This document shows positions 1 to 64,000 of a DNA stretch of 64,000 nt, piece after piece (position 1 is the first letter of the stretch; every line of letters begins with the position of its first letter). Below the pieces are notes generated by a model. That model was given only the letters and a program-made list of their open reading frames with translations, had not been told where the DNA came from and ran no database searches. The position numbers were made by a program, and so were the translations under genes. Location: the NCBI RefSeq assembly GCF_011764445.1, contig NZ_BLPG01000001.1:7519001-7583000 (forward strand), written 5' to 3'. The DNA comes from Phytohabitans rumicis (GTDB lineage: Bacteria; Actinomycetota; Actinomycetes; Mycobacteriales; Micromonosporaceae).

Positions 1-35
1 TGGGTTGACGTGGCCGCCGAGGTAGGTTTGCATGC

Positions 36-467
36 ATGGCGGACGAGGTTGTCGATAGCCCGGTAGGTTGGGTCGCCCGGCACATCAGCTCCTATGTGGA
101 CACCAATGGCAAGTCCGGGCATTACTTCCACGGCGTCGACGCGCTGCTGCTGACCACGAGGGGCCGCCGGTCCGGCAAGCTGCGGCGCACCGCGCTCTAC
201 TACGGAACCCGGGACGGCGACTTCGTGCTCGTCGCCTCCAACGGCGGCTCGGTCGGGCATCCGCTGTGGTACCGCAATCTGGTCGTCGACTCGCGCGTGA
301 CGGTCCAGGTCAAAGACGACGTCTTCGACGCGGTCGCGCGTACGGCGGTGGGCGAGGAGCGCGTCGAACTGTGGGACCGGATGGCCCAAATGTTCCCGAA
401 CTACGCCCGATACCAGGCGATGGTGGAGCGGGAGATCCCGGTCGTCGTGCTCACCCGGTCTGCTTAA
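36..467 (+). CDS. DDN-like F420-dependent nitroreductase/reductase
   Basis: 143 residues, the usual size for the split-barrel 'nitroreductase family deazaflavin-dependent oxidoreductase' group related to mycobacterial Ddn. Family hallmarks are visible: a central TRGRRSGKLRRTAL stretch (about residues 41-54), the F420 phosphate-binding region, followed by LVASNGG and then HPLWYRNL (about residues 75-82). These proteins use reduced F420 to reduce quinones, nitroaromatics or other small molecules in the cytoplasm or at the membrane face. The substrate cannot be read from the sequence. ATG start 35 bases into the window. The next gene is convergent and ends 10 bases downstream, so it is not an operon partner. 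Confidence 0.85.
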   Translation: MADEVVDSPVGWVARHISSYVDTNGKSGHYFHGVDALLLTTRGRRSGKLRRTALYYGTRDGDFVLVASNGGSVGHPLWYRNLVVDSRVTVQVKDDVFDAVARTAVGEERVELWDRMAQMFPNYARYQAMVEREIPVVVLTRSA

Positions 468-476
468 CGGTCTGGG

Positions 477-1322
477 TCACTGGCGGGCGGCGGTCAGGCG
501 GTACAGCAGCCGGTACGGCAGGAGGCGGGCTATGACGGCAGCGGCCGTCGCGTCGCGCCCGATGACCCGGCGGGGTTTGGGGTTGGCGGCGGTCAGCGCG
601 TCGGCCACGACCTGGGCGGCGCGCTCGGGCGCAATGCCGCGGGCGGCGCTCTTGGCGGCGTTGGTGCGGGCCGCTCGGATCTGGTCGGCGTAGCGGTCGG
701 CCTCGGGCGGGAGCGTCTTGACGAGGTCGTCGGCCGCCGCGGTGCCGCGGCCCCAGATGGGTGTCGCGACCGCGCCCGGCTCGATCAGCACGACGCCTAT
801 GCCGGACGGCGCCAACTCCGCGCGCAGGCTGTCGGCCAGGCCGACCAGGCCGAATTTCGCGGCGTGGTACGGGCCCAGCATCGGGCCGGCCACCCGCCCG
901 CCGATCGACCCGATCATCACGATGCGGGCGCTGTCGCCTTGGTGCCGGGCCTGGCGTAGGGCGGGCAGCATGACCTGGGTGACGAGTAGTTGACCGACCA
1001 GGTTGATCTCGATCTGGCGGCGGAACACGTCGATGGGCAGGAACTCCAGCGGGCCGGGCAGTGCCGCGCCGGCGTTGTTGACCAGCCCGTGCAATGGGCC
1101 CGCGGCGGACACTTGCTCGCCGGCGGCGCGTACGGATGCCTCGTCGGTGAGGTCGAGCCGGAGCACGCTCACCGCGTCCGGGTGGTCGCGTCGCAGTGCC
1201 TGCTCGTCTTCGTCGGTGCGTACCGCGGCCCAGACGTGGAACCCGCGGCCCGCCAACTCGGCGACGGATGCGCGCCCGATGCCGGTGGAGGCGCCGGTGA
1301 CCACGACTGACCTTGGTGTCAT
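477..1322 (-). CDS. short-chain dehydrogenase/reductase (SDR)
   Basis: Classical SDR of about 281 residues. It begins MTPRSVVVTGASTGIGRAS, carrying the TGxxxGIG NAD(P)-binding motif, then has NNAG (VNNAGAALPG), a catalytic Ser (MIGSIGG) and YHAAK (the YxxxK active site). The C-terminus is typical of the 'SDR family oxidoreductase' group acting on hydrophobic alcohols or ketones; the substrate is unknown. The open frame extends upstream, but residues before MTPRS look non-coding and overlap the divergent TetR gene. ATG at 1322 is preferred, with ATG at 1337 possible. Transcribed divergently from the TetR gene at 1386, probably under its control through the shared 48-63 base gap. Confidence 0.9.
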   Translation of the reverse strand: MTPRSVVVTGASTGIGRASVAELAGRGFHVWAAVRTDEDEQALRRDHPDAVSVLRLDLTDEASVRAAGEQVSAAGPLHGLVNNAGAALPGPLEFLPIDVFRRQIEINLVGQLLVTQVMLPALRQARHQGDSARIVMIGSIGGRVAGPMLGPYHAAKFGLVGLADSLRAELAPSGIGVVLIEPGAVATPIWGRGTAAADDLVKTLPPEADRYADQIRAARTNAAKSAARGIAPERAAQVVADALTAANPKPRRVIGRDATAAAVIARLLPYRLLYRLTAARQ

Positions 1323-1354
1323 GGCACTCAGTCCCATCCAGTACTCGATCCCAT

Positions 1355-1372
1355 TAGGTTCTCCGTACCCTA
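1355..1372. promoter_or_regulatory. candidate TetR operator and divergent promoter
   Basis: TAGGTTCTCCGTACCCTA is an imperfect inverted repeat (5 of 7 arm bases pair) lying between the divergent SDR and TetR genes. It abuts TATACT at 1371-1376, a good -10 for the TetR gene, which would then have almost no leader (ATG at 1386). The placement is what is expected of an autoregulatory TetR operator. Binding is inferred only. Confidence 0.45.
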
Positions 1373-1385
1373 TACTCGGCGAACG

Positions 1386-2015
1386 ATGGACGACAAGAGC
1401 CCGCTTCCGCTCCGCGAGCGCAAGCACCGCCGTACCCGCGAGGCGATCATCGAGGCGGCTATGACCCTGTTCGCCGAGCGCGGCTTCGACGGTGTCACCG
1501 TCACCGACATCGCCCAACGCGCCGAGGTGGGCCGTAGCACCTTCTTCCGCTACTTCACCGACAAGCAAGAGGTGCTCTTCGCCGACGACGCGGAGCTTCG
1601 CCAGCTGTTGATCGCGGCCTGCGAGCGGGTCGCCGCCGACCTCGCCCCGCTGGGCACCTGCCTGGCCGACGCGCTGGCCGTGACCCGGGCGGGGCTGCTA
1701 GCGCTGACCGGCCGGATCGCCGAGCGGTCGCACTGGCTGCCCGTCCGCGAACGGCTCATCGGCGAGCGCGCCGAACTGCGCGCCCGCACCCTCCTCAAGG
1801 AGCGCGGCTACGTCGAAGCCGGCATCGACGTACTCCAGCGTCATGGCGCCGCACCCGCGACCGCGCTGCTGGCCACGAACCTGGCCGCCGCCTGCTACGC
1901 GGCGGCCCACGCCCAAACCCTGGCCACCGGCAAGGACCTGCCAGCCGCCCTCGACGAGGCGTTCAGCCATCTGGCCGGGCTCGACACCCGGCGCCTACGC
2001 GACCGGCTCGACTGA
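1386..2015 (+). CDS. TetR/AcrR family transcriptional regulator
   Basis: 209 residues. The N-terminal TetR helix-turn-helix is clear: RTREAIIEAAMTLFAERGFD, then GVTVTDIAQRAEVGRSTFFRYF (about residues 17-60). The C-terminal ligand-binding domain is mostly helical and Ala-rich and does not reveal the ligand. Divergent to the SDR gene at 477-1322, the classic arrangement for a repressor of a neighbouring oxidoreductase. The downstream MFS transporter remnant (2047-2895) points toward it and may once have belonged to the same detoxification locus. ATG at 1386 follows a TATACT -10 by only about 10 bases. Confidence 0.93.
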   Translation: MDDKSPLPLRERKHRRTREAIIEAAMTLFAERGFDGVTVTDIAQRAEVGRSTFFRYFTDKQEVLFADDAELRQLLIAACERVAADLAPLGTCLADALAVTRAGLLALTGRIAERSHWLPVRERLIGERAELRARTLLKERGYVEAGIDVLQRHGAAPATALLATNLAAACYAAAHAQTLATGKDLPAALDEAFSHLAGLDTRRLRDRLD

Positions 2016-2046
2016 GGCAATGGGGCCGGGGATCGAGGCGACCACG

Positions 2047-2895
2047 TCAACCGTGGCGGCGCCGGACGAGTTCTCGGGTGGACAGTCCGGCGGCCAGGAA
2101 GAGGGCGGCGAGCACGCCCTCAAGGCCGGGAAGTTAAGGGAACCGGTGCGTGTCAAGCGCTGACGACGCGAGCGGATCTTGGTGCTATCGGTCGGCGTCC
2201 TTGAACGACTGTGGCGAGAAACTGCCCGCCGCGGGGCAACTATTCGCCGCGGTCATGGATGGTCTGGGATCCTCGCGGTCGGTGCCGACACTGCTTGACA
2301 GCACCCTCGAACCCCTAACTACCCGGCCGTAGGGGCGCCCCCACGGCCGGGTAGTTAGGAGAACTCGGTACAGCGCAAGATGCGTCGACGGCGGCCGGTC
2401 ATTCGACTTGGTGGGGTACACCGGGATCTTGGGTCCGGTTATGTCGGACACGTCCGGGCGCAAGATCCCGCCCTGCCCCACCAAGTCCACTGCCCAGCAA
2501 GCGACCAGCCGGCGCGGCTTGATAGCACCCAAGGACCCTTAACTACCCGGCCTTGAGCACGCCCCACCCGCCGCGGCCGTGGTCGATCGCGGTGGCGGTG
2601 ACGACCAGCGGCGCGAGCATCGAGCCCAGCGCGGCGCCGGTCTGGCTGACGCCCTGGTAGGCGCCAGCGTTGTCCGGGTCGGCGAGCTCGAAGGCGAGCG
2701 TCCAGCTACCGGCCTCGGAGAGGACTTCGGCGAGGCTGTGCGCCACATGACGACCGCGACGCCGCCGGAGGTGGCGGCCGAGTAGAGCCCGCAGGCGAGG
2801 GTCGGGGTGAGGCCGGCGACGCGGGTGAAGAACAGCACGCTGACGCTGAAGAACACGCCCTCGGCGACCAACTGGCCGGCCGGACGGCAAATAGC
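2047..2895 (-). pseudogene. MFS transporter remnant, 5'-truncated, frameshifted and split by a palindromic element
   Basis: Three leftward reading segments belong to one transporter. From about 2895, a membrane segment (GQLVAEGVFFSVSVLFFTR) runs through SAATSGGVAVVM. Near 2740 the frame changes to HSLAEVLSEAGSWTLAFELA, then GAYQGVSQTGAALGSMLAPL, typical of MFS helices 10-11. The frame then meets a stop inside the inserted element (2119-2557). Beyond the element, AALFLAAGLSTRELVRRRHG ends at a TGA at 2047-2049. Removing the element and one target copy gives an uninterrupted ...HGRGGWGVLAALFLAAG... carboxyl end. The N-terminal two thirds are missing, so the gene was dead or dying apart from the insertion. 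Confidence 0.8.
2119..2557. mobile_element. MITE-like palindromic element (two about 210-bp units) with inverted ends and target duplication
   Basis: The ends are 22-bp inverted repeats with one mismatch (2119-2140, ctcaaggccggga...; 2536-2557, complementary). CACGCC occurs immediately outside both ends (2113-2118 and 2558-2563). In the centre, 2314-2359 is a near-perfect palindrome whose arms repeat the terminal sequence GGCCGGGTAGTTAGG, so the insert looks like two about 210-bp units, each with its own terminal repeats. The right ends of both units also share GCTTGAYAGCACCC. Within unit two, 2405-2431 and 2461-2487 form a further 27-bp hairpin with four mismatches. No transposase is encoded, so it would be non-autonomous. 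Confidence 0.75.
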
Positions 2896-2898
2896 AAA

Positions 2899-2921
2899 GG
2901 CAAGGAGATCCTCTCCTTGCC
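2899..2921. other. perfect 10-bp-arm hairpin upstream of rph
   Basis: GGCAAGGAGA-TCC-TCTCCTTGCC is a perfect inverted repeat 24 bases before the rifamycin-associated element. It lies at the truncated edge of the MFS remnant and could be a terminator for that lost gene or an operator for rph. It has no T-run on either side. Confidence 0.5.
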
Positions 2922-2944
2922 ACTTCTAACCTATAGCGCACTGG

Positions 2945-2963
2945 GGGGCTTGCGGCAAGACCC
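2945..2963. promoter_or_regulatory. rifamycin-associated element (RAE)
   Basis: GGGGCTTGCGGCAAGACCC. This matches, with one difference that I recall, the 19-bp inverted-repeat RAE described upstream of rifamycin-inactivating genes (rph, rgt, rox, arr) in actinomycetes. Its arms GGGGCTTGC/GCAAGACCC are nearly complementary. It lies 57 bases before the rph start, where it is expected to mediate induction by rifamycins. Confidence 0.85.
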
Positions 2964-3020
2964 GGGGCGTGGCGCAGAATCCTCGGCCGAGGCCACAACC
3001 GGGGGAAAAGGTGTGTCGCA

Positions 3021-5618
3021 ATGATCGAGCCGTACGTGTTGGATCTTCAAGAGGTTGACGGGACGCGGGTCGCGGTCGTTGGCGGCAAGGGCGCGCACCT
3101 GGGGGAGTTGTCGCGGATCGAAGGCATCCGGGTGCCGGCCGGGTTTTGCGTGACGACGGACGCCTTCCGGCGGATCATGGCGGACGCGCCGTCGATCGAC
3201 GATCGGCTCGATCGGCTGTCGCGCCGGAACCCGGATGACCGGGAGGTGATCCGCACGCTCAGCGCGGAGATCCGCCAAACCATCGAAGGGATCGCGATCC
3301 CTGACGATCTGGCGACGGCGATCACCCGCGCGCTCGCGCGGCTCGGCGAGCACGCCGCCTGCGCCGTGCGATCCAGCGCGACGGCCGAGGACCTGCCGAC
3401 GGCTTCCTTCGCCGGTCAGCAGGACACCTACCTGAACGTCGTGGGTCCGGCGGCGATCCTCCAGCACGTCGGCCGGTGCTGGGCGTCGCTGTTCACCGAG
3501 CGGGCCGTGACCTACCGCCTGCGCAACGGCTTCGACCACCGGCAGGTCCGCATGGCCGTGGTCGTGCAGCAGATGGTCTTCCCGCAGGCGGCCGGCATCC
3601 TGTTCACGGCCGACCCCGTCACGGGCAACCGGAAGGTCGCCACCGTGGACGCCAGCTTCGGGCTCGGCGAGGCCCTGGTCTCCGGCCTGGTGAACCCGGA
3701 CGTCTACAAGGTGCGAGACGGCGAGGTCGTCACCAAGGCGGTTGCCGCCAAACAGCGTGCCATCCACGCGTCGCCGGCCGGCGGGACGCAGGAGGTGGCG
3801 ATCGACCCGCAGCGGCAGCGGCAGCCGGCGCTGACGGATGCGCAGGTCGTCCGGCTCGTGCGGCTCGGCCGGCGGATCGAAGCGCACTTCGGCCGCCCGC
3901 AGGACATCGAATGGTGCCTGGTCGATGACGGCTTCCAGATCGTTCAGAGCCGGCCGATCACCACGCTGTTCCCCATCCCCGAGACCGGCGACCAGGACAA
4001 TCACGTCTACCTCTCCGTCGGCCACCAACAGATGATGACCGACCCCATGAAGCCGCTGGGCATCTCCGTGTGGCAGCTGACGGCCATGGCGCGGATGCAC
4101 GAGGCCGGCGGGAGGCTGTTCGTCGACGCCACCCAGCGCCTGGCCTCGCCCGCGAGCCGCGCCGGCTTTCTGGAGATGGTGGGGAAATCCGATCCGCTGA
4201 CCGGGGACGCGCTGGAGACCATCCTCGACCGCGACGACTTCGTCCCGACGCTCCCGGACGGTGGTACCGGCGGGCCGCCACCGGGCGGCGCATCCACCCC
4301 GATCGAGACCGATCCGGCCATCGTCACCGGGCTGATCGAGCGCAGCCAGGCGTCCATCGCCGCCCTGCGGCGCGACATCCGGACGAAGACCGGGCCGGCG
4401 CTGTTCGACTTCCTGCTGGAGGCGTTCCAGGAGCACAAGCGGGTCCTCAGCGATCCGCTGAGCGCACAGGCGATCATGGCGGGGATGGCGGCCACCTGGT
4501 GGCTCAACGACCGGCTGCGGGAGTGGCTGGGCGAGAAGGACGCGGCCGACACGCTCACGCTGTCCGCCCCCGACAACGTCACGTCGGAGATGGGGCTGGG
4601 GCTGCTCGACGTCGCGGACGTGATCCGCCCGCATCCGCAGGTGGTGGCGTTTCTGCAGGACGTCGAGGACGAGGGCTTCCTGGACGAGCTGCCGAAGCTT
4701 GCGGGCGGGAGCGAAGCGCGCGACGCCATCGAGGCATACCTCGACCGGTACGGCATGCGCTGCGGCGGCGAGATCGACATCACGAGGCCGCGTTGGCGCG
4801 AACGCCCCACCACGCTCGTGCCCGTGATCCTCGACAACATCAGGCTCTTCGAGCCGGGCGCTGCCAAACGGCGCTTCGAGCAAGGGCGGCAGGAGGCGCA
4901 GCGGAAGGAACAGGACGTGCTGTCACGCTTGCGGGCCCTGCCGGACGGTGCGCAGAAAGCCGACGAGACCAAGCGGATGATCGACCGGGTCCGGACCTTC
5001 ATCGGGTACCGGGAGTACCCGAAGTACGACATCGTCAGCCGCTACTTCGTCTACAAGCAGGCATTGCTGGCGGAGGCCGAGCGCCTCGTGCGGGCCGACG
5101 TGCTCCCCGAGAAGGAGGACATCTTCTTCCTCACGTTCTCCGAGCTCCACGACGTCGTGCGCACCAACCAGGTGGATGACCACCTCCTCCAGCAGCGCAA
5201 GGACGCGTTCCGGTCGTACCAGGCGCTCACGCCACCCCGGGTGCTCACGTCGGATGGCGAGGCCGTCGCCGGGGCGTACCGGCGTGACGACGCCCCGGCT
5301 GGTGCCCTGATCGGCTTGCCGGTCTCCGCCGGGACCATCGAGGGGAGGGCCCGCGTCATCCTTGACATGGCGGAGGCAGATCTCGAAGCGGGCGACATCC
5401 TGGTCACCGCCTACACAGACCCCAGCTGGTCGCCCCTGTTCGTCGCGATCGCGGGCCTGGTGACGGAGGTGGGTGGCCTGATGACCCACGGCGCGGTGAT
5501 CGCCCGGGAATACGGCTTGCCGGCCGTCGTGGGTGTGGAGCAGGCCACCCGGCTGATCCGGGACGGGCAGCGGATCCGCGTGCACGGATCCGACGGGTAC
5601 GTCGAGATCCTGCCTTGA
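3021..5618 (+). CDS. rph: rifamycin-inactivating phosphotransferase (Rph)
   Basis: 865 residues, the family length. Rph transfers the beta phosphate of ATP to the C21 hydroxyl of rifamycins, giving inactive 21-phosphorifamycin, AMP and Pi, in the cytoplasm. Domain order fits: an N-terminal PEP-synthase-type ATP-grasp domain (residues 1-315; GGKGAHLGEL near 22, CAVRSSATAEDLPTASFAGQ near 115, QSRPITT near 310); a central rifamycin-binding domain opening with HVYLSVGHQQMMTDPMKPLG; and a C-terminal swivelling domain with the catalytic His in GGLMTHGA (H823). The RAE at 2945-2963 supports resistance rather than PEP synthase function. ATG at 3021 follows a purine-rich gggggaaaagg. It ends 3 bases before a convergent gene. 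Confidence 0.95.
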   Translation: MIEPYVLDLQEVDGTRVAVVGGKGAHLGELSRIEGIRVPAGFCVTTDAFRRIMADAPSIDDRLDRLSRRNPDDREVIRTLSAEIRQTIEGIAIPDDLATAITRALARLGEHAACAVRSSATAEDLPTASFAGQQDTYLNVVGPAAILQHVGRCWASLFTERAVTYRLRNGFDHRQVRMAVVVQQMVFPQAAGILFTADPVTGNRKVATVDASFGLGEALVSGLVNPDVYKVRDGEVVTKAVAAKQRAIHASPAGGTQEVAIDPQRQRQPALTDAQVVRLVRLGRRIEAHFGRPQDIEWCLVDDGFQIVQSRPITTLFPIPETGDQDNHVYLSVGHQQMMTDPMKPLGISVWQLTAMARMHEAGGRLFVDATQRLASPASRAGFLEMVGKSDPLTGDALETILDRDDFVPTLPDGGTGGPPPGGASTPIETDPAIVTGLIERSQASIAALRRDIRTKTGPALFDFLLEAFQEHKRVLSDPLSAQAIMAGMAATWWLNDRLREWLGEKDAADTLTLSAPDNVTSEMGLGLLDVADVIRPHPQVVAFLQDVEDEGFLDELPKLAGGSEARDAIEAYLDRYGMRCGGEIDITRPRWRERPTTLVPVILDNIRLFEPGAAKRRFEQGRQEAQRKEQDVLSRLRALPDGAQKADETKRMIDRVRTFIGYREYPKYDIVSRYFVYKQALLAEAERLVRADVLPEKEDIFFLTFSELHDVVRTNQVDDHLLQQRKDAFRSYQALTPPRVLTSDGEAVAGAYRRDDAPAGALIGLPVSAGTIEGRARVILDMAEADLEAGDILVTAYTDPSWSPLFVAIAGLVTEVGGLMTHGAVIAREYGLPAVVGVEQATRLIRDGQRIRVHGSDGYVEILP

Positions 5619-5621
5619 TGG

Positions 5622-6806
5622 TCACGCCGTCGACTTGTTGCGACGTCCGCCGGTCGTGGCGAGCATCCGCGACGAGATGGCCAGCCGCTTCGCCAGCTTG
5701 TAGGTCTTGATCGGGCTGCTGCTGACCGTCTCCTTGTAGAAGATGGCCGCCCGACCGGTGAGGTACCAGCGCCGAGGGGTGTCGTCGCCGTAGGTGAACT
5801 GGATGACCGCGTCCTTGCGCCCGAGGCTGACCGGCTGGTGGAGGTAGCCGAAGCGGAACGGCTTGAGCTGCTTGCCCTGCAACTGGCGGGCGATGTTCTC
5901 GGCGGCGTGCGCCGCGGTCGGAATGCCGCTCTGGCAGGTGCCGTGGATGACGCCGTACGCCTGGCGGATCGCGGCCGCGTCGCCGACGGCGTAGATCTCC
6001 GGGTGCGACACCGACCGCAGCATGGCATCGGTGATGATGCGCCCGTGCTCGTCGGTGGCGATCCGGGACTCGGTGGCCAGTGGGGCCACGCGCACGCCGG
6101 TGGTCCACAGGCAGCCGTCGGCGGCGACGAACTCGCCACCTTCCAGTTCGACCCCGCCCGGCATTACCTTGGTCACGCTGACGCCCGCCCGGACGGTCAC
6201 GCCCAGCCGATCCAATGCCGCCATCAGGTACGCGCGGGCCTTGGTGCCCATCATCGCGGCCGGCTCGCCCTGGCTGAGCAGGGTGACCCGGACGTTCGGG
6301 TGGGACTCGGCGATCTCGGTCGCGGCCTCGATCCCGGTCAGGCCGGCGCCGCAGACGAGGAATTCGCTGTTGCCCTGGTGCGCGAGGTGTGCGGCCATGT
6401 CCTGTGCGCTCTGCGGGCTGTTGAGGGTGAAGGCGTGCTCGGCGACGCCGGGGACGCGGCTGGTGTCGGTGGTGCTGCCGATCGCGTACACCAGTGTGTC
6501 GTAGCCGATTGAGACCTTGCCGCCGTCCACGGTGGACACCGCGACGGTGCGCGCGGCGGTGTCGATCCCGGTCGCCCAGCCTTGTACGAAGTCGATGCCG
6601 GTGCCGGCCACGATGTCCGGGATGAGGTGCTCGGCGAGCTGCTGGCCGGTGGCGACCTGGTGCATCCGCAGCCGCTCGGTGAACCTTTCCCACGGGTTGA
6701 CGAGGGTGACGTGCACCTGTCCCTTGGCACGTTTCGCCGCGCCGAGGGCCGCGAGCATGCCGGTGTATCCGGCGCCGATCACAACTACCTGCTTGATGTC
6801 AGTCAT
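5622..6806 (-). CDS. FAD-dependent pyridine nucleotide-disulfide oxidoreductase (NDH-2-like)
   Basis: 394 residues starting MTDIKQVVVIGAGYTGMLA, a Rossmann FAD-binding GxGxxG. A second dinucleotide motif (FLVCGAGLTGIEAATEIAE) lies near residue 150, and the C-terminal FAD contact IYAVGDAAAIR near 290. This is the two-Rossmann layout of type II NADH dehydrogenases and related reductases; it lacks a CxxxxC redox pair. It follows the SigJ-type sigma gene by 50 bases on the same strand. ECF41 sigma factors are characteristically adjacent to oxidoreductases they control, so it is probably the sigma factor's target. The open frame extends upstream, but ATG at 6806 gives the conserved N-terminus. Confidence 0.9.
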   Translation of the reverse strand: MTDIKQVVVIGAGYTGMLAALGAAKRAKGQVHVTLVNPWERFTERLRMHQVATGQQLAEHLIPDIVAGTGIDFVQGWATGIDTAARTVAVSTVDGGKVSIGYDTLVYAIGSTTDTSRVPGVAEHAFTLNSPQSAQDMAAHLAHQGNSEFLVCGAGLTGIEAATEIAESHPNVRVTLLSQGEPAAMMGTKARAYLMAALDRLGVTVRAGVSVTKVMPGGVELEGGEFVAADGCLWTTGVRVAPLATESRIATDEHGRIITDAMLRSVSHPEIYAVGDAAAIRQAYGVIHGTCQSGIPTAAHAAENIARQLQGKQLKPFRFGYLHQPVSLGRKDAVIQFTYGDDTPRRWYLTGRAAIFYKETVSSSPIKTYKLAKRLAISSRMLATTGGRRNKSTA

Positions 6807-6845
6807 GCCCCACGGACGAGACGGCCGCACCCAACCGTGAGCCGC

Positions 6846-6861
6846 TGTGACCGCCGTCACA
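6846..6861. promoter_or_regulatory. palindrome at the sigma-oxidoreductase junction
   Basis: TGTGACCGCCGTCACA overlaps the last codons of the sigma gene, 40 bases before the oxidoreductase start. On the minus strand it is TGTGACGGCGGTCACA, which fits the CRP-type pattern TGTGA-N6-TCACA. It also contains GTCACA, resembling the ECF41 -35 element (TGTCACA as I recall), with a CGTC further downstream. Which protein uses it, if any, is undecided. Confidence 0.4.
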
Positions 6862-7717
6862 AACCAGTGACGGCGGTGAGCTTCTCCGGATTGCTGATCA
6901 GGTGAATCTCCCGGGCGCGCCCGTCGACGAGGTGCAGCACGATGACCGCCGCCGGGGTGTCGCCGGAGTAGATGACGATGCCGGGGCCGCCGTTGACCTC
7001 GGTCACCACCACCCGCGGCTCCTGCGGCATGCGACCGGCGAAGGTGACGAGCGCCCGCGCCACCAGGTCGATTCCCTCGATCGCCTTGCGCGGCGCCGGC
7101 GCCAGCCCGCCGCCGTCGCACACCAGCCGGACGTCCGGCGCCAGCACCTGCATCAGCGCGGCAAGATCACCACCGGTGCTCGCCGACATGAACGACTCCG
7201 TCACCTTGCGCCGGGTCGCCTGATCGGTGTCATAGCGCCGCCGCTTGCGGCTCACATGCTCACGGGCGCGCGACGCCGTCTGGCGCACCGATTCGGGGCT
7301 GCGCTCGACAATCGTGGCGATCTCGCCGTACGAGTAGCCGAACGCCTCGTGCAACACGAAGACCGCCCGCTCCAGGGACGACAACGACTCCAGGACCAGC
7401 AGCATGGCCAGCGACACCGACTCCGAGCGGGCCACGTCCTCGGCGACGTCGGGCGTGGTCAGAATGGGCTCGGGCAGCCACGGCCCGACGTAGGTCTCGC
7501 GCCGGGACGCGGCGCTGCGCAGGCGATCGATCGCCAGCCGGGTGGTCACCCGGACCAGATAGCCCTCCGGGTTCTCGACCTGCCCGGCGTCGACAGCGCT
7601 CCACCGCAGCCACGCGTCCTGCACGACATCCTCGGCGTCGCTCCAGCGGCCGAGCACCCGGTACGCGACGGCGTGGAGACGGGAACGATGCTGGCCAAAG
7701 ATCGCGTCATGCTGCAC
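6857..7717 (-). CDS. ECF41-family (SigJ-type) RNA polymerase sigma factor
   Basis: 286 residues, longer than a minimal ECF sigma because it carries the C-terminal SnoaL-like domain that defines ECF41. Region 2 is FGQHRSRLHAVAYRVLG..DAEDVVQDAWLRW (about residues 7-40). Region 4 is LSSLERAVFVLHEAFGYSYGEIATIVERS (about 112-140). The extension (about 175-286) ends with a DGRAREIHLISNPEKL motif, where the family has its conserved regulatory NPxKL. In this group the extension acts in place of a separate anti-sigma factor. The oxidoreductase gene lies 50 bases downstream. Divergent from the TPR gene at 7833. Confidence 0.93.
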   Translation of the reverse strand: MQHDAIFGQHRSRLHAVAYRVLGRWSDAEDVVQDAWLRWSAVDAGQVENPEGYLVRVTTRLAIDRLRSAASRRETYVGPWLPEPILTTPDVAEDVARSESVSLAMLLVLESLSSLERAVFVLHEAFGYSYGEIATIVERSPESVRQTASRAREHVSRKRRRYDTDQATRRKVTESFMSASTGGDLAALMQVLAPDVRLVCDGGGLAPAPRKAIEGIDLVARALVTFAGRMPQEPRVVVTEVNGGPGIVIYSGDTPAAVIVLHLVDGRAREIHLISNPEKLTAVTGL

Positions 7718-7832
7718 CCGCCAAGCCTAAGGCGTGTTTTTCGGCGACCCGCGCGGTACGAAGGTAGGGGACCTGAGCCTCTGCGGGCATCTCTCTCAAC
7801 CACGCCGAGCCGTCGCTGGACGCGCGGGGGAG

Positions 7833-8795
7833 ATGACCGCTGCGCCCGGCTGGCGCGGAGCGTGGAATCTGGTCAGGGCCCGGCAAGGTCACCAGCGCGC
7901 GTTGCGGCTGTGGCGTGCCGGGCGCCTGCGCCGCGCCCAACAGCAGGTCGTCAGAGCCATCGCCCTCTTCGACGGCGCCGCTGTCGTGGAGTTGGTCGGC
8001 GCGCTGCTCACCCTCGCCGACTTCGAGTTTCAGCTGGCCCGCTACGCCGATGCCGAAGCCACCCTAGGGCGAGCCATCCGCCTGCTCGACGCGGCGCCGC
8101 GTGCTGAGCCGTGCCAGGCCACGCTGGTCGACGCGTTGATCCGCCTCGCCAACAGTCAACGCCGGCAGGGCAAGCTCGACGTCGCCGAAGCCACGTTGCG
8201 TGGCGCCATCGCCGGTCCTGCCGAGCACGCCACACCGGTGGAACCGCTCAGCGCGGTCAACAACGCGCTCGGCGTGGTGTACAAGGACGCCGGCCGCTAT
8301 GCCGAGGCAGCAGAGCGCTACGCCGCCGCCCTCGCCACGTCCACGCACACCGACCTGACGGCCTGCATTTACCACAACCTGGCCGGGTTGGCGCACGCCG
8401 AGGGCCGGTTCGCCGACGCCCTGACACCGGCCCGCACCGCCCTCATGCTGCACCGGCGCGAGCACGGCCCGACCGCGACCGAGGTCGCCGCGGACGCGGC
8501 GGTACTCGGTGCGGTCCTGCTCGGCTTGGGCCACCTCGACGAGGCCGAAACCCAACTCGGCCAGGCGTACCGGATCTGGGTCCGTCGCTTCGGCCCGGAC
8601 CACTACGAGGTCGCCGTGTGCCTGCACAGTCTCGGTGTGGCGCGGTACCGCCGCGGCGATCCGGCGGCGGCCCTTCGCTCGTTGGACGAGGCGCTACGGA
8701 TCAAGACCAGCGTGCTCGGCCCCGACCACCCGGAAATCGCCGCCCTGCAACACAACCTGGCCGTCGTGCACGCCCACCCACGCCCGGCACGGTAA
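7833..8795 (+). CDS. tetratricopeptide repeat protein
   Basis: About 320 residues of tandem helical repeats. Clear TPR units are ADFEFQLARYADAEATLGRAIRL, RLANSQRRQGKLDVAEATLRGAI, NNALGVVYKDAGRYAEAAERYAAAL, YHNLAGLAHAEGRFADALTPARTAL and SLGVARYRRGDPAAALRSLDEAL. It ends with the kinesin-light-chain-like GPDHPEIAALQHNLAVVH. No catalytic or DNA-binding domain is present, so it is likely a protein-interaction scaffold. The frame is open to 7734, but ATG at 7833, preceded by gggggag, starts just before similarity begins. It is convergent with the response regulator at 8804 and no specific role can be given. Confidence 0.8.
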   Translation: MTAAPGWRGAWNLVRARQGHQRALRLWRAGRLRRAQQQVVRAIALFDGAAVVELVGALLTLADFEFQLARYADAEATLGRAIRLLDAAPRAEPCQATLVDALIRLANSQRRQGKLDVAEATLRGAIAGPAEHATPVEPLSAVNNALGVVYKDAGRYAEAAERYAAALATSTHTDLTACIYHNLAGLAHAEGRFADALTPARTALMLHRREHGPTATEVAADAAVLGAVLLGLGHLDEAETQLGQAYRIWVRRFGPDHYEVAVCLHSLGVARYRRGDPAAALRSLDEALRIKTSVLGPDHPEIAALQHNLAVVHAHPRPAR

Positions 8796-8803
8796 TGAGG
8801 GTT

Positions 8804-9487
8804 CTACGGCACCGCGGGGCGCGGTGGCATCAGGCCGTGTTCGTACGCGAATACGACAATTTGGACGCGGTCGCGCAGTCCGAGCTTGCGGAGGATCGCG
8901 CCGATGTGCGTCTTCACTGTGGACTCGCTCGCGTACACCGTGGCGGCTATCTCGGCATTGGACATGCCGCGTGCGGCGGCGGTGAAGACGTCCCGTTCCT
9001 TGTCGGTGAGGGCGAGGTAGGACTCGGGCGTCGGGACGGGTGCCCGGAAGTGGTTGTCCATCAGGGCTGTCAGGTCGGGCGGTGCGAGGACGGCGTTGCC
9101 GGAATGGACGGTGCGGATGGCGTCGCGCAGCATCACCGGGGTGGTGTCTTTGAGGAGGAAGCCGCTCGCGCCGTAGCGGATCGCGGTGGCCGCCCGGTCG
9201 TCCAGGTTGAAGGTGGTCAGGACCAGCACGCGCACGGGTTTGGCCCGCCTGCGGACCCGCTCGGGCAGAAAGATCTGCCGGGTCGCCTCGACGCCGTCCA
9301 TGTGCGGCATCCGGATGTCCATCAGCACGACGTCGGGTGCCAGGTCGTCGACGAGGCGGACCGCCTCGAGCCCGTCGCCGGCGGCGCCGACCACCGACAT
9401 GCCGTCTTGCGCGTCCACGATGACCGCTACGCCCGAGCGGAACAGTTCCTGGTCGTCGGCGAGCAGCACGCTGATCGGGTCGGTCAC
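8804..9487 (-). CDS. NarL/LuxR-family response regulator (last gene of van-like operon)
   Basis: About 227 residues. The receiver domain begins VTDPISVLLADDQELFRSG. The phospho-acceptor Asp is D57 in VVLMDIRMPHMDG, and the conserved Lys is in GFLLKDT. The C-terminal LuxR helix-turn-helix is LTDKERDVFTAAARGMSNAEI, then STVKTHIGAILRKLG. GTG at 9487 overlaps the kinase stop as GTGA, so it is preferred over GTG at 9514. It should be the partner of the DesK-type kinase encoded immediately before it. In classical van operons the regulator (VanR) is OmpR-like, so a NarL-type regulator here is a departure. Confidence 0.93.
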   Translation of the reverse strand: MTDPISVLLADDQELFRSGVAVIVDAQDGMSVVGAAGDGLEAVRLVDDLAPDVVLMDIRMPHMDGVEATRQIFLPERVRRRAKPVRVLVLTTFNLDDRAATAIRYGASGFLLKDTTPVMLRDAIRTVHSGNAVLAPPDLTALMDNHFRAPVPTPESYLALTDKERDVFTAAARGMSNAEIAATVYASESTVKTHIGAILRKLGLRDRVQIVVFAYEHGLMPPRPAVP

Positions 9488-10770
9488 GGCAGTGACCGCC
9501 GCACGGGGATCCACGCGGTCGCGGTGAACCTTGGCTCGCCGGCGACGTCACGCCGGTCGACGTCGAGCCGGCCGCCGGCGGACTCGACCCGTTCCCGCAT
9601 GCCGGTCAGGCCCTGGCCGGCGGTCCAGTCCGGCAGCCAGGTGGCGGGCTCGGCCGCCGCGACGTTGCTCACCGAGATCCTCAGCGTGGCCTCCCAATCT
9701 CCGTCCGGCCATCGGCGTTCCACGGTGATGGGGCGATCACGCCGGCCGTGTTTCATCGCGTTTGTCGCCATTTCCTGCAGCGTCCGGAACGCGGTCAGTT
9801 CGAGCTCGGGCGGCATCGGCTGGGGCGCGCCGGACTCCGTCGAGGCGACCTCGTGGCCGCTCGTGCGCAGCCCTTCGACGAGGCTGTCCAGCCCTGGCGT
9901 GGGAGCCGCGATGCCCTCCTGTGTGGCCGACAGCACGTGCCGGACGCTCTGCAGCGAGGTGCGGGCCGAGTCGGCGATGTTGGCCAGGGTCGTCTTGAGG
10001 GCCGCTGGATCGCCGTCGGGCAGGTACTGGCCCGACTCGGCCTGGGCGAGGATCACCGCGAGCGAGTGGCCGACCACGTCGTGTACGTCGCGGGCGAGAC
10101 GGGCTTGGTCTTCGCGTAGCCGGGCGATCTGCCGCGCCTGCGCCCGGTCCGCCTCGGCCCGGGCGACGTCGACCGAGGCCAGGTCGGCCGTCGTCCGAGC
10201 TCCCGCGGCCACGCGCAGCACCATGCCGGCCATCCACGGCAGACCCAGCAGCGCCGCGCCGATGACGATGGCACCCGGCTGCCACTGCTCCGCGAGGTTC
10301 GCCAGGGCGCTCAGGTCGATGAAGCCGGACAGGACCCGCCGGATGTCGCTGGCGAGGAAGCGGACGGCGACGATCGCGCCGGCCGGGATGGACAGCGCGC
10401 TGAGCCAGACGATCGCCGTGCTGCCCCAGCGGGCCGTGCCGAACGCCACCACCACGACCGCCAGCTCGGTGGCGAGGATCGGTACGCCGACCAGCACATG
10501 TGTCCCGGCCAGCACCCACACCGTCGCCAGCGCGGCGCCGGGGGCGAGGCGGCTGAGACCGATCGCCGCCCCCATGACGATCGCGACCACCGCGAGCAGC
10601 GCCACCTGACGGTAGGGGCTCAGCCCGAGCGGCACGGCCCCGGCGTATTCGTCGAACGCGCCGTAGTTCAGGATCGCGATGACCAACCCGAGAGCCGCCA
10701 CGATCAGCCCGGCCGCGGCGTCCGGCAGCCACTCCTGCCACGCAGCGTCAGGATGGGGCGGCGAGTGCAT
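9484..10770 (-). CDS. DesK/NarX-type sensor histidine kinase (van-like operon)
   Basis: 428 residues. The N-terminal half carries about six hydrophobic segments (about residues 17-185) with little extracellular sequence between them. A short linker follows, then the HisKA_3 dimerisation helix with phospho-acceptor H230 in ARDVHDVVGHSL, and an HATPase domain with EMATNAMKHG and TAGQGLTGMRERV. The kinase therefore senses membrane or wall state, or a small ligand, through its helices, unlike VanS with its two helices and loop. Its ATG overlaps the ligase gene by 23 bases and its stop overlaps the regulator, implying translational coupling through the five-gene unit. Confidence 0.92.
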   Translation of the reverse strand: MHSPPHPDAAWQEWLPDAAAGLIVAALGLVIAILNYGAFDEYAGAVPLGLSPYRQVALLAVVAIVMGAAIGLSRLAPGAALATVWVLAGTHVLVGVPILATELAVVVVAFGTARWGSTAIVWLSALSIPAGAIVAVRFLASDIRRVLSGFIDLSALANLAEQWQPGAIVIGAALLGLPWMAGMVLRVAAGARTTADLASVDVARAEADRAQARQIARLREDQARLARDVHDVVGHSLAVILAQAESGQYLPDGDPAALKTTLANIADSARTSLQSVRHVLSATQEGIAAPTPGLDSLVEGLRTSGHEVASTESGAPQPMPPELELTAFRTLQEMATNAMKHGRRDRPITVERRWPDGDWEATLRISVSNVAAAEPATWLPDWTAGQGLTGMRERVESAGGRLDVDRRDVAGEPRFTATAWIPVRRSLP

Positions 10771-11707
10771 CGCTGATCAGCGTATCGAGCAGTTCCGGGT
10801 ACGCGATGCCCGCCGCGGCGAACATCCGCGGTACCTGCGACTGGCTGGTGAAGCCGGGCGTGGTGTTGACCTCGTTGAGGACCGGACCGTCCGCGGTGAG
10901 GAAGAAGTCGACCCGCGCGACGCCACGGCACCCCAGCGCGTCGTACGTCGCCAGCGCGGCGTGCTCGAGCGCCTTGCGGTCCGCCTCGTCCAGCGGAGCC
11001 GGTACCCGGAACACAGCCGATCCGTCGTACTTCGTGGCGTAGTCGAAAACGCCGCCGGCGACCACGACTTCCAGCGCGGGGGCGACGATCCGGGTCCCGT
11101 CCGGGCGGGCCAGCACGGCGAGATCCACCTCCCGGCCGTCGACGACGTCCTCGACCAGCACCCGGTGGTCCACCGCGAGCGCGGCGGCGAGCGCGGTGGC
11201 CAGCTGCCCGGGCCGGTCCACCCGGGCGACGCCTTGGCTCGAGCCGGCCGAGACCGGTTTGACGACGACCGGGTGGGTCCAGGCGTACGTGGCGGCGGTC
11301 GCGGCGGTGAGCAGGACACCCGGCGCGGTCGCGATGCCGATGGCCTCCGCCACCAGCTTGGTCACCCACTTGTCCATCGCGACGGCGCCGGCGGTCAGCC
11401 CGGAGCCGACGTACGGCACGCCGGCGAGGTCGAGCAGGGCCGACAGCGTGCCGTCCTCACCGCGTGGCCCGTGCACCAGCGGCATCGCCACGTCGCAGCC
11501 GCGCAGCACCTCGACAGCGGCGGCCAGACCGATCGGCCGGTCGCTCCCGTCCCGCCAGCCGCCGTCGACGCCGATGGTCAGGACCACCACGTCGTACCGG
11601 TGGGGACCGAGCGCGGCAGCGGCAGCGGCCGCGGAAGCGAGGGAAACCTCGTGTTCGCAGTTCTGGCCGCCGCCGATGACGGCGACGCGGGAACGGGGTG
11701 TGTTCAT
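10748..11707 (-). CDS. D-alanine--D-alanine/D-serine ligase homologue (ATP-grasp)
   Basis: 319 residues. The N-terminal substrate motif is GGGQNCEHEVSLAS (E18 and the Ser align with the family E-H-x-V-S). The middle has HPVVVKPVSAGSSQGV (ATP grip) and an omega-loop-like FDYATKYDGSA. The C-terminal Mg site is GVARVDFF...GPVLNEVNTTPG. The DYATKY loop is closer to D-Ala-D-Ala and D-Ala-D-Ser ligases than to VanA-type D-lactate ligases, and there is no vanH-like dehydrogenase nearby. It joins two D-amino acids for peptidoglycan precursors in the cytoplasm. ATG at 11707 overlaps the racemase stop as ATGA. Second-residue specificity cannot be settled by eye. Confidence 0.9.
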   Translation of the reverse strand: MNTPRSRVAVIGGGQNCEHEVSLASAAAAAAALGPHRYDVVVLTIGVDGGWRDGSDRPIGLAAAVEVLRGCDVAMPLVHGPRGEDGTLSALLDLAGVPYVGSGLTAGAVAMDKWVTKLVAEAIGIATAPGVLLTAATAATYAWTHPVVVKPVSAGSSQGVARVDRPGQLATALAAALAVDHRVLVEDVVDGREVDLAVLARPDGTRIVAPALEVVVAGGVFDYATKYDGSAVFRVPAPLDEADRKALEHAALATYDALGCRGVARVDFFLTADGPVLNEVNTTPGFTSQSQVPRMFAAAGIAYPELLDTLISDALAAPS

Positions 11708-12861
11708 GGCAGGTTCCCATCCGGGGCGGGGTGGTCGGCGGCGATGACGTGGCGGCGGAGCCGGGGGCCGAGCCGGGTCACCAGCTCGTGCGGGATCGTG
11801 TCGGCCCAGCCGGCCCAGTCCGCGAGCGTCGGCTCCCCGGCGTCGCCCGGGCCGAACACGGTGGCGGTCTCGCCGGGCCGCACCGGATCGGTGCCGAGAT
11901 CGACGACGAACTGATCCATGGAGATCCGGCCGGCGAGGCGGCGTCGCCGGCCGCGGACGTGCACCTCGGCACGGGGCCAGGCATTGCGTGGCAGGCCGTC
12001 GGCGTACCCGACGGGTACCAAGCCGAGGGTGGTCGCCGCCCCCGTCCGCCAGGCGTGCCCGTAGCCGACCGGGGTCCCCGCCGGGACGCGTCGCACGGCC
12101 ACGATGGGAGCGGTCAGGCTCAGCGCGGTGCGCAGAGCGGTGGTACCGGTCGGGTCGATGCCGACCAGCGCCGCGCCGACGCGTACCAAATCGAAGTGGG
12201 ATCGTGGATCGGTGAGGGCCGCCGCCGAGGCGGCCAGATGGCGCACGGCGGGCCGCAGCCCCGCGCCGCGGGCTATGGCCGCGCCCCACTCGAACAGGCG
12301 CCGGCCGGCCGCGTTGGCCGGGTGCCCCGGTGTCTCGGCGCACGCGAGGTGTCCCATCACCCCGACCACCCGGATCCGCCCGTCCTGCTCGGCCGCGCGG
12401 GCCCGCCGGCACAGGTCGAGCCACGCCTCCGGCTCGGCGCCGTCGCGGGCCATGCCGGTGTCCAGATGCAGATGAACGCGGGCGGGACCGGCCGCGCCGG
12501 CGATCGCGTCGAGGTGGGCGCCGCTGGGGACCGCCAGGTCGACCCCTCGGCGCACCGCCGCGCCGAAGTCGGCGTCGAGCGGGTTGAGCCAGCTCAGCAC
12601 GGGTACCCGCAGCCCAGCATCGCGCAGCGCGACGGCTTCGTCGACGCTCGTCACGCCCAGCCAACCCGCCCCGGCGGCCACGGCCGTGCGGGCGACGTCG
12701 ACGGCGCTGTGGCCGAAGCCGTCCGCCTTGACCACGGCCATCAACCCCGCCGCGGTACGCCGCCTGAGCAGCCGGACGTTCTCCGCGACCGCGCCCAGGT
12801 CGACCGTCAGCCGCGCGGCTCCGCCAAGCGCCTCCCGCCGGGCGAGCGCGAGTGCCGTCAT
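11704..12861 (-). CDS. alanine racemase-family PLP enzyme with altered active site (possible serine racemase)
   Basis: 385 residues, fold-type III PLP racemase. The PLP lysine is K45 in MAVVKADGFGHS. The second catalytic Tyr is in VPVGYADGLPR, and RISMDQFVVDLG supplies the Met-Asp pair. Two usual residues differ. The Lys of HLKxDTGMxRxG, normally carbamylated, is His (HLHLDTGMARDG). The Tyr of TINYE(V/I)VTR, Tyr354 in the Geobacillus enzyme, is His358 (TIPHELVTRLGPR). That is the position where VanT serine racemases carry Asn. It lies between the D,D-dipeptidase and the ligase, with ATGA overlaps at both ends. Unlike VanT it has no membrane domain. It could supply D-Ala or D-Ser. Confidence 0.9.
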   Translation of the reverse strand: MTALALARREALGGAARLTVDLGAVAENVRLLRRRTAAGLMAVVKADGFGHSAVDVARTAVAAGAGWLGVTSVDEAVALRDAGLRVPVLSWLNPLDADFGAAVRRGVDLAVPSGAHLDAIAGAAGPARVHLHLDTGMARDGAEPEAWLDLCRRARAAEQDGRIRVVGVMGHLACAETPGHPANAAGRRLFEWGAAIARGAGLRPAVRHLAASAAALTDPRSHFDLVRVGAALVGIDPTGTTALRTALSLTAPIVAVRRVPAGTPVGYGHAWRTGAATTLGLVPVGYADGLPRNAWPRAEVHVRGRRRRLAGRISMDQFVVDLGTDPVRPGETATVFGPGDAGEPTLADWAGWADTIPHELVTRLGPRLRRHVIAADHPAPDGNLP

Positions 12862-13481
12862 CCGGCCGGCTCCGCCAGGACCGGGCCGTACAGCGCGGCG
12901 GGCGCGCCGGTCATCAAGGCCCAGTACCGGTCGCCGTAGCTCCAGTGCCACCACTCCGTCGGGTAGTTCACCAGGCCAGCACCGCTCAGCACCTTCGCCA
13001 TCAGCTCCCGGCGCGCCCGGGTGTCCGTGTCGATCCCCGCCGCGGCGAAGTAGCAAGCGCCGCCGGACTGCTCGGGCGTCGCGTCGATCGGCGTACCCAT
13101 GTCCAACTCCGCGCCCTCGGGGTCCACCAGCGTCAGATCCACCGCCGCGGCCGCGACGTGCGGAGCCACCTCGACCGGCGACACGAACCTGCTCGTCAGA
13201 CGGTGCAGCTCGGCGTCGGGCAGCCCCGGGTGAAGGCGACGTAGCTCCGTCGAATAGGCCGCGATGATGGACCGCTGCTGCCGAACCGGACGGTGACCCT
13301 CCACCACCCGCAGCCGAAGGTCGGCCGGTAAGGCGTCCCGAGCGGCGGCGAGCCGTTCCGCCAGGCCCCGACGAACCCACGCCCGCGCCGGCCCGAAGTC
13401 CGCGTCGAGGCGTACCAACGGCTCGGCGGCGTCGTGCACCGGCACGGCCGCGACCCGAGGATCGGAAAGCAAGACTGTCAT
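12858..13481 (-). CDS. VanX-like D-Ala-D-Ala dipeptidase (M15 zinc peptidase)
   Basis: 207 residues, matching VanX length. All catalytic positions are present: Arg in VVEGHRP (R64), zinc ligands H108 and D115 in APHVAAAAVD (VanX spacing H-x6-D), general base E176 and ligand H179 in PTEWWHWSYGDRYW. VanX hydrolyses D-Ala-D-Ala so that only modified precursors reach the wall. No signal peptide is seen, so it should act in the cytoplasm like VanX. It is the first gene of the unit, followed by racemase, ligase, kinase and regulator with overlapping ends. A candidate regulator site (direct CTCAGGT repeats at 13521-13548) lies upstream. Salvage of wall dipeptides is an alternative role. Confidence 0.9.
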   Translation of the reverse strand: MTVLLSDPRVAAVPVHDAAEPLVRLDADFGPARAWVRRGLAERLAAARDALPADLRLRVVEGHRPVRQQRSIIAAYSTELRRLHPGLPDAELHRLTSRFVSPVEVAPHVAAAAVDLTLVDPEGAELDMGTPIDATPEQSGGACYFAAAGIDTDTRARRELMAKVLSGAGLVNYPTEWWHWSYGDRYWALMTGAPAALYGPVLAEPAG

Positions 13482-13520
13482 GATCCGACGGTGGCGGCGT
13501 GCGGAGCGGGGCGCCTCCGT

Positions 13521-13548
13521 CTCAGGTGCCGCAGCGTCGTCCTCAGGT
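13521..13548 (-). promoter_or_regulatory. direct CTCAGGT repeats upstream of the van-like operon
   Basis: CTCAGGT occurs at 13521-13527 and again at 13542-13548, exactly 21 bases (two helical turns) apart, 40-67 bases upstream of the dipeptidase start. On the transcribed strand the repeats read ACCTGAG. Same-face repeats of this kind suit a dimeric response regulator, most simply the one encoded at 8804-9487. No convincing -10 element was seen. Confidence 0.4.
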
Positions 13549-13619
13549 AGCGAAGGACCGGCACCCCGGGTGGTCGGGAGCGGGGTAGCCTGTGCCGGGC
13601 TCGATCATGGAGGTCTGTG

Positions 13620-14347
13620 ATGCTCGACGGCATGCCCGTGCTGCGTGACGCGGTGCAGGCGTATCGGGCCGCGGCGACGGCCGCGGGTGTGCCGTGGACC
13701 GATGATGGCGACCGCGGCGACGAGCTGCCGCTCGACGTACTTCGCCGGGTCTTCGACGTGGACCACATCGCCGAGCAACTGATCTGGCTCCGATCCCAGC
13801 GATGGCTGTACGGGCCGGTCTTGCCGAGCGGCGCGTACATGCTGCCGTGTACCGACGCGGACGAGTTGCTCAACTACTTGTCCTTCGCGGTCGCGACCCC
13901 TTCCATTGGCGGCACCAGCTTCCCCTGTTCTTCACCGACCACCTGGTTTTTACCTGCGTGCTCACCGGCGACCGGGAGGGAGAGGTCTGGCGCTACCAGA
14001 TCGACGCTGACGACTGGAACCCGCTTCGCGCCGCCCCCAGCCTGGCCACGCTGTTCACCGAATGGACGAACGGGTTCGCGGCCAACGTGTACGACCGCTC
14101 CCCGTACGACAGCTGGCTCCACATCGGCTATGGCGGCGGCCGCCCGTTCGAGGTGCTCCGGGAACGAGCCCTCGACCCCTTCGCCTTCCCCGTGCACATC
14201 TCCTCGTACCCGTACGCGGACGTGATCCGGGCACGGCAACAAGAATGCGGTGTCGATGTAGACCGCGCCGATCAGTACGAGTCCCACGAGGAATTGCTCG
14301 ACGCCATCAACGCCGCTCGCGCGTCCCTCCGCCCAGATCCGCACTGA
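13620..14347 (+). CDS. SMI1/KNR4 (SUKH)-like protein, frame-interrupted
   Basis: The first frame reads MLDGMPVLRDAVQAYRAAATAA through DADELLNYLSFAVA (to about 13895). Similarity then continues in another frame from DPFHWRHQLPLFFTDHLVFTC to a TGA at 14347, about 242 residues in all. The break falls near gcgacccctt and needs one base change. The pattern (acidic, Trp/Tyr-rich, small alpha/beta fold) resembles SMI1/KNR4 or SUKH proteins, which often serve as immunity proteins in polymorphic toxin systems, but no toxin is adjacent. GGAGG at 13609-13613 sets the start at ATG 13620 (GTG 13617 also possible). The family call is moderate and the intactness uncertain. Confidence 0.6.
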
Positions 14348-14356
14348 GCCTCTGGG

Positions 14357-15234
14357 TCAGTTCAGCCAGGACTCCACGCGGGTCACCGCCTTGGTCGTGA
14401 ACGCGTTGACGACGTCGGGCTCGGCTGACCAGCCGGCCTCCCAGCCTTTCTCGTAGAGCATGGTGACGACGTCGCCGATGCGTACCACCGAGACCAGTCG
14501 TACGTCCCGGCCGCCGGTCGGTTTTCCGTCGGGGTCGACGGTCGGGTAGGTCTCTTCGACCACGAGAGAGTCGTCGCCGTGTCGGGGCGCGGAGAGGAGC
14601 CGGTAGCGCCGTTCTGCCTGGGTCGGGCAGCCGGCCACCGCCGCGCGCAGCTCGTCCAGGAAGCGGGCCGCCTGGTCCGGCTCGTACACGGTGATGGACT
14701 GCCGGAACGTGCCGTCCGGCACTTGGCCGTCCTGGCGCTGTTCGGCCCAGTAGGTGATCAGGCGGGTGCGGCGGACCGCGATGGCGTCGTCGCTGTCGAA
14801 GGTGGCGTCGCACAGCTTCGGCAGGACCGGTTCGCCGTCCAGGTTCTCCACGGGAACGTCGCCGTTGGTGTCGGTGATCTGCAGAAACGCGCTGTTGGGG
14901 ACGCTCTTGGGCGGTGTGCGGCGGGGCGGGGTCGTCGTTGTGGTGGACGGTGCGGCCGTGGGGGCCGTAGCGGACGGTGTCGGCGGTGGTGGCGAGGTGG
15001 CCGGGGAGCGGGGCTCGGGGTGGTGCCGGGAATCGGCGCGGGCGCGTCGGCGCGGAAGACCCACTGCGTTCCGGCGACCGCGACGCCGACCGCCGCCGCG
15101 GCGGCGGCGAGGGTCGTCGCGACCCGGATCCGGCCGCGCCGGTCGGCGCGGGACCGCAGGGCGCCTGGTGTCGTGAGTGCCACGGTGTCCGCCTCCTGTG
15201 CCAGGGCCGTGTACGCCCGCTCGAGGTCATTCAT
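14357..15234 (-). CDS. membrane-anchored partner of SigE-family sigma factor, frame-interrupted
   Basis: The N-terminus MNDLERAYTALAQEADTVAL is followed by a basic stretch and one transmembrane helix (VATTLAAAAAAVGVAVAG, about residues 38-55). A Pro/Thr-rich linker follows, in which the frame changes near 15000 within a G/C run. The exported domain (SAFLQITDTNGDVPVENL to VTRVESWLN) then reads in the second frame. It overlaps the sigma gene by 8 bases. The layout (short cytoplasmic N-terminus, one helix, exported C-terminus) suits an anti-sigma factor or sigma-linked sensor, but no zinc-type anti-sigma motif is present. The break is probably a sequence error in a homopolymer. Confidence 0.7.
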
Positions 15235-15739
15235 CGTCGTCTCCCTCCCGGGCGCCGCCCGCCGGTGTACCGGCGAGTGCTTCGGCCAGCCCGGCCCGGC
15301 CGCGCGACAGCCAGGACTTCACGGTGCCGACGGCCACCCCGGTCTCCAGGGCGATCTCGGCGATCGGTAGGTCGAACAGGTAGTGCAGGGCCAGCGCCTG
15401 TCGCTGGGCAGCGGGCAGGCGGCGCAGCGCGGCGACGACGAGGACGGTGTCCTCGTTGGGTGGCCGGACCGGTTCGGGCGGGCCGGACCGCAGCAGCGCC
15501 GCCTGCCAGCGGCCCAGCCGCCGCCATCGGTCCACGGCCAGCCGGGTGACGACCAGCCGTACCCAGGACTCCGGGCTGGGATGGTCGGCGACGGTGCGCC
15601 ACCGCTGCCACGCCCGCGTGTACGCCTCCTGAACCAGGTCCTGCGCCTCGGCGAGGTCGCCGACGATCGCATACCCGTACCGCATCAAGCGCGTCGACGT
15701 GCTGCGGTAGAACTCGTCGAAGCTGTACGCGTCCCGCAT
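15227..15739 (-). CDS. SigE-family ECF RNA polymerase sigma factor
   Basis: 170 residues, typical of the actinobacterial SigE family. Region 2 is FDEFYRSTSTRLMRYGYAIVGDLAEAQDLVQEAYTRAW in outline (about residues 8-45). Region 4 is LRRLPAAQRQALALHYLFDLPIAEIALETGVAVGTVKSWLSRGRAGL (about 106-152). Members direct RNA polymerase to small stress or surface regulons. The following gene (14357-15234) overlaps its end and encodes a one-helix membrane protein, probably its signal-sensing partner. It is divergent from nothing nearby; the SorC gene downstream on the chromosome runs the same way. Confidence 0.92.
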   Translation of the reverse strand: MRDAYSFDEFYRSTSTRLMRYGYAIVGDLAEAQDLVQEAYTRAWQRWRTVADHPSPESWVRLVVTRLAVDRWRRLGRWQAALLRSGPPEPVRPPNEDTVLVVAALRRLPAAQRQALALHYLFDLPIAEIALETGVAVGTVKSWLSRGRAGLAEALAGTPAGGAREGDDDE

Positions 15740-15824
15740 CTCGGCCCCGCCCCTCCCGTGCCCCTGAGATGGTTACGCCTGGCGTCACCACAAGGTTGCG
15801 GCGGCGGCGGACCGCTGCGAGCGG

Positions 15825-16801
15825 TCAGCGCACGAGCGCCTCCGCGGTGCCGGTGTCGGTCAGCAGGACGTTGACCCATGCGCCGGTGAGGGCCGCGTGG
15901 ATGGCGGCGTGTTTGCTCTCGCCGCCCGCGATGCCGATCCGGCGCGGGATCCGGCGCAGCGTCTCGGCGTCGATGCCCACGACGCGGTCGTCGAGGTCGC
16001 TGTGTACGAGGGTGCCGGTGGCGTCGAAGTACCGCTGGCACACGTCGCCGACCGCGCCGGCGGCGAGGAGCTTGTCCTGCTCGGCCGGGTCGACGGCGTT
16101 GCCGCTGGCCCGGAGCAGCGGCGATGGTGGCAGGCTGCCGATGCCGACGAGGGCCATGGTGAGGCGGCTCCACGCGGCGGCCACCGATTCCATGGCGGGG
16201 TCGCTGAGCAGGCTGTCCCGGATGCTCTTCTTGCCCACCAGGCCGGGCGCCGGTACGAACATGGGTGTGGCGCCGACGAGCCGGGCCATTTCGGTGAGCA
16301 GGCGGTTGCCCTGGGTCTGTGCCGAGGGGTCGCCGAGTCCGCCGACGAGCTGGATCACGCTCTCGGCGCCGGGCAGGCGGAACGGGTGCATGCGGTCGAC
16401 GGCGGCGAGCAGTGTCTGGCTCCAGCTGGAGATGCCGACGCGTTCGCCGCCGGTCAGCGTGGTTTCGAGGTACGAGGCGCCGGCCGAGCCGAGGCCGGTG
16501 GCGATGTCCAGGTGGCTGCCCTGCACGTCGACGACGACCGCCTCGGCCAGCCCGTACGTGGTTTCCAGGGCTTCCTCGAGGTCGGTGTGCAGACCGGGGC
16601 GACGGCTACCACGGTGCGAACGATGCCCAACTCGGCGGCGCGCTTAAGGAGGCGGGAGACCCTGGTCTGAGAGAGATGCAGGGTCTCGGCGATCTCGACC
16701 TGGCGGATGCCGCGCTCGTGGTACATCCGCGCGACTTTGGTGATGAGCCGGATCTGCCCGTCTGTCGCAGTCGGGGTCACGCCCCGAGCCGCTGATGCCA
16801 T
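15825..16801 (-). CDS. SorC/DeoR-type sugar-binding transcriptional regulator, frame-interrupted
   Basis: The N-terminus has a helix-turn-helix (HERGIRQVEIAETLHLSQTRVSRLLKRA, about residues 24-50). After RTVVAVAP the frame shifts within a CCCC run near 16598 and continues as GLHTDLEEALETTYGLAEAV, then through the SorC sugar-phosphate domain (GSAGASYLETTL, VIQLVGGLGDPSAQTQGNRL, GIAGGESKHAAIHAAL), about 325 residues in all. The start is ATG 16801 with aggag upstream. SorC regulators bind a phosphorylated sugar and control adjacent catabolic operons, here the kinase at 16887 and the transport/transketolase operon from 18478. A one-base sequence error is more likely than a true break. Confidence 0.85.
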
Positions 16802-16886
16802 GTGGAGCTCTCCTGACAACAGGTGACAACCGCTTTCCGCGGATCCATCCTGCCATCCAGCGAATAAAATTGCGCACACCCGTTCG

Positions 16887-18359
16887 TCATGCCGGGCGGT
16901 ACCTGGTGCGGCTCACCTCGCCGGCCCAGCGGCTCCGCCGGCTGCGCCGGTCGGTTTCGTCCAGCTTGGGGTGGTAGCTGGCGCCGCCGTCGTGGGACGG
17001 CCACGAGTCGCTCCGGCCGAGGCTGGCCCAGGCGAGGCGGGCGGCACCGAGCGCGGACACCTCCGCGACCTCGCCGACTCGTACCTCCCGGCCCAGCATG
17101 TCGGCCTGCGTCTGGACGACCAGGGCGGAGGCGGTCGCGCCGCCATCGGCCCGGAACACCCGCAGCCGCCCGGCCCGGTCCTCGATCACGTCGACGATGT
17201 CGCAGATCTGGTGCGCGACGCAGTCGACCGCGGCGCGGGCTATGTGGGCGCGCTGCGTTCCTTCCCCCATGCCGGACAGCAGTGCTTGGGTCTGCCGGTC
17301 CCAGTGCGGGGCGCCGAGGCCGGCGAAGGCGGGCACCAGCGTGACTCCGGCGCTGTCCGGCACCGTCTCGGCCAGGTCGACGAGGTCGGCGACGCTGCCG
17401 CCGGTGAGGATGTCCGCCGCCCAGGCGAGGGCGGCGCCGGAGGACAGGATGTTGCCTTCCAAGGCGTACGTGGGCGAGCCGCCGGCCACCCAGGCCAGGG
17501 TGGTCGGCACGGACGACTCGGTGGTCGACAGCGCGTCGAGCGGGGCCATCACCGAGGAACCGGTGCCGTAGGTCGCCTTGGCCGTGCCGGCGGTGGTGCA
17601 CCCGTGCCCGTACAGGGCGGCGTGCGAGTCGGCCAGGACGGCCAGGATCGGGGTGCCGTCCGGCACGGCGGGGACGCCCGCGACCGCGCCGAAGCGGGCG
17701 TCGGAGGCGACCGCCCGGGGGAGCGCGCCGCGGGGCACGCCGAAGATGTCGAGGAGATCGCCGTCCCAGTCCAGGCTGGCGATGTCGTACAGCAGGGTGC
17801 GCGAGGCGTTGCCCGCCTCGCACAGGTGTGCCGCGCCACCGGTCAGGCGCCAGAGCAGCCACGAGTCGATCGTGCCCAACCGGACGTCCTCGATCGGGAC
17901 GCCGGCGGGTCGATGATCGAGCAGCCACCGCATCTTCGGGGCGGAGAACATCGGGTCGACCCGCAGCCCGGTGCGGGCGCGGACCAGGTGCCGGGCCTGC
18001 GCGTCGACGCCGTCCGCGCACCATCCCGCGGTGCGCCGGTCCTGCCAGCCGATCACCGGCCCGAGCGCGCCGCCCGTGCTGGCCCGCCAGCCCACGACGG
18101 ACTCGCGCTGGGTGGACAGCGCGATGCCGGCGAGGTCGGCGTCGGGCGCTCCGCGCCGGCAGGCGGTCACCGCCTCCACCACGCTCACCCAGATCCGCTC
18201 CGGGTCCTGCTCGACCCAGCCGGGCCGCGGCGAGGAGACGCCGACGGGCGCCGCGCCGGTGCCGACCACCCGACCGTCCGCGCGTACAAGTAGCGCCTTC
18301 GTGTTGGTCGTCCCTTGGTCGATCGCGAGGATGACCTGGTCTTTCGCGGCTGCGCCCAC
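16887..18359 (-). CDS. FGGY-family carbohydrate kinase
   Basis: 490 residues. It opens VILAIDQGTTNTKALLVRADG (phosphate-1 motif). QRESVVGWRAS and GPVIGWQDRRT follow near residues 85-110, then GTIDSWLLWRLTGG, the adenosine region ATYGTGSSVM, and LRVFRADGGATAS near 425. The pattern is closest to the glycerol kinase/xylulokinase group, but residues that would fix the sugar cannot be assigned by eye. It phosphorylates a ketose or polyol with ATP in the cytoplasm. It is divergent from the nucleoside hydrolase/ABC/transketolase operon and next to the SorC gene. In a D-apiose scheme it would be D-apulose kinase. Confidence 0.88.
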   Translation of the reverse strand: MGAAAKDQVILAIDQGTTNTKALLVRADGRVVGTGAAPVGVSSPRPGWVEQDPERIWVSVVEAVTACRRGAPDADLAGIALSTQRESVVGWRASTGGALGPVIGWQDRRTAGWCADGVDAQARHLVRARTGLRVDPMFSAPKMRWLLDHRPAGVPIEDVRLGTIDSWLLWRLTGGAAHLCEAGNASRTLLYDIASLDWDGDLLDIFGVPRGALPRAVASDARFGAVAGVPAVPDGTPILAVLADSHAALYGHGCTTAGTAKATYGTGSSVMAPLDALSTTESSVPTTLAWVAGGSPTYALEGNILSSGAALAWAADILTGGSVADLVDLAETVPDSAGVTLVPAFAGLGAPHWDRQTQALLSGMGEGTQRAHIARAAVDCVAHQICDIVDVIEDRAGRLRVFRADGGATASALVVQTQADMLGREVRVGEVAEVSALGAARLAWASLGRSDSWPSHDGGASYHPKLDETDRRSRRSRWAGEVSRTRYRPA

Positions 18360-18406
18360 AGCGCCTCCTTCTCGGCGATCTTAAGTGACCGGGTCGGAAC
18401 GAGGGG

Positions 18407-18434
18407 TTGACTAGAATTGCGTTACCGATAGATT
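18407..18434 (+). promoter_or_regulatory. promoter of the sugar operon
   Basis: TTGACT (18407-18412) and TAGATT (18429-18434) are separated by 16 bases, a good sigma-70-type promoter 44 bases before the first gene of the rightward operon. GATTAT two bases on is an alternative -10. The surrounding AT-rich patch is unusual for this chromosome and lies in the divergent gap where a SorC regulator would bind. Confidence 0.6.
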
Positions 18435-18477
18435 ATGCGCTGGGAAGCCGACGAGTCCACCCCCACTGGGAGCGTCA

Positions 18478-19365
18478 ATGCAGCCGACACGGCGACGCCG
18501 CGTGATCATCGACACCGACGCCAAGAACGAGGCGGACGACCAGTTCGCCATCGTGCACGCGTTGCTGTCTTCGTCGCTGGACGTGCGCGGCCTGATCGCC
18601 GCGCACTTCGGGACCCGCCGCACCACCCGCAGCATGGAGGAGTCCCGGGAGGAGATCGACCGCCTGCTCGACCTCATGGACCTGCGGGGAAAGGTCACCG
18701 TGGCCAACGGCGCGGCGACCGCGATCCCCGACGAGCGGACCCCCCAGGACAGCCCCGGGGCACGGCTGATCCTGGCGGAAAGCAAGCTCGCCTCGCCGCA
18801 GGACCCGCTCTACGTCGCCTTCCTCGGGCCGCTGACCGACATGGCGGCGGCGATCCTGCTCGACCCGGACATCGTCCAGCGGCCCGTCGTGGTCATCTGG
18901 ATCGGTGGCGTCGGCTACGGCGTCCAGACGTACCCCGGCGTCGAGTTCAACCTCAGCAACGACATCGACGCCGCCAACGTCGTGTTCAGCTCGGGCATCA
19001 CGCTGTGGCAGGTGCCCAGCAACGTGTACGCGCAGGTCTCCGTCGGCTACGCCGAGCTGGCGGAGAGGATCGGCGGCACCAGCGCGCTCGCCGACTACCT
19101 GATCCGCCAGTTGGTCGAATGGAACGCGACCTATCACCCCGAACCCATCGAGTCCCGCTCCCTCGGCGACTCACCGGCCGTCTCGCTGATGCTGTACCCC
19201 AACGGCGGCACCTTCCGGGTCAGGCCCGCACCGCGCTTCGGGCGCGAAGGGCACCACGTGCCCGGCACCGGGCACCCGATCCGCGTCACCGAATCCGTCG
19301 ACGTCCGGTTCCTCATCGAGGACATGTTCGCCAAGATCCGCCGCTTCGGGCGCGGCCGGCCCTGA
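18478..19365 (+). CDS. inosine/uridine-preferring nucleoside hydrolase homologue
   Basis: 295 residues beginning RRRVIIDTDAKNEADDQFAIVHAL. The Asp cluster chelates calcium in nucleoside hydrolases, but here the usual DTDPGxDDA is replaced by DTDAKNEADDQ. Later conserved pieces are VAFLGPLTDMAAAI, GVEFNLSNDIDAANVVF and a terminal helix. Classical members cleave ribonucleosides to base plus ribose. The variant motif and the setting inside a sugar operon suggest a different N- or O-glycoside substrate that releases the sugar used by the pathway. GGGAG upstream supports ATG 18478. First gene of the rightward operon. No signal peptide, so cytoplasmic. Confidence 0.85.
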   Translation: MQPTRRRRVIIDTDAKNEADDQFAIVHALLSSSLDVRGLIAAHFGTRRTTRSMEESREEIDRLLDLMDLRGKVTVANGAATAIPDERTPQDSPGARLILAESKLASPQDPLYVAFLGPLTDMAAAILLDPDIVQRPVVVIWIGGVGYGVQTYPGVEFNLSNDIDAANVVFSSGITLWQVPSNVYAQVSVGYAELAERIGGTSALADYLIRQLVEWNATYHPEPIESRSLGDSPAVSLMLYPNGGTFRVRPAPRFGREGHHVPGTGHPIRVTESVDVRFLIEDMFAKIRRFGRGRP

Positions 19366-19426
19366 CCACGCCCGCATTCCGCAACCCCTCCGAACGTCCC
19401 CCACGAAGCAGACGAAGGAGACGGCA

Positions 19427-20725
19427 ATGACCGGAACGACGTACACCCGCCGAGGCATCCTCGGCATGACCGGCCTGGTCCTCAGCGCGGCCGGTCTGAG
19501 CGCCTGCACCGGTGTCTCCGACGACGACTCCGGCAGTGGCTCCAGCGGCGGATCGAACAAGCTGCGCGTGTTCACCTACGAAGACAACGCCACGATCGGT
19601 CTGCTCAAGGAGCAGGTGGCCAAGTTCGACCAGCAGAACGGCACCACCACGACCGTCGACAGCCTGCCCGGCTCCGGCGCGGCCGTGTACCCGGACAAGC
19701 TGCGCACCGAGCTGCTCGGCGGCGCCGGCCCGGACATCTGGCGCATCTGGGGCGGCCAGATCGGCGCCCCGTACGCCAAGGCGAAGCAGGCCGCCGACCT
19801 CGCGCCGTACTACGCCAAGTACAGCTGGGACAGCAAGATAAACCAGAACGCCATCGCCGGTATGACGTTCGACGGCGTCAAGAGCGGCCTGCCGTTCTTC
19901 GTCGCGGGCGTCGGCGTCTGGTACAACAAGGCCGCCTTCGCCAAGGCCGGCGTGAGCGTGCCGACGTCGTACGCCGAGCTCGAAGAGGCGAACGACAAGC
20001 TGGTCGCGGCCGGCGTCACACCCTGCGGCGTGGCCGGCAAGTACGGCTGGGACATCATGCGGCTCTTCGAGTACCTGCTGGAGCAGTCCGCCGGGCCCGA
20101 GCTGCACGACAAGCTGCTCTCCGGCGCGGAGAGCTGGGACCGTCCGGAGGTGGTGACGGCCTTCGCCAACTTCAAGAAGTGGCAGGACAAGAAGTGGCTG
20201 CCGGACGGTGCGCTCGGCCTCGACCCGGCCGACGTCGAGCCGATGTACGTGCAGGGCAAGACCGCGTACACCATCACCGGTCAGTGGACCGAGGCCGTCG
20301 CGATCCAGACCGCCAACAAGCCGTCGGCGGAGTTCGGCACGTTCCAGCTGCCCACCGGCCACACCCCGCTGCGCCACTCCGGGTTCGTCGAGGGCTACAT
20401 GATCAACGCGAAGAGCGGCAACAAGGACAAGGCCGCCGCCCTGCTCGACCACCTGGTGCAGCCGGACACCCAGAAGGCGTTGGGAAACACCGGTTCCACG
20501 GTCGCCGGCGCCGAGCCGGACAAGGCCAAGCTGCCCCTGTCGTACCAGTGGACGGAGATCGCCAAGCAGAGCCCGTTCTACACGATCCAGGACCAGGCGT
20601 TCCCGAAGCAGCAATCGGACCAGTACTTCAGCGTGCAGAGCGACCTGCTGCAGGGCAAGCTGGCGCCGGCCGACGCGGCGAAGCGGATGCAGGACATCGT
20701 CTCCGCGTGGGCGAAGACCAAGTAG
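19427..20725 (+). CDS. ABC sugar transporter, substrate-binding lipoprotein
   Basis: 432 residues. The signal sequence TRRGILGMTGLVLSAAGLSAC has a twin arginine and a lipobox (LSAC), so the protein is exported, possibly by Tat, and anchored by lipid on Cys. A Ser/Gly linker follows, then a carbohydrate ABC family 1 binding domain (GGAGPDIWRIWGGQIGA, VGVWYNKAAFAKAGV, TAYTITGQWTEAVAIQTANK). It delivers sugar to the two permeases downstream. AAGGAG precedes ATG 19427. There is no ATPase gene in the locus; a shared MsiK-type ATPase elsewhere is the usual actinomycete solution. Confidence 0.93.
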   Translation: MTGTTYTRRGILGMTGLVLSAAGLSACTGVSDDDSGSGSSGGSNKLRVFTYEDNATIGLLKEQVAKFDQQNGTTTTVDSLPGSGAAVYPDKLRTELLGGAGPDIWRIWGGQIGAPYAKAKQAADLAPYYAKYSWDSKINQNAIAGMTFDGVKSGLPFFVAGVGVWYNKAAFAKAGVSVPTSYAELEEANDKLVAAGVTPCGVAGKYGWDIMRLFEYLLEQSAGPELHDKLLSGAESWDRPEVVTAFANFKKWQDKKWLPDGALGLDPADVEPMYVQGKTAYTITGQWTEAVAIQTANKPSAEFGTFQLPTGHTPLRHSGFVEGYMINAKSGNKDKAAALLDHLVQPDTQKALGNTGSTVAGAEPDKAKLPLSYQWTEIAKQSPFYTIQDQAFPKQQSDQYFSVQSDLLQGKLAPADAAKRMQDIVSAWAKTK

Positions 20726-20732
20726 TCCCGCG

Positions 20733-21644
20733 ATGGCGACCGCAACGGCCTCCCTTGCCGTCCGGAAAAAGAAGAAGTACGGCGGGCTCACGCCGTGGGT
20801 CTTCGCGCTCCCAGGGCTGGCCGTCTACATCGCCTTCCTGGTGTACCCCTCGCTCTCGTCGCTGTTCTTCAGCCTGACCGACTGGGACGGCCTGAGCGCC
20901 GGCTACCACGTGGTCGGGCTGGAGAACTACCGCGCCATGGCCGAGGATCCCGTGGTCACCCGGGCGGCGCTCAACAATCTCATTTGGACAGTGGTGACCA
21001 TCACCGTCCCGATGGTCCTCGGCCTGACCCTCGCGGTCCTGTTGAACGGCAAGGCCCGCGGCAAGCCGCTGCTGCGGATGCTGTTCTACACGCCGGGCGT
21101 GCTGCCGCTGGTGTCGATCGCCTCGATCTGGGGCTGGCTCTACAACCCGGACTACGGGGCCGTCAACGCCGCGCTGCGCGCCATCGGCCTCGACGGCCTG
21201 ACGCAGCCGTGGCTCGGGCAGAACTCGACCGCGCTGGCCGCGGTGATGGTGCCGGCGATCTGGCTGCGCACCGGGTTTCCCATGCTGCTCTACCTGGCCG
21301 CCCTGCAGGCGATCCCGCGGGAGCAGTACGAGGCCGCCACCGCGGACGGGGCCACCCGGTCGCAGCGGTTCTGGCACATCACCATGCCCAACCTGCGGCC
21401 GGCCCACTACATCGTGCTGGCGCTGTCGCTGATCGACTCGTTCAAGGTCTTCGACCTCATCTACGCCACCACCTACGGCGGGCCGGGCACAGCGACGCAG
21501 GTCATGGGGACGTGGATGTACTTCAACGTCTTCCAGTACTACCACGCCGGCTACGGCACCGCGATCGCCGTCGTCATCACCCTCGTGGCCGTCGCCGCCG
21601 GCATCCCGTACGTGCTGTCCCAAACCAAGGAGCGCGACTCGTGA
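20733..21644 (+). CDS. ABC sugar transporter permease (MalF-type)
   Basis: 303 residues with six membrane segments, starting near WVFALPGLAVYIAFLVYPSL. The ATPase-contact EAA loop is seen as EAATADGATRSQRFWHIT-MPNL (about residues 205-226). It follows the binding protein by 7 bases and its stop overlaps the start of the second permease (GTGA), so the importer is translationally coupled. It forms the membrane channel with the gene at 21641. Confidence 0.94.
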   Translation: MATATASLAVRKKKKYGGLTPWVFALPGLAVYIAFLVYPSLSSLFFSLTDWDGLSAGYHVVGLENYRAMAEDPVVTRAALNNLIWTVVTITVPMVLGLTLAVLLNGKARGKPLLRMLFYTPGVLPLVSIASIWGWLYNPDYGAVNAALRAIGLDGLTQPWLGQNSTALAAVMVPAIWLRTGFPMLLYLAALQAIPREQYEAATADGATRSQRFWHITMPNLRPAHYIVLALSLIDSFKVFDLIYATTYGGPGTATQVMGTWMYFNVFQYYHAGYGTAIAVVITLVAVAAGIPYVLSQTKERDS

Positions 21645-22471
21645 GCGGGCTCCGCAAAGGGGGAATCGGCACCACCGTCGTGCTGGCCGCCGGCGCGCTC
21701 GTCTGGATCTCGCCGCTGGCCCTGCTGGTCGTCACCAGCCTCCGGCCGCTGTCCGACTTCATCGGCACCGGGCCGCTGGCCTGGCCCGAGCACTTCACCT
21801 GGGCCAACTTCAGCGAGGCGTGGCGGGTCGGCAACTTCGCCACGACGTACCGCAACAGCGCGATCCTGCTGGCGCTGAAGGTGCCGGTCGGCGTCCTGCT
21901 CTCCGCCATGCTGGCGTACGCGCTGGCGAAGCTGCGGATCCGCTTCCGCCGCACCATCATGTTCGGCGTCTTTCTCGGCCTGACGATCCCGATCTACATC
22001 ACGATCGTGCCGGTGTTCATCATGCTGCGCGGCATGGGCGCCACCGACAGCCTGCTCGGGCTCGTCGGGCCGTACCTGGCCTTCGGCATCCCGTTCGAGG
22101 TGCTGGTGTTGCAGTCGTTCTTCCGGCAGTTGCCCGACGAGCTGATCGAAGCCGCGAAGATCGATGGAGCCGGTGCGTGGCGGATCTTCTGGACCCTCAT
22201 CCTGCCGCTGTCGCTACCGGCTCTCGTCACCGTCGCGATCCTCGACGCCGTCGCCACGTGGAACGAGTTCCTCTTCGCCCTCATCGTCCTCAACTCCGAC
22301 GCCAACAAGACCATCCCGGTCGGACTGCTCAACTTCCAGGGCCAGTTCGCCAACAACAACACGGGTCTGGCCGCCGGCATCCTCATCGCCGTCGTGCCGA
22401 TCCTGCTCGCCTACGTCGTACTGCAACGGTGGATCGTCGGCGGCCTCACCGCCGGCGCCACCAAAGGCTGA
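21641..22471 (+). CDS. ABC sugar transporter permease (MalG-type)
   Basis: 276 residues, GTG start overlapping the preceding stop. Six membrane segments. The N-terminal GTTVVLAAGALVWISPLALLV and the EAA loop EAAKIDGAGAWRIFWTLILP (about residue 175) identify a MalG-family carbohydrate permease. It partners the MalF-type protein at 20733. The terminal GGLTAGATKG is the usual MalG-type ending. The isomerase gene starts 34 bases downstream. Confidence 0.94.
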   Translation: MSGLRKGGIGTTVVLAAGALVWISPLALLVVTSLRPLSDFIGTGPLAWPEHFTWANFSEAWRVGNFATTYRNSAILLALKVPVGVLLSAMLAYALAKLRIRFRRTIMFGVFLGLTIPIYITIVPVFIMLRGMGATDSLLGLVGPYLAFGIPFEVLVLQSFFRQLPDELIEAAKIDGAGAWRIFWTLILPLSLPALVTVAILDAVATWNEFLFALIVLNSDANKTIPVGLLNFQGQFANNNTGLAAGILIAVVPILLAYVVLQRWIVGGLTAGATKG

Positions 22472-22505
22472 CCCGCCCGACCCGTACCAGAATGGAGTCC
22501 GAATC

Positions 22506-23513
22506 ATGAGTAACCCGCCGGTCTTCGGCGCTGGCATCTGGCACTTCGCCACCTACAAGGACCGCTATGCCACCGAAGGCTACGGGCCGCCCGTCGGCCT
22601 CCTCGAACAGATCGACCGCGCCGGCGCCGTCGGCGACCTGGCCGTCGTCGACCTCAACTGGCCGTTCGCCGGCTTCGACGGCACGCTCGACGACGTCCGG
22701 GCGGCGCTGGAACGCAACGGGCTGCGCGCCGTGGCGATCACCCCGGAGATCTACAACCGCGACTTCGTCAAGGGCTCCATCACCAACCCCGACCCGGCCG
22801 TACGGGCGCACGCGCTGCGGCTGCTCAACGACGCCACCGAACTGGCCAAGCAGCTCGGCTGCGACTACGTCAAACTCTGGTTCGGCCAGGACGGCTGGGA
22901 CTACCCGTTCCAGGTCAACTACCGGGACATCTGGCAGAGCGCCATCGCCGGGCTCCGCGAGCTCACCTCGGCCCACCCCGACATCCGGTTCGTCATCGAG
23001 TACAAGCCACGCGAACCCCGCAACCGGATCATCTTCCCCAACGCCGCCCGCACCCTGCTGGCGATCCAGCAGGTCGGGGTGGACAACCTCGGCGTCCTGC
23101 TCGACTTCGGCCATTCGCTGTACGGGCAGGAAACCCCTGCCGACGCCGCCCAACTGTGTATCGACGCCGGCCGGCTGTTCGCCATCGACGTCAACGACAA
23201 CTTCCGCGGCTGGGACGACGACATGGTGGTCGGCTCGGTGCACCTGGTGGAGACGTTCGAGTTCTTCCACACCCTGCGCCGCAACAACTGGGACGGCGTG
23301 TGGCAGCTCGACCAGTTCCCGTTCCGGGAAGACAGCGTGACCGCCGCGAAGGACGCGATCCGCTTCCTCAAGGCGCTCCACCGGGCGCTGGACACATTGG
23401 ACGAAAAGGCGCTCGCGGCCGCCCAGGCCGACCACGATGCCCTCGCCGCGCGGCGCCTGGTACAGCGAGCCCTGCTGACGTCCATGGTGGACGACGCGGA
23501 GGTGGACGCGTGA
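22506..23513 (+). CDS. TIM-barrel sugar isomerase/epimerase
   Basis: 335 residues of the xylose isomerase-like TIM-barrel superfamily. Metal-site candidates are Glu in RFVIEYKPREPR, Asp/His in GVLLDFGHSLYGQE, Asp/Asn in LFAIDVNDNFRGWDDD, and a terminal Asp in GVWQLDQFPFRED. The open frame extends upstream through the permease, but ATG 22506 follows the permease stop and starts the domain. It would interconvert an aldose and a ketose before phosphorylation. Adjacent split transketolase genes make it a candidate D-apiose isomerase. The substrate is inference. Confidence 0.87.
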   Translation: MSNPPVFGAGIWHFATYKDRYATEGYGPPVGLLEQIDRAGAVGDLAVVDLNWPFAGFDGTLDDVRAALERNGLRAVAITPEIYNRDFVKGSITNPDPAVRAHALRLLNDATELAKQLGCDYVKLWFGQDGWDYPFQVNYRDIWQSAIAGLRELTSAHPDIRFVIEYKPREPRNRIIFPNAARTLLAIQQVGVDNLGVLLDFGHSLYGQETPADAAQLCIDAGRLFAIDVNDNFRGWDDDMVVGSVHLVETFEFFHTLRRNNWDGVWQLDQFPFREDSVTAAKDAIRFLKALHRALDTLDEKALAAAQADHDALAARRLVQRALLTSMVDDAEVDA

Positions 23514-24400
23514 CCGCGCTGGCCGCCGAACACGTCACGCTGCCCGTCTTCGGCCGGCTGAGCCCGCTTGCCAGCCGGGCCGACCAGGTCGTGCACATCG
23601 CCGAGGCGGCGCGGCAGATCCGCATCCAGGACCTGAAGCTCGTGCACTACGCGGGCGCCGGCCACATCGGCGGTGACCTGTCCGCCATCGACATCCTCGC
23701 CACCTTGTACGGTGCGGTTCTCAACGTCACACCAGACACTGTGGACGACCCGGAACGGGACCGCTTCATCCTCTCCAAGGGGCACGTGGCCGGCATCCTC
23801 TACACGACCCTCGCCGCCTTCGGGTTCCTTCCCGTCGCGGAGCTCGCCACGTTCCTCAAACCGCTGTCGGCGCTCAACGGACACCCCAACCGGCGCAAGG
23901 TCCCCGGCGTCGAGGCCAGCACCGGCCCACTGGGGCACGGCCTGCCGATCGCGGTCGGGCATGCCCTGTCCGCCAAGCTGGACGTCTCGCGGCGCCGGAC
24001 GTACGTGCTGGTCGGCGACGGCGAACTGCAGGAAGGCAGCAACTGGGAGGCGATGATGGCGGCCTCCCACCACGAACTCGACCGGCTCACCGTCATCGTC
24101 GACCGCAACCGGCTTCAGCAGGGCGCGACCGTCCGCGAGACCAACGACCTGGAGGCACTGGACCAGAAGGCCGCGGCGTTCGGCTTCGCGGTCGTCGAAG
24201 TCAACGGGCACGACCACGGCGAGCTACTCGACGTGCTCTCGTCGATCCCGTTCCGTCCGGGCAAACCGACCTTCGTCATCGCCCACACCCACAAAGGCCA
24301 CCCGATCTCCTTCATGAGCAACAACGCGGTGTGGCACCACCGCGTGCCCAACCCGGACGAACTGCAACGGGCGCTGAACGAACTGGGAGCAACTGCATGA
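23510..24400 (+). CDS. transketolase, N-terminal (TPP-binding) subunit
   Basis: 296 residues starting VTALAAEHVTL; GTG overlaps the preceding stop. It carries the N-terminal transketolase half: LVHYAGAGHIGGDLSAIDIL, the SKGHVAGILYTTLA helix, GPLGHGLPIAVGHALSAKL, and the thiamine-diphosphate motif GDGELQEGSNWEA...DRN. It must pair with the pyrimidine-domain subunit encoded by the next gene, whose start overlaps its stop (ATGA). Split transketolases occur in specialised pathways, including apulose-4-phosphate transketolase (AptA/AptB). It transfers a ketol unit from a ketose phosphate to an aldose phosphate. Confidence 0.93.
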   Translation: MTALAAEHVTLPVFGRLSPLASRADQVVHIAEAARQIRIQDLKLVHYAGAGHIGGDLSAIDILATLYGAVLNVTPDTVDDPERDRFILSKGHVAGILYTTLAAFGFLPVAELATFLKPLSALNGHPNRRKVPGVEASTGPLGHGLPIAVGHALSAKLDVSRRRTYVLVGDGELQEGSNWEAMMAASHHELDRLTVIVDRNRLQQGATVRETNDLEALDQKAAAFGFAVVEVNGHDHGELLDVLSSIPFRPGKPTFVIAHTHKGHPISFMSNNAVWHHRVPNPDELQRALNELGATA

Positions 24401-25358
24401 CTCGGACCCTCTCGGCGGCGGAGCACTCGCTGTCCGACCGGCCGCGCTTCGACTGCCGCAACGCCTACGTCGACACCCTGGTCGAACTCGCCGGCGCCGA
24501 CCACCGGATCGTCGGAGTGGTCAACGACTCCGTCGGGTCCAGCAAGCTCGAGGCGTTCAAGAAAGCCTTTCCCGACCGGTTGATCAACGTAGGCATCGCC
24601 GAACAGGACATGGTCGGCGTCGCCGCCGGCCTGGCCAACGGCGGCCGCATCCCGTTCGTCTCCGCGGCCTCCTGCTTTCTCACCGCGCGGGCCATGGAGC
24701 AGATCAAGGCGGACGTCGCCTACTCCGACCGCAACGTGAAGCTGTGCGGCATGAGCCCCGGCATGGCGTACGGGGAGCTCGGCCCCACCCACCACTCCAT
24801 TGAGGACATCGCCTGGCTGCGCGCCATCGACAACATCGTGGTTGTCGTGCCCGCCGATCCGATCGAGACCGCCGCGGCCATGCGGTGGGCGGCGGCCACC
24901 GAGGGTCCGGTGTTCATCCGGGTCAGCCGGATGAGCGTGCCGCAGATCTACGCCGACGACTACACCTTCCAGCCCGGCAAGGCGATCACCGTACGCGCCG
25001 GCGACGACGTGACAATCATCAGCAACGGCACCGTCCTCTGGCGGGCGCTGGTCGCCGCCGAGCAACTGGCCGCGGACGGGATCAGCGCCCGGGTGATCTC
25101 CATGCCCACCGTCAAACCCCTCGACGTCGACGCGGTCGTCGCCGCTGCCGGGGAGACCCGGGCATCGTCACCGCCGAGGAGGCCACCGCGGCCGGCGCGC
25201 TCGGCGGCGCGGTGGCCGAGGCCGTCGTGCAGCACCACCCGGTACGGATGAAGATCCTGGGCGTACCCGAGTTCGCACCCACCGGTTCCGCCGGCTACCT
25301 GCTCGATCGTTACGGCATGTCCCCGGTGGAATCGCTGAGGCCGCCCGCACGCTCCTGA
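24397..25358 (+). CDS. transketolase, C-terminal subunit, frame-interrupted
   Basis: The protein starts MTRTLSAAEHSLSDRPRFDC. The pyrimidine-binding domain has RLINVGIAEQDMVGVAAGLA (with the TPP-activating Glu), FVSAASCFLTARAMEQIK and GPTHHSIEDIAWLRAI. A C-terminal swivel domain follows. After DAVVAAAGET the frame changes near 25160 (gagacccggg), and similarity resumes as PGIVTAEEATAAGALGGAVA, ending in RYGMSPVESLRPPARS at 25358. Total about 320 residues, normal for the subunit. A single missing or extra base in CCC is probable. It ends one base before the convergent TetR gene. Confidence 0.88.
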
Positions 25359-25359
25359 C

Positions 25360-26069
25360 CTAAGGCCGGGGTCCGAGCAGAGCGGCGAGCTCGGTGTCGA
25401 CGACTTCGGCGGTGTAGGGGCGGTGTCCGGGGTGATCGGGCGCAGCAGGCCGAACACCTCCATGGACACCAGACCGTGCAGGCGCACGAACAGGTCGAGC
25501 CAGACGGCGAGGACCTCCGTCGGCACCTGCTGTCCATGTCGGTTGGACCAGGTCTCGAGCTGTTCGGCGGTGCCCGGTGACAGGCGGGCGGCGCGCCGGT
25601 GCAGCGTGTCGGGGTCGAGGCGGCCTTCGGCGTAGGCGCGGGCGAGCAGTCCGAGGGCGAACCGGCCGATGCGGCTGCCGGCGCGCACGGTGTCTTCCGG
25701 CGGCGCGACGTAGCCGGGGACGGGTGTGCCGTAGGCGAGCCCGAACTCGGCTGGGTGGGCCACCGCCCAGGCCCGGTACGCGTGCCAGACCCCACGCAGC
25801 GCCTCCCCGACGTCATCGTGCGCGCCGCCGGCTTCGACGGCGTCGGCGTGCTCGTCGAACGCGGCGACGATGAGGTCGGTCAGCAGCTCGTCGCGGCTCG
25901 GGAAGTAGCGGTAGAGGGCGGAAACGGCGATCCCGACGTCGCGGGCGACGGCGCGCAGGGACAGGCCGGCGGCGCCGGAGCGGCGCAGTTCGCCGAGGGC
26001 AGCGGTGCGGATGGCGGCGAGCAGCTCCTGTCGGCGGCGGGCCCGCAGGCCGGTGGAGGCGGTCGTCAT
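25360..26069 (-). CDS. TetR family transcriptional regulator, frame-interrupted at its C-terminus
   Basis: The protein begins MTTASTGLRARRRQELLAAI. The DNA-binding domain is GAAGLSLRAVARDVGIAVSALYRYFPSRDELL (about residues 25-55), and the helical domain ends VSMEVFGLLRPITPDTAP. One base later the frame gives YTAEVVDTELAALLGPRP and a TAG at 25360-25362, which is the natural TetR_C ending, so the break near 25418 (a CCCC run) is probably an indel. It is divergent from the membrane protein at 26185 with three operator-like repeats between them. Likely represses itself and that operon. Confidence 0.88.
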
Positions 26070-26090
26070 CCCGCCATGATCCCACAAAAC

Positions 26091-26153
26091 GAGAACACTG
26101 TTCTTGACAGGTCGAGAACAGAGAACGATGCTCTTAACGAGAGCACCGTTCTC
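26091..26153. promoter_or_regulatory. three operator-like inverted repeats in the TetR/membrane-protein gap
   Basis: GAGAACACTGTTCTT (26091-26105), GAGAACGATGCTCTT (26121-26135) and GAGAGCACCGTTCTC (26139-26153) share the pattern GAGARC-N3-GYTCTY. A TTGACA -35-like hexamer (26104-26109) sits between the first two. Repeats of one inverted pattern in the divergent gap are strong evidence for the local TetR binding site. Confidence 0.7.
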
Positions 26154-26184
26154 TATTCTGTCCGACCTTCTCGGGAGTCCCGCC

Positions 26185-27150
26185 ATGACGACCACCGCCG
26201 CACCGACGACGGCACCGACCGCCGTCCGCGACCTGTTCACCAACCGCTGGCTGCTGCTGTTCCTCGCCGCCTGGGCGGCCGGCACCGTCTACATCTTCAC
26301 GACCGACCGGTCCGTGCTGCCGCTCAGCGACCAAGAGCCGAGCGGGTACTTCTCCGGCATCGCCGGCGGCATAGTCGGCATGGCGTTCCTGTTCCTCCTC
26401 GCGCGGCGCCGCGCACCGCTCGACCACCGCAACGCCCCCGACTTCCGCAACCCCGGCAAGGAGACCGCCGGCCTGCTGGCCTGGATGGCGGCGGTCCTGG
26501 CGGTCGGCAGCGTGTTCGACATCCGCACGCACATCGCGTTCGTCGGGCTCGCCCCCGGCGCGCAGGCCGTCTGGGACCAGCAGACCCCGGCGACCACCCT
26601 CACCTGGGCGATCTTCAACTTCGTAACCCTCGCGGTGCTGCCGTACTGGTTCTTCCGTTACCGGCTGGGCTACCGCCCGGACAGCATGCTGCTGCGGTTC
26701 GACCGGCCGAAAGTATGGGTGCCGTTCTTCATCCTCGTCGGGCTCCCGCCGATCCTCTTCGTCGCCACCCCGGAGTACTACTCGACCTCCGTCACCGGGC
26801 ACGCGCTGACCCTCGTGCTGTTCACCCTCGGGTCGTTCCTGCCCATCATGATCACAACCCAGTCACTGCTGACCCCGCGGCTGTCGGTCCTGGCCCGGTC
26901 GTGGGTGACCGGATCGGTCCTGTCCGCCCTCGCGTACGGCGCCCTCAACATCACCGAGGCGTTCCTCGCGTGGGATTCGCCCGCGCGGGCCGCGTTGTCC
27001 CTCGCATGGTTCATGCAGGTCGCGTTCTGGGGTCTTGCGAAGGCCGTCACGACGCTGCGGACCGGCAACGCCTGGCTGCACATCGCGACCACCCATACCA
27101 TCCACCTCGCCGAGGCCCCAGCCGTCGCAACCACCTTCGACCTGCGATGA
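26185..27150 (+). CDS. polytopic membrane protein, unknown function
   Basis: 321 residues with about eight hydrophobic segments: WLLLFLAAWAAGTVYIF, GIAGGIVGMAFLFLLA, LLAWMAAVLAVGSVF, TWAIFNFVTLAVLPYWFF, WVPFFILVGLPPILFVA, TLVLFTLGSFLPIMI, VLSALAYGALNITEAFL and LSLAWFMQVAFWGLAKAV. The loop after helix two carries a charged DFRNPGKETAG, and helix eight is followed by LHIATTHTIHLAEAP. The overall pattern is reminiscent of CPBP-like or bacteriorhodopsin-like helical bundles, but I do not recognise a family. Controlled, presumably, by the divergent TetR through the repeats at 26091-26153. The next small gene overlaps its stop (ATGA). Confidence 0.75.
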   Translation: MTTTAAPTTAPTAVRDLFTNRWLLLFLAAWAAGTVYIFTTDRSVLPLSDQEPSGYFSGIAGGIVGMAFLFLLARRRAPLDHRNAPDFRNPGKETAGLLAWMAAVLAVGSVFDIRTHIAFVGLAPGAQAVWDQQTPATTLTWAIFNFVTLAVLPYWFFRYRLGYRPDSMLLRFDRPKVWVPFFILVGLPPILFVATPEYYSTSVTGHALTLVLFTLGSFLPIMITTQSLLTPRLSVLARSWVTGSVLSALAYGALNITEAFLAWDSPARAALSLAWFMQVAFWGLAKAVTTLRTGNAWLHIATTHTIHLAEAPAVATTFDLR

Positions 27151-27278
27151 CGGCGACCCTGCTGGCCCACGCCGGGCACGTCGCACCCCACGGCGGCACC
27201 GAGGCGTTCATCGGGGTCGCGCTGCTGCTCGTGGGCGCGGCGGCGGCACTGTGGCGGGCCCGCCGACCAGACAGCTAA
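27147..27278 (+). CDS. small single-helix membrane protein
   Basis: 43 residues: MTATLLAHAGHVAPHGGTEA, then one membrane helix (FIGVALLLVGAAAALW) and a basic tail RARRPDS. ATG overlaps the stop of the upstream membrane protein as ATGA, which argues it is translated. The His-rich N-terminus (AHAGHVAPHGG) could bind metal. It may be a small partner of the polytopic protein. Its stop overlaps the convergent GPP34 gene by a few bases. Confidence 0.6.
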   Translation: MTATLLAHAGHVAPHGGTEAFIGVALLLVGAAAALWRARRPDS

Positions 27279-27904
27279 CCGGCCGCGCCCGCGCTGGCAG
27301 CGTCCCGGATCGATTTGCGCAGGGCGGGGCCGATCGGTCCGCTGAGCTCGGTGAGTTCCCGGATGCGACGTTTGTTGGCGCGTTTGGTCCTACGGTCGAG
27401 GACGAGATTGAGGTTTCCGGCGGCAACGATGGCCACGAGTGCGGCGTCGGCGGGGTCGGTTCTGCCAATGGGTTTCTTCAGGGCGCCGTTGACCCGGCCG
27501 AGGAGTTCCTTGCGGACGCGGGGGTCGCGGATGGTCACCTTGGTCGTGGGGAACAGCCCGAGGATTCGGTGGGGTTGGAGGCGGGCCCAGCCGCCGTCAC
27601 CGAGCTGCTGGCGTACCGCGCGGACGGCGGCGCGCTGACGGCGGTCGACCCAGGACTGCCATTTGCGTGGCTTGGAGCCGGCGATCTCTTCGAGGAGCGC
27701 TTCGAGGACGGGATCGTGGCAGGGGTGCCGGACCTTGATGGCGGCGCGCCCACGTTCGTCGGTGAGTTTGCCGTTGAGGTAGAGGTCGGCGAGGGCAGCG
27801 GCGCGGAGCATGGCGCCGAGGTTGGTGCCCATGCCGACCTTGCCTTTGTCGGGGTTGTAGGCCAGCAGGAAGATGCGCTGGGGGAGGCTGTCGGGTACTT
27901 CCAT
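27275..27904 (-). CDS. GPP34 (GOLPH3-like) family phosphoprotein
   Basis: 209 residues from MEVPDSLPQRIFLLAYNPDK. The GPP34 signature is visible as LGAMLRAAALADLYLNGKLTDE, then HPCHDPVLEALLEEI, and VRQQLGDGGWARLQPHRILGLFPTTKVTI. Eukaryotic GOLPH3 binds phosphatidylinositol 4-phosphate at Golgi membranes; bacterial homologues are unassigned but presumably contact membrane phospholipid. RBS gaagaag precedes ATG 27904. As written, the upstream ribbon-helix-helix frame runs into this gene without a stop, giving a 282-residue fusion. One added C in the CCCCC run near 27935 would end the upstream protein at TGA 27906-27908 (TGACATG), the likelier true state. Confidence 0.85.
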   Translation of the reverse strand: MEVPDSLPQRIFLLAYNPDKGKVGMGTNLGAMLRAAALADLYLNGKLTDERGRAAIKVRHPCHDPVLEALLEEIAGSKPRKWQSWVDRRQRAAVRAVRQQLGDGGWARLQPHRILGLFPTTKVTIRDPRVRKELLGRVNGALKKPIGRTDPADAALVAIVAAGNLNLVLDRRTKRANKRRIRELTELSGPIGPALRKSIRDAASAGAAG

Positions 27905-27905
27905 G

Positions 27906-28120
27906 TCACTCTTCTTCCGGACCGGGTGTGGTGGGGGTCTGCCGGGTCCGCGCATCCGGCCGACTCCGCCGGGCAGGCGGCCGGCGTCGGCGAGGGCCTT
28001 GCGCAGCAGGTACTCGATCTGGGCGTTTGTGCTGCGAAGTTCGTCTGCGGCCCAGCGCGCGAGTGCGTCGTGCACGGCGGGATCGAGCCGGAAGAGGAGC
28101 TTCTTTCGCTCGGTAGCCAT
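27906..28120 (-). CDS. ribbon-helix-helix DNA-binding protein
   Basis: About 71 residues. The N-terminal ribbon-helix-helix is MATERKKLLFRLDPAVHDAL, then ARWAADELRSTNAQIEYLLRKAL, followed by a Gly/Arg/Pro tail (GRLPGGVGRMRGPGRPP). It is the CopG/Arc or HicB-like fold used by small repressors. It sits between the SPFH and GPP34 genes, 4 bases after the former. The perfect palindrome at 29075-29090 in the operon promoter is a natural binding site for an RHH dimer, so autoregulation is likely. The frame stays open into GPP34 in this sequence; a missing C in a CCCCC run is suspected. Confidence 0.75.
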
Positions 28121-28124
28121 GTGC

Positions 28125-29036
28125 CTAGGAGTAGAGGGTGCCCGCGTTGACCACGGGCTGGGCGTCCCGGTCGCCGCACAGGACCACCAGCAGGTTGCTG
28201 ACCATCGCGGCCTTACGTTCCTCGTCGAGGTCGACGACGTGGTTCTCGGCGAGGCGGACCAGTGCCATTTCCACCATGCCCACCGCGCCGTCGACGATGC
28301 GGGTACGGGCCGCGACAATGGCGTTCGCCTGCTGCCTGCGGAGCATGGCGTGGGCGATCTCGGGTGAGTAGGCGAGGCGGGTCAACCGGGATTCGATGAT
28401 CTTCACTCCGGCGGCGGCGACACGCACACCGATCTCTTCCGACAGCCGGGCGGTGATCTCGTCGGCGTTGTCGCGCAGGGACATCTGGGCGGTGTCGTGC
28501 GAGTCGTAGGAGTAGCTGTTGGCGATGTGCCGTACGGCGGTCTCGGTCTGGATGGCGACGAACTCGATGAAGTCGTCGACCTCGAAGACGGCGCGGGCGG
28601 TGTCCTCGACCTGCCAGACGACGACCGCGGCGATCTCGATGGGGTTGCCGTCGGCATCGTTGACCTTGAGTACGTCGGTCTCGTGGTTGCGGATGCGGGT
28701 GGAGACCTTGCGCCTGGCGGTGAGCGGGTTGACCCAGCGGAGTCCGTCGGTGCGGACGGTTCCGGTGTAGCGGCCGAGGAGCTGAAGGACGCGGGCTTCG
28801 CCGGGTGCGACGGGGGTCAGACCAGCCGAGGCGATCAGGGCGGCCAGTCCAAACAGGAGGCTGAGGACGATGAGGCTCACCACGGCTGTGGAGTCGTCCT
28901 GCTGCACGCCGATGATGAAGGTGATGACGCTAAGGAGGATCACCAGGATGGACAGGGCGAGGACCGGCCAGCCCGAGACGCCCCGGGCGATGCGCTCGCG
29001 TACCCGTGGGGTGGGCAGGTCGAGGTGTTCCGTCAT
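28125..29036 (-). CDS. SPFH/band 7 (flotillin/stomatin-like) membrane protein
   Basis: 303 residues. Two adjacent membrane segments ([20 protein letters not shown] and [20 protein letters not shown], about residues 25-75) precede the SPFH domain ([60 protein letters not shown]). A helical region with LREN-like [28 protein letters not shown] and a final VARL-type coil complete it. Such proteins oligomerise at the cytoplasmic membrane face and organise lipid domains. AAGGAG precedes ATG 29036 (an in-frame GTG lies at 29051). First gene of the SPFH-RHH-GPP34 operon. Confidence 0.92.
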
Positions 29037-29074
29037 GTGAGGCTCCTTCACCGCGATGATGTCTCGACACTATC

Positions 29075-29090
29075 AAAGTGATATCACTTT
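29075..29090. promoter_or_regulatory. perfect 16-bp palindrome, likely operator of the SPFH-RHH-GPP34 operon
   Basis: AAAGTGATATCACTTT is a perfect palindrome 39 bases upstream of the SPFH start and the most AT-rich sequence nearby. It overlaps the region where the -10 and -35 elements should lie. The co-encoded ribbon-helix-helix protein is the simplest candidate binder. Confidence 0.7.
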
Positions 29091-29175
29091 TCCAAGCGAC
29101 CAAGCGCGCGCTTGGTCCATGCCGGGCGGGGAAATTGCGTGGCGTGCTGTGTTCAGGGCGGTTAGGTTGCCGGGC

Positions 29176-29838
29176 GTGGGCAGGATTGTTTCGGTCAACC
29201 TGGCGGTGCCGGAGCCCAACCCGGCCAAGGGCGTCGGTGTCACAGGCATCAACAAGCAGCCGGTTGATCATCTGGTGACCGTGCGCGCGCCGGGGCCCAA
29301 GACGACCGGGCTGGGCAGCGGCCTGGTCGGTGACCAGATCTTCGACATCGACCACCACGGCGGCGACGATCAGGCCGTCTACGCGTACGCGCGGGAGGAC
29401 TACGACTGGTGGCAGGCGCGGCTGAGTCGCCGGCTGGCCAACGGACTCTTCGGCGAGAACCTCACGACCGAGGGGATCGACGTCAACGGCGCCGTCATTG
29501 GCGAGCGGTGGCGCATCGGTCCACGGTTGGTCCTCCAGCCGACGTTCGGCCGCATCCCGTGCGTCACGTTCCAGCGCAAGATGGGCGAGCCGCGGTGGGT
29601 GAAGACCTTCGCCAGGGCGAACCGTCCGGGCGCGTACCTGCGGGTGCTGGAGCAGGGCGAGGTGTGGGCCGGCGATCCGGTGACCGTGGAGGACCGTCCT
29701 GCGCACGGGGTGACGATCGCCCAGGCGTTTCGGGCGTACCTGACCGAGCCGGCGCTACTGCCCGAGCTGGTCCAGATCCCCGGACTGCCCGACGATCTGC
29801 GCCAGACCCTCGCGGAGCGCCTTTCCCAGCCGCGGTAG
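29176..29838 (+). CDS. MOSC domain protein (YiiM-like)
   Basis: About 220 residues starting VGRIVSVNLAVPEP. The MOSC beta-barrel hallmarks are present: GLVGDQIFDIDHHGGDDQAVYAY (about residues 47-69), LSRRLANGLFGENLTTEGID, and PCVTFQRKMGEPRWVKTF, where the family usually has the sulfur-carrying Cys (C here in RIPCVTF). C-terminal three-alpha region: VTIAQAFRAYL. MOSC proteins move sulfur or reduce N-hydroxylated bases with molybdenum cofactor. The start could be earlier in frame (ATG 29119); GTG 29176 begins the conserved part. Confidence 0.85.
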   Translation: MGRIVSVNLAVPEPNPAKGVGVTGINKQPVDHLVTVRAPGPKTTGLGSGLVGDQIFDIDHHGGDDQAVYAYAREDYDWWQARLSRRLANGLFGENLTTEGIDVNGAVIGERWRIGPRLVLQPTFGRIPCVTFQRKMGEPRWVKTFARANRPGAYLRVLEQGEVWAGDPVTVEDRPAHGVTIAQAFRAYLTEPALLPELVQIPGLPDDLRQTLAERLSQPR

Positions 29839-30060
29839 CTCGTGATTGCGATGCCTGCGCGGCGATGGGGTGGGACCACGGAAAGATCTAATAGATGGAC
29901 CTCACAGCCCGTGACGCCGTCACAGGGCAGGCTGGTTTCTGGGCCCCATACCTCACAGTCATAAATATGCCTCTCAGGTATGGGGCGTAAAGCTAGTCTC
30001 TGGAACGGAAGCGGAGCGAAGACGGCGGCGCATACCACCGTCCCCGGGCGGGGCTCGGCT
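29839..30060. other. intergenic region with a hairpin
   Basis: No gene seen. It contains an 11-bp perfect inverted repeat GCCCCATACCT (29943-29953) / AGGTATGGGGC (29976-29986) with a 22-base AT-rich loop (cataaatatgcct), unusual in this GC-rich background. It may be an RNA structure, a terminator for the MOSC gene or the edge of the repeat that starts at 30061. Confidence 0.5.
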
Positions 30061-30204
30061 GTTGTCCTTGGGTCTTGTGCGGCGGGGCTGGCAGCGCTGG
30101 TCGGGGGTTTCGGCGAGCGCTTGCGAGCCGCCGACCTGCGCGGTGCCCGCGGGAGCGTGCGGTCCGCAGGTGACGCGGGCCGGGGCACATCTGCCCGGAC
30201 AAAC
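30061..30204 (+). repeat. 144-bp interspersed repeat, copy 1
   Basis: Begins GTTGTCCTTGGGTCTTGTGC and ends ATCTGCCCGGACAAAC. The same 144 bases, with about nine differences (about 94% identity), lie in inverted orientation at 41738-41881. Both copies are intergenic. It can be read as a short peptide containing GERLRAADLRGARG, but nothing suggests it is translated. Probably a genome-wide repeat family. Confidence 0.85.
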
Positions 30205-30225
30205 GACAACGCCGCCTTCCCAGCG

Positions 30226-30252
30226 GGGCCGCCGGACCCGACCCGGCGGCCC
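30226..30252 (-). terminator. hairpin terminator of the GNAT gene
   Basis: GGGCCGCCGG-acccgac-CCGGCGGCCC, 10-bp perfect arms, 8 bases beyond the GNAT stop on the minus strand. There is no T-run, as is common in high-GC actinomycetes. Confidence 0.65.
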
Positions 30253-30259
30253 GACCCTG

Positions 30260-31023
30260 TCAAGCGGGGAACGCGAAGCGCTGGTACCGGCCGACGGTCT
30301 CGAACCCGATGCGGCGGTACACCAGCGCGCCCTCGCTGCTCGACTGGAGGGTGGCGATGCGCCGTCCGGTCAAGCGGGCGATGCGCAGAGCGTCGAGGGT
30401 GAGGGCGGTGGCTATGCCGCGCCGGCGGAAACCGGGGTCGGTGGCGATGCAGTAGAGCGCGGCCACGTCGGTGCCGAGCGACAGTGTGCAGGTGCCGACC
30501 ATCCGGCCGTCGACGATGCCGGCGAGACGGGTCACGTCCGGGTAGGCGAAGCCCATCTCCCGGTCCACGACCCGGCTGAGGTCGCCTTCGATGCCGAGCG
30601 GTCCGGCGTACGCGTCGACGTACTCGGTCATCTCGGCGCGGCCGGCGATCGGCTGGATCTTCAGCTCGGCCGGGTTGTCGAAGGGGCCAGCTTGGTGACG
30701 TCCACCGCCATGATCGGCAGATCGGCGAACTGGGTGGCGCCGAGGGCGAGCAGCCCGTCGGCGGTGCCGGCGTCACTGTCGGCGCCGACCCACCATCGCC
30801 AGACCGAGCCGGCGAGCCGCTGCTTCGCCGTCTCGACGGCCTGGTCCAGCGACTGGTTGCGGATCCGGAGAACGCCGTTGAGGAGAGAGTGCGGGATATC
30901 GGTGCGGTAGATCGGCACGTCGGCGTCCGGCTCGTCGGCGCCGCCCACACCGGCCCAACCGGTCCAATATCGACGGTTCGCCGCTAGTTGCGGCTCCAGA
31001 TCGTGGATGGAACGCATGGTCAT
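30260..31023 (-). CDS. GNAT-family N-acetyltransferase, frame-interrupted
   Basis: The N-terminal part runs from MTMRSIHDLEPQLAANRRYW to ADLPIMAVDVTKLAP. It then changes frame at a CCCC run near 30686 and continues FDNPAELKIQPIAGRAEMTE into the acetyltransferase domain: GRMVGTCTLSLGTDVAALYCIAT, then the acetyl-CoA motif DPGFRRRGIATALTLDAL and LQSSSEGALVYRRIGFETVGRYQRF. Total about 254 residues, normal for a two-part GNAT protein. It transfers acetyl from acetyl-CoA to an unknown amine. AGGA precedes ATG 31023. The break is probably a one-base error. Confidence 0.85.
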
Positions 31024-31071
31024 ACTATTCCTGGCCTGGTTCTTGGGCGGGCCGGTGGGGAGGATGGCGGG

Positions 31072-31833
31072 ATGAGCTTCGAGGACGAGGTACGCGCCAC
31101 GTTCCGGCGCGGCGACAACGCCGGCGTGCTGCGCATAGCGGAGGCGGAGGTGGAGCGGGCCCGCAAGGCCGGTGAGCCGGCCGGCGAGGTCGAAGGGCTG
31201 TACGCGATGGCGCGTGTCGCCCTCCGCGGCGACGACCTGCCTCGGGCGGAGGTTCTGGCCCGGATGGCGCTTGACGTGGCCGTGCTTTCCGGCGACCGGC
31301 GGCTGGAGGAGCGTCCGCGGCACGTTCTCGCCGCGGCGGCGCGGATCTCCGGTGACTATGCCAGGGCCCGCGACCTCTATCTGGCCAGCATCGAGCTGAA
31401 CGAGTCCCTCGGGCAGGCGGAGACGGTGAACTCCGAGTACCACAACCTGGCGTTCACCGAGTTGCACCTCGGCAACCTCGATCGCGCCCGCGAGCTGTTC
31501 GCGGCCGGCCGCGAACGGGTGTTCCGGCAGGGCTACCGCTCCTTCGTCCCGTATCTGGGAATCGCCGCCGCCGCGCTGGCTTCGGCCGAGGGCGATCCCC
31601 GCCGTGCCGCGCGGATGGTCGGGTTCACCGACAGCGCCTACGCCACCATCGGCCAGGTACCCGATCCGGACGACGCGGTGGAGCTGTCGAAGGCCCGGTC
31701 CCTCGCCGCCCTCTCCTTGGGCGAGGCGGAGTTTGACCGGGAGTACTCGCGCGGGGAGGCGTTGGCGCCCACGGAAGCGTTCGGCCTGACGTGGGGACCC
31801 TCAGCCCAGATGCCTGTACCGTCCGACATGTGA
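31072..31833 (+). CDS. TPR-repeat helical protein
   Basis: 253 residues starting MSFEDEVRATFRRGDNAGVL with GGAGG-type RBS upstream. Helical repeats are visible as EGLYAMARVALRGDDLPRAEVLARMAL, AAARISGDYARARDLYLASIELN and HNLAFTELHLGNLDRARELFAAG. It resembles the TPR end of AfsR/MalT-type regulators, without their DNA-binding or ATPase parts, and may be a free-standing scaffold. Its TGA overlaps the start of the next small gene (ATGA at 31830-31835). Function unknown. Confidence 0.75.
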   Translation: MSFEDEVRATFRRGDNAGVLRIAEAEVERARKAGEPAGEVEGLYAMARVALRGDDLPRAEVLARMALDVAVLSGDRRLEERPRHVLAAAARISGDYARARDLYLASIELNESLGQAETVNSEYHNLAFTELHLGNLDRARELFAAGRERVFRQGYRSFVPYLGIAAAALASAEGDPRRAARMVGFTDSAYATIGQVPDPDDAVELSKARSLAALSLGEAEFDREYSRGEALAPTEAFGLTWGPSAQMPVPSDM

Positions 31834-32190
31834 TGTGGGTCGAGGGTGTCCGGCAGGCCGTGCATTGGCGCCTGCTCCGGCTGTACGCCCTGTCGGTGGT
31901 CCGGACGGCGAGCGTCACCTGGCCGGCGCCGCTCCCGGCCGAGCGTCGAATGTGGACCGTCTGGCATGGACAGGCCCTGGTCTCGATCCTCGCCTTCGTG
32001 GCGGCCCGCCCCGACCATCTGCCGCACCTGGTGGGTCTGAACAACCGTCGCGGCCACGCGATCCGGCTGGCGTACGAGTCGCTGGGCGGCGGCGGCCTGC
32101 AGGCCACCGACCGGGTCAAGGCCGGTCCCGCCGGCGCCGGCCGCTTCGAGATGCCGCTGCCCTTCGCGGTCATCCAGGTCGCGGAGCATC
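31833..32190 (+). CDS. 3'-truncated gene, possibly acyltransferase-like
   Basis: ATG overlaps the TPR gene stop. It reads MWVEGVRQAVHWRLLRLYAL, then MWTVWHGQALVSILAFVAAR and HLVGLNNRRGHAIRLAYESL, with strong G/C third-position bias up to about 32183. After that the bias collapses although the frame stays open to 32711. The WHG..(L) and NNRRGHAIR elements recall DUF374/lysophospholipid acyltransferase-like proteins, a weak resemblance. The coding character stops where the convergent glycosyltransferase's coding character also stops, so both genes appear to have lost their 3' ends at a common junction. Confidence 0.5.
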
Positions 32191-33056
32191 CTGGGCCAGC
32201 AGCGGGTGAGGTCGTCCAGCGACACCCGTTCGCCTGGCATCTCGAGGTCGAGCGCGTCGGGCGGTGCCGCCCGGGCGACGACCCGGCGGGCACCCCGGGC
32301 CGTGCGCACCACGGGCAGGCCGAGGATCCGCGAAACGGCGCGGGCGTTGCCGCGCTCGATGCCGGGGATGCCGCGCAGCAGCACGAACGGCACCCCACCA
32401 TCCACCAACTCCTGGATGGTCACCGAGCCCGGTTTGGTGACCACGACGTCGTACTCCGCCAGCCGGGCGGGCAGGTCGTCGACGTACCCGATGACCTCGA
32501 CGCCCGCCAGCGGCTTGCGCAGGCGCTCGTTCGTCCGGGTCGGCAACCGCCGCACGATCACCTCCCCGGCGCCGCGCCCGCGCCGCAGCGCCGCGGCTCG
32601 CATGTGGACAGACGGCACCACGTACCGGTCGGCGCCCGGCTCGAACCACTGGGCCGGCCCACCGAACAGGTCGGTAACCAGCACGACGACCGGCCGGCCA
32701 TAACTGCGTAGCGCCTTCAGACAGTGGCAGTACATGTGGTGCGTGACTATCACGATGTCGAAGTTCGCGATTCCCAGCGAGGCGAGCGCGGGCAGCAGGT
32801 GCCGGCGCAGGAGCCGGCCATTCAGCTTGCGTACCGGCGCCAACCGGCGCACGTAGTAATACACCGCCCACAGCACCGGAAACCGCGACCGCGCCAGCCG
32901 GGCATACAAGCCAGGCAACCCGGCCAGGCCGGTGGTAGACAGCGGATCGGCCACCACCACCTCAACCCCTGCACCACGAAGCAGCCCGGCAAGAGCCGTG
33001 GCGGTGGATGTGTGGCCACCACCGATCGACGCATTCAGAATCAGACACGTCCTCAT
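32165..33056 (-). CDS. MGDG-synthase/MurG-like glycosyltransferase, apparently 3'-truncated
   Basis: Starts MRTCLILNASIGGGHTSTATAL, the GGGH nucleotide-sugar loop of the GT28 group. It continues with VYYYVRRLAPVRKLNGRLLR, IVIVTHHMYCHCLKALRSYG and, in the C-terminal half, VIGYVDDLPARLAEYDVVVTKPG and VPFVLLRGIPGIERGNARAV (donor-binding Gly/Glu region). Recognisable protein ends near MLRDLDD (about 32165), at about 295 residues versus about 370-390 for the family. The frame continues to 31638 but only as an apparent shadow of the opposite strand. It would glycosylate a lipid at the membrane. Activity is doubtful if truncated. Confidence 0.75.
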
Positions 33057-33076
33057 CGTCGCAAGCTAGGCACCGC

Positions 33077-33128
33077 CGTTCTCGATCCGTTCTCAACCTG
33101 TTCTTGGCGGATCACATCGATCTACACT
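33077..33128 (+). promoter_or_regulatory. SARP-type heptamer repeats and promoter
   Basis: CGTTCTC (33077-33083), CGTTCTC (33088-33094) and TGTTCTT (33099-33105) are spaced exactly 11 bases apart. This is the arrangement bound by SARP/AfsR regulators. The last repeat overlaps a -35-like position, with TACACT (33123-33128) as -10 at a 16-17 base spacing. They precede the SARP gene at 33157 and also face the divergent glycosyltransferase. Confidence 0.65.
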
Positions 33129-33156
33129 CTCGGGCAACGGAGCAGGGCGGTGGGCG

Positions 33157-35928
33157 GTGACATCGATCTGGTTCGGCATCCTCGGCCCCCTCGAAGTACG
33201 TGCAGGCGGTCGCCGGGTGCCCCTGGGCGGGCCACGGATGGAGCGAACCCTGGTGGCGCTGCTGCTCAACGCCGGCCATGCCGTCACCATCGAACACCTC
33301 GTGGACGCCGTGTGGCCGAACCCGCCGGCGACCGCCCGACATCAGATCCAGGACCTGGTCAGCCGGCTCCGGCAGATCCTCCTCGACGAGGGCGCCTGCG
33401 CGAGCCTCATCTCGACCCAACGCGCCGGCTACCTGCTCCAAGCAGACTACGACAGCATCGACGCGCACACCTTCGATCGGCTGGTCGCCTCGGCCCGCCA
33501 AGACGCGGCGACACGACCGGACACCGCCGCTGCCGGACTCCGGCAGGCACTGTCGCTGTGGCGGGGCGAACCCCTGGCCGGAATTCGCGGCCGCCGCGCA
33601 GAAGCCGCGGCTCGGGCGATGCAGGACCGCCGGCTGGCCGTCCTACAGGAGTGCCTGACCCTGGAGATGTCGCTGGGCCGCCAATACGACGCTGCGGCCG
33701 AACTGTACACATTGGTCGCCCGACACCCACTCCGGGAATCGCTGGTCGCGATGCTGATGCAATCGCTCACCGCCACGGGCCGGCGCGGCGACGCCCTGGA
33801 AGCGTTTCGGGACTTACGGAAAAGACTCGCCGACGAGCTCGGCGTCGAGCCCGGACCCGACATAGAGCGGCTACACCACGAAACACTGCGCTACGAAGCA
33901 CCACTCCCCTTGACGAGCCCCATGTCCCTGCCGCTGGATACGTCCGGGTTCACCGGCCGTCACGTGCAGCTCGCCCGGCTCGACGCGCTTCTCGACATGA
34001 CCGAACCAGGCGCCACCGTGCCGACCATCCTCGTCCTGTCCGGCACCGCCGGGGTAGGTAAGACAACGCTGGCGGTGCATTGGGCGCGGCGGGTCCGTGG
34101 TCGCTTCCCTGACGGGCAGGTGTACCTGAACCTTCGTGGTTTCGACCCGGTCGGGCCGCCGACCGAGCCGGCGGAGGCGTTGCCGGTTCTGTTGCAGATG
34201 TTGCGGGTGCCTGCGGCGCAGATCCCGGCGACTCTGCAGGATCAGGTTGATTTGTACCGCGGCATCCTCGCCGGTCGACGGTTGTTGATCGTGTTGGACA
34301 ACGTCCGCGATCCGGATCAGGTACGACCGCTGCTACCGGGCGAGCCGGGCTGCACCGTCGTGATAGCCAGCCGCAACCAGCTCACCAGCCTGGTCGCCAT
34401 CGAAGGCGCCAACCCGTTGCCGTTGGACCTGCTGTCCACGGATGAGGCACGCGAACTGCTGATCCGCCGTCTCGGTGCGGCACGGGTCGCCGCCGAACCC
34501 GACGCGGTGGAGGACATCATCGACCGATGTGCGCGGCTCCCGCTCGCGCTCGCCATCGTGGCGGCACGCGCGGCGTCCCATCCCGGCTTCGCCCTGGCGG
34601 CGCTGACCAGCGAACCACACAGCCCCGGAGCCGACCTGGACGCGTTCGACGGTGGCGACCACGCCACCCAGGTACGCACCGTCTTCTCCTGGTCCTACCA
34701 GACGCTCACGCCCGGCGCGGCGCGGCTGTTCCGGCTCCTCGGCCTGCACCCCGGCCCGGACATCGCGCCACCCGCCGCCGCGAGCCTCGCCGGCACACCA
34801 CCCGAACAGGTACGCCCGCTGGTAGCCGAACTGGCCCGAGCGCACCTGGTTACCGAACACATCCCGGGCCGGTTCACCTTCCATGACCTGCTCCGGTTGT
34901 ACGCCGCGGAGTTGGCTCATCTGCACGACGGTGACACCGAACGGCGTACCGCGACGCATCGGTTGTTGGACCACTATCTGCACACCGCGCACGCGGCCCA
35001 CCATTTGATGCGTCCGCACCGTGAGCCTGTCCCGGTGAGCCCGCCCCAGCCGGGTGTCATCGCGGAGAGCCTCGCCAACCATGGACAAGCGTTGGCCTGG
35101 TTCACTGCCGAGCATGCTGTCCTGGTCGCGGCGATCGCTCATGCTGGAAAGGTCGGGTTCGAGGCCCATACGTGGCAGCTGGCGCTGACGCTTGACGAGT
35201 TCTTCTATCGGCAGGGGCACTGGCGTGCCTGGGTCACTACCCACCGCCATGCCCTGGACGCTGCCCGCCGCCAGGCAGAGCGTTCTGGACAAGCGCACAT
35301 CCACCGCAGCCTGGCCAACGCTCACGCCCGGCTCGGCCAGTACCACGATGCGCATATCCACTTCGATCAGGCCCTGGACCTGTTCACCGAGCTTCACGAC
35401 CACACCAGCCAGGCACACACCCTTTTGGGCATCGCCTGGCTACACGCCCGTCAACACCGCCGCCGGCAGGCACTGGACCACGCCCGTCAAGCCCTCGACC
35501 TCTACCGGGCCACCGGCAACCAGACCGGACAGGCCAACGCCCTCAACTCGGTCGGCTGGTACCACGCCCAACTCGGCGACCACCACCAAACCCTCATCCA
35601 CTGTGAACACGCCTTGACGCTCCTGCAGAACTGCGGCGACCACCTGGTCGAGGAGGCCGGCACCTGGGACAGCCTCGGATACGCCCACCACCACCTCGGC
35701 AACTACGAGCGGGCCATCACCTGCGGCCAACACGCCGTCGACCTGTACCGGAAGATCGGCGACCGGTACAACGAAGCCGACGCCCTTACCCACCTCGGCG
35801 ACACCCACCACGCCACCGGAAACCACCACACCGCCCAAACCATCTGGCACCAAGCCCTCACCATCCTCACCGAACTCCAACACCCCGACGCCCACCAACT
35901 CCACACAAAACTTGACCGCACTGACTGA
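33157..35928 (+). CDS. AfsR/SARP-family regulator (BTAD, NB-ARC ATPase, TPR)
   Basis: 923 residues, the full AfsR architecture. The N-terminal OmpR-like winged helix is IWFGILGPLEVRAGGRRVPL, and the BTAD domain extends to about 250 (GDALEAFRDLRKRLADELGVEPG). The NB-ARC ATPase has FTGRHVQLARLDALL, Walker A GTAGVGKTTLAVHWA (about residue 295), LLIVLDNVRD and LPLALAIVAARAA. The C-terminus has multiple TPR units rich in His (AHTLLGIAWLHARQHRRRQA). AfsR-type proteins activate secondary-metabolite promoters by binding 11-bp-pitch repeats, which lie just upstream (33077-33105), suggesting autoregulation. GTG start. No biosynthetic cluster is visible in the window. Confidence 0.94.
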   Translation: MTSIWFGILGPLEVRAGGRRVPLGGPRMERTLVALLLNAGHAVTIEHLVDAVWPNPPATARHQIQDLVSRLRQILLDEGACASLISTQRAGYLLQADYDSIDAHTFDRLVASARQDAATRPDTAAAGLRQALSLWRGEPLAGIRGRRAEAAARAMQDRRLAVLQECLTLEMSLGRQYDAAAELYTLVARHPLRESLVAMLMQSLTATGRRGDALEAFRDLRKRLADELGVEPGPDIERLHHETLRYEAPLPLTSPMSLPLDTSGFTGRHVQLARLDALLDMTEPGATVPTILVLSGTAGVGKTTLAVHWARRVRGRFPDGQVYLNLRGFDPVGPPTEPAEALPVLLQMLRVPAAQIPATLQDQVDLYRGILAGRRLLIVLDNVRDPDQVRPLLPGEPGCTVVIASRNQLTSLVAIEGANPLPLDLLSTDEARELLIRRLGAARVAAEPDAVEDIIDRCARLPLALAIVAARAASHPGFALAALTSEPHSPGADLDAFDGGDHATQVRTVFSWSYQTLTPGAARLFRLLGLHPGPDIAPPAAASLAGTPPEQVRPLVAELARAHLVTEHIPGRFTFHDLLRLYAAELAHLHDGDTERRTATHRLLDHYLHTAHAAHHLMRPHREPVPVSPPQPGVIAESLANHGQALAWFTAEHAVLVAAIAHAGKVGFEAHTWQLALTLDEFFYRQGHWRAWVTTHRHALDAARRQAERSGQAHIHRSLANAHARLGQYHDAHIHFDQALDLFTELHDHTSQAHTLLGIAWLHARQHRRRQALDHARQALDLYRATGNQTGQANALNSVGWYHAQLGDHHQTLIHCEHALTLLQNCGDHLVEEAGTWDSLGYAHHHLGNYERAITCGQHAVDLYRKIGDRYNEADALTHLGDTHHATGNHHTAQTIWHQALTILTELQHPDAHQLHTKLDRTD

Positions 35929-35971
35929 ACTGACTGAGCCTCCTGGCCGAAGTGCCGGCGATGTCGTCGCT

Positions 35972-36802
35972 TCAGTCGATGCGGCCGATGGGCTCACGCT
36001 TTTCGGCTTGGAACGCGTCTTCGGTCCGGCCACGGGCCCAGTAGCCGGAGATCGAGATGGCCTCGCGTGGGATGCCCCTGGCGTGCAGCACCTTGCGGAC
36101 GGCCTTGACGGACTCGCGCTCGCCGTGGGCGAAGACCTGCACCGCGCCCGGTGTGGCGGGGGCCGAGGGCCAGTGCCCGTTTGCCACCGCGCGGGCCAGG
36201 AAGGCGGTGTCGCCGTGGTCGGTGTTGACCAACCAGTTCAGCGCCACCTGCTCGGGACACTTCAGGTCGAGGATGTCGGCCGGATCCGAGATCTCGATGT
36301 GTGCGACACCGTTCGCGTGCCCGGGCAAAGCGTCCAGGGAGGCGGCGATCGCGGGCAGCGCGGACAGGTCTCCGGCGAACACATGCCAGCCGACCGCCGG
36401 GTCTGGCGCGTACGCCCCGCCGGGTCCCGACACCACGAGCCGGTCTCCGGGCGCGGCCTTCATGGCCCAGACAGCGGCGACGCCGGTGTCGCCGTGCGTG
36501 ACGAAGTCGATCGCCAGGCGTCGCGCGGCGCTATCCACCCAGCGGAGCGTGTAGGTGCGCAGGACGGGCTGCAGGTGTGACGGCTGGGCGGCACGCAGGG
36601 CGGCGAGATCGTACGGTGGCTCTACGCCGAGCTCGGGGTCCACGAACAGCAACTTGACGTACGCGTCCGTGTATCCGTTGTCGGAGAAGTCGGCGAGCGA
36701 CTCACCCGAGGCGACTACCCGTACCAGATGCGGTGTCAGCCATTCGGTTGTCTCCACCGCGAGCACGTGCTGACTCGGACCTTGCCGTTGAGTCCTCGCC
36801 AT
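35972..36802 (-). CDS. siderophore-interacting FAD-binding reductase (SIP family)
   Basis: 276 residues. The N-terminal FAD domain has the RTYTLRW motif (RxYTxR) near residue 82, then IDFVTHGDTGVAAVWAMKAAPGD and VSGPGGAYAPDPAVGWHVFAGDLSALPAI. A C-terminal NAD(P)H domain follows (FAHGERESVKAVRKVLHARG, ISISGYWARGRTEDAF). It releases iron from ferric siderophores by reduction in the cytoplasm. A 17-bp IdeR/DmdR-type iron box (36830-36846) lies 28 bases upstream, so the gene should be repressed when iron is plentiful. Confidence 0.94.
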   Translation of the reverse strand: MARTQRQGPSQHVLAVETTEWLTPHLVRVVASGESLADFSDNGYTDAYVKLLFVDPELGVEPPYDLAALRAAQPSHLQPVLRTYTLRWVDSAARRLAIDFVTHGDTGVAAVWAMKAAPGDRLVVSGPGGAYAPDPAVGWHVFAGDLSALPAIAASLDALPGHANGVAHIEISDPADILDLKCPEQVALNWLVNTDHGDTAFLARAVANGHWPSAPATPGAVQVFAHGERESVKAVRKVLHARGIPREAISISGYWARGRTEDAFQAEKREPIGRID

Positions 36803-36829
36803 GTCACTGTCCTTCCGACCAATTCTGGT

Positions 36830-36846
36830 TAGGTTAGCCTAACCTA
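36830..36846. promoter_or_regulatory. IdeR/DmdR iron box
   Basis: TAGGTTAGCCTAACCTA is a perfect 17-bp palindrome matching the actinobacterial iron-box consensus TTAGGTTAGSCTAACCTAA except at the outermost bases. It lies 28 bases before the siderophore-interacting protein. Its right edge overlaps the stop codon of the gene at 36844-37239. Confidence 0.88.
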
Positions 36847-37239
36847 CCAGAGCCGGTCGGAAGGACGGTCGAGGTCGATGGTGTGCGGGCCGTCGGCTCG
36901 GCGCGGCTGACCGTGGGCCCGGATGTCTGTGGCTTGGGCAAGCCGGGCGGAGGTCTCGGCGATCAGTTGCTGCAACGGCAGAGCCCGCGAGCGGTCGGCG
37001 ATCACGAGGTCTTCCAGCTTCGCCCGCCAGCGTCCACGCTCGACATCGACGACGTCCAACCGGTGCCTGGCCCACAACCGGTGCCGTGACTCATATAGCG
37101 CCTCGGCCAGCCGCCGATCGAAGTGGCGCTCCACCTGCTCGCGCAGCCAGCCGAAGACCTGGTCGGATTCGGTGGCACATATGAAGGCTCGCGCTGCGTC
37201 CCAGGCAAGTCGCTCGTGATGGACCACCTGCGCTGTCAT
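36844..37239 (-). CDS. hypothetical protein
   Basis: 131 residues: MTAQVVHHERLAWDAARAFI, then CATESDQVFGWLREQVERHFDRRLAEALYESR in outline and a C-terminal stretch ending DLDRPSDRLW. Mostly helical and charged, with no membrane segment or recognised motif. AAGGA is just upstream of ATG 37239. The stop codon overlaps the iron box of the next gene on the same strand. Function unknown. Confidence 0.6.
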   Translation of the reverse strand: MTAQVVHHERLAWDAARAFICATESDQVFGWLREQVERHFDRRLAEALYESRHRLWARHRLDVVDVERGRWRAKLEDLVIADRSRALPLQQLIAETSARLAQATDIRAHGQPRRADGPHTIDLDRPSDRLW

Positions 37240-37317
37240 GGTTCCTTACGATCCCAGCCATACCAGGGCCGCACAAGTGGCCGCGTGCTCAAGATGCGAT
37301 CTTGACGACTGGCGTTA

Positions 37318-37749
37318 CTACTCCGCCCCGCTGACTGGCTGGTGGCAGACCGCCTCGATGTTGTTGCCGTCCGGGTCGTAGACGAACGCACCGTAGTAGT
37401 GCGAGTGATAGATCGGGCGTGGCCCGGGCGCGCCGTTGTCCTGCCCGCCGGCGGCCAGGGCCGCCGCATGAAACTCGTCCACCACAGCCCGGCTCTGGGT
37501 GGAGAACGCAACGTGGACGCGCTCGGTTGGCGTACGGGTCGCCACGAAGAACCACGGCCTGCCGCCGTCGCCGAACCCGATGTAGCCCGGTAGGTCGAGA
37601 ACGACCTCGACGCCGAGCGGGGCGAGGGCTTGCTCGTAGAAAGCGCGACTGGTGGCGATGTCACCAACGCCGAGTACCACGTGATCGATCACCAGGTAAG
37701 CATGCCGCGTCGCGGCTCGCCTGTCCGGTCCTCGACGTATCGGCGACAT
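37318..37749 (-). CDS. VOC (glyoxalase/bleomycin-resistance) superfamily protein
   Basis: Up to 143 residues. The VOC fold begins VIDHVVLGVGDIATSRAFYEQAL with metal-site His in the first strand, then IGFGDGGRPWFFVATR, HVAFSTQSRAVVDEFHAAALAAGG, and finally AFVYDPDGNNIEAVCH with the Glu ligand. Members include dioxygenases, isomerases and antibiotic-binding proteins; the substrate is unknown. ATG 37749 gives an extra N-terminal basic stretch; GTG 37692 would start directly at the domain. It is divergent from the LuxR gene. Confidence 0.85.
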   Translation of the reverse strand: MSPIRRGPDRRAATRHAYLVIDHVVLGVGDIATSRAFYEQALAPLGVEVVLDLPGYIGFGDGGRPWFFVATRTPTERVHVAFSTQSRAVVDEFHAAALAAGGQDNGAPGPRPIYHSHYYGAFVYDPDGNNIEAVCHQPVSGAE

Positions 37750-37799
37750 CGGCGAGTGCCTCGTGTGACCGTTGCCAGGGTTATCGATTGGGGGGCGTG

Positions 37800-40361
37800 A
37801 TGACCTTTCTGCCGCCGCGTGCTGGGTTGGTCGGCCGGGTGTCCGAGCTGAACCTCGCCTTATCTGCCCTGGCCAGGGGCGTTGGGGTGGCTCTGGTCGG
37901 GCATGAGGGAGTTGGCAAGACGTCGGTGGCTCGCGAGCTGGCCGCTCGCCTCGATCCGCGCCGGACGTGTGTGGTGTGGCTGACCGCCACGGATGCCGGT
38001 CGGCAGGTGCCGTTCGCTGCGCTCGCCGCGCTCATGCCCGCGTCGTCGTGCGCCGACGTCACCGTCGTCCTTCCGGCTGTCCGGGAGGCGCTGCGGGCGC
38101 GTGCGGGGAGCCGGCGCCTGGTCCTCGTCGTCGACGACGCTCATCTGCTCGACGGGCCGTCGGCAGCGGTCCTGCTGGGACTGGCCGGCGAGGCTCAGCT
38201 GGTGCTGACGATATGTGCCGGGGCAGCACAGCCCGATGCGGTCCGGACGCTGTGGAAGGACGGTTACCTCGACCGCGTCGACTTGGACCCGTTCGACGAT
38301 GCGGACACCGGGCGGCTCGTCGCGGCGCTGGTCGGTGGCGACGTGGCGGCCCCCACCGCGCAGATGCTGCATCAGTGGACGAGGGGCAACGCGTTCTACC
38401 TGACCGAGCTGGTTCGGGCCGGGCTGCTCGACCGGGCGCTGCGGGAGCGGTCCGGGCTCTGGTGGTGGCAGGCGCCGCTGGTGGTGCCGCCCACGCTGGC
38501 GGAGCTGCTGGACCGCCAGTTGAATCACCTCGACGCGGCGGCCCGCGACGCGCTCAGCGCCGTCGCGCTGGGCGCACCGCTGGCCGTGGAGGTGCTGGAA
38601 CGCATCGTCGCGCCCGATGTGGTGGTGCGGCTCGAAGACCGCGGGCTGCTGCGGGCCGAGGCCGCCGACGGTGGCCAGGCCGGCCGGCTGTCGCTGCGTT
38701 TCGCCCATCCCATGCTCGGTGCGGCGGTGCGCCGGCGGCTATCCCCGGCTCGGCGGCGGCGGGTCGCCGCGGCCCTGCTGGCGGCCCGGCCGTCCGAGCC
38801 GGTCCATCCCGGGGAGGTCGTCCTCACCGCGCTGTGGCAGCTCGACGCCGGCACGGCGATCGACGGTGGTCACCTGCTCGACGCCGCGGACCTGGTCCTG
38901 CACTCCGATCCGGCCCTGTCCTTGCGACTGTCTGAGGAAGCGGCCCGCCGCCAGCCGTCGGCGCTGGCGTGCGTGGCCAGCGCGTCGGCCCTGGTCGAGC
39001 TGGGACGGCCGGACGAGGCGCGGGCGGTCCTGGAGAAGGCCGCGGCGGATGCCTCCAGCGTCGACGACGAGACGCAGATCGCCATCGCGCTCGCCGGTCA
39101 CCGGGTATGGGCCGAACGCGATCCGGCCGGTGGCCAGGACGAGTTGACGAGGCTTCTGGCGAGTACCCACGATCCCGCCGCTCGGGCGGACATCGGTTCG
39201 TTGAAAGCCCTCGTCCATCTGTTCGGCGGCCAGACGTCGGCGGCGCTGGAGGCCGCCGACTCCGTACTCGCCGACGGCACCGCCGGGCGGCGGGCGCTGC
39301 TGCGAGCCGGCCTGGCCCGCGCGGCGGCGCTGTCGCTCGTCGGCCGGACGGCGGACGCGCTGCGCGCCGCCGGCGAGGTCGCCGCCGCCTGCGTGGAGGA
39401 TCCGGCCGGCCTGCCATACGTGCGGGGGATGGCGCTCGCGGCGGTGGGACTGGCACAGATCTGGCGCACCCCCGCGCCGGACGTGCCTGCCACCCACCCC
39501 CAGTCCGGCCGCTGGCCAACCCCTTCGGACCGTGACCTGGCCGGGCTGGAGCCGACCGCCTGGCCGCTGTTCGACGGCTACGCCCGCCGGGTGGCCGGCG
39601 ACCTCCCGGGAGCGATCAAATGCCTGCGAGTGGCCCTGGTGCAGCAGGCGGGCGGCGAAGGGCTGTTCCGGTCCGAGGCGGCGACGTGGCTGGTCCTGTG
39701 CCTGGCGGAGGCGGGCCGCGTCGACGAGGCCGAGGACGTGTTGCGTTCGACCCCGCCAGACGCCATGGCCATCGTGCCCGGGCTGTCGCCGTGGGCGGCG
39801 GCGGGCATCGCGGCGGCGCGCGGCGAACGGCGACGGGCGATCGACCTCATGGCCGAGGCCGGCGCCGCCGCCCGACGCGCGGGGTGCTGGCTGGTGGAGG
39901 TCGGGTATCTGGTCCACGAGGCCGGCATCCGGGGCCCCGCGGGGGCGGCCGAGGTCGCCGCCCGCCTGCGGGCCGCGGTCGAGCACGTCGACGCGCCACG
40001 GCTGGTCGCCGCCGCCCAGGCGACGCTCGCCGTGGCGTCGGATCCGGACGACGGTACGTCGCTGATCGAGCACGTGGACCGCCTGGAGCGGCTGAACATG
40101 CCCCGGCATGCGCTGGGCGTGGTGCGGGCGGCGGAGGCGATGGGGAACCCCGTCCGCGCGGTACGGGCTGCGACCGGCACGGGGTCCCTCACGGCGCGAG
40201 AGAGCGAGATCGCGGGCCTCGCCGCCAGCGGCCTGACCGACCGCGAGATCGCCGAACGGCTCGTCCTGTCGGTTCGCACCGTGGAGAGTCACCTGGCCCG
40301 CGTGTACCGCAAGTTGCCGGTCCGGTCGCGGCGGCAGTTGCGGGAGGCCCTGCGCCGGTGA
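37800..40361 (+). CDS. LuxR-family regulator with AAA ATPase domain (LAL type)
   Basis: 853 residues. The N-terminal ATPase has Walker A VGHEGVGKTSVA (K40) and Walker B RLVLVVDDAHLLDG (about 110). The middle is a long helical region, partly TPR-like (SALVELGRPDEARAVLEKAA, FDGYARRVAGDLPGAIKCLR). The C-terminal LuxR helix-turn-helix is SLTARESEIAGLAASGLTDR, then LSVRTVESHLARVYRKL (about 796-840). LAL regulators activate degradative or biosynthetic genes in response to a ligand sensed by the helical part. ATG 37800 (GTG 37797 alternative) follows a G-rich ggggggcg. Its stop codon lies in the loop of a bidirectional terminator. Confidence 0.93.
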   Translation: MTFLPPRAGLVGRVSELNLALSALARGVGVALVGHEGVGKTSVARELAARLDPRRTCVVWLTATDAGRQVPFAALAALMPASSCADVTVVLPAVREALRARAGSRRLVLVVDDAHLLDGPSAAVLLGLAGEAQLVLTICAGAAQPDAVRTLWKDGYLDRVDLDPFDDADTGRLVAALVGGDVAAPTAQMLHQWTRGNAFYLTELVRAGLLDRALRERSGLWWWQAPLVVPPTLAELLDRQLNHLDAAARDALSAVALGAPLAVEVLERIVAPDVVVRLEDRGLLRAEAADGGQAGRLSLRFAHPMLGAAVRRRLSPARRRRVAAALLAARPSEPVHPGEVVLTALWQLDAGTAIDGGHLLDAADLVLHSDPALSLRLSEEAARRQPSALACVASASALVELGRPDEARAVLEKAAADASSVDDETQIAIALAGHRVWAERDPAGGQDELTRLLASTHDPAARADIGSLKALVHLFGGQTSAALEAADSVLADGTAGRRALLRAGLARAAALSLVGRTADALRAAGEVAAACVEDPAGLPYVRGMALAAVGLAQIWRTPAPDVPATHPQSGRWPTPSDRDLAGLEPTAWPLFDGYARRVAGDLPGAIKCLRVALVQQAGGEGLFRSEAATWLVLCLAEAGRVDEAEDVLRSTPPDAMAIVPGLSPWAAAGIAAARGERRRAIDLMAEAGAAARRAGCWLVEVGYLVHEAGIRGPAGAAEVAARLRAAVEHVDAPRLVAAAQATLAVASDPDDGTSLIEHVDRLERLNMPRHALGVVRAAEAMGNPVRAVRAATGTGSLTARESEIAGLAASGLTDREIAERLVLSVRTVESHLARVYRKLPVRSRRQLREALRR

Positions 40362-40378
40362 CGGCGCAGGGCCTCCCG
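40341..40378. terminator. bidirectional terminator, stop codon in loop
   Basis: Perfect 17-bp arms (CGGGAGGCCCTGCGCCG, 40341-40357; complement at 40362-40378) around a 4-base loop GTGA. The loop contains the TGA stop of the LuxR gene, so the stem includes its last five codons. It separates two convergent genes. Confidence 0.85.
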
Positions 40379-40384
40379 GCCGGA

Positions 40385-41557
40385 TCAGTAGCGGTCGATG
40401 CGGTAGAAGGTGTAGAACTCGGAGTCGTTGTCGGTGTGGAAGAGGAAGAAGTCGTACCAGATCCCCTTGTAGTAGTTCAGCGGGAAGCTGAGGTACCACT
40501 CGAAGCCTTCCGGCCACAGGATCCCGGTGTCCCACCCGATGATGTCGTCGCCCATGTTGAAGAGCGCGTCCAGCAGGTTCGCGGCGCTGTCGACCACCGC
40601 CTGGTCGACGTCGACACCGTAGAACTTGGCCACGCACTGGCCGATGGTGGCCGCGTCGTGCCACATCTGCTTGATCTTCTCCGGGTTGCCGAAGTCGTGC
40701 TCGGTGACCAGGGCCGAGATGTACGTGCGTTCGGTCGGGAGGTACGCCGGACCGAAGACAACCAACGGGTTCGGGTTGGGCCCCCGGATCTCCTTGCGGT
40801 CGACGTCACTGTAGACCGCGGTGCGCTTGGCCCACGAGTGGTTGCTGTCGTCGTACATGTTGAAGTTGACGTACGGCTCGTCACTGTTGCTGCCGCCGTC
40901 CCAGGTGCTCTCCTCGGCGCAGTACAGGCCGACGTAGCTGACGGTGTAGATCGGCGCCGCGCCGGCGGGCGCCGCCGCGGCGGGCTTCTCCGCGGTACGC
41001 GTGGCCGGCGTGCGGTCCGGGCCCAGCGTCATCGTGGCCGGCGAACGACCCAGCAGCGTCCCCGCGCCGCCGGGGTCCGGTGACACCTCGGTCTTGCCGG
41101 TGATGGAGTCCGTCGACGCCTTGGTGTCGCCCGGACGAGGAGCCTCACTTTCGGGCATCGTGAACGGCCGCGCACCCACCGGGGTGCGGCCGATCGTCGC
41201 GGCCCGAGCCGTGAACCCGTTCGGGTCGTGCACGCCGCGCGGGCGGAACGCCTGGGCCGCGCGGGCGGCCAGCGCCTCCTCGGTCATCCGGAGCGAGTTG
41301 TCAGCGGCGGCCGCGGCCGCGCCGATGGCCGCGACCTTCGTCTCCATCGGCAACGCGCGCCAGTTCCGGACCGCTTCCTCGGCCGTCCGCCGTCCGTCTG
41401 GACGGGCGTCGATCTCACGGGCGAGTTGAAGCTCCGGTCGGGTGCGCTCGGGCACGTTGTCCACGTACCGTTCGAGCAGCGTCAGGAGGAAAGCGGATCC
41501 CTCCGGATTGGCGTGTGGATTCCGCCGGAAGATCCTCGTCGTCGTGGTGTCCGTCAT
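40385..41557 (-). CDS. protein of unknown function with aromatic C-terminal domain
   Basis: 390 residues, no signal peptide. The N-terminal half is Ala-rich and helical (ETKVAAIGAAAAAADNSLRM). A Pro/Ala/Thr linker (RTAEKPAAAAPAGAAPIYTV) leads to a compact C-terminal domain of about 170 residues rich in Tyr, Trp, Asp and Asn (VGLYCAEESTWDGGSNSDEP, FNMYDDSNHSWAKRTAVYSD, GDDIIGWDTGILWPEGFEWY, LFHTDNDSEFYTFYRID). The C-terminal domain looks like a folded enzyme or binding module but I do not recognise it. It may be exported by a non-classical route. It is convergent with the LuxR gene. Confidence 0.75.
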   Translation of the reverse strand: MTDTTTTRIFRRNPHANPEGSAFLLTLLERYVDNVPERTRPELQLAREIDARPDGRRTAEEAVRNWRALPMETKVAAIGAAAAAADNSLRMTEEALAARAAQAFRPRGVHDPNGFTARAATIGRTPVGARPFTMPESEAPRPGDTKASTDSITGKTEVSPDPGGAGTLLGRSPATMTLGPDRTPATRTAEKPAAAAPAGAAPIYTVSYVGLYCAEESTWDGGSNSDEPYVNFNMYDDSNHSWAKRTAVYSDVDRKEIRGPNPNPLVVFGPAYLPTERTYISALVTEHDFGNPEKIKQMWHDAATIGQCVAKFYGVDVDQAVVDSAANLLDALFNMGDDIIGWDTGILWPEGFEWYLSFPLNYYKGIWYDFFLFHTDNDSEFYTFYRIDRY

Positions 41558-41737
41558 CGTGTTGCCCCTCTATTAGTGCGGACCTGACAACGAAAACGGT
41601 AGGAAAGACCGGACGGGGCACACATCCGTGAGCGGTACGCAAAGCGCCGGCGGGGGAGTACGGAGGGCGGACACCCGGTACGGAGCTGGGCGGACGGATG
41701 CTGAGGTGAAACGTTTGGGGTAAAGGCGGGGTCTTGG

Positions 41738-41881
41738 GTTTGTCCAGGCAGATATGCCCCGGTCCGCGTCACCTGCGGGCCGCATGCTCCCGCGGGCACC
41801 GCGCAGGTCGGCGGCTCGCAAGCGCTCGCCGAAACCCCCGACCAGCGCTGCCAGCTCCGCGGCACAAGACGCAAGGACAAC
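41738..41881 (-). repeat. 144-bp interspersed repeat, copy 2 (inverted)
   Basis: Reverse complement of 30061-30204 with about nine differences and no gaps. The two copies are 11.5 kb apart and in opposite orientation, so recombination between them would invert the segment from the GNAT gene to the unknown protein gene. Confidence 0.85.
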
Positions 41882-42238
41882 GGCCGGGCGACGCCCGGGG
41901 AGACGGTGGGCCGCCTGGAGCCGCCTCCAACCCACGGCCGTTTGCCCTTGATCCGCGCGAAGGTCCTTGATCGACGGGGTGGGGATGGTCGCGGTCCGCT
42001 CCGAGCCCGCTCTGAGCCCGCGCTGCGCGGGATCCGCGTCGCCGCGGTGATCGCTACACCCGCCCTCGTTGCGCCGCCCGGCGACGCGTGGCCGCTCGGG
42101 GCCGTCCGTGGCGAATCTTTGCCCCTGGAGGGGCAATTGCTCGCCACGATCACATCGCGACCAGAGACGTCTCGCGGTGAGGGTGAGGCCGGTCGGGTGG
42201 GTGCCGGCCGATATGCCGCATTTGCACGGCAGCACGCG

Positions 42239-42290
42239 TAGATCTTGGTGACTTATCGTCGTCCCAGCAACAACAAGTCACCAAGATCTA
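42239..42290. repeat. perfect 16-bp-arm intergenic palindrome
   Basis: TAGATCTTGGTGACTT (42239-42254) and its exact complement (42275-42290) around a 20-base loop. It is 199 bases from the nearest stop and has no T-run, so a simple terminator is unlikely. Its AT-rich arms stand out. It may belong to a dispersed palindrome family. Confidence 0.7.
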
Positions 42291-42489
42291 TGCGGCCCCG
42301 CGACGCGAACCCGTGGGCACCGTCCGCCGGGGTCGATTGTGGACCACGCAGGGTGAGGCCGCGGGAGCGACGGCACGGACCGCGACGGACATCGCGGTAG
42401 CTCAGAACTTGATCCTGAACCTGACCTCAAGCCGGTGAACCAGTGGCAGGTGTCCAGAGTGGACGCCTGCCACTGTCTGGGTCGAACGG

Positions 42490-43231
42490 TTAGCTGACGA
42501 TGGACAGTTCGAACGACACCGTGTCCCTGTCCGTGGTGACGCCGCCGCCCGCGCAGGCGGTCACTTCGGTGATCTCCGGATCCAGGACGAAGGTTTGATC
42601 GATGCCACCGTCGGTGGCGGTGTACAGGACCGCCCAGTTTCCCTCGTAGTTGTTGGTGGAACCGGTCACGGAGATGATCCAGCCGGTCCGGCCGCTTCCG
42701 GTGCCCACCAGCCGAATCGTGTCGCCGGATGACACGGGGTACGGTCGCCGCAGGCCGAGGCGTTCAGCGACAGCGCCGCCGTCTCCGGGCCGATATCGGT
42801 CACCGCGTTGGAACTGGTCGAGGTGAGCAAGATCTGGTAGTGGGTGACGCTGAAGACGCTGACCTTCATGATCTTGTTGGCGAGCACGCACGCCCGGTAG
42901 AAAAAGGTGCCGGACGTGGTGGGTGCGATGGTCTTGTCGATGGGCGTCTGTGCCCCGCTCCGCGCACCCGCGGGGCCCTGAAGACGACGGTCTCCGGACC
43001 ACCCACGGCGCTGGACCGCAGCACCGTCCATTCACCGGTGCCGTTGGCGAAGAATCCGGTCAGCCTCGCCCCGTTGTCCGACTGGACATGGTCGGTGCAC
43101 CGGCTGTCGCCGACGCCCAAGGTCTGCCCGGTAGCGATTCCCGCCGCGCTGGCCGGTGCCGTGGTCGCGGCCAGGAGCAGCGCGGTGGATGCCGCACACA
43201 CTCCCGCCCGTGTCCAGGTCTTTGTCCTCAT
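42490..43231 (-). CDS. secreted protein of unknown function, frame-interrupted twice
   Basis: MRTKTWTRAGVCAASTALLL, continuing AATTAPASAA, is a Sec signal peptide with an AxA cleavage site. The mature start is GIATGQTLGVGDSRCTDHVQ. Segments then continue in other frames: SGAQTPIDKTIAPTTSGTFF after a break near 42975 (ggggccc), and SSGDTIRLVGTGSGRTGWII after a break near 42755. The chain ends DRDTVSFELSIVS. GGAGG sits just upstream of ATG 43231. About 246 residues. Beta-rich, with two or more Cys; no family recognised. Both breaks lie by G/C runs, so sequence error is likely. Confidence 0.65.
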
Positions 43232-43409
43232 CAATCCTCCTTGCCGGGTGAGTGCCCTCTACGACCAAACATGACGGCCGGGCGTCAAGGACTCGTCAAG
43301 GCTGAGTCGGCGGTTTTCGGCCCGCCCGTCGCCGGGTCGGTGCGAGACTGGGTGGTGCCCCTGCCGGCGCCCCCGGGCGCCGGTCGACCCGACCCGGCAG
43401 GTGGTGCAC

Positions 43410-44600
43410 ATGTCCAACGACCACGAAATCCGTCCCTTCCGGCTCGACATGCCGGAAGAAGCGATCGCCGAGATGCGTAGCCGGATCGCGGCCACGCGCT
43501 GGCCCACCCGAGAGCTGGTCACCGATCGCTCCCAGGGCGTGCAGCTGGCGACGGTCCAGCAGCTGGCCCGCTACTGGACGACCAAACACGACTGGCGCGC
43601 GTTCGAGGCGAAGCTGAACGCCCTTCCGCAGTACACGACCGGCATCGACGGAGTCGAGATCCACTTCATCCACGTGCGGTCGCAGCACGAGAACGCCCTG
43701 CCGCTGGTCATGACGCACGGCTGGCCAGGCTCGGTCGCCGAGCTGCTCGGGGTCGTCGGCCCGCTCACCGACCCGACCGCGCACGGCGGCACTCCCGAGG
43801 ACGCATTCCACCTGGTGCTGCCGTCCTTGCCCGGCTACGGTTTCTCGGGCGAGCCGACCGAGCTCGGCTGGGACTCCGGCCGCATCGCACGCGCGTGGGC
43901 GCAGCTGATGGACCGCCTCGACTACACCCGCTACGTCGCCCAAGGCGGCGACGTGGGCGCCTCCGTCACGGACGCGATGGGCCGCCAAGCACCCGAAGGG
44001 CTGGTCGGCATCCACATCAACCTGCTCGCCGGAGCGATCGGTCTCAAGGACCAACTGCCGGCGAACTCCCAGCAGGAACGCGCGGCGCTTGACGCGCTCA
44101 ACGCGTTCACGACGGACGGCTTCGGCTACTTCCTGGAACAGTCCACCCGGCCGCAGACAATCGGCTACTCGCTACTGGATTCACCAGTCGGGCTGGCGGC
44201 CTGGATGCTCGACCACGACACGGACAGCTACTACAAGATCTCCCGCGCGTTCGTCGACGGCGAGCCCGCCGGCAACCTCACCCGGGACAACCTCCTCGAC
44301 AACATCACGCTGTACTGGCTGACCGGCACCGGCGCCTCGGCCGCCCGGTGGTACTGGGAATTCGGACGGGCCATAGCCCGAGCGGCCGGCCAGGCTCCGC
44401 CGGCGGTCTCGGTTCCGGTCGGCTTCACGACGTTCCCCGGCGAGATCTGGGCTGCCCCGCGCAGCTGGGTGGAGACGGTCTACCCCAACCTCATGTACTT
44501 CAACGAGGTCGGCAGCGGCGGCCACTTCCCCGCCTGGGAGGAGCCGGAACTCTTCTCCACCGAGGTGCGGGCCGCGTTCCGGCCGCTGCAGAAATCCTGA
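43410..44600 (+). CDS. epoxide hydrolase (EHN domain, alpha/beta hydrolase)
   Basis: 396 residues. The N-terminal EHN domain (IRPFRLDMPEEAIAEMRSRI, RWPTRELVTDRSQGVQLATV; residues 7-112) precedes the alpha/beta-hydrolase core. The oxyanion motif is THGWPGS (102-108), the nucleophile D181 in AQGGDVGASV and the base H372 in SGGHFPAWEEPE. It opens epoxides to diols through a covalent Asp intermediate, in the cytoplasm (no signal peptide). GGCAGGTGG precedes ATG 43410; an in-frame GTG lies 9 bases upstream. Followed by a bidirectional terminator shared with the convergent secreted enzyme. Confidence 0.93.
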   Translation: MSNDHEIRPFRLDMPEEAIAEMRSRIAATRWPTRELVTDRSQGVQLATVQQLARYWTTKHDWRAFEAKLNALPQYTTGIDGVEIHFIHVRSQHENALPLVMTHGWPGSVAELLGVVGPLTDPTAHGGTPEDAFHLVLPSLPGYGFSGEPTELGWDSGRIARAWAQLMDRLDYTRYVAQGGDVGASVTDAMGRQAPEGLVGIHINLLAGAIGLKDQLPANSQQERAALDALNAFTTDGFGYFLEQSTRPQTIGYSLLDSPVGLAAWMLDHDTDSYYKISRAFVDGEPAGNLTRDNLLDNITLYWLTGTGASAARWYWEFGRAIARAAGQAPPAVSVPVGFTTFPGEIWAAPRSWVETVYPNLMYFNEVGSGGHFPAWEEPELFSTEVRAAFRPLQKS

Positions 44601-44624
44601 GCCGGCTGTCAGGACGTCAGGTGC

Positions 44625-44662
44625 CGGGGCCGGCATCCGCACCGATGTGGATGCCGGCCCCG
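44625..44662. terminator. bidirectional terminator
   Basis: CGGGGCCGGCATCC (44625-44638) and its perfect complement (44649-44662) around a 10-base loop, in the 72-base gap between convergent genes. Confidence 0.8.
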
Positions 44663-44672
44663 CCCATGGCGG

Positions 44673-47663
44673 TCAGCTCAGCGGTTGGACCCAGATGTTG
44701 CGGTACTGGACAGGGTTCTGGTGGTCCTGGAGGCGGATGGATCCGGTCGCTGGTCCTTCGGGGATGTTTCCGCCGGTCGGCCCGGTGATGGCGACGTTGT
44801 CGTGGACGCGTACGCCGTTCCAGACCACGCTCACCCGGGCGTTCTCGATCTTGTTGCCGGCGGTGTCGTAGCGGGCGGCGCGGTATTCGATGTCGTACGT
44901 TTGCCAGGTCTCCGGCGGTGTCGCGGCGTTGACGTCGGGTGCCTTCTGCTGGTAAATCGCGCCGGCCTCGTTGTTGTCCCGTGTCGGGTCGCCGTACGAG
45001 TCGAGAACCTGGATCTCGTACCGCTCCTGGAGGTAGACGCCGCTGTTGCCGCGGTTCTGGCCGGTGACGTCGGGCGGGAGCAGCGGCACCTTGAACTCGA
45101 CGTGTAGCCGGAAGTCGCCGAACGCCTGCTTGGTGCGCAGGTCGCCGTTGCGGACCTCCATCGCGCCGCCGGCGATCCTGGCCCAGCTGGCGGTGCGGCC
45201 GTCGGTGTGCTGCCACTCTGTGAGGTCGGCGCCGTCGAAGAGGACGATCCGCTGACCCGGCCGGCGTACGGTGACGAGGTCGAGGTTGACGTGGCCGGTG
45301 TCGGTGGCGTCCACCCGGTACTGGATCGCGTTGACGCCGCGGCGCAGCGTGAGCCGTTCGGTCTTGGTCGCCCACTCGTCCCAGGTGACCGTGGTCGGCA
45401 GGACGGTCTGCCGTACCTTGCGGCCGTTGACGTGGATGCTGACCGTCTTGTTGCCCTGGAACGGGTTGGGTCCGTTGCTGTAGCGGAGCCCGACCTCGTA
45501 CTCGCCGGCTTGTGAAACGTCGACGTGGACGGTGGTGGAGGCATTCAGCGCGCCGTAACCGGCGACGAAGCCGACCCCGGAGTAGCCGCGGTGGTCGGTC
45601 GCGAGCCGGGCGCTGCCCTCGCGGTTGCCCTCCTCGGCCTCGTAGAAAATCTGGTCCGGCTGCGGCCCGGGGATGTTGTTGAGGGTGTACCAAGCCTCGG
45701 TGCTCCACAGCTCCTCGCCGTTCGCGGCGGCGAACGGGCGCGGTGAGCGCAGGTACACGACGCGGTCGCGCTGGAGACCGTCGACCGTCAGCGTGACGGT
45801 CTTGCGGTCCGCGGAGACCTTGGCCGCGGTGACCTTCAGGGTCTCCTCGTCGACCTTCGGCCCGCCGTACGCGGGGGTCGCCGCGTACCGCCACTGCGCG
45901 ATCCGGTAGCTCTGCGCGATGTTCTGGATGGTGGCGGTGGACAGCGGCTGGGTGTACTCGATCGTGAAGCCGTTCCGGGTGGCGCTCATCGACTTCATGT
46001 CGAACGCGTTGGCACCGCTCGGCGTCAGCTTCTGCAGCCCGTGGCGCAGCTTTCCGGCCTGGCCCCAGTTGCCTTCGGCGCCCAGACCACCGACGTAGAC
46101 GGCGCCGTCAGGGCCGATGGTGACCCGGTTGACACCGGCCTCCAGCCCTTGCGTGTGCCGGAAGACGGCGCCTTGGTACTCGCCAGCCACCTTTTCCAAG
46201 TACGCCCGCTGCAACCCGCCGTACGTCACGTCACCGATGAGCAGCTGCCCGCGGAACGGCCCGTTCTTCAGCAGCACCGGCGTGCTCGGCGAGTTGGCGA
46301 TGTCGTTCTGCGGCAGCCACAGCACTGGCTTGGTGACCGGGTTGGCGTCGAACGGGCCGTCCTGGTTGGTGTAGTGGTTGAAGAAGCGGTCCTGCTTGAT
46401 GTGGACGAGCTTCGACGAGGGCAGCCAGCCGCCCTGGTTGTCGGTGGCGAAGAGTTCGCCGTCCGGGCCCCAACCGATGCCGTTCGGCGTACGCAGGCCA
46501 CCGGCCACATAGGACACTTTGCCGGTACGCCGGTTGACCACGATGCTGGTGCCCCGGTTGCCCACCGGCTGCGGATCGGTCGTCGCGCCGCCGAGGTTGA
46601 TCGCGACCGACAGGTTGAGGTAGAAGTTGCCGCCCTTGTAGAGCAGGCCGAACGCGAACTCGTGGAAGTTGCCGCCGAACGGCCAGACCGCCACCGTCCG
46701 CTGCTCGTCGACGACCTCGTCGCCGTCGACGTCCCGCAGCTCGGTGAGCTCGTGCTTCTGCGACACGTAGATGGTGCCGTCGACCACCGCCAGGCCCATC
46801 GGCTCCTTCAGCCCGCTGGCGACCTTCTTGTACCTGACCCGCTCAGGGCTCGTCCGCCCCGTCACCTTGTCCACTATGTACACCTCGCCGAGCATCTGGT
46901 CGCTGCCGCCCCAGGTGGCGATGACCAGCCGGCCGTCGGCGGTCCAGTCCATAGCGGACACTTGCGGCTCGAAGCCGGCAGGGCGCAGGTCGGTGAGCGC
47001 GTAGTTGGGGTGCACCGCGTCCAGCGGGAGGCCGTCGCCGGGCGCGTCGTCGACGCCCTGGCACGCCTTGTATCCGGGCGCGGTCACCCGGACGACGCCG
47101 GCGTCCGTGCTCAGCACCGATGTGGGTACGACGGCGAAGTCCGCGGCGCCCGGCGGCTTCCAGGCCAGCGTGAGCTGTTGGCCGCCGCCCGCCTCGAAGT
47201 GCTCGATCCGCAGCGCGTGGTAGCCCTCGGTCAGGGAGACCGTGCCGTCCTTCGACGTCGCTCCGTGCAGCCCGTCGTGGTCGACCACCAGCGCGTCGTC
47301 GACGGTGAGCTGAGACCCGTCGTCGCTGGTCAGCCGGAACGTGTACGCGCCGCTGGCCGGGACGTTGATGTTGCCGATGACGTGGGTGACGAAGTTGTCC
47401 TCGAAGCCGAAGTCGGCCGCACTGGTCCAGTCGACGACCGGCATCAGCTTGTCGACGTTCGGTGTCTGGCCGGGCTTGAGTGTGCAGATCTCGGTGAGCG
47501 GCACCCGTACGTCGTACGTACGCAGCGTGATGCCCGGTTCCTGTGCTGGTAGGGCCGCGGCCCGGACGGCACCAGGCGTGGCGACCGCGGCCAACGGACC
47601 GAGGAGCGCGACGCCGAGGAGCGCGGCTAGGCGGCTCACTCGTGGGGGCGAGGGGGCATTCAT
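44673..47663 (-). CDS. secreted multidomain carbohydrate-active protein (PA14, sugar-dehydrogenase-like propeller, CBM-like, DUF1080)
   Basis: 996 residues. The signal peptide SRLAALLGVALLGPLAAVAT ends near AVRAA. Domains in order: PA14 (about 60-200; FVTHVIGNINVPASGAYTFR, EGYHALRIEHFEAGGGQQLT); a PQQ/sorbosone-dehydrogenase-like beta-propeller (about 225-560; DGRLVIATWGGSDQMLGEVY, GLRTPNGIGWGPDGELFATD); a carbohydrate-binding-like beta domain (about 660-790; YEAEEGNREGSARLATDHRG); and a C-terminal DUF1080/3-keto-glycoside hydrolase jelly roll (about 800-996; FDGADLTEWQHTDG, NRGNSGVYLQERYEIQVLDS). It probably degrades or binds exported glycans. AAGGAGGA precedes ATG 47663. Confidence 0.88.
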   Translation of the reverse strand: MNAPSPPRVSRLAALLGVALLGPLAAVATPGAVRAAALPAQEPGITLRTYDVRVPLTEICTLKPGQTPNVDKLMPVVDWTSAADFGFEDNFVTHVIGNINVPASGAYTFRLTSDDGSQLTVDDALVVDHDGLHGATSKDGTVSLTEGYHALRIEHFEAGGGQQLTLAWKPPGAADFAVVPTSVLSTDAGVVRVTAPGYKACQGVDDAPGDGLPLDAVHPNYALTDLRPAGFEPQVSAMDWTADGRLVIATWGGSDQMLGEVYIVDKVTGRTSPERVRYKKVASGLKEPMGLAVVDGTIYVSQKHELTELRDVDGDEVVDEQRTVAVWPFGGNFHEFAFGLLYKGGNFYLNLSVAINLGGATTDPQPVGNRGTSIVVNRRTGKVSYVAGGLRTPNGIGWGPDGELFATDNQGGWLPSSKLVHIKQDRFFNHYTNQDGPFDANPVTKPVLWLPQNDIANSPSTPVLLKNGPFRGQLLIGDVTYGGLQRAYLEKVAGEYQGAVFRHTQGLEAGVNRVTIGPDGAVYVGGLGAEGNWGQAGKLRHGLQKLTPSGANAFDMKSMSATRNGFTIEYTQPLSTATIQNIAQSYRIAQWRYAATPAYGGPKVDEETLKVTAAKVSADRKTVTLTVDGLQRDRVVYLRSPRPFAAANGEELWSTEAWYTLNNIPGPQPDQIFYEAEEGNREGSARLATDHRGYSGVGFVAGYGALNASTTVHVDVSQAGEYEVGLRYSNGPNPFQGNKTVSIHVNGRKVRQTVLPTTVTWDEWATKTERLTLRRGVNAIQYRVDATDTGHVNLDLVTVRRPGQRIVLFDGADLTEWQHTDGRTASWARIAGGAMEVRNGDLRTKQAFGDFRLHVEFKVPLLPPDVTGQNRGNSGVYLQERYEIQVLDSYGDPTRDNNEAGAIYQQKAPDVNAATPPETWQTYDIEYRAARYDTAGNKIENARVSVVWNGVRVHDNVAITGPTGGNIPEGPATGSIRLQDHQNPVQYRNIWVQPLS

Positions 47664-47767
47664 TCCTCCTTGGACGGTGCTGGTGAGGAGCCGCCGTGGA
47701 GCCAACGCCGGGGGTGCCTGCCCGGCGACGGAGAGAACCACGGTCACGGCGGTGGGATCATCATCAG

Positions 47768-47826
47768 CCACATTCGATGAAACTGCTAGAGCTTTTGAGA
47801 GATGAATGTGAACTTTTGAATGTGGA
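47768..47826. promoter_or_regulatory. GAATGTG repeats upstream of the secreted multidomain enzyme
   Basis: TGAATGTGAA (47803-47812) and TGAATGTGGA (47817-47826) are direct repeats 14 bases apart. CCACATTC (47768-47775) is the inverse of GAATGTGG. They lie in an AT-rich patch 105-163 bases before the start at 47663, resembling a multi-site operator. The regulator is unknown. Confidence 0.5.
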
Positions 47827-47875
47827 TACAAAAGTCATGACCCATGGCGGGCGATGAGGTCGCGGGATTAATGTA

Positions 47876-47887
47876 CGGACTAGTACG
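47876..47887. promoter_or_regulatory. near-palindrome upstream of the alpha/beta-hydrolase gene
   Basis: CGGACTAGTACG, an imperfect palindrome centred on ACTAGT, lies 26 bases before the ATG at 47913 and overlaps where a promoter should be. It resembles TetR-type operators; no TetR gene is adjacent. Confidence 0.3.
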
Positions 47888-47912
47888 TTAGTTGCGGCGA
47901 GCGGAGTTGATC

Positions 47913-49685
47913 ATGTCTACGCTGGCGAAGATGGTGGCGGTCCTGGTGTTCGCCAGCGGGCTGACCGGCCCGGTTGGGTCGACCGCGCACGCCGCACCAG
48001 CCCACGACGCGGTGCCTGTCCCTGTGGTCAGCGGTCCGATTCCCTCCACAGTGGGCAGTGCGGGCCACGACTACACGTTCTTCGCCAGCGACCTCGATCT
48101 CGCCGCCCGCGGCTACGTCGAGCAGGAGTTCTTCTACAGCGGTCTGGCGAACGTCTACGACGCGACCGTCGCACCCGGGATCGGTGCCCGGCCCACGCCG
48201 TCCCCGACGGCCAACATCGTCTCCACCGGTCACCCGTACCGGACCCGCATGGTGGTGCGGCGTCCGGCCCGTCCGGCGGCGTTCAACGGCACCGTGGTCG
48301 TGGAGTGGCTCAACGCCACCAGCCAGTACGACGTCGAGGCACTGTGGTTCCGTACGCACGAGTTCCTGATCCGGGAGGGCTACGCGTGGGTCGGCATCAC
48401 CGCGCAAAGCGGCCCGATCACCAATCCGACTCTCGGCCTCAAGGCGTTCAGTCCACAGCGGTACGGCGGCCTCGACCTCACCGACAGCGGGACACTCACG
48501 TCCGGTGACCCGTTGTCGTACGACGTCTACGCCCAAGGACTGCGTGCGGTTCGCGCGACCGGTGTGCTCGGGGGTCTGCGCAACCGCGTGCGGACCGTCG
48601 TCGCGGCGGGAGTGTCCCAGTCCGCCGGACGGGTGTCGGTATTCGTCAACGCGATCCAGCCCCGCGGCCGGGCCGTCGCCGATGCCGCCCTGCTCTACAT
48701 CGGCGGCGAGCGCATGCGCACCGACCTGGGTCTGCCCGTGTTCAAGGTGCTGTCCGAAACCGAGTTCACCGCACCGCCCTCGGCCAACGAGATCAGCTCG
48801 CTGCAGCCGGACACCAACCGGATGCGGACGTGGTCGATCGCTGGGGCATCCCACTCGGACTGGGCCTCGTTCGCGGTTCGCTACGCGCTGCTGCAGCGCG
48901 ACCAGCCGGCAGCCCCGTTGCGGGACAACTGTGCCCGGCCGAGCCGCAGCCGCATCCCGGACCGCTTCCCGCTGTCCGCCGCGATCCACCATCTGGCCGC
49001 CTGGGCCCGGCGAGGCGTACCTCCACCGAAGGCGCCGCTCATCACACTCGCCGCAGACGGCGCCACCGTGCTGCGCGACGACCGCGGCAATGCGTTGGGC
49101 GGTCTGCGTTTGGCCCCGTTCGAGGTGCCCGTCGCCCTCGACACCGGCGTGAACGAGAACCCGCCGGGCGGGACCGGATTGTGCTTCCTCAACGGCACGC
49201 ACCTCCCGTTCGACCGGCAAACGCTGCGCACGCTCTACCCCGATCGCCAGGCGTACCTGCGACAGTTCACCGACGTGGCGTGGAGGAACGTGTACGCCGG
49301 CTACGTCCTGCCCGCCGACGCGCGGGAAATGCTGCGGTACGCGCAAAGCTCACTCGCCGGGCGCGACCTCGAATGTGGACCCCTGTGCGCCAACGTGGCC
49401 CAGTTCCCCATCCAGCCGTCCACCCAGTTGCTGCGCGACCACACCGCCTTCCTTTACCTGCGAGGAGGGGACCAGCTCCTGCGTACCCTCGATCAGGCCA
49501 CTCTCGCGGTGGCCCGCGGCCAGTCCGAGCCCGCGGACCGGAAACGTTTCTTCGAGCACGCGATCCGGTCGCTCCAGCACTATCAGACGCAGCTCGACCG
49601 GGAGTACCAACAGGGTCACACGACAGCGGACCAGGTCCGCCTGCTCGGCGGATACGCGCAGATCCTGATCGAAAGCCTGTCGTGA
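47913..49685 (+). CDS. secreted alpha/beta-hydrolase domain protein
   Basis: 590 residues. The signal peptide MSTLAKMVAVLVFASGLTGP ends near STAHAAP. The family (alpha/beta hydrolase domain-containing, Abhydrolase_10 type) is recognised by FNGTVVVEWLNATSQYDVEA, the nucleophile elbow AAGVSQSAGRVSVFVN (GxSxSx), and IAGASHSDW near the acid/base region. The C-terminus has LCFLNGTHLPFDRQTLRTLY. It is likely an exported ester hydrolase, substrate unknown. GGAG precedes ATG 47913. Divergent from the multidomain enzyme. The GH1 gene follows after 74 bases, so this may be a small glycan/ester degradation group. Confidence 0.87.
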   Translation: MSTLAKMVAVLVFASGLTGPVGSTAHAAPAHDAVPVPVVSGPIPSTVGSAGHDYTFFASDLDLAARGYVEQEFFYSGLANVYDATVAPGIGARPTPSPTANIVSTGHPYRTRMVVRRPARPAAFNGTVVVEWLNATSQYDVEALWFRTHEFLIREGYAWVGITAQSGPITNPTLGLKAFSPQRYGGLDLTDSGTLTSGDPLSYDVYAQGLRAVRATGVLGGLRNRVRTVVAAGVSQSAGRVSVFVNAIQPRGRAVADAALLYIGGERMRTDLGLPVFKVLSETEFTAPPSANEISSLQPDTNRMRTWSIAGASHSDWASFAVRYALLQRDQPAAPLRDNCARPSRSRIPDRFPLSAAIHHLAAWARRGVPPPKAPLITLAADGATVLRDDRGNALGGLRLAPFEVPVALDTGVNENPPGGTGLCFLNGTHLPFDRQTLRTLYPDRQAYLRQFTDVAWRNVYAGYVLPADAREMLRYAQSSLAGRDLECGPLCANVAQFPIQPSTQLLRDHTAFLYLRGGDQLLRTLDQATLAVARGQSEPADRKRFFEHAIRSLQHYQTQLDREYQQGHTTADQVRLLGGYAQILIESLS

Positions 49686-49759
49686 ACCCAGCCAAGCCGC
49701 ACCCGGTCAGGCTACCGCGGCGCTCGTCGCGGTCCAGACCGTCGCTCTAGGCTTGGTGG

Positions 49760-50998
49760 ATGAGGCGCTTCCCCGACAGTTTCCTATTCGGTGTCGCCAC
49801 CTCCGGTCACCAGACCGAGGGGGACAACACCAGCAGCGACACCTGGTTCTTGGAGAATGTTCAGCCGACCGTCTTCACCGAACGCTCCGGCCGTGCTTGT
49901 AACAGCTGGGAGCTGTGGCGGGAAGACCTCGATCTGGTCCAGGCCATGGGGCTGGGCGCCTTCCGGTTCTCCCTGGAGTGGGCCAGGATCGAGCCGCAGG
50001 AGGGTGCCTTCGCCAGCGAGGCGTTGGAGCACTATGCGGCTATTGTCGACGGCTGCTCGCAGCGCGGTCTGGCGCCGGTGGTGACTCTCAACCACCTGAC
50101 CAGTCCACATTGGTTCGCCAAGCGCGGCGGCTGGCTGGATCCCGCCGCGCCGGGGCTGTTCGCCCGGTACTGCGACAAGGTGATGGACCACTTCGGCGAC
50201 CGGATCACCGCCGCCGTCACCCTCAACGAGCCGAACCTGCCGCAGCTGCTGTCCTGGGTGGACCCGCCGGCATCCGTCCGGGAGTTGGAGCGGGCCACGC
50301 TGGAGGCGGCCAGCGTCGCCGCGGGCGTGCCCCGCTACCGGGTCGGCAACATCATGCTGCCGGAAGAGTTCGACGCGATGCGGGATGGCATGACGGCGGG
50401 CCACCTCGCCGCCCGGGAGGCGCTCAAGGCAAGGCGACCCGAGCTGCCCGTGGGCCTGTCCATCGCGATCGTTGACGACCGGGTGGCCGGCGACGACCCG
50501 ACACTGCGCGACCGCAAGCGCGCTGAGTTGTACGACCACTGGCTGCGGCTGGCCCGCGAAGACGACTTTATCGGCATCCAGAACTACGAGAGCGCGGTCT
50601 ACGACGCCGACGGGCTGTTGCCGCCGCCGCCGGGCGCCACGCTCAACCAGTTGGGTTCGGCGATCGATACCGGGTCGCTCGGCGGCGCCGTGCGGTACGC
50701 CCACGAGGTCAGCGGCGCGCCGGTCTTCGTGACCGAACACGGCATCGGCATCGACGACGACACCCTGCGGGCCGGCTTCGTCGAACCGTCGCTAGCCGGC
50801 CTGCTCGACGCGATCGAGGAGGGCGTGCCGGTGCTCGGCTACTGCCACTGGACCCTGCTGGACAACTTCGAGTGGACCGCCGGCTACACCTTCCACTTCG
50901 GACTCCACACAGTGGACAGGGAGACATTCTCCCGCACCCCGAAGCCGAGCGCGGGCGAGTACGCCGCCATCGCGACCAGCCGGACCGTGAAGGGCTAG
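49760..50998 (+). CDS. glycoside hydrolase family 1 beta-glycosidase
   Basis: 412 residues, slightly shorter than most GH1 enzymes (about 440-480). It opens FPDSFLFGVATSGHQTEGDN (sugar-subsite Gln/His). FRFSLEWARIEPQEG follows near 70-85, the acid/base Glu is E157 in TLNEPN, and the nucleophile Glu is in FVTEHGIGID, where the usual ENG is EHG. The end has CHWTLLDNFEWTAGYTFHFG. No signal peptide, so it cleaves imported beta-glycosides in the cytoplasm. ATG 49760 has only a weak RBS. It may use products of the neighbouring secreted glycan-active protein. Confidence 0.93.
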   Translation: MRRFPDSFLFGVATSGHQTEGDNTSSDTWFLENVQPTVFTERSGRACNSWELWREDLDLVQAMGLGAFRFSLEWARIEPQEGAFASEALEHYAAIVDGCSQRGLAPVVTLNHLTSPHWFAKRGGWLDPAAPGLFARYCDKVMDHFGDRITAAVTLNEPNLPQLLSWVDPPASVRELERATLEAASVAAGVPRYRVGNIMLPEEFDAMRDGMTAGHLAAREALKARRPELPVGLSIAIVDDRVAGDDPTLRDRKRAELYDHWLRLAREDDFIGIQNYESAVYDADGLLPPPPGATLNQLGSAIDTGSLGGAVRYAHEVSGAPVFVTEHGIGIDDDTLRAGFVEPSLAGLLDAIEEGVPVLGYCHWTLLDNFEWTAGYTFHFGLHTVDRETFSRTPKPSAGEYAAIATSRTVKG

Positions 50999-51017
50999 CG
51001 GCGAGGTCCCCGGCCCG

Positions 51018-51797
51018 TTAGGCGCGCATTTTTGCGTACAGGTGCGGGTCGTGGGCGTTGATGATCGTGACGTTCGACTCTGCGCGGCGGTGGAGTTCCG
51101 CGAGCCGGGCGTGGTTTTCCCGGACCTTCCTCAGGTCGTATGCGATCAGTGTCTCCTGTACTCGGAGGACGCCGGGTACGCGGCTACGGCCGTCGAGGGT
51201 GCCGTGATGGTAGAAGGCGTCGCCGCAGTGCAGCAGCCATCCGCGGCCGGTGTCGACGGCGACGCACGCGTGTCCGCGGGTGTGGCCCGGAAGCGGGATG
51301 AGCACGATCCCGGGGTCGATCGCGTCGAGTTGCTTGGCGGCGGCGAACCCGTGCCACGTTTCGCCGCCGGGCTCGTGCTCGACGACCTTGGGGCCGTGCG
51401 CCCACTGGGCGGGGCGGTAGCGCAGCTTCTCCCGCCAGGACGGGGAGTGGATCGCCCCGAACGCCTCGGCGGATGTCACGTGGATCTGGGCGTCGGGGAA
51501 GTCGGCGATTCCGCCGATGTGGTCGAGGTCGAAGTGTGTGATGACGATGTGCCGGACGTCCTCCCGGCGGAAACCGAGCCGCTCGATCTGTCGGGCGGCG
51601 GTCTCCTCGGGGTCCAGCACCGGCTTCGTGAGGCGGCGTACGGGCCCTACCCGGTGGACGGGATCGGCGATGTCCTTCAGCCCGTAGCCGCTGTCGACCA
51701 GGGCCAGACCGTTGTCGGTCTCGAGGAGCAAGACATGGCAGACCATGTGTGCGCCTGGCAGCAGCATCGTTCCGCAGTTGAGGTGATGAACGTTCAT
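51018..51797 (-). CDS. metallo-beta-lactamase-fold hydrolase, N-acyl-homoserine lactonase-like
   Basis: 259 residues with the dinuclear zinc motif [10 protein letters not shown] (H88, D90, D92, H93), [14 protein letters not shown] and HCGDAFYH. The order and spacing, and [20 protein letters not shown] at the N-terminus, match AHL-lactonase-like proteins. It may open lactone rings of signals or other small molecules. Its ATG overlaps the stop of the upstream NAD(P)-binding gene (ATGA), so the two are co-translated, under the TetR at 52423. Confidence 0.9.
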
Positions 51798-52408
51798 GAT
51801 GTGATCGAGATGGCCTGGCGGATGTGACCCGCGCCGGTGACCTGCGCCAGCATGGCGTCGGCGAGATCGGCGTACGGCATCCGGGAGAGGAAGCCGAGCT
51901 TCAGGTCGTGACCGGTGCGGTAGTGCCCGGTGTGCGGGGCGTCTTTGAGCACGGCGGGCCGGAAGATCGTCCAGTCGGTGTCGCTGGCGGCGATCAGCGC
52001 CTCCATGCCCTCCTTGTCACGGACCAGGGCGCCGCTGGCGAGCCGGGAGATGACGACGAAAGGACTGGTGCGGCGGCTGTCGCCGGTGCCGTAGAGGCTG
52101 ATGGCGACCAGGCGGCGTACTCCGCTGGCGTCCATTGCGGGAATGATGGTGCGCATCGCGTCGGTGCACACGGACGTCTTGGCGGTCAGGCTCTGCCCCG
52201 CCGCGAACAGCACGGCGTCCGTGCCGACGATGGCCTGCTTGACCGCCTCCGCGTCGTGGATTCCACCGGCCACCGTATGCAGGTTCGCGTGCGTGGGTAG
52301 TTTGCCGGGGTCGCGGGCGAGCGCGGTGATCGTGTGCCCTTGGGCGAGGGCCTGGTTGAGCAGTGGGCGCCCGGTGCGTCCGGTGGCGCCGAAGATGGCG
52401 AGTTTCAT
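51794..52408 (-). CDS. NAD(P)-binding atypical SDR (NmrA/YwnB-like)
   Basis: 204 residues starting [20 protein letters not shown], with the GATGxxG dinucleotide loop, then [19 protein letters not shown] and [20 protein letters not shown]. The group includes NAD(P)-sensing and quinone/flavin reductases and usually lacks a classic YxxxK. ATG 52408 is preceded by aaggga and follows the TetR gene by 14 bases. Likely one operon: TetR, this gene, MBL lactonase. Confidence 0.9.
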
Positions 52409-52422
52409 GGTGTTCGTTCCCT

Positions 52423-53073
52423 TCAGGATGGTCGATGAGCTGGTTCTGTCATCGCCAGGATGGTTATCGCGATGAACCGCACCTGCCGGTCGTGTCCGGC
52501 GTCGTTGCCGTCGAGGTGTGCCTGTGCCAGCGTCCCCTCGTACATGGCCAGGACCGCTTCGGTGAGGTCGGCCACCGATGTCGTCGGCGTGCGGCCCATC
52601 CGCTGGATCGCGGAGGACAGGCAGGCCGCGAGGAAGCCGCGCATTCTGCTGCGGTGCTGCGCCAGGACCGTCGCCGCCTCGGACCGCCGCAGCGCCTGCG
52701 CCATCATCTCGGTGGACACCTGGAACCACTGGCGGCTCAGCGGCAACGTGCGCAGCACCCGTTCGACGACCTGATCGGCGGTGACCGGCCCGCCGTCGGC
52801 CTCAACCGCGCCGAATCCCTCGGTCAGCCGCGCGGCGACCAGCTCGGCGTGCCGCTCGAACAGGGCGATCAGCAGGTCGTCCATCGACTCGAAGTTCGAG
52901 TAGAACGCGCCCCGGGTATACCCGGCCCGCGCGCACACCCTCTCCACGGTCGCCGCGGTCAGACCCAGCTCTTCCACGATCTGTGCCGCGGCGTCCAGCA
53001 TGCGGCGCCGAGTCTCCTCGCGTCGGCGGGTCTGCCGGCGCGGCGCCTGAGCGGGTTCTTCTCGCGATGCCAT
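52423..53073 (-). CDS. TetR family transcriptional regulator
   Basis: 216 residues. The basic N-terminus MASREEPAQAPRRQTRRREE precedes the HTH LTAATVERVCARAGYTRGAFYSNFESMDDLL (about residues 36-66). The C-terminal domain contains QWFQVSTEMMAQALRRSEA and FLAACLSSAIQRMGR. First gene of a leftward operon with the reductase and lactonase. A near-perfect inverted repeat (53082-53112) lies directly upstream and overlaps the promoter, so autorepression is likely. Confidence 0.92.
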   Translation of the reverse strand: MASREEPAQAPRRQTRRREETRRRMLDAAAQIVEELGLTAATVERVCARAGYTRGAFYSNFESMDDLLIALFERHAELVAARLTEGFGAVEADGGPVTADQVVERVLRTLPLSRQWFQVSTEMMAQALRRSEAATVLAQHRSRMRGFLAACLSSAIQRMGRTPTTSVADLTEAVLAMYEGTLAQAHLDGNDAGHDRQVRFIAITILAMTEPAHRPS

Positions 53074-53081
53074 GCTGTGAG

Positions 53082-53112
53082 GATACAAAATGCATCGGAT
53101 ACATTTCGTATC
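53082..53112. promoter_or_regulatory. TetR operator
   Basis: GATACAAAATG (53082-53092) and CATTTCGTATC (53102-53112) form an inverted repeat with one mismatch in 11 bases and a 9-base spacer, 8 bases upstream of the TetR start and in an AT-rich patch. Confidence 0.75.
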
Positions 53113-53232
53113 TTTGTGACGACCGTCACTCCCGCCTGCCGCACCTGGGCCCGGCCTTGGAACCGTCCGGCACGCTGCCGGCGAACCCAGCCAGAAGGCC
53201 GTCACGGCCGGGGGTCGGGAGGAGCGGCGACG

Positions 53233-54829
53233 ATGTCCTATGTGGGGATCGACCCGCAGGGGTCGCGGGAACTCGGGCAGGTGTTGCAGAACGCGGCAGA
53301 GCGTATCGACGGCCTGCGGCGTAATTTGTCCGTCGCGCTCGACCTGGTCGATCTCACCAGCCAGGTGCCGGCCCAGCTCTCGCTGGTACAGGACGGTTTC
53401 ACGACGCTCGCGACCGGCCTTACCGACAAGGTCGCCCTGGCCGAGCGGTACGCGACGGACCGGAAGGGCGTGGCGGCGAGTCCGGGCACCCCGGCGGGCA
53501 CGTTCGGCGCCAGCGTCCTTGTCAGCTCTGCCGAGGCAGCGGAGCCGCCGAAACCACTGACCTTCGGTCCGCCGATCCCGCCCGGCAGGCCGGTCCCGCC
53601 CGGCACGCCCTTCCTACCCGGCCTGCCGCTGCCCGAACCGATCCTGCCCTTTATGCCGACCACACCGTTCAGGCCGCAGTTGGTCGACCCGCCGCCCGAC
53701 GCGCCGACGTTTCCCGAGTTTCCCGTACGCCCTCGCGGCGTGACGTTCCTGCCTCCCGAGAACTCTCCGAGCCTGTGGCCCGGCGCGCCGTTGGTCCACC
53801 CGTTTGCGGTCAGCTCCGATCCCAGCCAGGAACTGCCCGTCCTGCCACCCATCGACTACGGCAGACCCGCGTTTCCCTATTGGCCGCAGATCCTCCTGCC
53901 CGAGCTGCCATCGTCCGGTGACACCCGCAACATCAGTGCCGGGGATTCCTCGGCACCAGGGATAGGCCAGGGTGGGGCGGTGGCATCAGCTACTCCTGGA
54001 ACGACCACGACTCGTCACTGATGCTCCTTTTCGGCCTCGGCGCGGGCCTAAGCATCGGGTCATCGACGGATCCCGTATCGCCCACCTGGGATGTGGGGTG
54101 CAAGCGCGATGGACGTTCCACAGTGGAAACTTCGACTGGCCAATGAAGGAGCACTTCAGGCCACAAGCGGGAGGCACCTGGACGGGGAAACTGTCCTACC
54201 AGGACGGTTTCTACACCTCAGTGACCCCGTGGTTCGCCGGGCGGGACTTCACGTTGTCCGATGGCTGGAAATTCACCTACACGTCCGAAGGCCCGGATTC
54301 CGGCCTGGTGGGGCGCAGCTATACCTGGGCGCCGGTTGGAGACAGGTGGGCAGGGATCTTTGTCGAGATACCGTTGCCGGGCATCTCGCCCAGCAGACCT
54401 GTCGAGTGGCCGTCGCTGTCGCCTGATCCGCGGGCGATATCGCTGACCGGCGTGCAAGGTTGGGAGCCGCCGCAGTCACAGCTTTCCGACGAGAGGTGGC
54501 TGTTGCCACCCCTGGGTTCTCCACCGATCGACTGGCGGCTTCCCGGAGAGTCCATATACGACCCAAGAATCAGGTTGCCAGATCTCCCCGAGATACTGTC
54601 GCCGGCTCAGGTTCCCGCCGGTCCACGACCGGAAGATACCTTGACCGGCGGTCGGCTGCCCGAGCGGCAATCCGCCCTGCCGGAGCCATTGGGTACGCCG
54701 GTCGTGGCGCCGGTGGCCTACGCGCCGCCGGCATTCGACACCGGCGAGGACTGGGGCGCGGACTGGAACGGTCTGTTGGACAACGCCGTCTGGTTCGGGG
54801 ACACGCCCGCTGAGTCCTTTGACATCTAG
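53233..54829 (+). CDS. proline-rich protein with ESX/WXG-like helical N-terminus, frame-interrupted
   Basis: The N-terminus MSYVGIDPQGSRELGQVLQN, then a helical pair (AAERIDGLRRNLSVALDLVD, QLSLVQDGFTTLATGLTDKV; residues 20-75), resembles WXG100/LXG-type secretion domains. A long Pro-rich region follows (FGPPIPPGRPVPPGTPFLPG) to about 53975. Similarity then appears to pass through a second frame (GGGISYSWNDHDSSLMLLFG) and a third (WTFHSGNFDWPMKEHFRPQA, DRWAGIFVEIPLPGISPSRP) to a TAG at 54829. Breaks fall in GGGG runs near 53975 and 54095. About 530 residues. GGAGGAG lies upstream. Possibly a type VII-secreted or surface protein; function unknown. Confidence 0.6.
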
Positions 54830-54910
54830 AGACGACGCCCGTCGCGGTCCAGGCCGTCGCTCCCGCGGCCTCACCCTCCGCGGTTGACGCCCCCGTACCC
54901 GCCCGATTGC

Positions 54911-54976
54911 TGCGGTGATCATGAGGTTAGCGTCAGGGCAAGCGCTCTCCCCGACGCTAACCTCATGATCACCGCA
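54911..54976. repeat. perfect 24-bp-arm palindrome
   Basis: Left arm 54911-54934 (TGCGGTGATCATGAGGTTAG then CGTC), right arm 54953-54976 exactly complementary, 18-base loop. It lies between two same-direction genes, 82 bases after one stop and 71 before the next start, with no T-run. It could act as a terminator, but the length and perfection suggest a dispersed palindrome. Confidence 0.8.
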
Positions 54977-55047
54977 GGGCTGGCGGCTGAGGCCTGTTGA
55001 AGCCGGGATGAAGCCGATATGAAGCAGGGCGGCTGCACACTGCCGGC

Positions 55048-58000
55048 ATGTGGTCGATCACGGGGGTGCGGCGCTGGATCCGCACGGTTGCCACCATCAC
55101 GGTGGTTGGACTGGTGTGTGGCACGGCGGCCGGACCGGCGGCGGCCGACCTGCCCGACGATCCGGGCGTCCGGGTGCCGAGGCCCGGCGACTCCGGTTCG
55201 GAACGGGCGACGGCGCAGGCGGAGGCGGCCAAGACCCGGCAACGGGTCGAGGTGGTCGGTGATCGGTCCGAGAGCGGCCAGGTGTTCGCCAACCCGGACG
55301 GCTCGTTCACCTCGGAAATGAGCATGGCGCCGGTACGGGTGCGCCGCGCGGGCGGCTGGGTGCCGGTGGACACCACGCTGGAGGCACGCCCCGACGGCAC
55401 CGTGGCGCCGAAGGCGGTGCCGCCGACGCTGGCGTTCTCCGGCGGTGGGACGGTGCCGCTGGTACGGCTCGGCAAGGACGCCCACGAGCTGGTGCTGACC
55501 TGGCCGGACGCGTTGCCCACCGCCAAGCTGGACGGGGACACCGCCGTCTACCCGGACGTGCTGCCAGGCGTCGACCTGCGGATGCGGGCCACCGCGTACG
55601 GGTTCTCCCAGCTGCTCGTGGTGAAGACCAAGCAGGCGGCGGCCAACCAGGCGCTGGCGACCATATCGCTGGGGCTGTCCACCACCGGCTTGTCGGTGAG
55701 CGCCGACGAAATCGGCAACCTCCGAGCGGAGGACGGCGCGGGCAAGCTCATCTTCGGCGCGTCCGCGCCGCTGATGTGGGACTCCACGCCACCCCCGGAC
55801 GCCGCGACCGCGGGCCTGGCCGGGCCGGACCGGCCGGGTGCCCGGCAGGCGGTCAGCGAGGTGGCGGTCGGCCAGGACCGGCTGGTGCTGCGGCCGGACC
55901 AGAAGCTGCTCAGCGATCCGGCGACCACCTATCCCGTCTACATCGACCCCGACTTCACCGAGGGGGCGCTGGGCTGGACGTTGGTGCTGGAGGGCGTCAC
56001 CCAGCCGAAGTGGAACGGGGCCAACGACACCACGCCGATCCTGGGCAAGTCCGGATACTCCACTTGGGACGGTCCGGCCGTGAAGTACCGCACCTACTTC
56101 CAGTTCAACACCGCCCAGGCACTGGGTACGGCGCTGAAGTCGGCGCAGTTCCGGGTCATGGAGGTGTGGGCGCCGTCGTGCACCGCGACGTGGGTGCAGG
56201 CGTACGGGACGGCGCCGATCCATCAGGGCACGAACTGGGACAACCAGCCGTCCCGGGAGTGGGCGGTCGGGATCGGGGAGAAGCTCGCGGCCTACGGCCA
56301 CCCCAATTGCGCGGCGGCCCAGTTCCTGGAGTGGGACGCCTTCGGCGCGGTGCAGGAGTCCTTGCGGCGGGGCCTCGGCACCACCACCATCATGCTGCAG
56401 GCCCGGGACGAGCGGGACATCAACGCCTGGAAGAAGTGGCTGGTCAATGCGGACAGTCCAAAACTGACAGTCACCTACAACCGGTACCCGGACCGCCCGT
56501 ACGGCCTCACCGTGGAGCACAAGCCCTGCGCCCAGGTGCCGAACCAGCCGTACGTGAACCCGCTGAACCCGAACGACCAGCCGGCCGGCCCGACCCTGCG
56601 CGCGTACGTCAGCGACCAGGACGGTGGGCTCGTGCGGGCGGGCTTCCAGTGGTCCCTCGCGGACGGCAGCCGGCCGGGTGGCGTCGAGACCACCTCGGCG
56701 TACTCGACCAGCCACTTCGGGGCGCAGATCCCGAGCTGGACGTTCAACGACGGCGAGACCTTCCGGTACCGGGTGGTCGGCCTGGACCCGATGGACTCGG
56801 GACCGTGGACCGACTACTGCTACGCGACGATCGACCGGACCCGGCCACCGGCTCCGGCCGCGGTGAGCTCGGCGACCTATCCGGAGAACGACATCGGCGG
56901 GAGCGCCGGGTTCACGGCGGGCTTCACCTTCCGGGCGCCGGTGCCCTCGGACGTGGCCGGGTTCCTGTACGGCCTGCACGACCAGCCGACCCAGTTCGCG
57001 CCGGCGAACAGGGTCCAGGGCGTGGCGAGCGCGCTGGTGACGCCGCCGGACAACGGCCCGCACACCCTCTACGTGTACAGCGTGGACCGCGCCAACAACG
57101 TGAGCAGCACCCGGTACGAGTACCACTTCACCGTCGGGCGCGGCACCCCGCCGGTGGCGCACTGGCGGCTGGACGGGTTGACGGACACCCAGGTGCTGGA
57201 CTCGCGGCCGCAACGGCACGACGGCGCCGTCACCTTCGGCCCGGCGAAGTGGCACCCCGGCCGGCGCGGTGACGCCCTGTTCCTCGACGGGTCGACCGGC
57301 GCCTACGTCAACACCGGGAACGGCCCGGCGGTCCGCACCGACGCGAGCTTCTCGGTGGCGGCGTGGGTGAAGCTGGGGCAGGCCGGCACCACCGACCAGG
57401 TGATCGTGAGCCAGGACGGCAACCAGCCCAGCGAATTCACCCTGCAGTACGCCGGCGACGTGAAGAAGTGGGCGTTGACCATGGCCCAGTCCGACACGGC
57501 CAACACGGCCTGGGACCGGGTGCTCTCCGACGCGGTGGCCCAGGCCGACGTGTGGACGCATCTGGTCGGCACGTACGACCCGTCGTCCGGCGACATGCGG
57601 CTGTACCAGAACGGTGTCCTGCAGGCCCAGGTCGGCAAGCACAGTAACCGGCGTCCGGTCTCGAACGGCACGGTGCAGCTGGGACGCGGAAAGGCCAACG
57701 GCGGGTACACCGGCTACTGGCGCGGCGGCATCGACGACGTGCAGCTCTACTCCCGGGTGATCACCGCGCGGGAGGCGTACGAGCAGGCGTCCGCGCCGAC
57801 CGAAGAGCTGTTCCTGCCGCTGGACGAGGGCGCCGGCACCACCGCCACGGACATCTCCGGGGCCTACCGCAGCGTCCAACTCGGCGCGGGCGCCAGCTGG
57901 ACGCCCGGCGCGGACATCATCGGCGAGGGCACCGCGGTCCGGCTCGGTGGCACCAGCACCGGCGTGGCGACCGCCGGCCTGCCCGCGGTGCGTACCGACC

Positions 58001-59241
58001 AGAGCTTCATGGTCAGCGCGCAGGTGTGGCTCGATCCGGCGGTGGCCAGCGGCACCGGAACGCTGACCGCGGTGAGCCAGGACGGCCCGCTGTCGTCCGG
58101 GTTCACGCTGGGATACAACCGGGCCACCAGGGGATGGACGTTCGCGCTGTCCCCGGCCGACGCGGCCAGCCCGGTCCCGATCGCGGCGGACTCCTCCGCG
58201 GTGGGCCGGACGGCGTCGCCGGCGACGTGGACCCACCTGCTCGGCAGCTACGACGCGGCGACCGGCGAGGTGAAGCTGTACGTCGACGGCGAGCCGACCG
58301 ACAGCAGCGCCGGCCGCAGCACCGCGAACGTCACCGGCCGGCTGGTGCTGGGCCGGGACTGGCGCAACGGACAGGCCGCCGGATTCTGGCACGGCGCGAT
58401 CGACGACGTGCACGCCTGGACCGGGGTCAACGAGGCCGTGGGGCTGGCGGCGTTCTACGCCCCGGTGTCGCAGCGGCGCTCGGCCTACGACGGCCAGCTG
58501 AACCGGTTCCTGACCCTGAACCCGGCCAGCATGGACCACATGACGGTGCCCGGTGGGGCCGCTCGCTACTACCACTTCGAGGGTTCGCTGGGCGCCTTCG
58601 CACCGGCGGACGCGGAGAACACCCGGATGCTCTACCTGTGCCGGGTGGGCGGTGACGACGAGTTCACCTCGCCCGACGCCGCCTGTGAGAACCAGGAGGT
58701 GCTCGGTCCACTGGGGAGGGTGTATCGGGACCCGCCGCCGGACCAGCCGTCGCTGGCCATCTACCGGTGCCTGGTCGTAGAACCGGGGGTCTACTCGGAC
58801 CACTTCGACTCGACCGACCCGCTGTGCGAGGGCAAGCAGACCGAGTTCAAGCTCGGCTACACGCGGCCGTACATCCACCTGGTGCGCTACACCAGCCCGA
58901 CCTACCCGTACGACCACACCAGCAGCACCCTGCTCGTGGCCGCCGACTACCTGCCGGAGGGTTCACTCGGGCGCCTGGCCATGCACAGCGGGGACGGCCG
59001 CGTCGCGCTGTGGAGCTGCCTGGACGGCGCGGACTCGTTCCTGTCCAACGACACCGCGTGCGAGGGCAAGACCGTGGTACGGCGGATGGGCTGGATCTGG
59101 CCCACGCCGCCGGCCAACTTCGCCAGCCGCGAACTCTTCCGCTGCCGGGCCAGCTGGGGGGACCTGTTCGAGTCCACCAACCCAGCCTGTGAGGGCCAGA
59201 CCGTCCTCGCCTCCGTCGGCTTCGTCGCCGTCGGGCTCTGA
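55048..59241 (+). CDS. secreted LamG-domain surface protein preceding an RHS protein
   Basis: 1397 residues. The signal peptide RTVATITVVGLVCGTAAGPA is cleaved near AAADL. The first 600 residues are beta-rich and contain a DNRLRE/carbohydrate-binding-like segment (AVKYRTYFQFNTAQALGTAL, GLGTTTIMLQARDERDINAW). Two LamG jelly rolls follow: about 700-910 (VAHWRLDGLTDTQVLDSRPQ, FSVAAWVKLGQAGTTDQVIV, WRGGIDDVQLYSRVITAREA) and about 915-1140 (LDEGAGTTATDISG, GAIDDVHAWTGVNEA). The C-terminal 250 residues have repeated Cys-containing blocks (YLCRVGGDDEFTSPDAACEN, SCLDGADSFLSNDTACEGKT). The same-strand RHS gene starts 36 bases later; such pairs are common in actinomycetes. Confidence 0.88.
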   Translation: MWSITGVRRWIRTVATITVVGLVCGTAAGPAAADLPDDPGVRVPRPGDSGSERATAQAEAAKTRQRVEVVGDRSESGQVFANPDGSFTSEMSMAPVRVRRAGGWVPVDTTLEARPDGTVAPKAVPPTLAFSGGGTVPLVRLGKDAHELVLTWPDALPTAKLDGDTAVYPDVLPGVDLRMRATAYGFSQLLVVKTKQAAANQALATISLGLSTTGLSVSADEIGNLRAEDGAGKLIFGASAPLMWDSTPPPDAATAGLAGPDRPGARQAVSEVAVGQDRLVLRPDQKLLSDPATTYPVYIDPDFTEGALGWTLVLEGVTQPKWNGANDTTPILGKSGYSTWDGPAVKYRTYFQFNTAQALGTALKSAQFRVMEVWAPSCTATWVQAYGTAPIHQGTNWDNQPSREWAVGIGEKLAAYGHPNCAAAQFLEWDAFGAVQESLRRGLGTTTIMLQARDERDINAWKKWLVNADSPKLTVTYNRYPDRPYGLTVEHKPCAQVPNQPYVNPLNPNDQPAGPTLRAYVSDQDGGLVRAGFQWSLADGSRPGGVETTSAYSTSHFGAQIPSWTFNDGETFRYRVVGLDPMDSGPWTDYCYATIDRTRPPAPAAVSSATYPENDIGGSAGFTAGFTFRAPVPSDVAGFLYGLHDQPTQFAPANRVQGVASALVTPPDNGPHTLYVYSVDRANNVSSTRYEYHFTVGRGTPPVAHWRLDGLTDTQVLDSRPQRHDGAVTFGPAKWHPGRRGDALFLDGSTGAYVNTGNGPAVRTDASFSVAAWVKLGQAGTTDQVIVSQDGNQPSEFTLQYAGDVKKWALTMAQSDTANTAWDRVLSDAVAQADVWTHLVGTYDPSSGDMRLYQNGVLQAQVGKHSNRRPVSNGTVQLGRGKANGGYTGYWRGGIDDVQLYSRVITAREAYEQASAPTEELFLPLDEGAGTTATDISGAYRSVQLGAGASWTPGADIIGEGTAVRLGGTSTGVATAGLPAVRTDQSFMVSAQVWLDPAVASGTGTLTAVSQDGPLSSGFTLGYNRATRGWTFALSPADAASPVPIAADSSAVGRTASPATWTHLLGSYDAATGEVKLYVDGEPTDSSAGRSTANVTGRLVLGRDWRNGQAAGFWHGAIDDVHAWTGVNEAVGLAAFYAPVSQRRSAYDGQLNRFLTLNPASMDHMTVPGGAARYYHFEGSLGAFAPADAENTRMLYLCRVGGDDEFTSPDAACENQEVLGPLGRVYRDPPPDQPSLAIYRCLVVEPGVYSDHFDSTDPLCEGKQTEFKLGYTRPYIHLVRYTSPTYPYDHTSSTLLVAADYLPEGSLGRLAMHSGDGRVALWSCLDGADSFLSNDTACEGKTVVRRMGWIWPTPPANFASRELFRCRASWGDLFESTNPACEGQTVLASVGFVAVGL

Positions 59242-59277
59242 TCCCGCTCCTCGCCACGTCGGAAAGGGTTAGCCGCC

Positions 59278-62200
59278 ATGCGTACCAAGTCGAGGCTTGC
59301 CGCCGCGCTCACGGTCGTCCTGACGGTCACGCTGGCCGGGTTCGCGGGCCAGCCCTCCGCCGCGGTGGCGGCGGACGTCAGTCCGACCGAGCCGTCGGTC
59401 ATGCCGTCGGTGCCGGGCGAACCGGTGCCGGTGAAGGCCCCGGCGCCGGATCCGGCGTCGAAGGCGGCGCAGGTGCCGGTGCCCGATCTGGCGTGGCCGC
59501 AGGCCGACGCGGCGACCGCCAGCACCAGCGCCGGGGGCGCCGTGCAGGTGCGGGTCCTGGACCAGGCCGCGGCGAGCGCCGCGGGTGTCCAGGGACTACT
59601 GGTCAGCGTGGCTGGGATGAGCCGCGTGGCGGCCGGCGAGAAGGTGAAGCTGTCGATCGACTACTCGCGGCTGCGCAACCTGTACGGCGGTGACTGGGCG
59701 ACCCGGCTCCGGTTGGTCGACGTCGACCGGGACGTGGTGCTGCCGGCCACCAACGATGTGGCAGGTGGCAAGTTGGCCTCCACTGTGGAGGCTGGCGCGG
59801 TGGGCTCGACGCTCGCCGTGACGGCGGCCACCGGCGGCTCCGCCGGGGACTTCGCGGCCACCACGCTGTCACCGGCCGGCCAGTGGGCGGTGAGCACGCA
59901 GAGCGGCGCGTTCTCGTGGTCGTACAACCTGCGGACCCCGCCGGCGCCGGGCGGCCTGGCGCCGTCGCTGAGCCTGTCGTACTCCTCCGCCGCCGTGGAC
60001 GGGCGGACCGCGTCGACGAACAACCAGCCATCCTGGCTGGGGGAGGGCTGGAGCCTGTGGCCCGGCTACGTCGAGCGTTCCTATCGCGGCTGTGCGGACA
60101 CCGAGGGCAAGCCGAAGACCGGCGACCTCTGCTGGATCAACGAGAACGCCGTGATGGCACTGGGCGGCGCGACCAACGAGCTGGTACGCGAGGGGACGAG
60201 CCAGCGGTGGCGGCCGAAGGCCGACGACGGCACGCGGGTGGAGCAGCGCTTCGACAAGGCCGCGAACGGAGACGTGCGCGGCGAGTACTGGGTCGTGACC
60301 ACCACCGACGGGTTCCAGTACCACTACGGGAGCCGGGTGGCGGCGGAGTCGACGTGGACGGTGCCGGTGTTCGGCGACAGCCCGGGGGAGGGCTGCGGTG
60401 GGGCGTTCGCCACCTCGGACTGCGTGCGCGCCTGGCGGTGGAACCTCGACTACGTTGTGGACCCGCACGGAAGCACCATCACCTACCAGTACCGGGCCGA
60501 GACCAACCGGTACGCGCGGAACCAGACCGACGCCTCGGTGGCGACCTACACGCGCGGTGGCTGGCTGGAGCGGATCGACTACGGTGACCGGGCCGGTGAG
60601 CCGGCGGCCGGGCAGGTGGTGTTCGCGGTGGCGGACCGGTGCCGGCCGGACATGCCGTGCGCTCAGCACACCGGGGCGGTGTGGCCGGACGTGCCGTGGG
60701 ACTGGGAGTGCACCGGCGCCAGCTGCCCGGACAAGTACTCGCCGACGTTCTGGTCGACCAAGCGGCTGGCATCGATCACCACCAAGGTCCGGTCCGGGAC
60801 GGCGTATCTCGACGTCGACCAGTGGTCGTTCGACCACATCTACCCCGACCCCGGAGACGGCACCAGTGCGGGCCTGTGGCTGCGCGGGATCACCCACACC
60901 GGGCTGGTGGGTGGCAGCCAGCCGCTGCCGCCGGTCACGTTCGCCGGCAGCGCGCTGGCGAACCGGGTCGACTCGCCGACCGACGGGCCACCACAGCTGA
61001 ACAAGTTCCGGATCGAAACGGTCCACAATGGATCTGGTGGCGACCTCAATGTGGTGTACGCGCCGCCGAACTGCAAGGCGGGGGCACTGCCCTCGCCCGC
61101 CACCAACACGCTGCGCTGCTTCCCTGCGCGGTGGGTGATGTCGCCGGAGCCGGAGCCGCGGGACGACTGGTTCCACGTGTACGCGGTCGGCCAGATCACC
61201 CAGGTCGACCGGGTGGCCGGCGGTATGACGGAGGTCCTGAACTACGAGTACCTCGGCGGTGGCGCCTGGCGGTACGACGACAACCCGTTGATCGCCGAGA
61301 AGTACCGCACCTGGTCGCTGTGGCGCGGGTACGAGAAGGTGCAGGTGCGGCACGGCGACCCGGTGCAGGAGCCGGGACGGCCGGTTTCGCTCACCCAGTA
61401 CCAGTACTTCCGCGGCATGCACGGGGACCGGGCCGCGGCCACCGGCGGGACCAAGCCGCCGGTCGACGTCACCGACTCCGCGGGCACCGCCCTGGCCGAC
61501 CTGGACCCACTGGCAGGGAGCCTGCGGGAGCAGATCACCTACGACGGAGTCGGCGGTGCGGTGGTCTCCGGCGCCATCCACGACCCGTGGGTGCGTGGCC
61601 CGACGGCGACCCAGGGGAGCCGGCAGGCGTTCCAGGTGCAGACGGTCCGTATGGCCAACCGCACCGCGCTGGCCGGCGGTGGGTTCCGCCGGACCCAGGT
61701 GGACACGGCGTACGACAACGAGGGCAACGCGACCCAGGTCAACGACCTCGGTGACACGGCCACCGCCGCCGACGACCGCTGCACCCGCACCGACTACGCC
61801 CGCAACGAGACCGCCTGGCTGCTGAACCTGCCCAGCCGGGTGGCCACGGTCGGGGTGGCCTGCGACGCGACCCCGAGCTACCCGGATGACGCGATCTCCG
61901 ATGTGCGCACCTACTACGACGGGCTGGCGTGGGACGCCGCCCCGAGCGCCGGCAACGCGACCATGGTGGAGGAGGCGGACTCGTACGCCGGCAGCACGGC
62001 CCACTATCTCACCGTCTCCACCGCGACCCACGACGGCTACGGCCGGGTGCTGGACTCGTTCGACGCGCTGCAGCGAAAGAACGCCACCCGGTACGAGCCG
62101 GAGAAGGGCCCGGTCACGGCCACCAGCCTGACGAACTCGCTGGGGCAGACCGTCACGACCACACTGAATCCGGCCTGGGGCGTGCCGGTGACGGTGGTGA

Positions 62201-64000
62201 TCGCGAGCCAGGCCCGCACCGACATCGCGTACGACCCGCTGGGGCGGCTGGCCGGCGTGTGGCGCCCCGGCCGGTCCAAAGTGGACCTCCCGGACCAGCC
62301 GAACGTGCGGTACGTGTACGCGGTACAGAACGACGCGCCGAGCTGGGTGCGGACGGACACGCTCGTGGCCAACGGCAACTACGTCAGCAGCTTCACCATG
62401 CACGACGGGTTCCTACGGGAACGGCAGACCCAGGCGCCGAACCCGAAGGGCGGCCGGACCGTCACCGACGCGCTCACCGACTCACGCGGGCTGACGTACC
62501 TGGCCAAGGGCCCCTACCACCAGGACGCCGCGCCGGGCACGTCGCTGGTCGAGCCCGACATCAACAAGGTGCCGAGCATGACCCTGACCCGATTCAACGG
62601 CGTCGAACGGGCCGTCGAACAGATCTACCTCACGTTCAACGCGGAGCCCAACGACGGTCGGCGATGGCGCACCTCGACCGCGTACGGCGGCGACCGCGTC
62701 ACCGTGACCCCACGGACCGGCGCGCCCCCCACGACGACGATCAGCGACGCGCGGGGGCAGACCACCGAGGTCTGGCAGTACCGCGGCGCCACCCCGTCCG
62801 GCGACCACGACGTCACCCAGTACCGCTACACCAAGTCCGGCGAGATCACCCAGGTGACCGACCCGGCCGGCAACGCCTGGCGCTACGAGTACGACATTCG
62901 CGGCCGGCGGACGGTGGCGGTGGACCCGGACTCCGGCCGGTCCGAGATGACCTACGACAACGCCAGCCAGCTGCTGACCATCACGGACGCGCGCGGCAAG
63001 ACGATCACCAACGAGCACGACGACCTGGGCCGCTTGACCACCACGCGGTCGGGGTCGACCGTGCTGGCGAAGTGGATCTACGACACGCTGAAGCCGGGAC
63101 TGCTGACCTCCTCGACCCGGTACCAGGCGGGCGGCGAGTACACCCGGGCGGTGACCGGGTACAACGAGGCCGGCCAGCCCACCGGAGAGCAGGTGAGCTT
63201 CCCGGGCACCGAGATCGGCATCGTCGGCACGGCCTCGTTCACCACCACCACGACGTACAAAGTGGACGGCAGCCCGAACCTCGTGCGGCTCCCCGCGCTC
63301 AGCACCGACGTGCCGGCCGAGACGCTGACCCACGGCTACGACACGCTGGGCGGCCTGCTCAGCCTGAAGGGCAACACGGCGACCGGCAGCACGACCTACC
63401 TCAACCGGGCCACCTACACCGCCCTGGGTGAGCCGGAGCTGATGGAGTTCGGTGCCCCGGCCGCCGGACCACACGTCTGGCAACAGTGGACGTACGAGGA
63501 CGGCACCCGCCGGCTGTCCACCGCGCTCACCGAGCGGGAACAGACCGGCAACCTCCGGGTGGACCTGCTGTCCTACGCCTACGACCCGACCGGAAACCTG
63601 CTCTCCCTCAAGGACGAGATGCCGGGCGTGGCAGTGGACAACCAGTGCTTCCGGTACGACCACCGGCGCCGGGTGACCGACGCCTGGACACAGACCGGGG
63701 CGTGCGCGGCCGCCCCGAGCACGGCGGTGATCGGCGGGCCGGCACCGTACTGGCAGAGCTACGGCCACGACGTGACCGGCAATCGCACCGGCCTGACCCG
63801 GCACGGGCTGAACGGAGCCGCGGACGTCCTCAGCACCTACAGCTACCCGGCGGCGGGGCAGCCCCGCCCGCACGCGGTGACCGGCGTACAGACCGCCGGC
63901 TCCGCGGCCGCCAGCTACGACTACGACGCCGCCGGCAACACGGTCAGCCGGCCCGGCCCGGGCGGGCAGCAGACCCTCGCCTGGGACACCGAGGGCAGGC
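59278..64000 (+). CDS. secreted RHS/YD-repeat protein (partial, runs off window)
   Basis: At least 1574 residues. The signal peptide MRTKSRLAAALTVVLTVTLA is cleaved near VAADV. After an Ala/Pro-rich start come the RHS plug (TLSPAGQWAVSTQSGAFSWS, APSLSLSYSSAAVDGRTAST, SWLGEGWSLWPGYVERSYRG) and then a long beta-cage with YD repeats (YDPLGRLAGVW, YTKSGEITQVTDPAGNAWRY, YEYDIRGRRTVAVDPDSGRS, TYDNASQLLTITDARGKTIT). The frame is still open at 64000, inside YD repeats (YDYDAAGNTVSRPG), so the RHS core and any C-terminal toxin lie beyond. RHS proteins encapsulate a toxin or carry surface glycan. AAAGG lies 11 bases before ATG. Confidence 0.9.
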   Translation, partial: MRTKSRLAAALTVVLTVTLAGFAGQPSAAVAADVSPTEPSVMPSVPGEPVPVKAPAPDPASKAAQVPVPDLAWPQADAATASTSAGGAVQVRVLDQAAASAAGVQGLLVSVAGMSRVAAGEKVKLSIDYSRLRNLYGGDWATRLRLVDVDRDVVLPATNDVAGGKLASTVEAGAVGSTLAVTAATGGSAGDFAATTLSPAGQWAVSTQSGAFSWSYNLRTPPAPGGLAPSLSLSYSSAAVDGRTASTNNQPSWLGEGWSLWPGYVERSYRGCADTEGKPKTGDLCWINENAVMALGGATNELVREGTSQRWRPKADDGTRVEQRFDKAANGDVRGEYWVVTTTDGFQYHYGSRVAAESTWTVPVFGDSPGEGCGGAFATSDCVRAWRWNLDYVVDPHGSTITYQYRAETNRYARNQTDASVATYTRGGWLERIDYGDRAGEPAAGQVVFAVADRCRPDMPCAQHTGAVWPDVPWDWECTGASCPDKYSPTFWSTKRLASITTKVRSGTAYLDVDQWSFDHIYPDPGDGTSAGLWLRGITHTGLVGGSQPLPPVTFAGSALANRVDSPTDGPPQLNKFRIETVHNGSGGDLNVVYAPPNCKAGALPSPATNTLRCFPARWVMSPEPEPRDDWFHVYAVGQITQVDRVAGGMTEVLNYEYLGGGAWRYDDNPLIAEKYRTWSLWRGYEKVQVRHGDPVQEPGRPVSLTQYQYFRGMHGDRAAATGGTKPPVDVTDSAGTALADLDPLAGSLREQITYDGVGGAVVSGAIHDPWVRGPTATQGSRQAFQVQTVRMANRTALAGGGFRRTQVDTAYDNEGNATQVNDLGDTATAADDRCTRTDYARNETAWLLNLPSRVATVGVACDATPSYPDDAISDVRTYYDGLAWDAAPSAGNATMVEEADSYAGSTAHYLTVSTATHDGYGRVLDSFDALQRKNATRYEPEKGPVTATSLTNSLGQTVTTTLNPAWGVPVTVVIASQARTDIAYDPLGRLAGVWRPGRSKVDLPDQPNVRYVYAVQNDAPSWVRTDTLVANGNYVSSFTMHDGFLRERQTQAPNPKGGRTVTDALTDSRGLTYLAKGPYHQDAAPGTSLVEPDINKVPSMTLTRFNGVERAVEQIYLTFNAEPNDGRRWRTSTAYGGDRVTVTPRTGAPPTTTISDARGQTTEVWQYRGATPSGDHDVTQYRYTKSGEITQVTDPAGNAWRYEYDIRGRRTVAVDPDSGRSEMTYDNASQLLTITDARGKTITNEHDDLGRLTTTRSGSTVLAKWIYDTLKPGLLTSSTRYQAGGEYTRAVTGYNEAGQPTGEQVSFPGTEIGIVGTASFTTTTTYKVDGSPNLVRLPALSTDVPAETLTHGYDTLGGLLSLKGNTATGSTTYLNRATYTALGEPELMEFGAPAAGPHVWQQWTYEDGTRRLSTALTEREQTGNLRVDLLSYAYDPTGNLLSLKDEMPGVAVDNQCFRYDHRRRVTDAWTQTGACAAAPSTAVIGGPAPYWQSYGHDVTGNRTGLTRHGLNGAADVLSTYSYPAAGQPRPHAVTGVQTAGSAAASYDYDAAGNTVSRPGPGGQQTLAWDTEGR

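Follow-up and report, generated by a model that had tools for sequence, protein, structure and literature searches.

A VanX-racemase-ligase operon under a HisKA_3/NarL-type two-component system in Phytohabitans rumicis is a candidate D-Ala-D-Ser-type switch of the peptidoglycan terminus

The 64,000-nucleotide stretch of the Phytohabitans rumicis genome that was analysed (hereafter the window) raises the question of what an actinobacterium does with a VanX-type dipeptidase, an alanine racemase (Alr) homologue and a Ddl-family ligase placed in one operon with a sensor kinase and a response regulator. Replacement of D-Ala by D-Ser at the end of the peptidoglycan precursor confers low-level vancomycin resistance on some enterococci, and D-Ala-D-Ser glycopeptide resistance has been described from enterococci and related Bacillota. 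The original prediction recognized VanC/VanG-type enzymatic logic in the operon, and our analysis supports it: with a probability of roughly 0.64, the operon is an inducible, self-contained peptidoglycan-terminus switch similar to the VanC/VanG D-Ala-D-Ser systems.

The five minus-strand genes follow one another in the order vanX, racemase, ligase, kinase and regulator (Table 1). Their successive overlaps, recomputed from vanX on, are 4, 4, 23 and 4 bases, which confirms the predicted run of five overlapping leftward genes together with its positions. For the regulator, the list of open reading frames also contains an alternative upstream GTG start, which would extend the gene to 9514.

Table 1. 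Features of the operon in the window
Feature	Positions	Strand	Evidence
VanX-type D,D-dipeptidase, M15 family, 207 aa	12858-13481	-	Pfam PF01427 Peptidase_M15, 56 bits; Foldseek; invariant residues
Alr-family racemase, soluble, 385 aa; putative serine racemase	11704-12861	-	Pfam Ala_racemase_N/C, 187/127; residue survey
D-Ala:D-X ligase, 319 aa; putative D-Ala:D-Ser ligase	10748-11707	-	Pfam Dala_Dala_lig N/C, 80/174; NCBIfam; residue survey
HisKA_3 sensor kinase, 428 aa, six predicted membrane segments	9484-10770	-	Pfam HisKA_3, 54; hydropathy
NarL/LuxR-type response regulator, 227 aa from GTGA start	8804-9487	-	Pfam Response_reg, 83, and GerE, 58
Putative operator TACCTGAGG-N12-CACCTGAG, a site pair with 21-bp spacing, located 40-68 bp upstream of vanX	13521-13549	-	Operator conservation

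The gene order is not confined to this genome, a point on which the original prediction was at stake. It recurs in 42 of 80 named loci, or in 43 if one locus with the kinase and regulator genes upstream is counted, as scored by tblastn with reference proteins, a procedure that tolerates unrecognised intervening genes. Because the same order is found in 42 loci, the five-gene operon is real and its order is beyond chance. All loci were found by VanX, those with kinase and regulator genes are skewed in their taxa (22 of 43 are from Nocardioides), and two pairs of loci (L051 and L069, L052 and L109), whose contigs agree in length and whose hits match, were taken as the same contigs and counted once. 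Carriers of the operon family include Nocardioides, Jiangella, Paractinoplanes, Oerskovia, Frankia and further genera. About 3 kb separates racemase and ligase in one locus (L113), and vanX stands alone in nine of the named loci, including one whose contig ends just past it (L093). Clustering of the neighbouring genes yielded mainly artefacts, antisense frames called by a crude gene finder.

The expectation of a six-helix HisKA_3 kinase and a LuxR-type regulator in place of VanRS was borne out by the Pfam matches and by six hydrophobic segments; the HATPase_c domain of the kinase scored 20.5, under the Pfam cut-off of 26.4. Ahead of vanX, paired YACCTSAGG sites with a spacing of 21-22 bp are present in 31 of the 47 loci with kinase and regulator genes, and no further perfect match to the window's operator pair occurs elsewhere in the 10.7-Mb genome.

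The dipeptidase had been described as VanX-like with a full set of catalytic residues, which proved correct: the metal-binding and catalytic residues Arg64, His108, Asp115, Glu176 and His179 are invariant in all 12 aligned sequences (the window protein and 11 of the 22 relatives found). Its AF2 model (mean pLDDT 85.8) has VanX as the top PDB match in Foldseek (1r44, E 1.2e-7, TM about 0.57) and VanXYc as the second structural match, and by sequence VanX was the only solved chain found. The racemase passes the NCBIfam alr model (242 bits, cut-off 168). With 295 and 275 bits, the ligase likewise exceeds the cut-offs (262 and 246) of the two general models for D-Ala-D-Ala ligases. Scores against the NCBIfam VanX, VanT and Van-ligase models are far under the respective cut-offs.

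In the racemase, His358 occupies the position of the gatekeeper Tyr354 of Geobacillus Alr, and in the phmmer alignment it is paired with Tyr361 of Streptomyces lavendulae Alr (counted by hand). We know of no characterised enzyme with a gatekeeper His. Among the 67 distinct VanX-linked racemases that could be read at this position, 63 have His, four have Asn and none has Tyr; L100 and L129, with unreadable racemase frames, are omitted from this count. Tyr is found in five out of five solved Alr structures compared and in 37 of 41 control Alr sequences, the others having Trp (1) or Asn (3). The best-scoring 30 controls, from 58 places ranked by similarity to the host housekeeping copy, comprise 29 Tyr and 1 Trp, and the further 11 comprise 8 Tyr and 3 Asn; these were drawn from 20 extra genome stretches. 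According to the passage on this enzyme in PMC3485190, the gatekeeper residue of VanT is Asn. In the tree, a branch with a support of 100 has the VanX-linked racemases together on one side. From its sequence, we infer that the window enzyme is a serine racemase. However, three small-genome members of the family (G016, G018 and G019) have one Alr-family gene each, with Asn at the gatekeeper, so the Asn enzyme can evidently supply D-Ala and the gatekeeper signature is no proof of serine.

The window ligase has Phe221, Tyr227 and Gln291 at the positions of Tyr210, Tyr216 and Leu282 of E. coli DdlB. Tyr210 was fixed as the discriminating position with the translated E. coli ddlB and the pair 1iov/1iow, which differ at Tyr216, and Tyr216 is retained in 13 other aligned rows checked. 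All 82 distinct VanX-linked ligases (after a duplicate of the window sequence was dropped) have Phe at Tyr210, as do VanG (4fu0) and VanA, the latter a D-Lac ligase; the 35 control Ddl have 33 Tyr and 2 Phe. The first 30 of them, the top of a list ranked by similarity to the host housekeeping copy, are all Tyr, and the further five are 3 Tyr and 2 Phe. The Asn and Phe residues in the further controls weaken the case for a D-Ser switch and strengthen the rival reading of D-Ala supply. Two features of the VanG ligase are absent from the window ligase, namely Arg at Leu282, where it has Gln and 27 of 30 controls have Met, and the Glu of EKY, which is replaced by Thr (TKY); VanG shows SRYP. VanC2 Phe250, a second-subsite Phe as in VanG, and VanC2 Arg322 were reportedly described by Healy, Park and Walsh in 1998. 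The VanX-linked ligases form one side of a branch with a support of 96. Ten ligases of G009, G016, G018 and G019 comprise 3 with Tyr and 7 with Phe at Tyr210, the latter including the operon ligase of G009 and a VanA-like one; one strong ligase in each of the four combines Phe with Gly at 282. In agreement with the D-Ser reading, four more Alr-Ddl pairs, from the extra genome stretches and with no VanX in the 6 kb fetched, carry the residues of the VanX-linked enzymes (racemases 3 His and 1 Asn, ligases 4 Phe/Gln).

The window ligase also keeps the KY motif and the equivalents of DdlB Ser150 and Tyr216, and is free of the marks of a D-Lac ligase (a VanA-like omega loop without KY, or Phe at Tyr216 as in LmDdl2). 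With this KY motif kept and no VanH dehydrogenase among the five window genes, the D-Ala-D-Lac reading was rejected, in line with the earlier view that D-lactate is unlikely. We infer that the enzyme is a D-Ala:D-Ser ligase. A search for a second alr and ddl, proposed along with the original prediction, turned up one more Alr and three more Ddl-like ligases, so that the genome holds two Alr and four full Ddl-like ligases, operon copies included. With these extra copies, the operon is not the sole source of Alr and Ddl in this genome, as a housekeeping set would be. Plasmid-borne 'vanT' annotations were low-identity predictions, and the one opened had no adjoining van cluster.

The lack of a membrane domain in the racemase had been taken to set it apart from known van operons. 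The enzyme is indeed soluble, with zero membrane segments by hydropathy, but the difference is not clean: in the enterococcal vanL operon the membrane and racemase genes are split (NCBIfam has an entry 'VanT-L catalytic subunit'), and a separate acyltransferase-3 (AT3) gene is present in 26 of the 56 named VanX-Alr-Ddl loci (Pfam-confirmed in six of six tested), though not among the five window genes. In VanT, a domain of this AT3 family is joined to the racemase in one protein, as stated in the relevant part of PMC9558356. In two loci (L014 and L056), an unrelated PALP enzyme occupies the racemase slot and the ligases fall inside the same clade; serine racemases are among the closest solved relatives of the L014 enzyme. 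The ligases of the PALP-Ddl-VanX type form a separate clade in the ligase tree, and a separate PALP-VanX-Ddl locus lies in the same genome, on contig C2.

In the mechanism that we propose, the DesK-type six-helix kinase would sense a wall signal and the NarL-type regulator, judging from the operator conservation, would bind the paired YACCTSAGG sites and switch on its own operon. The racemase, with its gatekeeper replaced, would turn L-Ser into D-Ser, and the ligase, with its second subsite altered, would couple D-Ala and D-Ser. VanX, by its family and residues, would degrade D-Ala-D-Ala from the housekeeping Ddl, and the housekeeping MurF would load the new dipeptide. Lipid II would then end in D-Ala-D-Ser and bind glycopeptides more weakly, as established for VanC-type systems (PMC4790382). 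A separate AT3 membrane protein may replace the membrane domain of VanT in many relatives.

The same observations bear on other readings. The operon might serve D-Ala supply or salvage, the extra Alr and Ddl boosting D-Ala-D-Ala and VanX recycling it, or might be a D-cycloserine-resistance set. The general NCBIfam models passed by racemase and ligase agree with this, and the Asn enzyme as the sole Alr of three relatives indicates that the change is compatible with D-Ala synthesis. However, the loss of Tyr at the gatekeeper in 67 of 67 readable racemases and at Tyr210 in 82 of 82 ligases speaks against the salvage alternative of the original prediction, and making D-Ala-D-Ala next to an enzyme that hydrolyses it would, we reason, amount to a futile cycle; we regard this reading as quite unlikely. 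If the switch instead installed some D-residue besides serine, for instance a polar or larger D-amino acid, the result would be a new peptidoglycan terminus. The gatekeeper His, neither Tyr nor (mostly) Asn, and the ligase Gln, which matches neither VanG nor most controls, point in this direction, but we consider it improbable given the VanT residue Asn in four related racemases, the separate AT3 gene at 26 of the 56 loci and the serine-racemase-like PALP enzyme in the same slot of two loci. Even less credible to us is a free D-Ala-D-X dipeptide made for secondary metabolism and not for the wall. Recruitment of ATP-grasp ligases is common among actinobacteria, and the four Alr-Ddl pairs noted above had no VanX within the 6 kb fetched; VanX in the operon nevertheless fits wall editing, albeit in loci found by VanX, and a MurF-like gene lies divergent to vanX in L052.

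The D-Ser switch, if true, would represent a large environmental reservoir of a modular, self-regulated system, unmentioned in the available parts of the survey PMC8698665, and a possible forerunner of VanT, split or fused, that could be put to the test; the DesK/NarL system with its own operator would offer a handle on which wall signal is sensed. A bolder extension, which we think doubtful, is a widespread actinobacterial switch to a terminus that is neither D-Ala nor D-Lac and maybe not D-Ser, with His and Gln defining a new D-residue. The fused enterococcal VanT would then descend from a modular form represented by this operon family, in which AT3, racemase and ligase are separate and one or the other of two unrelated racemases occupies the slot, and some relatives with Asn in the sole Alr and Phe/Gly ligases would wear such a wall constantly.

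Like the enterococcal vanC, vanE, vanG, vanL and vanN operons, the window operon combines a racemase, a ligase, a D,D-peptidase and a two-component system. The racemase gatekeeper is altered in both, Phe at Tyr210 with KY kept is common to the window ligase and VanG, and an AT3-family membrane protein, part of VanT in the enterococci, has a gene of its own in the 26 related loci mentioned above. In contrast to these operons, the window has what looks like VanX and not VanXY (neither VanXY nor VanY was recognised among the five genes), a HisKA_3/NarL system with a GerE-type regulator and not VanRS with an OmpR-type one, a gatekeeper that is mostly His in the family, a ligase with Gln and without EKY, and NCBIfam scores under the Van cut-offs. 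In vanHAX, too, a two-component system controls VanX and a Ddl-family ligase, and VanA likewise has Phe at Tyr210, but the window operon has a racemase instead of VanH and a ligase with the KY motif missing from VanA.

The suggestion of an undescribed system stands in part. Our literature searches found no description of the VanX-racemase-ligase-HisKA_3-NarL operon, but the idea itself is older: related operons, with a D-Ala-D-Ser suggestion, appear in the available text of PMC8698665. Those of Allonocardiopsis, Murinocardiopsis and Geodermatophilales (racemase-Ddl-VanY-VanRS) likewise have an alanine or aspartate racemase adjoining Ddl, but with VanY and VanRS-type regulators, VanX being unmentioned in that text. 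The actinobacterial pdx operon (PALP-Ddl-VanX), for which its authors suggest D-Ala-D-Ser, has regulators described there as VanRS-like and a PALP enzyme termed serine-threonine dehydratase where the window has an Alr-family racemase; it resembles the window operon in its ligase, its VanX-type dipeptidase and its two-component system, with a PLP enzyme replacing VanH (PMC8698665).

In agreement with the original prediction, five leftward genes overlapping end to end were found on the minus strand, and their families were those expected. The successive overlaps, computed on the window operon, are 4, 4, 23 and 4 bases. The kinase has six hydrophobic segments, and none were found in the racemase or in VanX. 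The predicted structure of the window VanX (mean pLDDT 85.8, modeled from a 12-sequence alignment) had the VanX structure 1r44 as its top PDB match (TM ~0.57), VanXYc and VanYB chains coming next, and Arg64, His108, Asp115, Glu176 and His179 are unchanged in all 12 aligned sequences.

Positions of the operon, its putative operator and features at related loci (positions in related loci are counted within each locus)
Feature	Position	Strand	Content
Five overlapping genes, window	8804-13481	-	M15 VanX-type dipeptidase, Alr racemase, Ddl ligase, HisKA_3 kinase, NarL/LuxR-type regulator
YACCTSAGG pair, putative operator, window	13521-13549		Fits in the window by construction
L014 (G000:C2:198000-214000)	6553-13246		Second set of PALP enzyme (unrelated PLP family), VanX and Ddl, on a 1.03 Mb contig
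L018, P. rumicis	5878-6567		Third VanX-like gene
L052 (= L109), Allorhizocola	5657-6973		MurF-like Mur ligase (Pfam Mur_ligase_M, _C), divergent to vanX
L063 (G015)	2973-8353		Single run Alr-Ddl-MurG-like-VanX-AT3, a fuller wall-remodelling set

His358 of the window racemase aligns to Tyr361 of Streptomyces lavendulae Alr, as counted along the phmmer alignment. According to passages of PMC3485190, that residue equals Geobacillus Tyr354, said to set alanine specificity, and the gatekeeper of VanT is Asn (citing Patrick et al. 2002). In distinct VanX-linked racemases the gatekeeper was His in 63, Asn in 4 and Tyr in none (2 unreadable), versus Tyr in 29 and Trp in 1 of the 30 best-scoring control Alr sequences; the catalytic Lys and Tyr were retained in every row of both sets. 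Placed against housekeeping Alr, as had been proposed, the 67 linked racemases were split from the 30 controls by one branch of a quick tree (SH-aLRT 100), for which the gatekeeper column was kept in the alignment and L057 and L105 were marked as long branches.

The corresponding placement of the ligases put 71 of them on one side of a branch with support 96, leaving 11 PALP-Ddl-VanX ligases and VanA outside this clade, where VanA, like DdlB, is a long branch. The position of E. coli DdlB Tyr210 was discriminating, with Phe in 82/82 distinct VanX-linked ligases and Tyr in 30/30 best-scoring controls. The D-Ser ligase VanG (4fu0) reads FFDYTEKY against FYDYEAKY in DdlB and hence has Phe at this position, as does VanA, but without the KY. 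At the DdlB Leu282 position, Gln was found in all 71 clade ligases and Met in all 11 PALP-Ddl-VanX ligases; the 30 controls had Met (27), Ala (2) or Gln (1), and both VanG and VanA have Arg. Use of D-Ser by VanC2 is reportedly governed by Phe250 and Arg322, at the Tyr210 and Leu282 places (Healy et al. in 1998). Since Phe stands at the former and Gln, not Arg, at the latter, the clade ligases appear to possess one of the two VanC2-type D-Ser residues; the EKY motif is also missing. The equivalents of DdlB Ser150 and Tyr216 were retained in the rows checked, which, judging from passages of PMC7691350, would speak against a D-Lac ligase.

The operon enzymes are not the sole Ddl and Alr of the organism; had they been, the prediction would have been refuted. 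The P. rumicis genome (10.7 Mb, 3 contigs) encodes two Alr genes, four full-length Ddl-like ligases, plus four weaker ATP-grasp matches (28-46 bits), and three VanX-like genes. Tyr is the gatekeeper of the second Alr (L017) and also occupies the Tyr210 position in two further ligases, L015 and L016. The fourth ligase is a member of the PALP-VanX-Ddl locus on contig C2 (L014), where a MurG-like gene, a HisKA_3 kinase and a NarL-type regulator lie close by and the gene order differs from that of the published pdx operon. The third VanX-like gene (L018) overlaps a 998-aa open frame, and neither Alr nor Ddl was matched within the 12 kb around it. The 998-aa frame presumably resembles a SARP/AfsR-type regulator.

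A VanX match at E <= 0.001 was present in 31 of 61 genomes (own and relatives). As anticipated, other genomes share the five-gene order: it was found in 5/20 stretches from other genomes (G002, G004, G009, G024 and G030) and in 42/80 named loci, the best 80 of at least 571 VanX relatives, with architectures called by tblastn; 16 of the 42 have an acyltransferase-3 (AT3) gene between ligase and kinase. One further locus (L105) has the kinase-regulator pair (HK-RR) upstream of VanX-Alr-Ddl. Nocardioides accounts for 22 of the 43 loci with VanX-Alr-Ddl and HK-RR, and further genera with the order include Jiangella, Paractinoplanes, Hamadaea, Frankia, Kineosporia, Oerskovia, Frondihabitans, Tessaracoccus and Virgisporangium. 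Other named loci carry VanX-Alr-Ddl-AT3 without HK-RR (10/80), VanX-Alr-Ddl alone (3/80; in L096 and L142 the stretch stops at the ligase), Alr-Ddl-VanX (4/80), PALP-Ddl-VanX (8/80), a Promicromonospora arrangement (3/80) or VanX alone (9/80, including L093, truncated by its contig end). In a class-wide even draw of 393 genomes (requested completeness at least 90%), the VanX gene, irrespective of its neighbours, was found at E <= 1e-60 in 52 and at >=66% identity in 20, own genome counted.

Several of these loci show individual features. The ten VanX-Alr-Ddl-AT3 loci without HK-RR, from Lentzea (L112, L120, L128-L132, L134, L138) and Actinopolyspora (L123), lack the upstream CGGCACC element described below. 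In Promicromonospora (L108, L110, L118) an Asn-gatekeeper racemase is divergent to a Phe-type ligase, with VanX ~2 kb off. A frame of the L052 MurF-like cluster occupies the equivalent place in Kineosporia L104. In Frondihabitans sucicola (L100) and Lentzea indica (L129) the racemase is split over two frames, either by sequencing error or because the gene is broken.

Among the loci that include HK-RR, 33 of 47 have the heptamer CGGCACC 50-118 bp ahead of the vanX start, where mononucleotide shuffling gives an expectation of 1.0 of 47; among those lacking HK-RR it was seen in 0 of 13. The heptamer is part of a YACCTSAGG direct repeat with a period of 21 bp in 25/47 loci and 22 bp in 11/47 (together 31/47); other spacings gave 0-2 pairs and shuffles 0.0 at both periods. 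The shuffles overstate the evidence, as the sequences used to derive the motif are related to one another and are the ones in which it was counted. Among the 13 loci without HK-RR, the pair occurs only in L096, whose contig stops at the ligase. A genome search with the pair pattern gave zero other matches, perfect or with one mismatch, and 11 with two mismatches, not above the reversed-pattern control (48 in all). Having no other genomic match with up to one mismatch, the pair points to a dedicated local regulator.

Because the first 30 controls had been picked by similarity to housekeeping copies, 20 further places were added. Four Alr-Ddl pairs with no VanX in the 6 kb stretch (L212-L215) shared the signature of the operon enzymes (3 His, 1 Asn; 4 Phe/Gln). 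The 11 added control Alr had Tyr (8) or Asn (3), and the five added control Ddl had Tyr (3) or Phe with Gly at 282 (2), bringing the control totals to 37/41 Tyr, 1/41 Trp and 3/41 Asn for Alr and to 33/35 Tyr and 2/35 Phe for Ddl, the latter omitting additional ligases read from G009, G016, G018 and G019. A PF00842 search of G016 (L224/L233), G018 (L226/L234) and G019 (L220/L235), small genomes of the same family, detected no Alr-family gene besides those of the three Asn enzymes. A Phe/Gly-type ligase (SGVP) is present in G009, G016, G018 and G019 (among them ligases L238-L241). Judged from these residues, the signature belongs to Alr-Ddl pairs, yet is not exclusive to them, because an Asn enzyme is the only Alr-family gene found in three relatives and Phe ligases occur in four. 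The Asn enzyme there must still produce D-Ala somewhere; a paper title cited in PMC9866002 ascribes serine as well as alanine racemase activity to VanT. The walls of these three relatives may be permanently altered, or the signature may be compatible with D-Ala. G016 also has a VanA-like ligase (FRIHQEE, SRYP; L237, contig C8), adjoined by a weak VanX-like match.

Two clues favor serine. In L014 and L056 a PALP enzyme fills the slot beside VanX-Ddl, and their ligases sit inside the 71-ligase clade, grouping nearest with two Alr-Ddl-VanX ligases (support 85). Serine racemases 5cvc, 6lut, 3hmk and 3l6b are among the closest solved relatives of the L014 PALP, with threonine deaminase second; its first match, 1v71, we take to be the S. 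pombe serine racemase. The other clue is a separate AT3 gene in 26/56 named VanX-Alr-Ddl loci, PF01757 being confirmed in 6/6 AT3 genes tested; a frame in the L113 gap, included in this Pfam check, had zero family matches. According to passages of PMC9558356, VanT has its racemase fused to a member of this AT3 family.

No description of the five-gene operon was found among the literature titles and abstract openings listed, with few subscription journals covered. The portions of PMC8698665 consulted, a glycopeptide-resistance survey of Actinobacteria, describe the pdx operon and racemase-Ddl-VanY-VanRS groups, for which D-Ala-D-Ser is suggested; its main text does not contain 'Nocardioides', 'Kribbella' or 'LuxR'. 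These portions list Actinopolysporales without such genes and Kineosporiales with one vanRSY set. By contrast, the enzyme part is present in Actinopolyspora mzabensis (L123, lacking HK-RR) and the whole operon in Kineosporia rhizophila (L104).

The gene structure, its conservation, the altered active sites and the conserved upstream repeat are observed features of these loci. We infer the substrates, the precursor change and the inducer, and assign a probability of about 0.64 to the operon working like a VanC/VanG system, as a D-Ala-D-Ser cell-wall switch. D-Ala-D-Ser gives low-level resistance, according to passages of PMC4790382. Because the window operon differs from VanC/VanG in having no VanRS control, and its ligase has neither Arg at the Leu282 position nor EKY, we do not class it as a member of that group.
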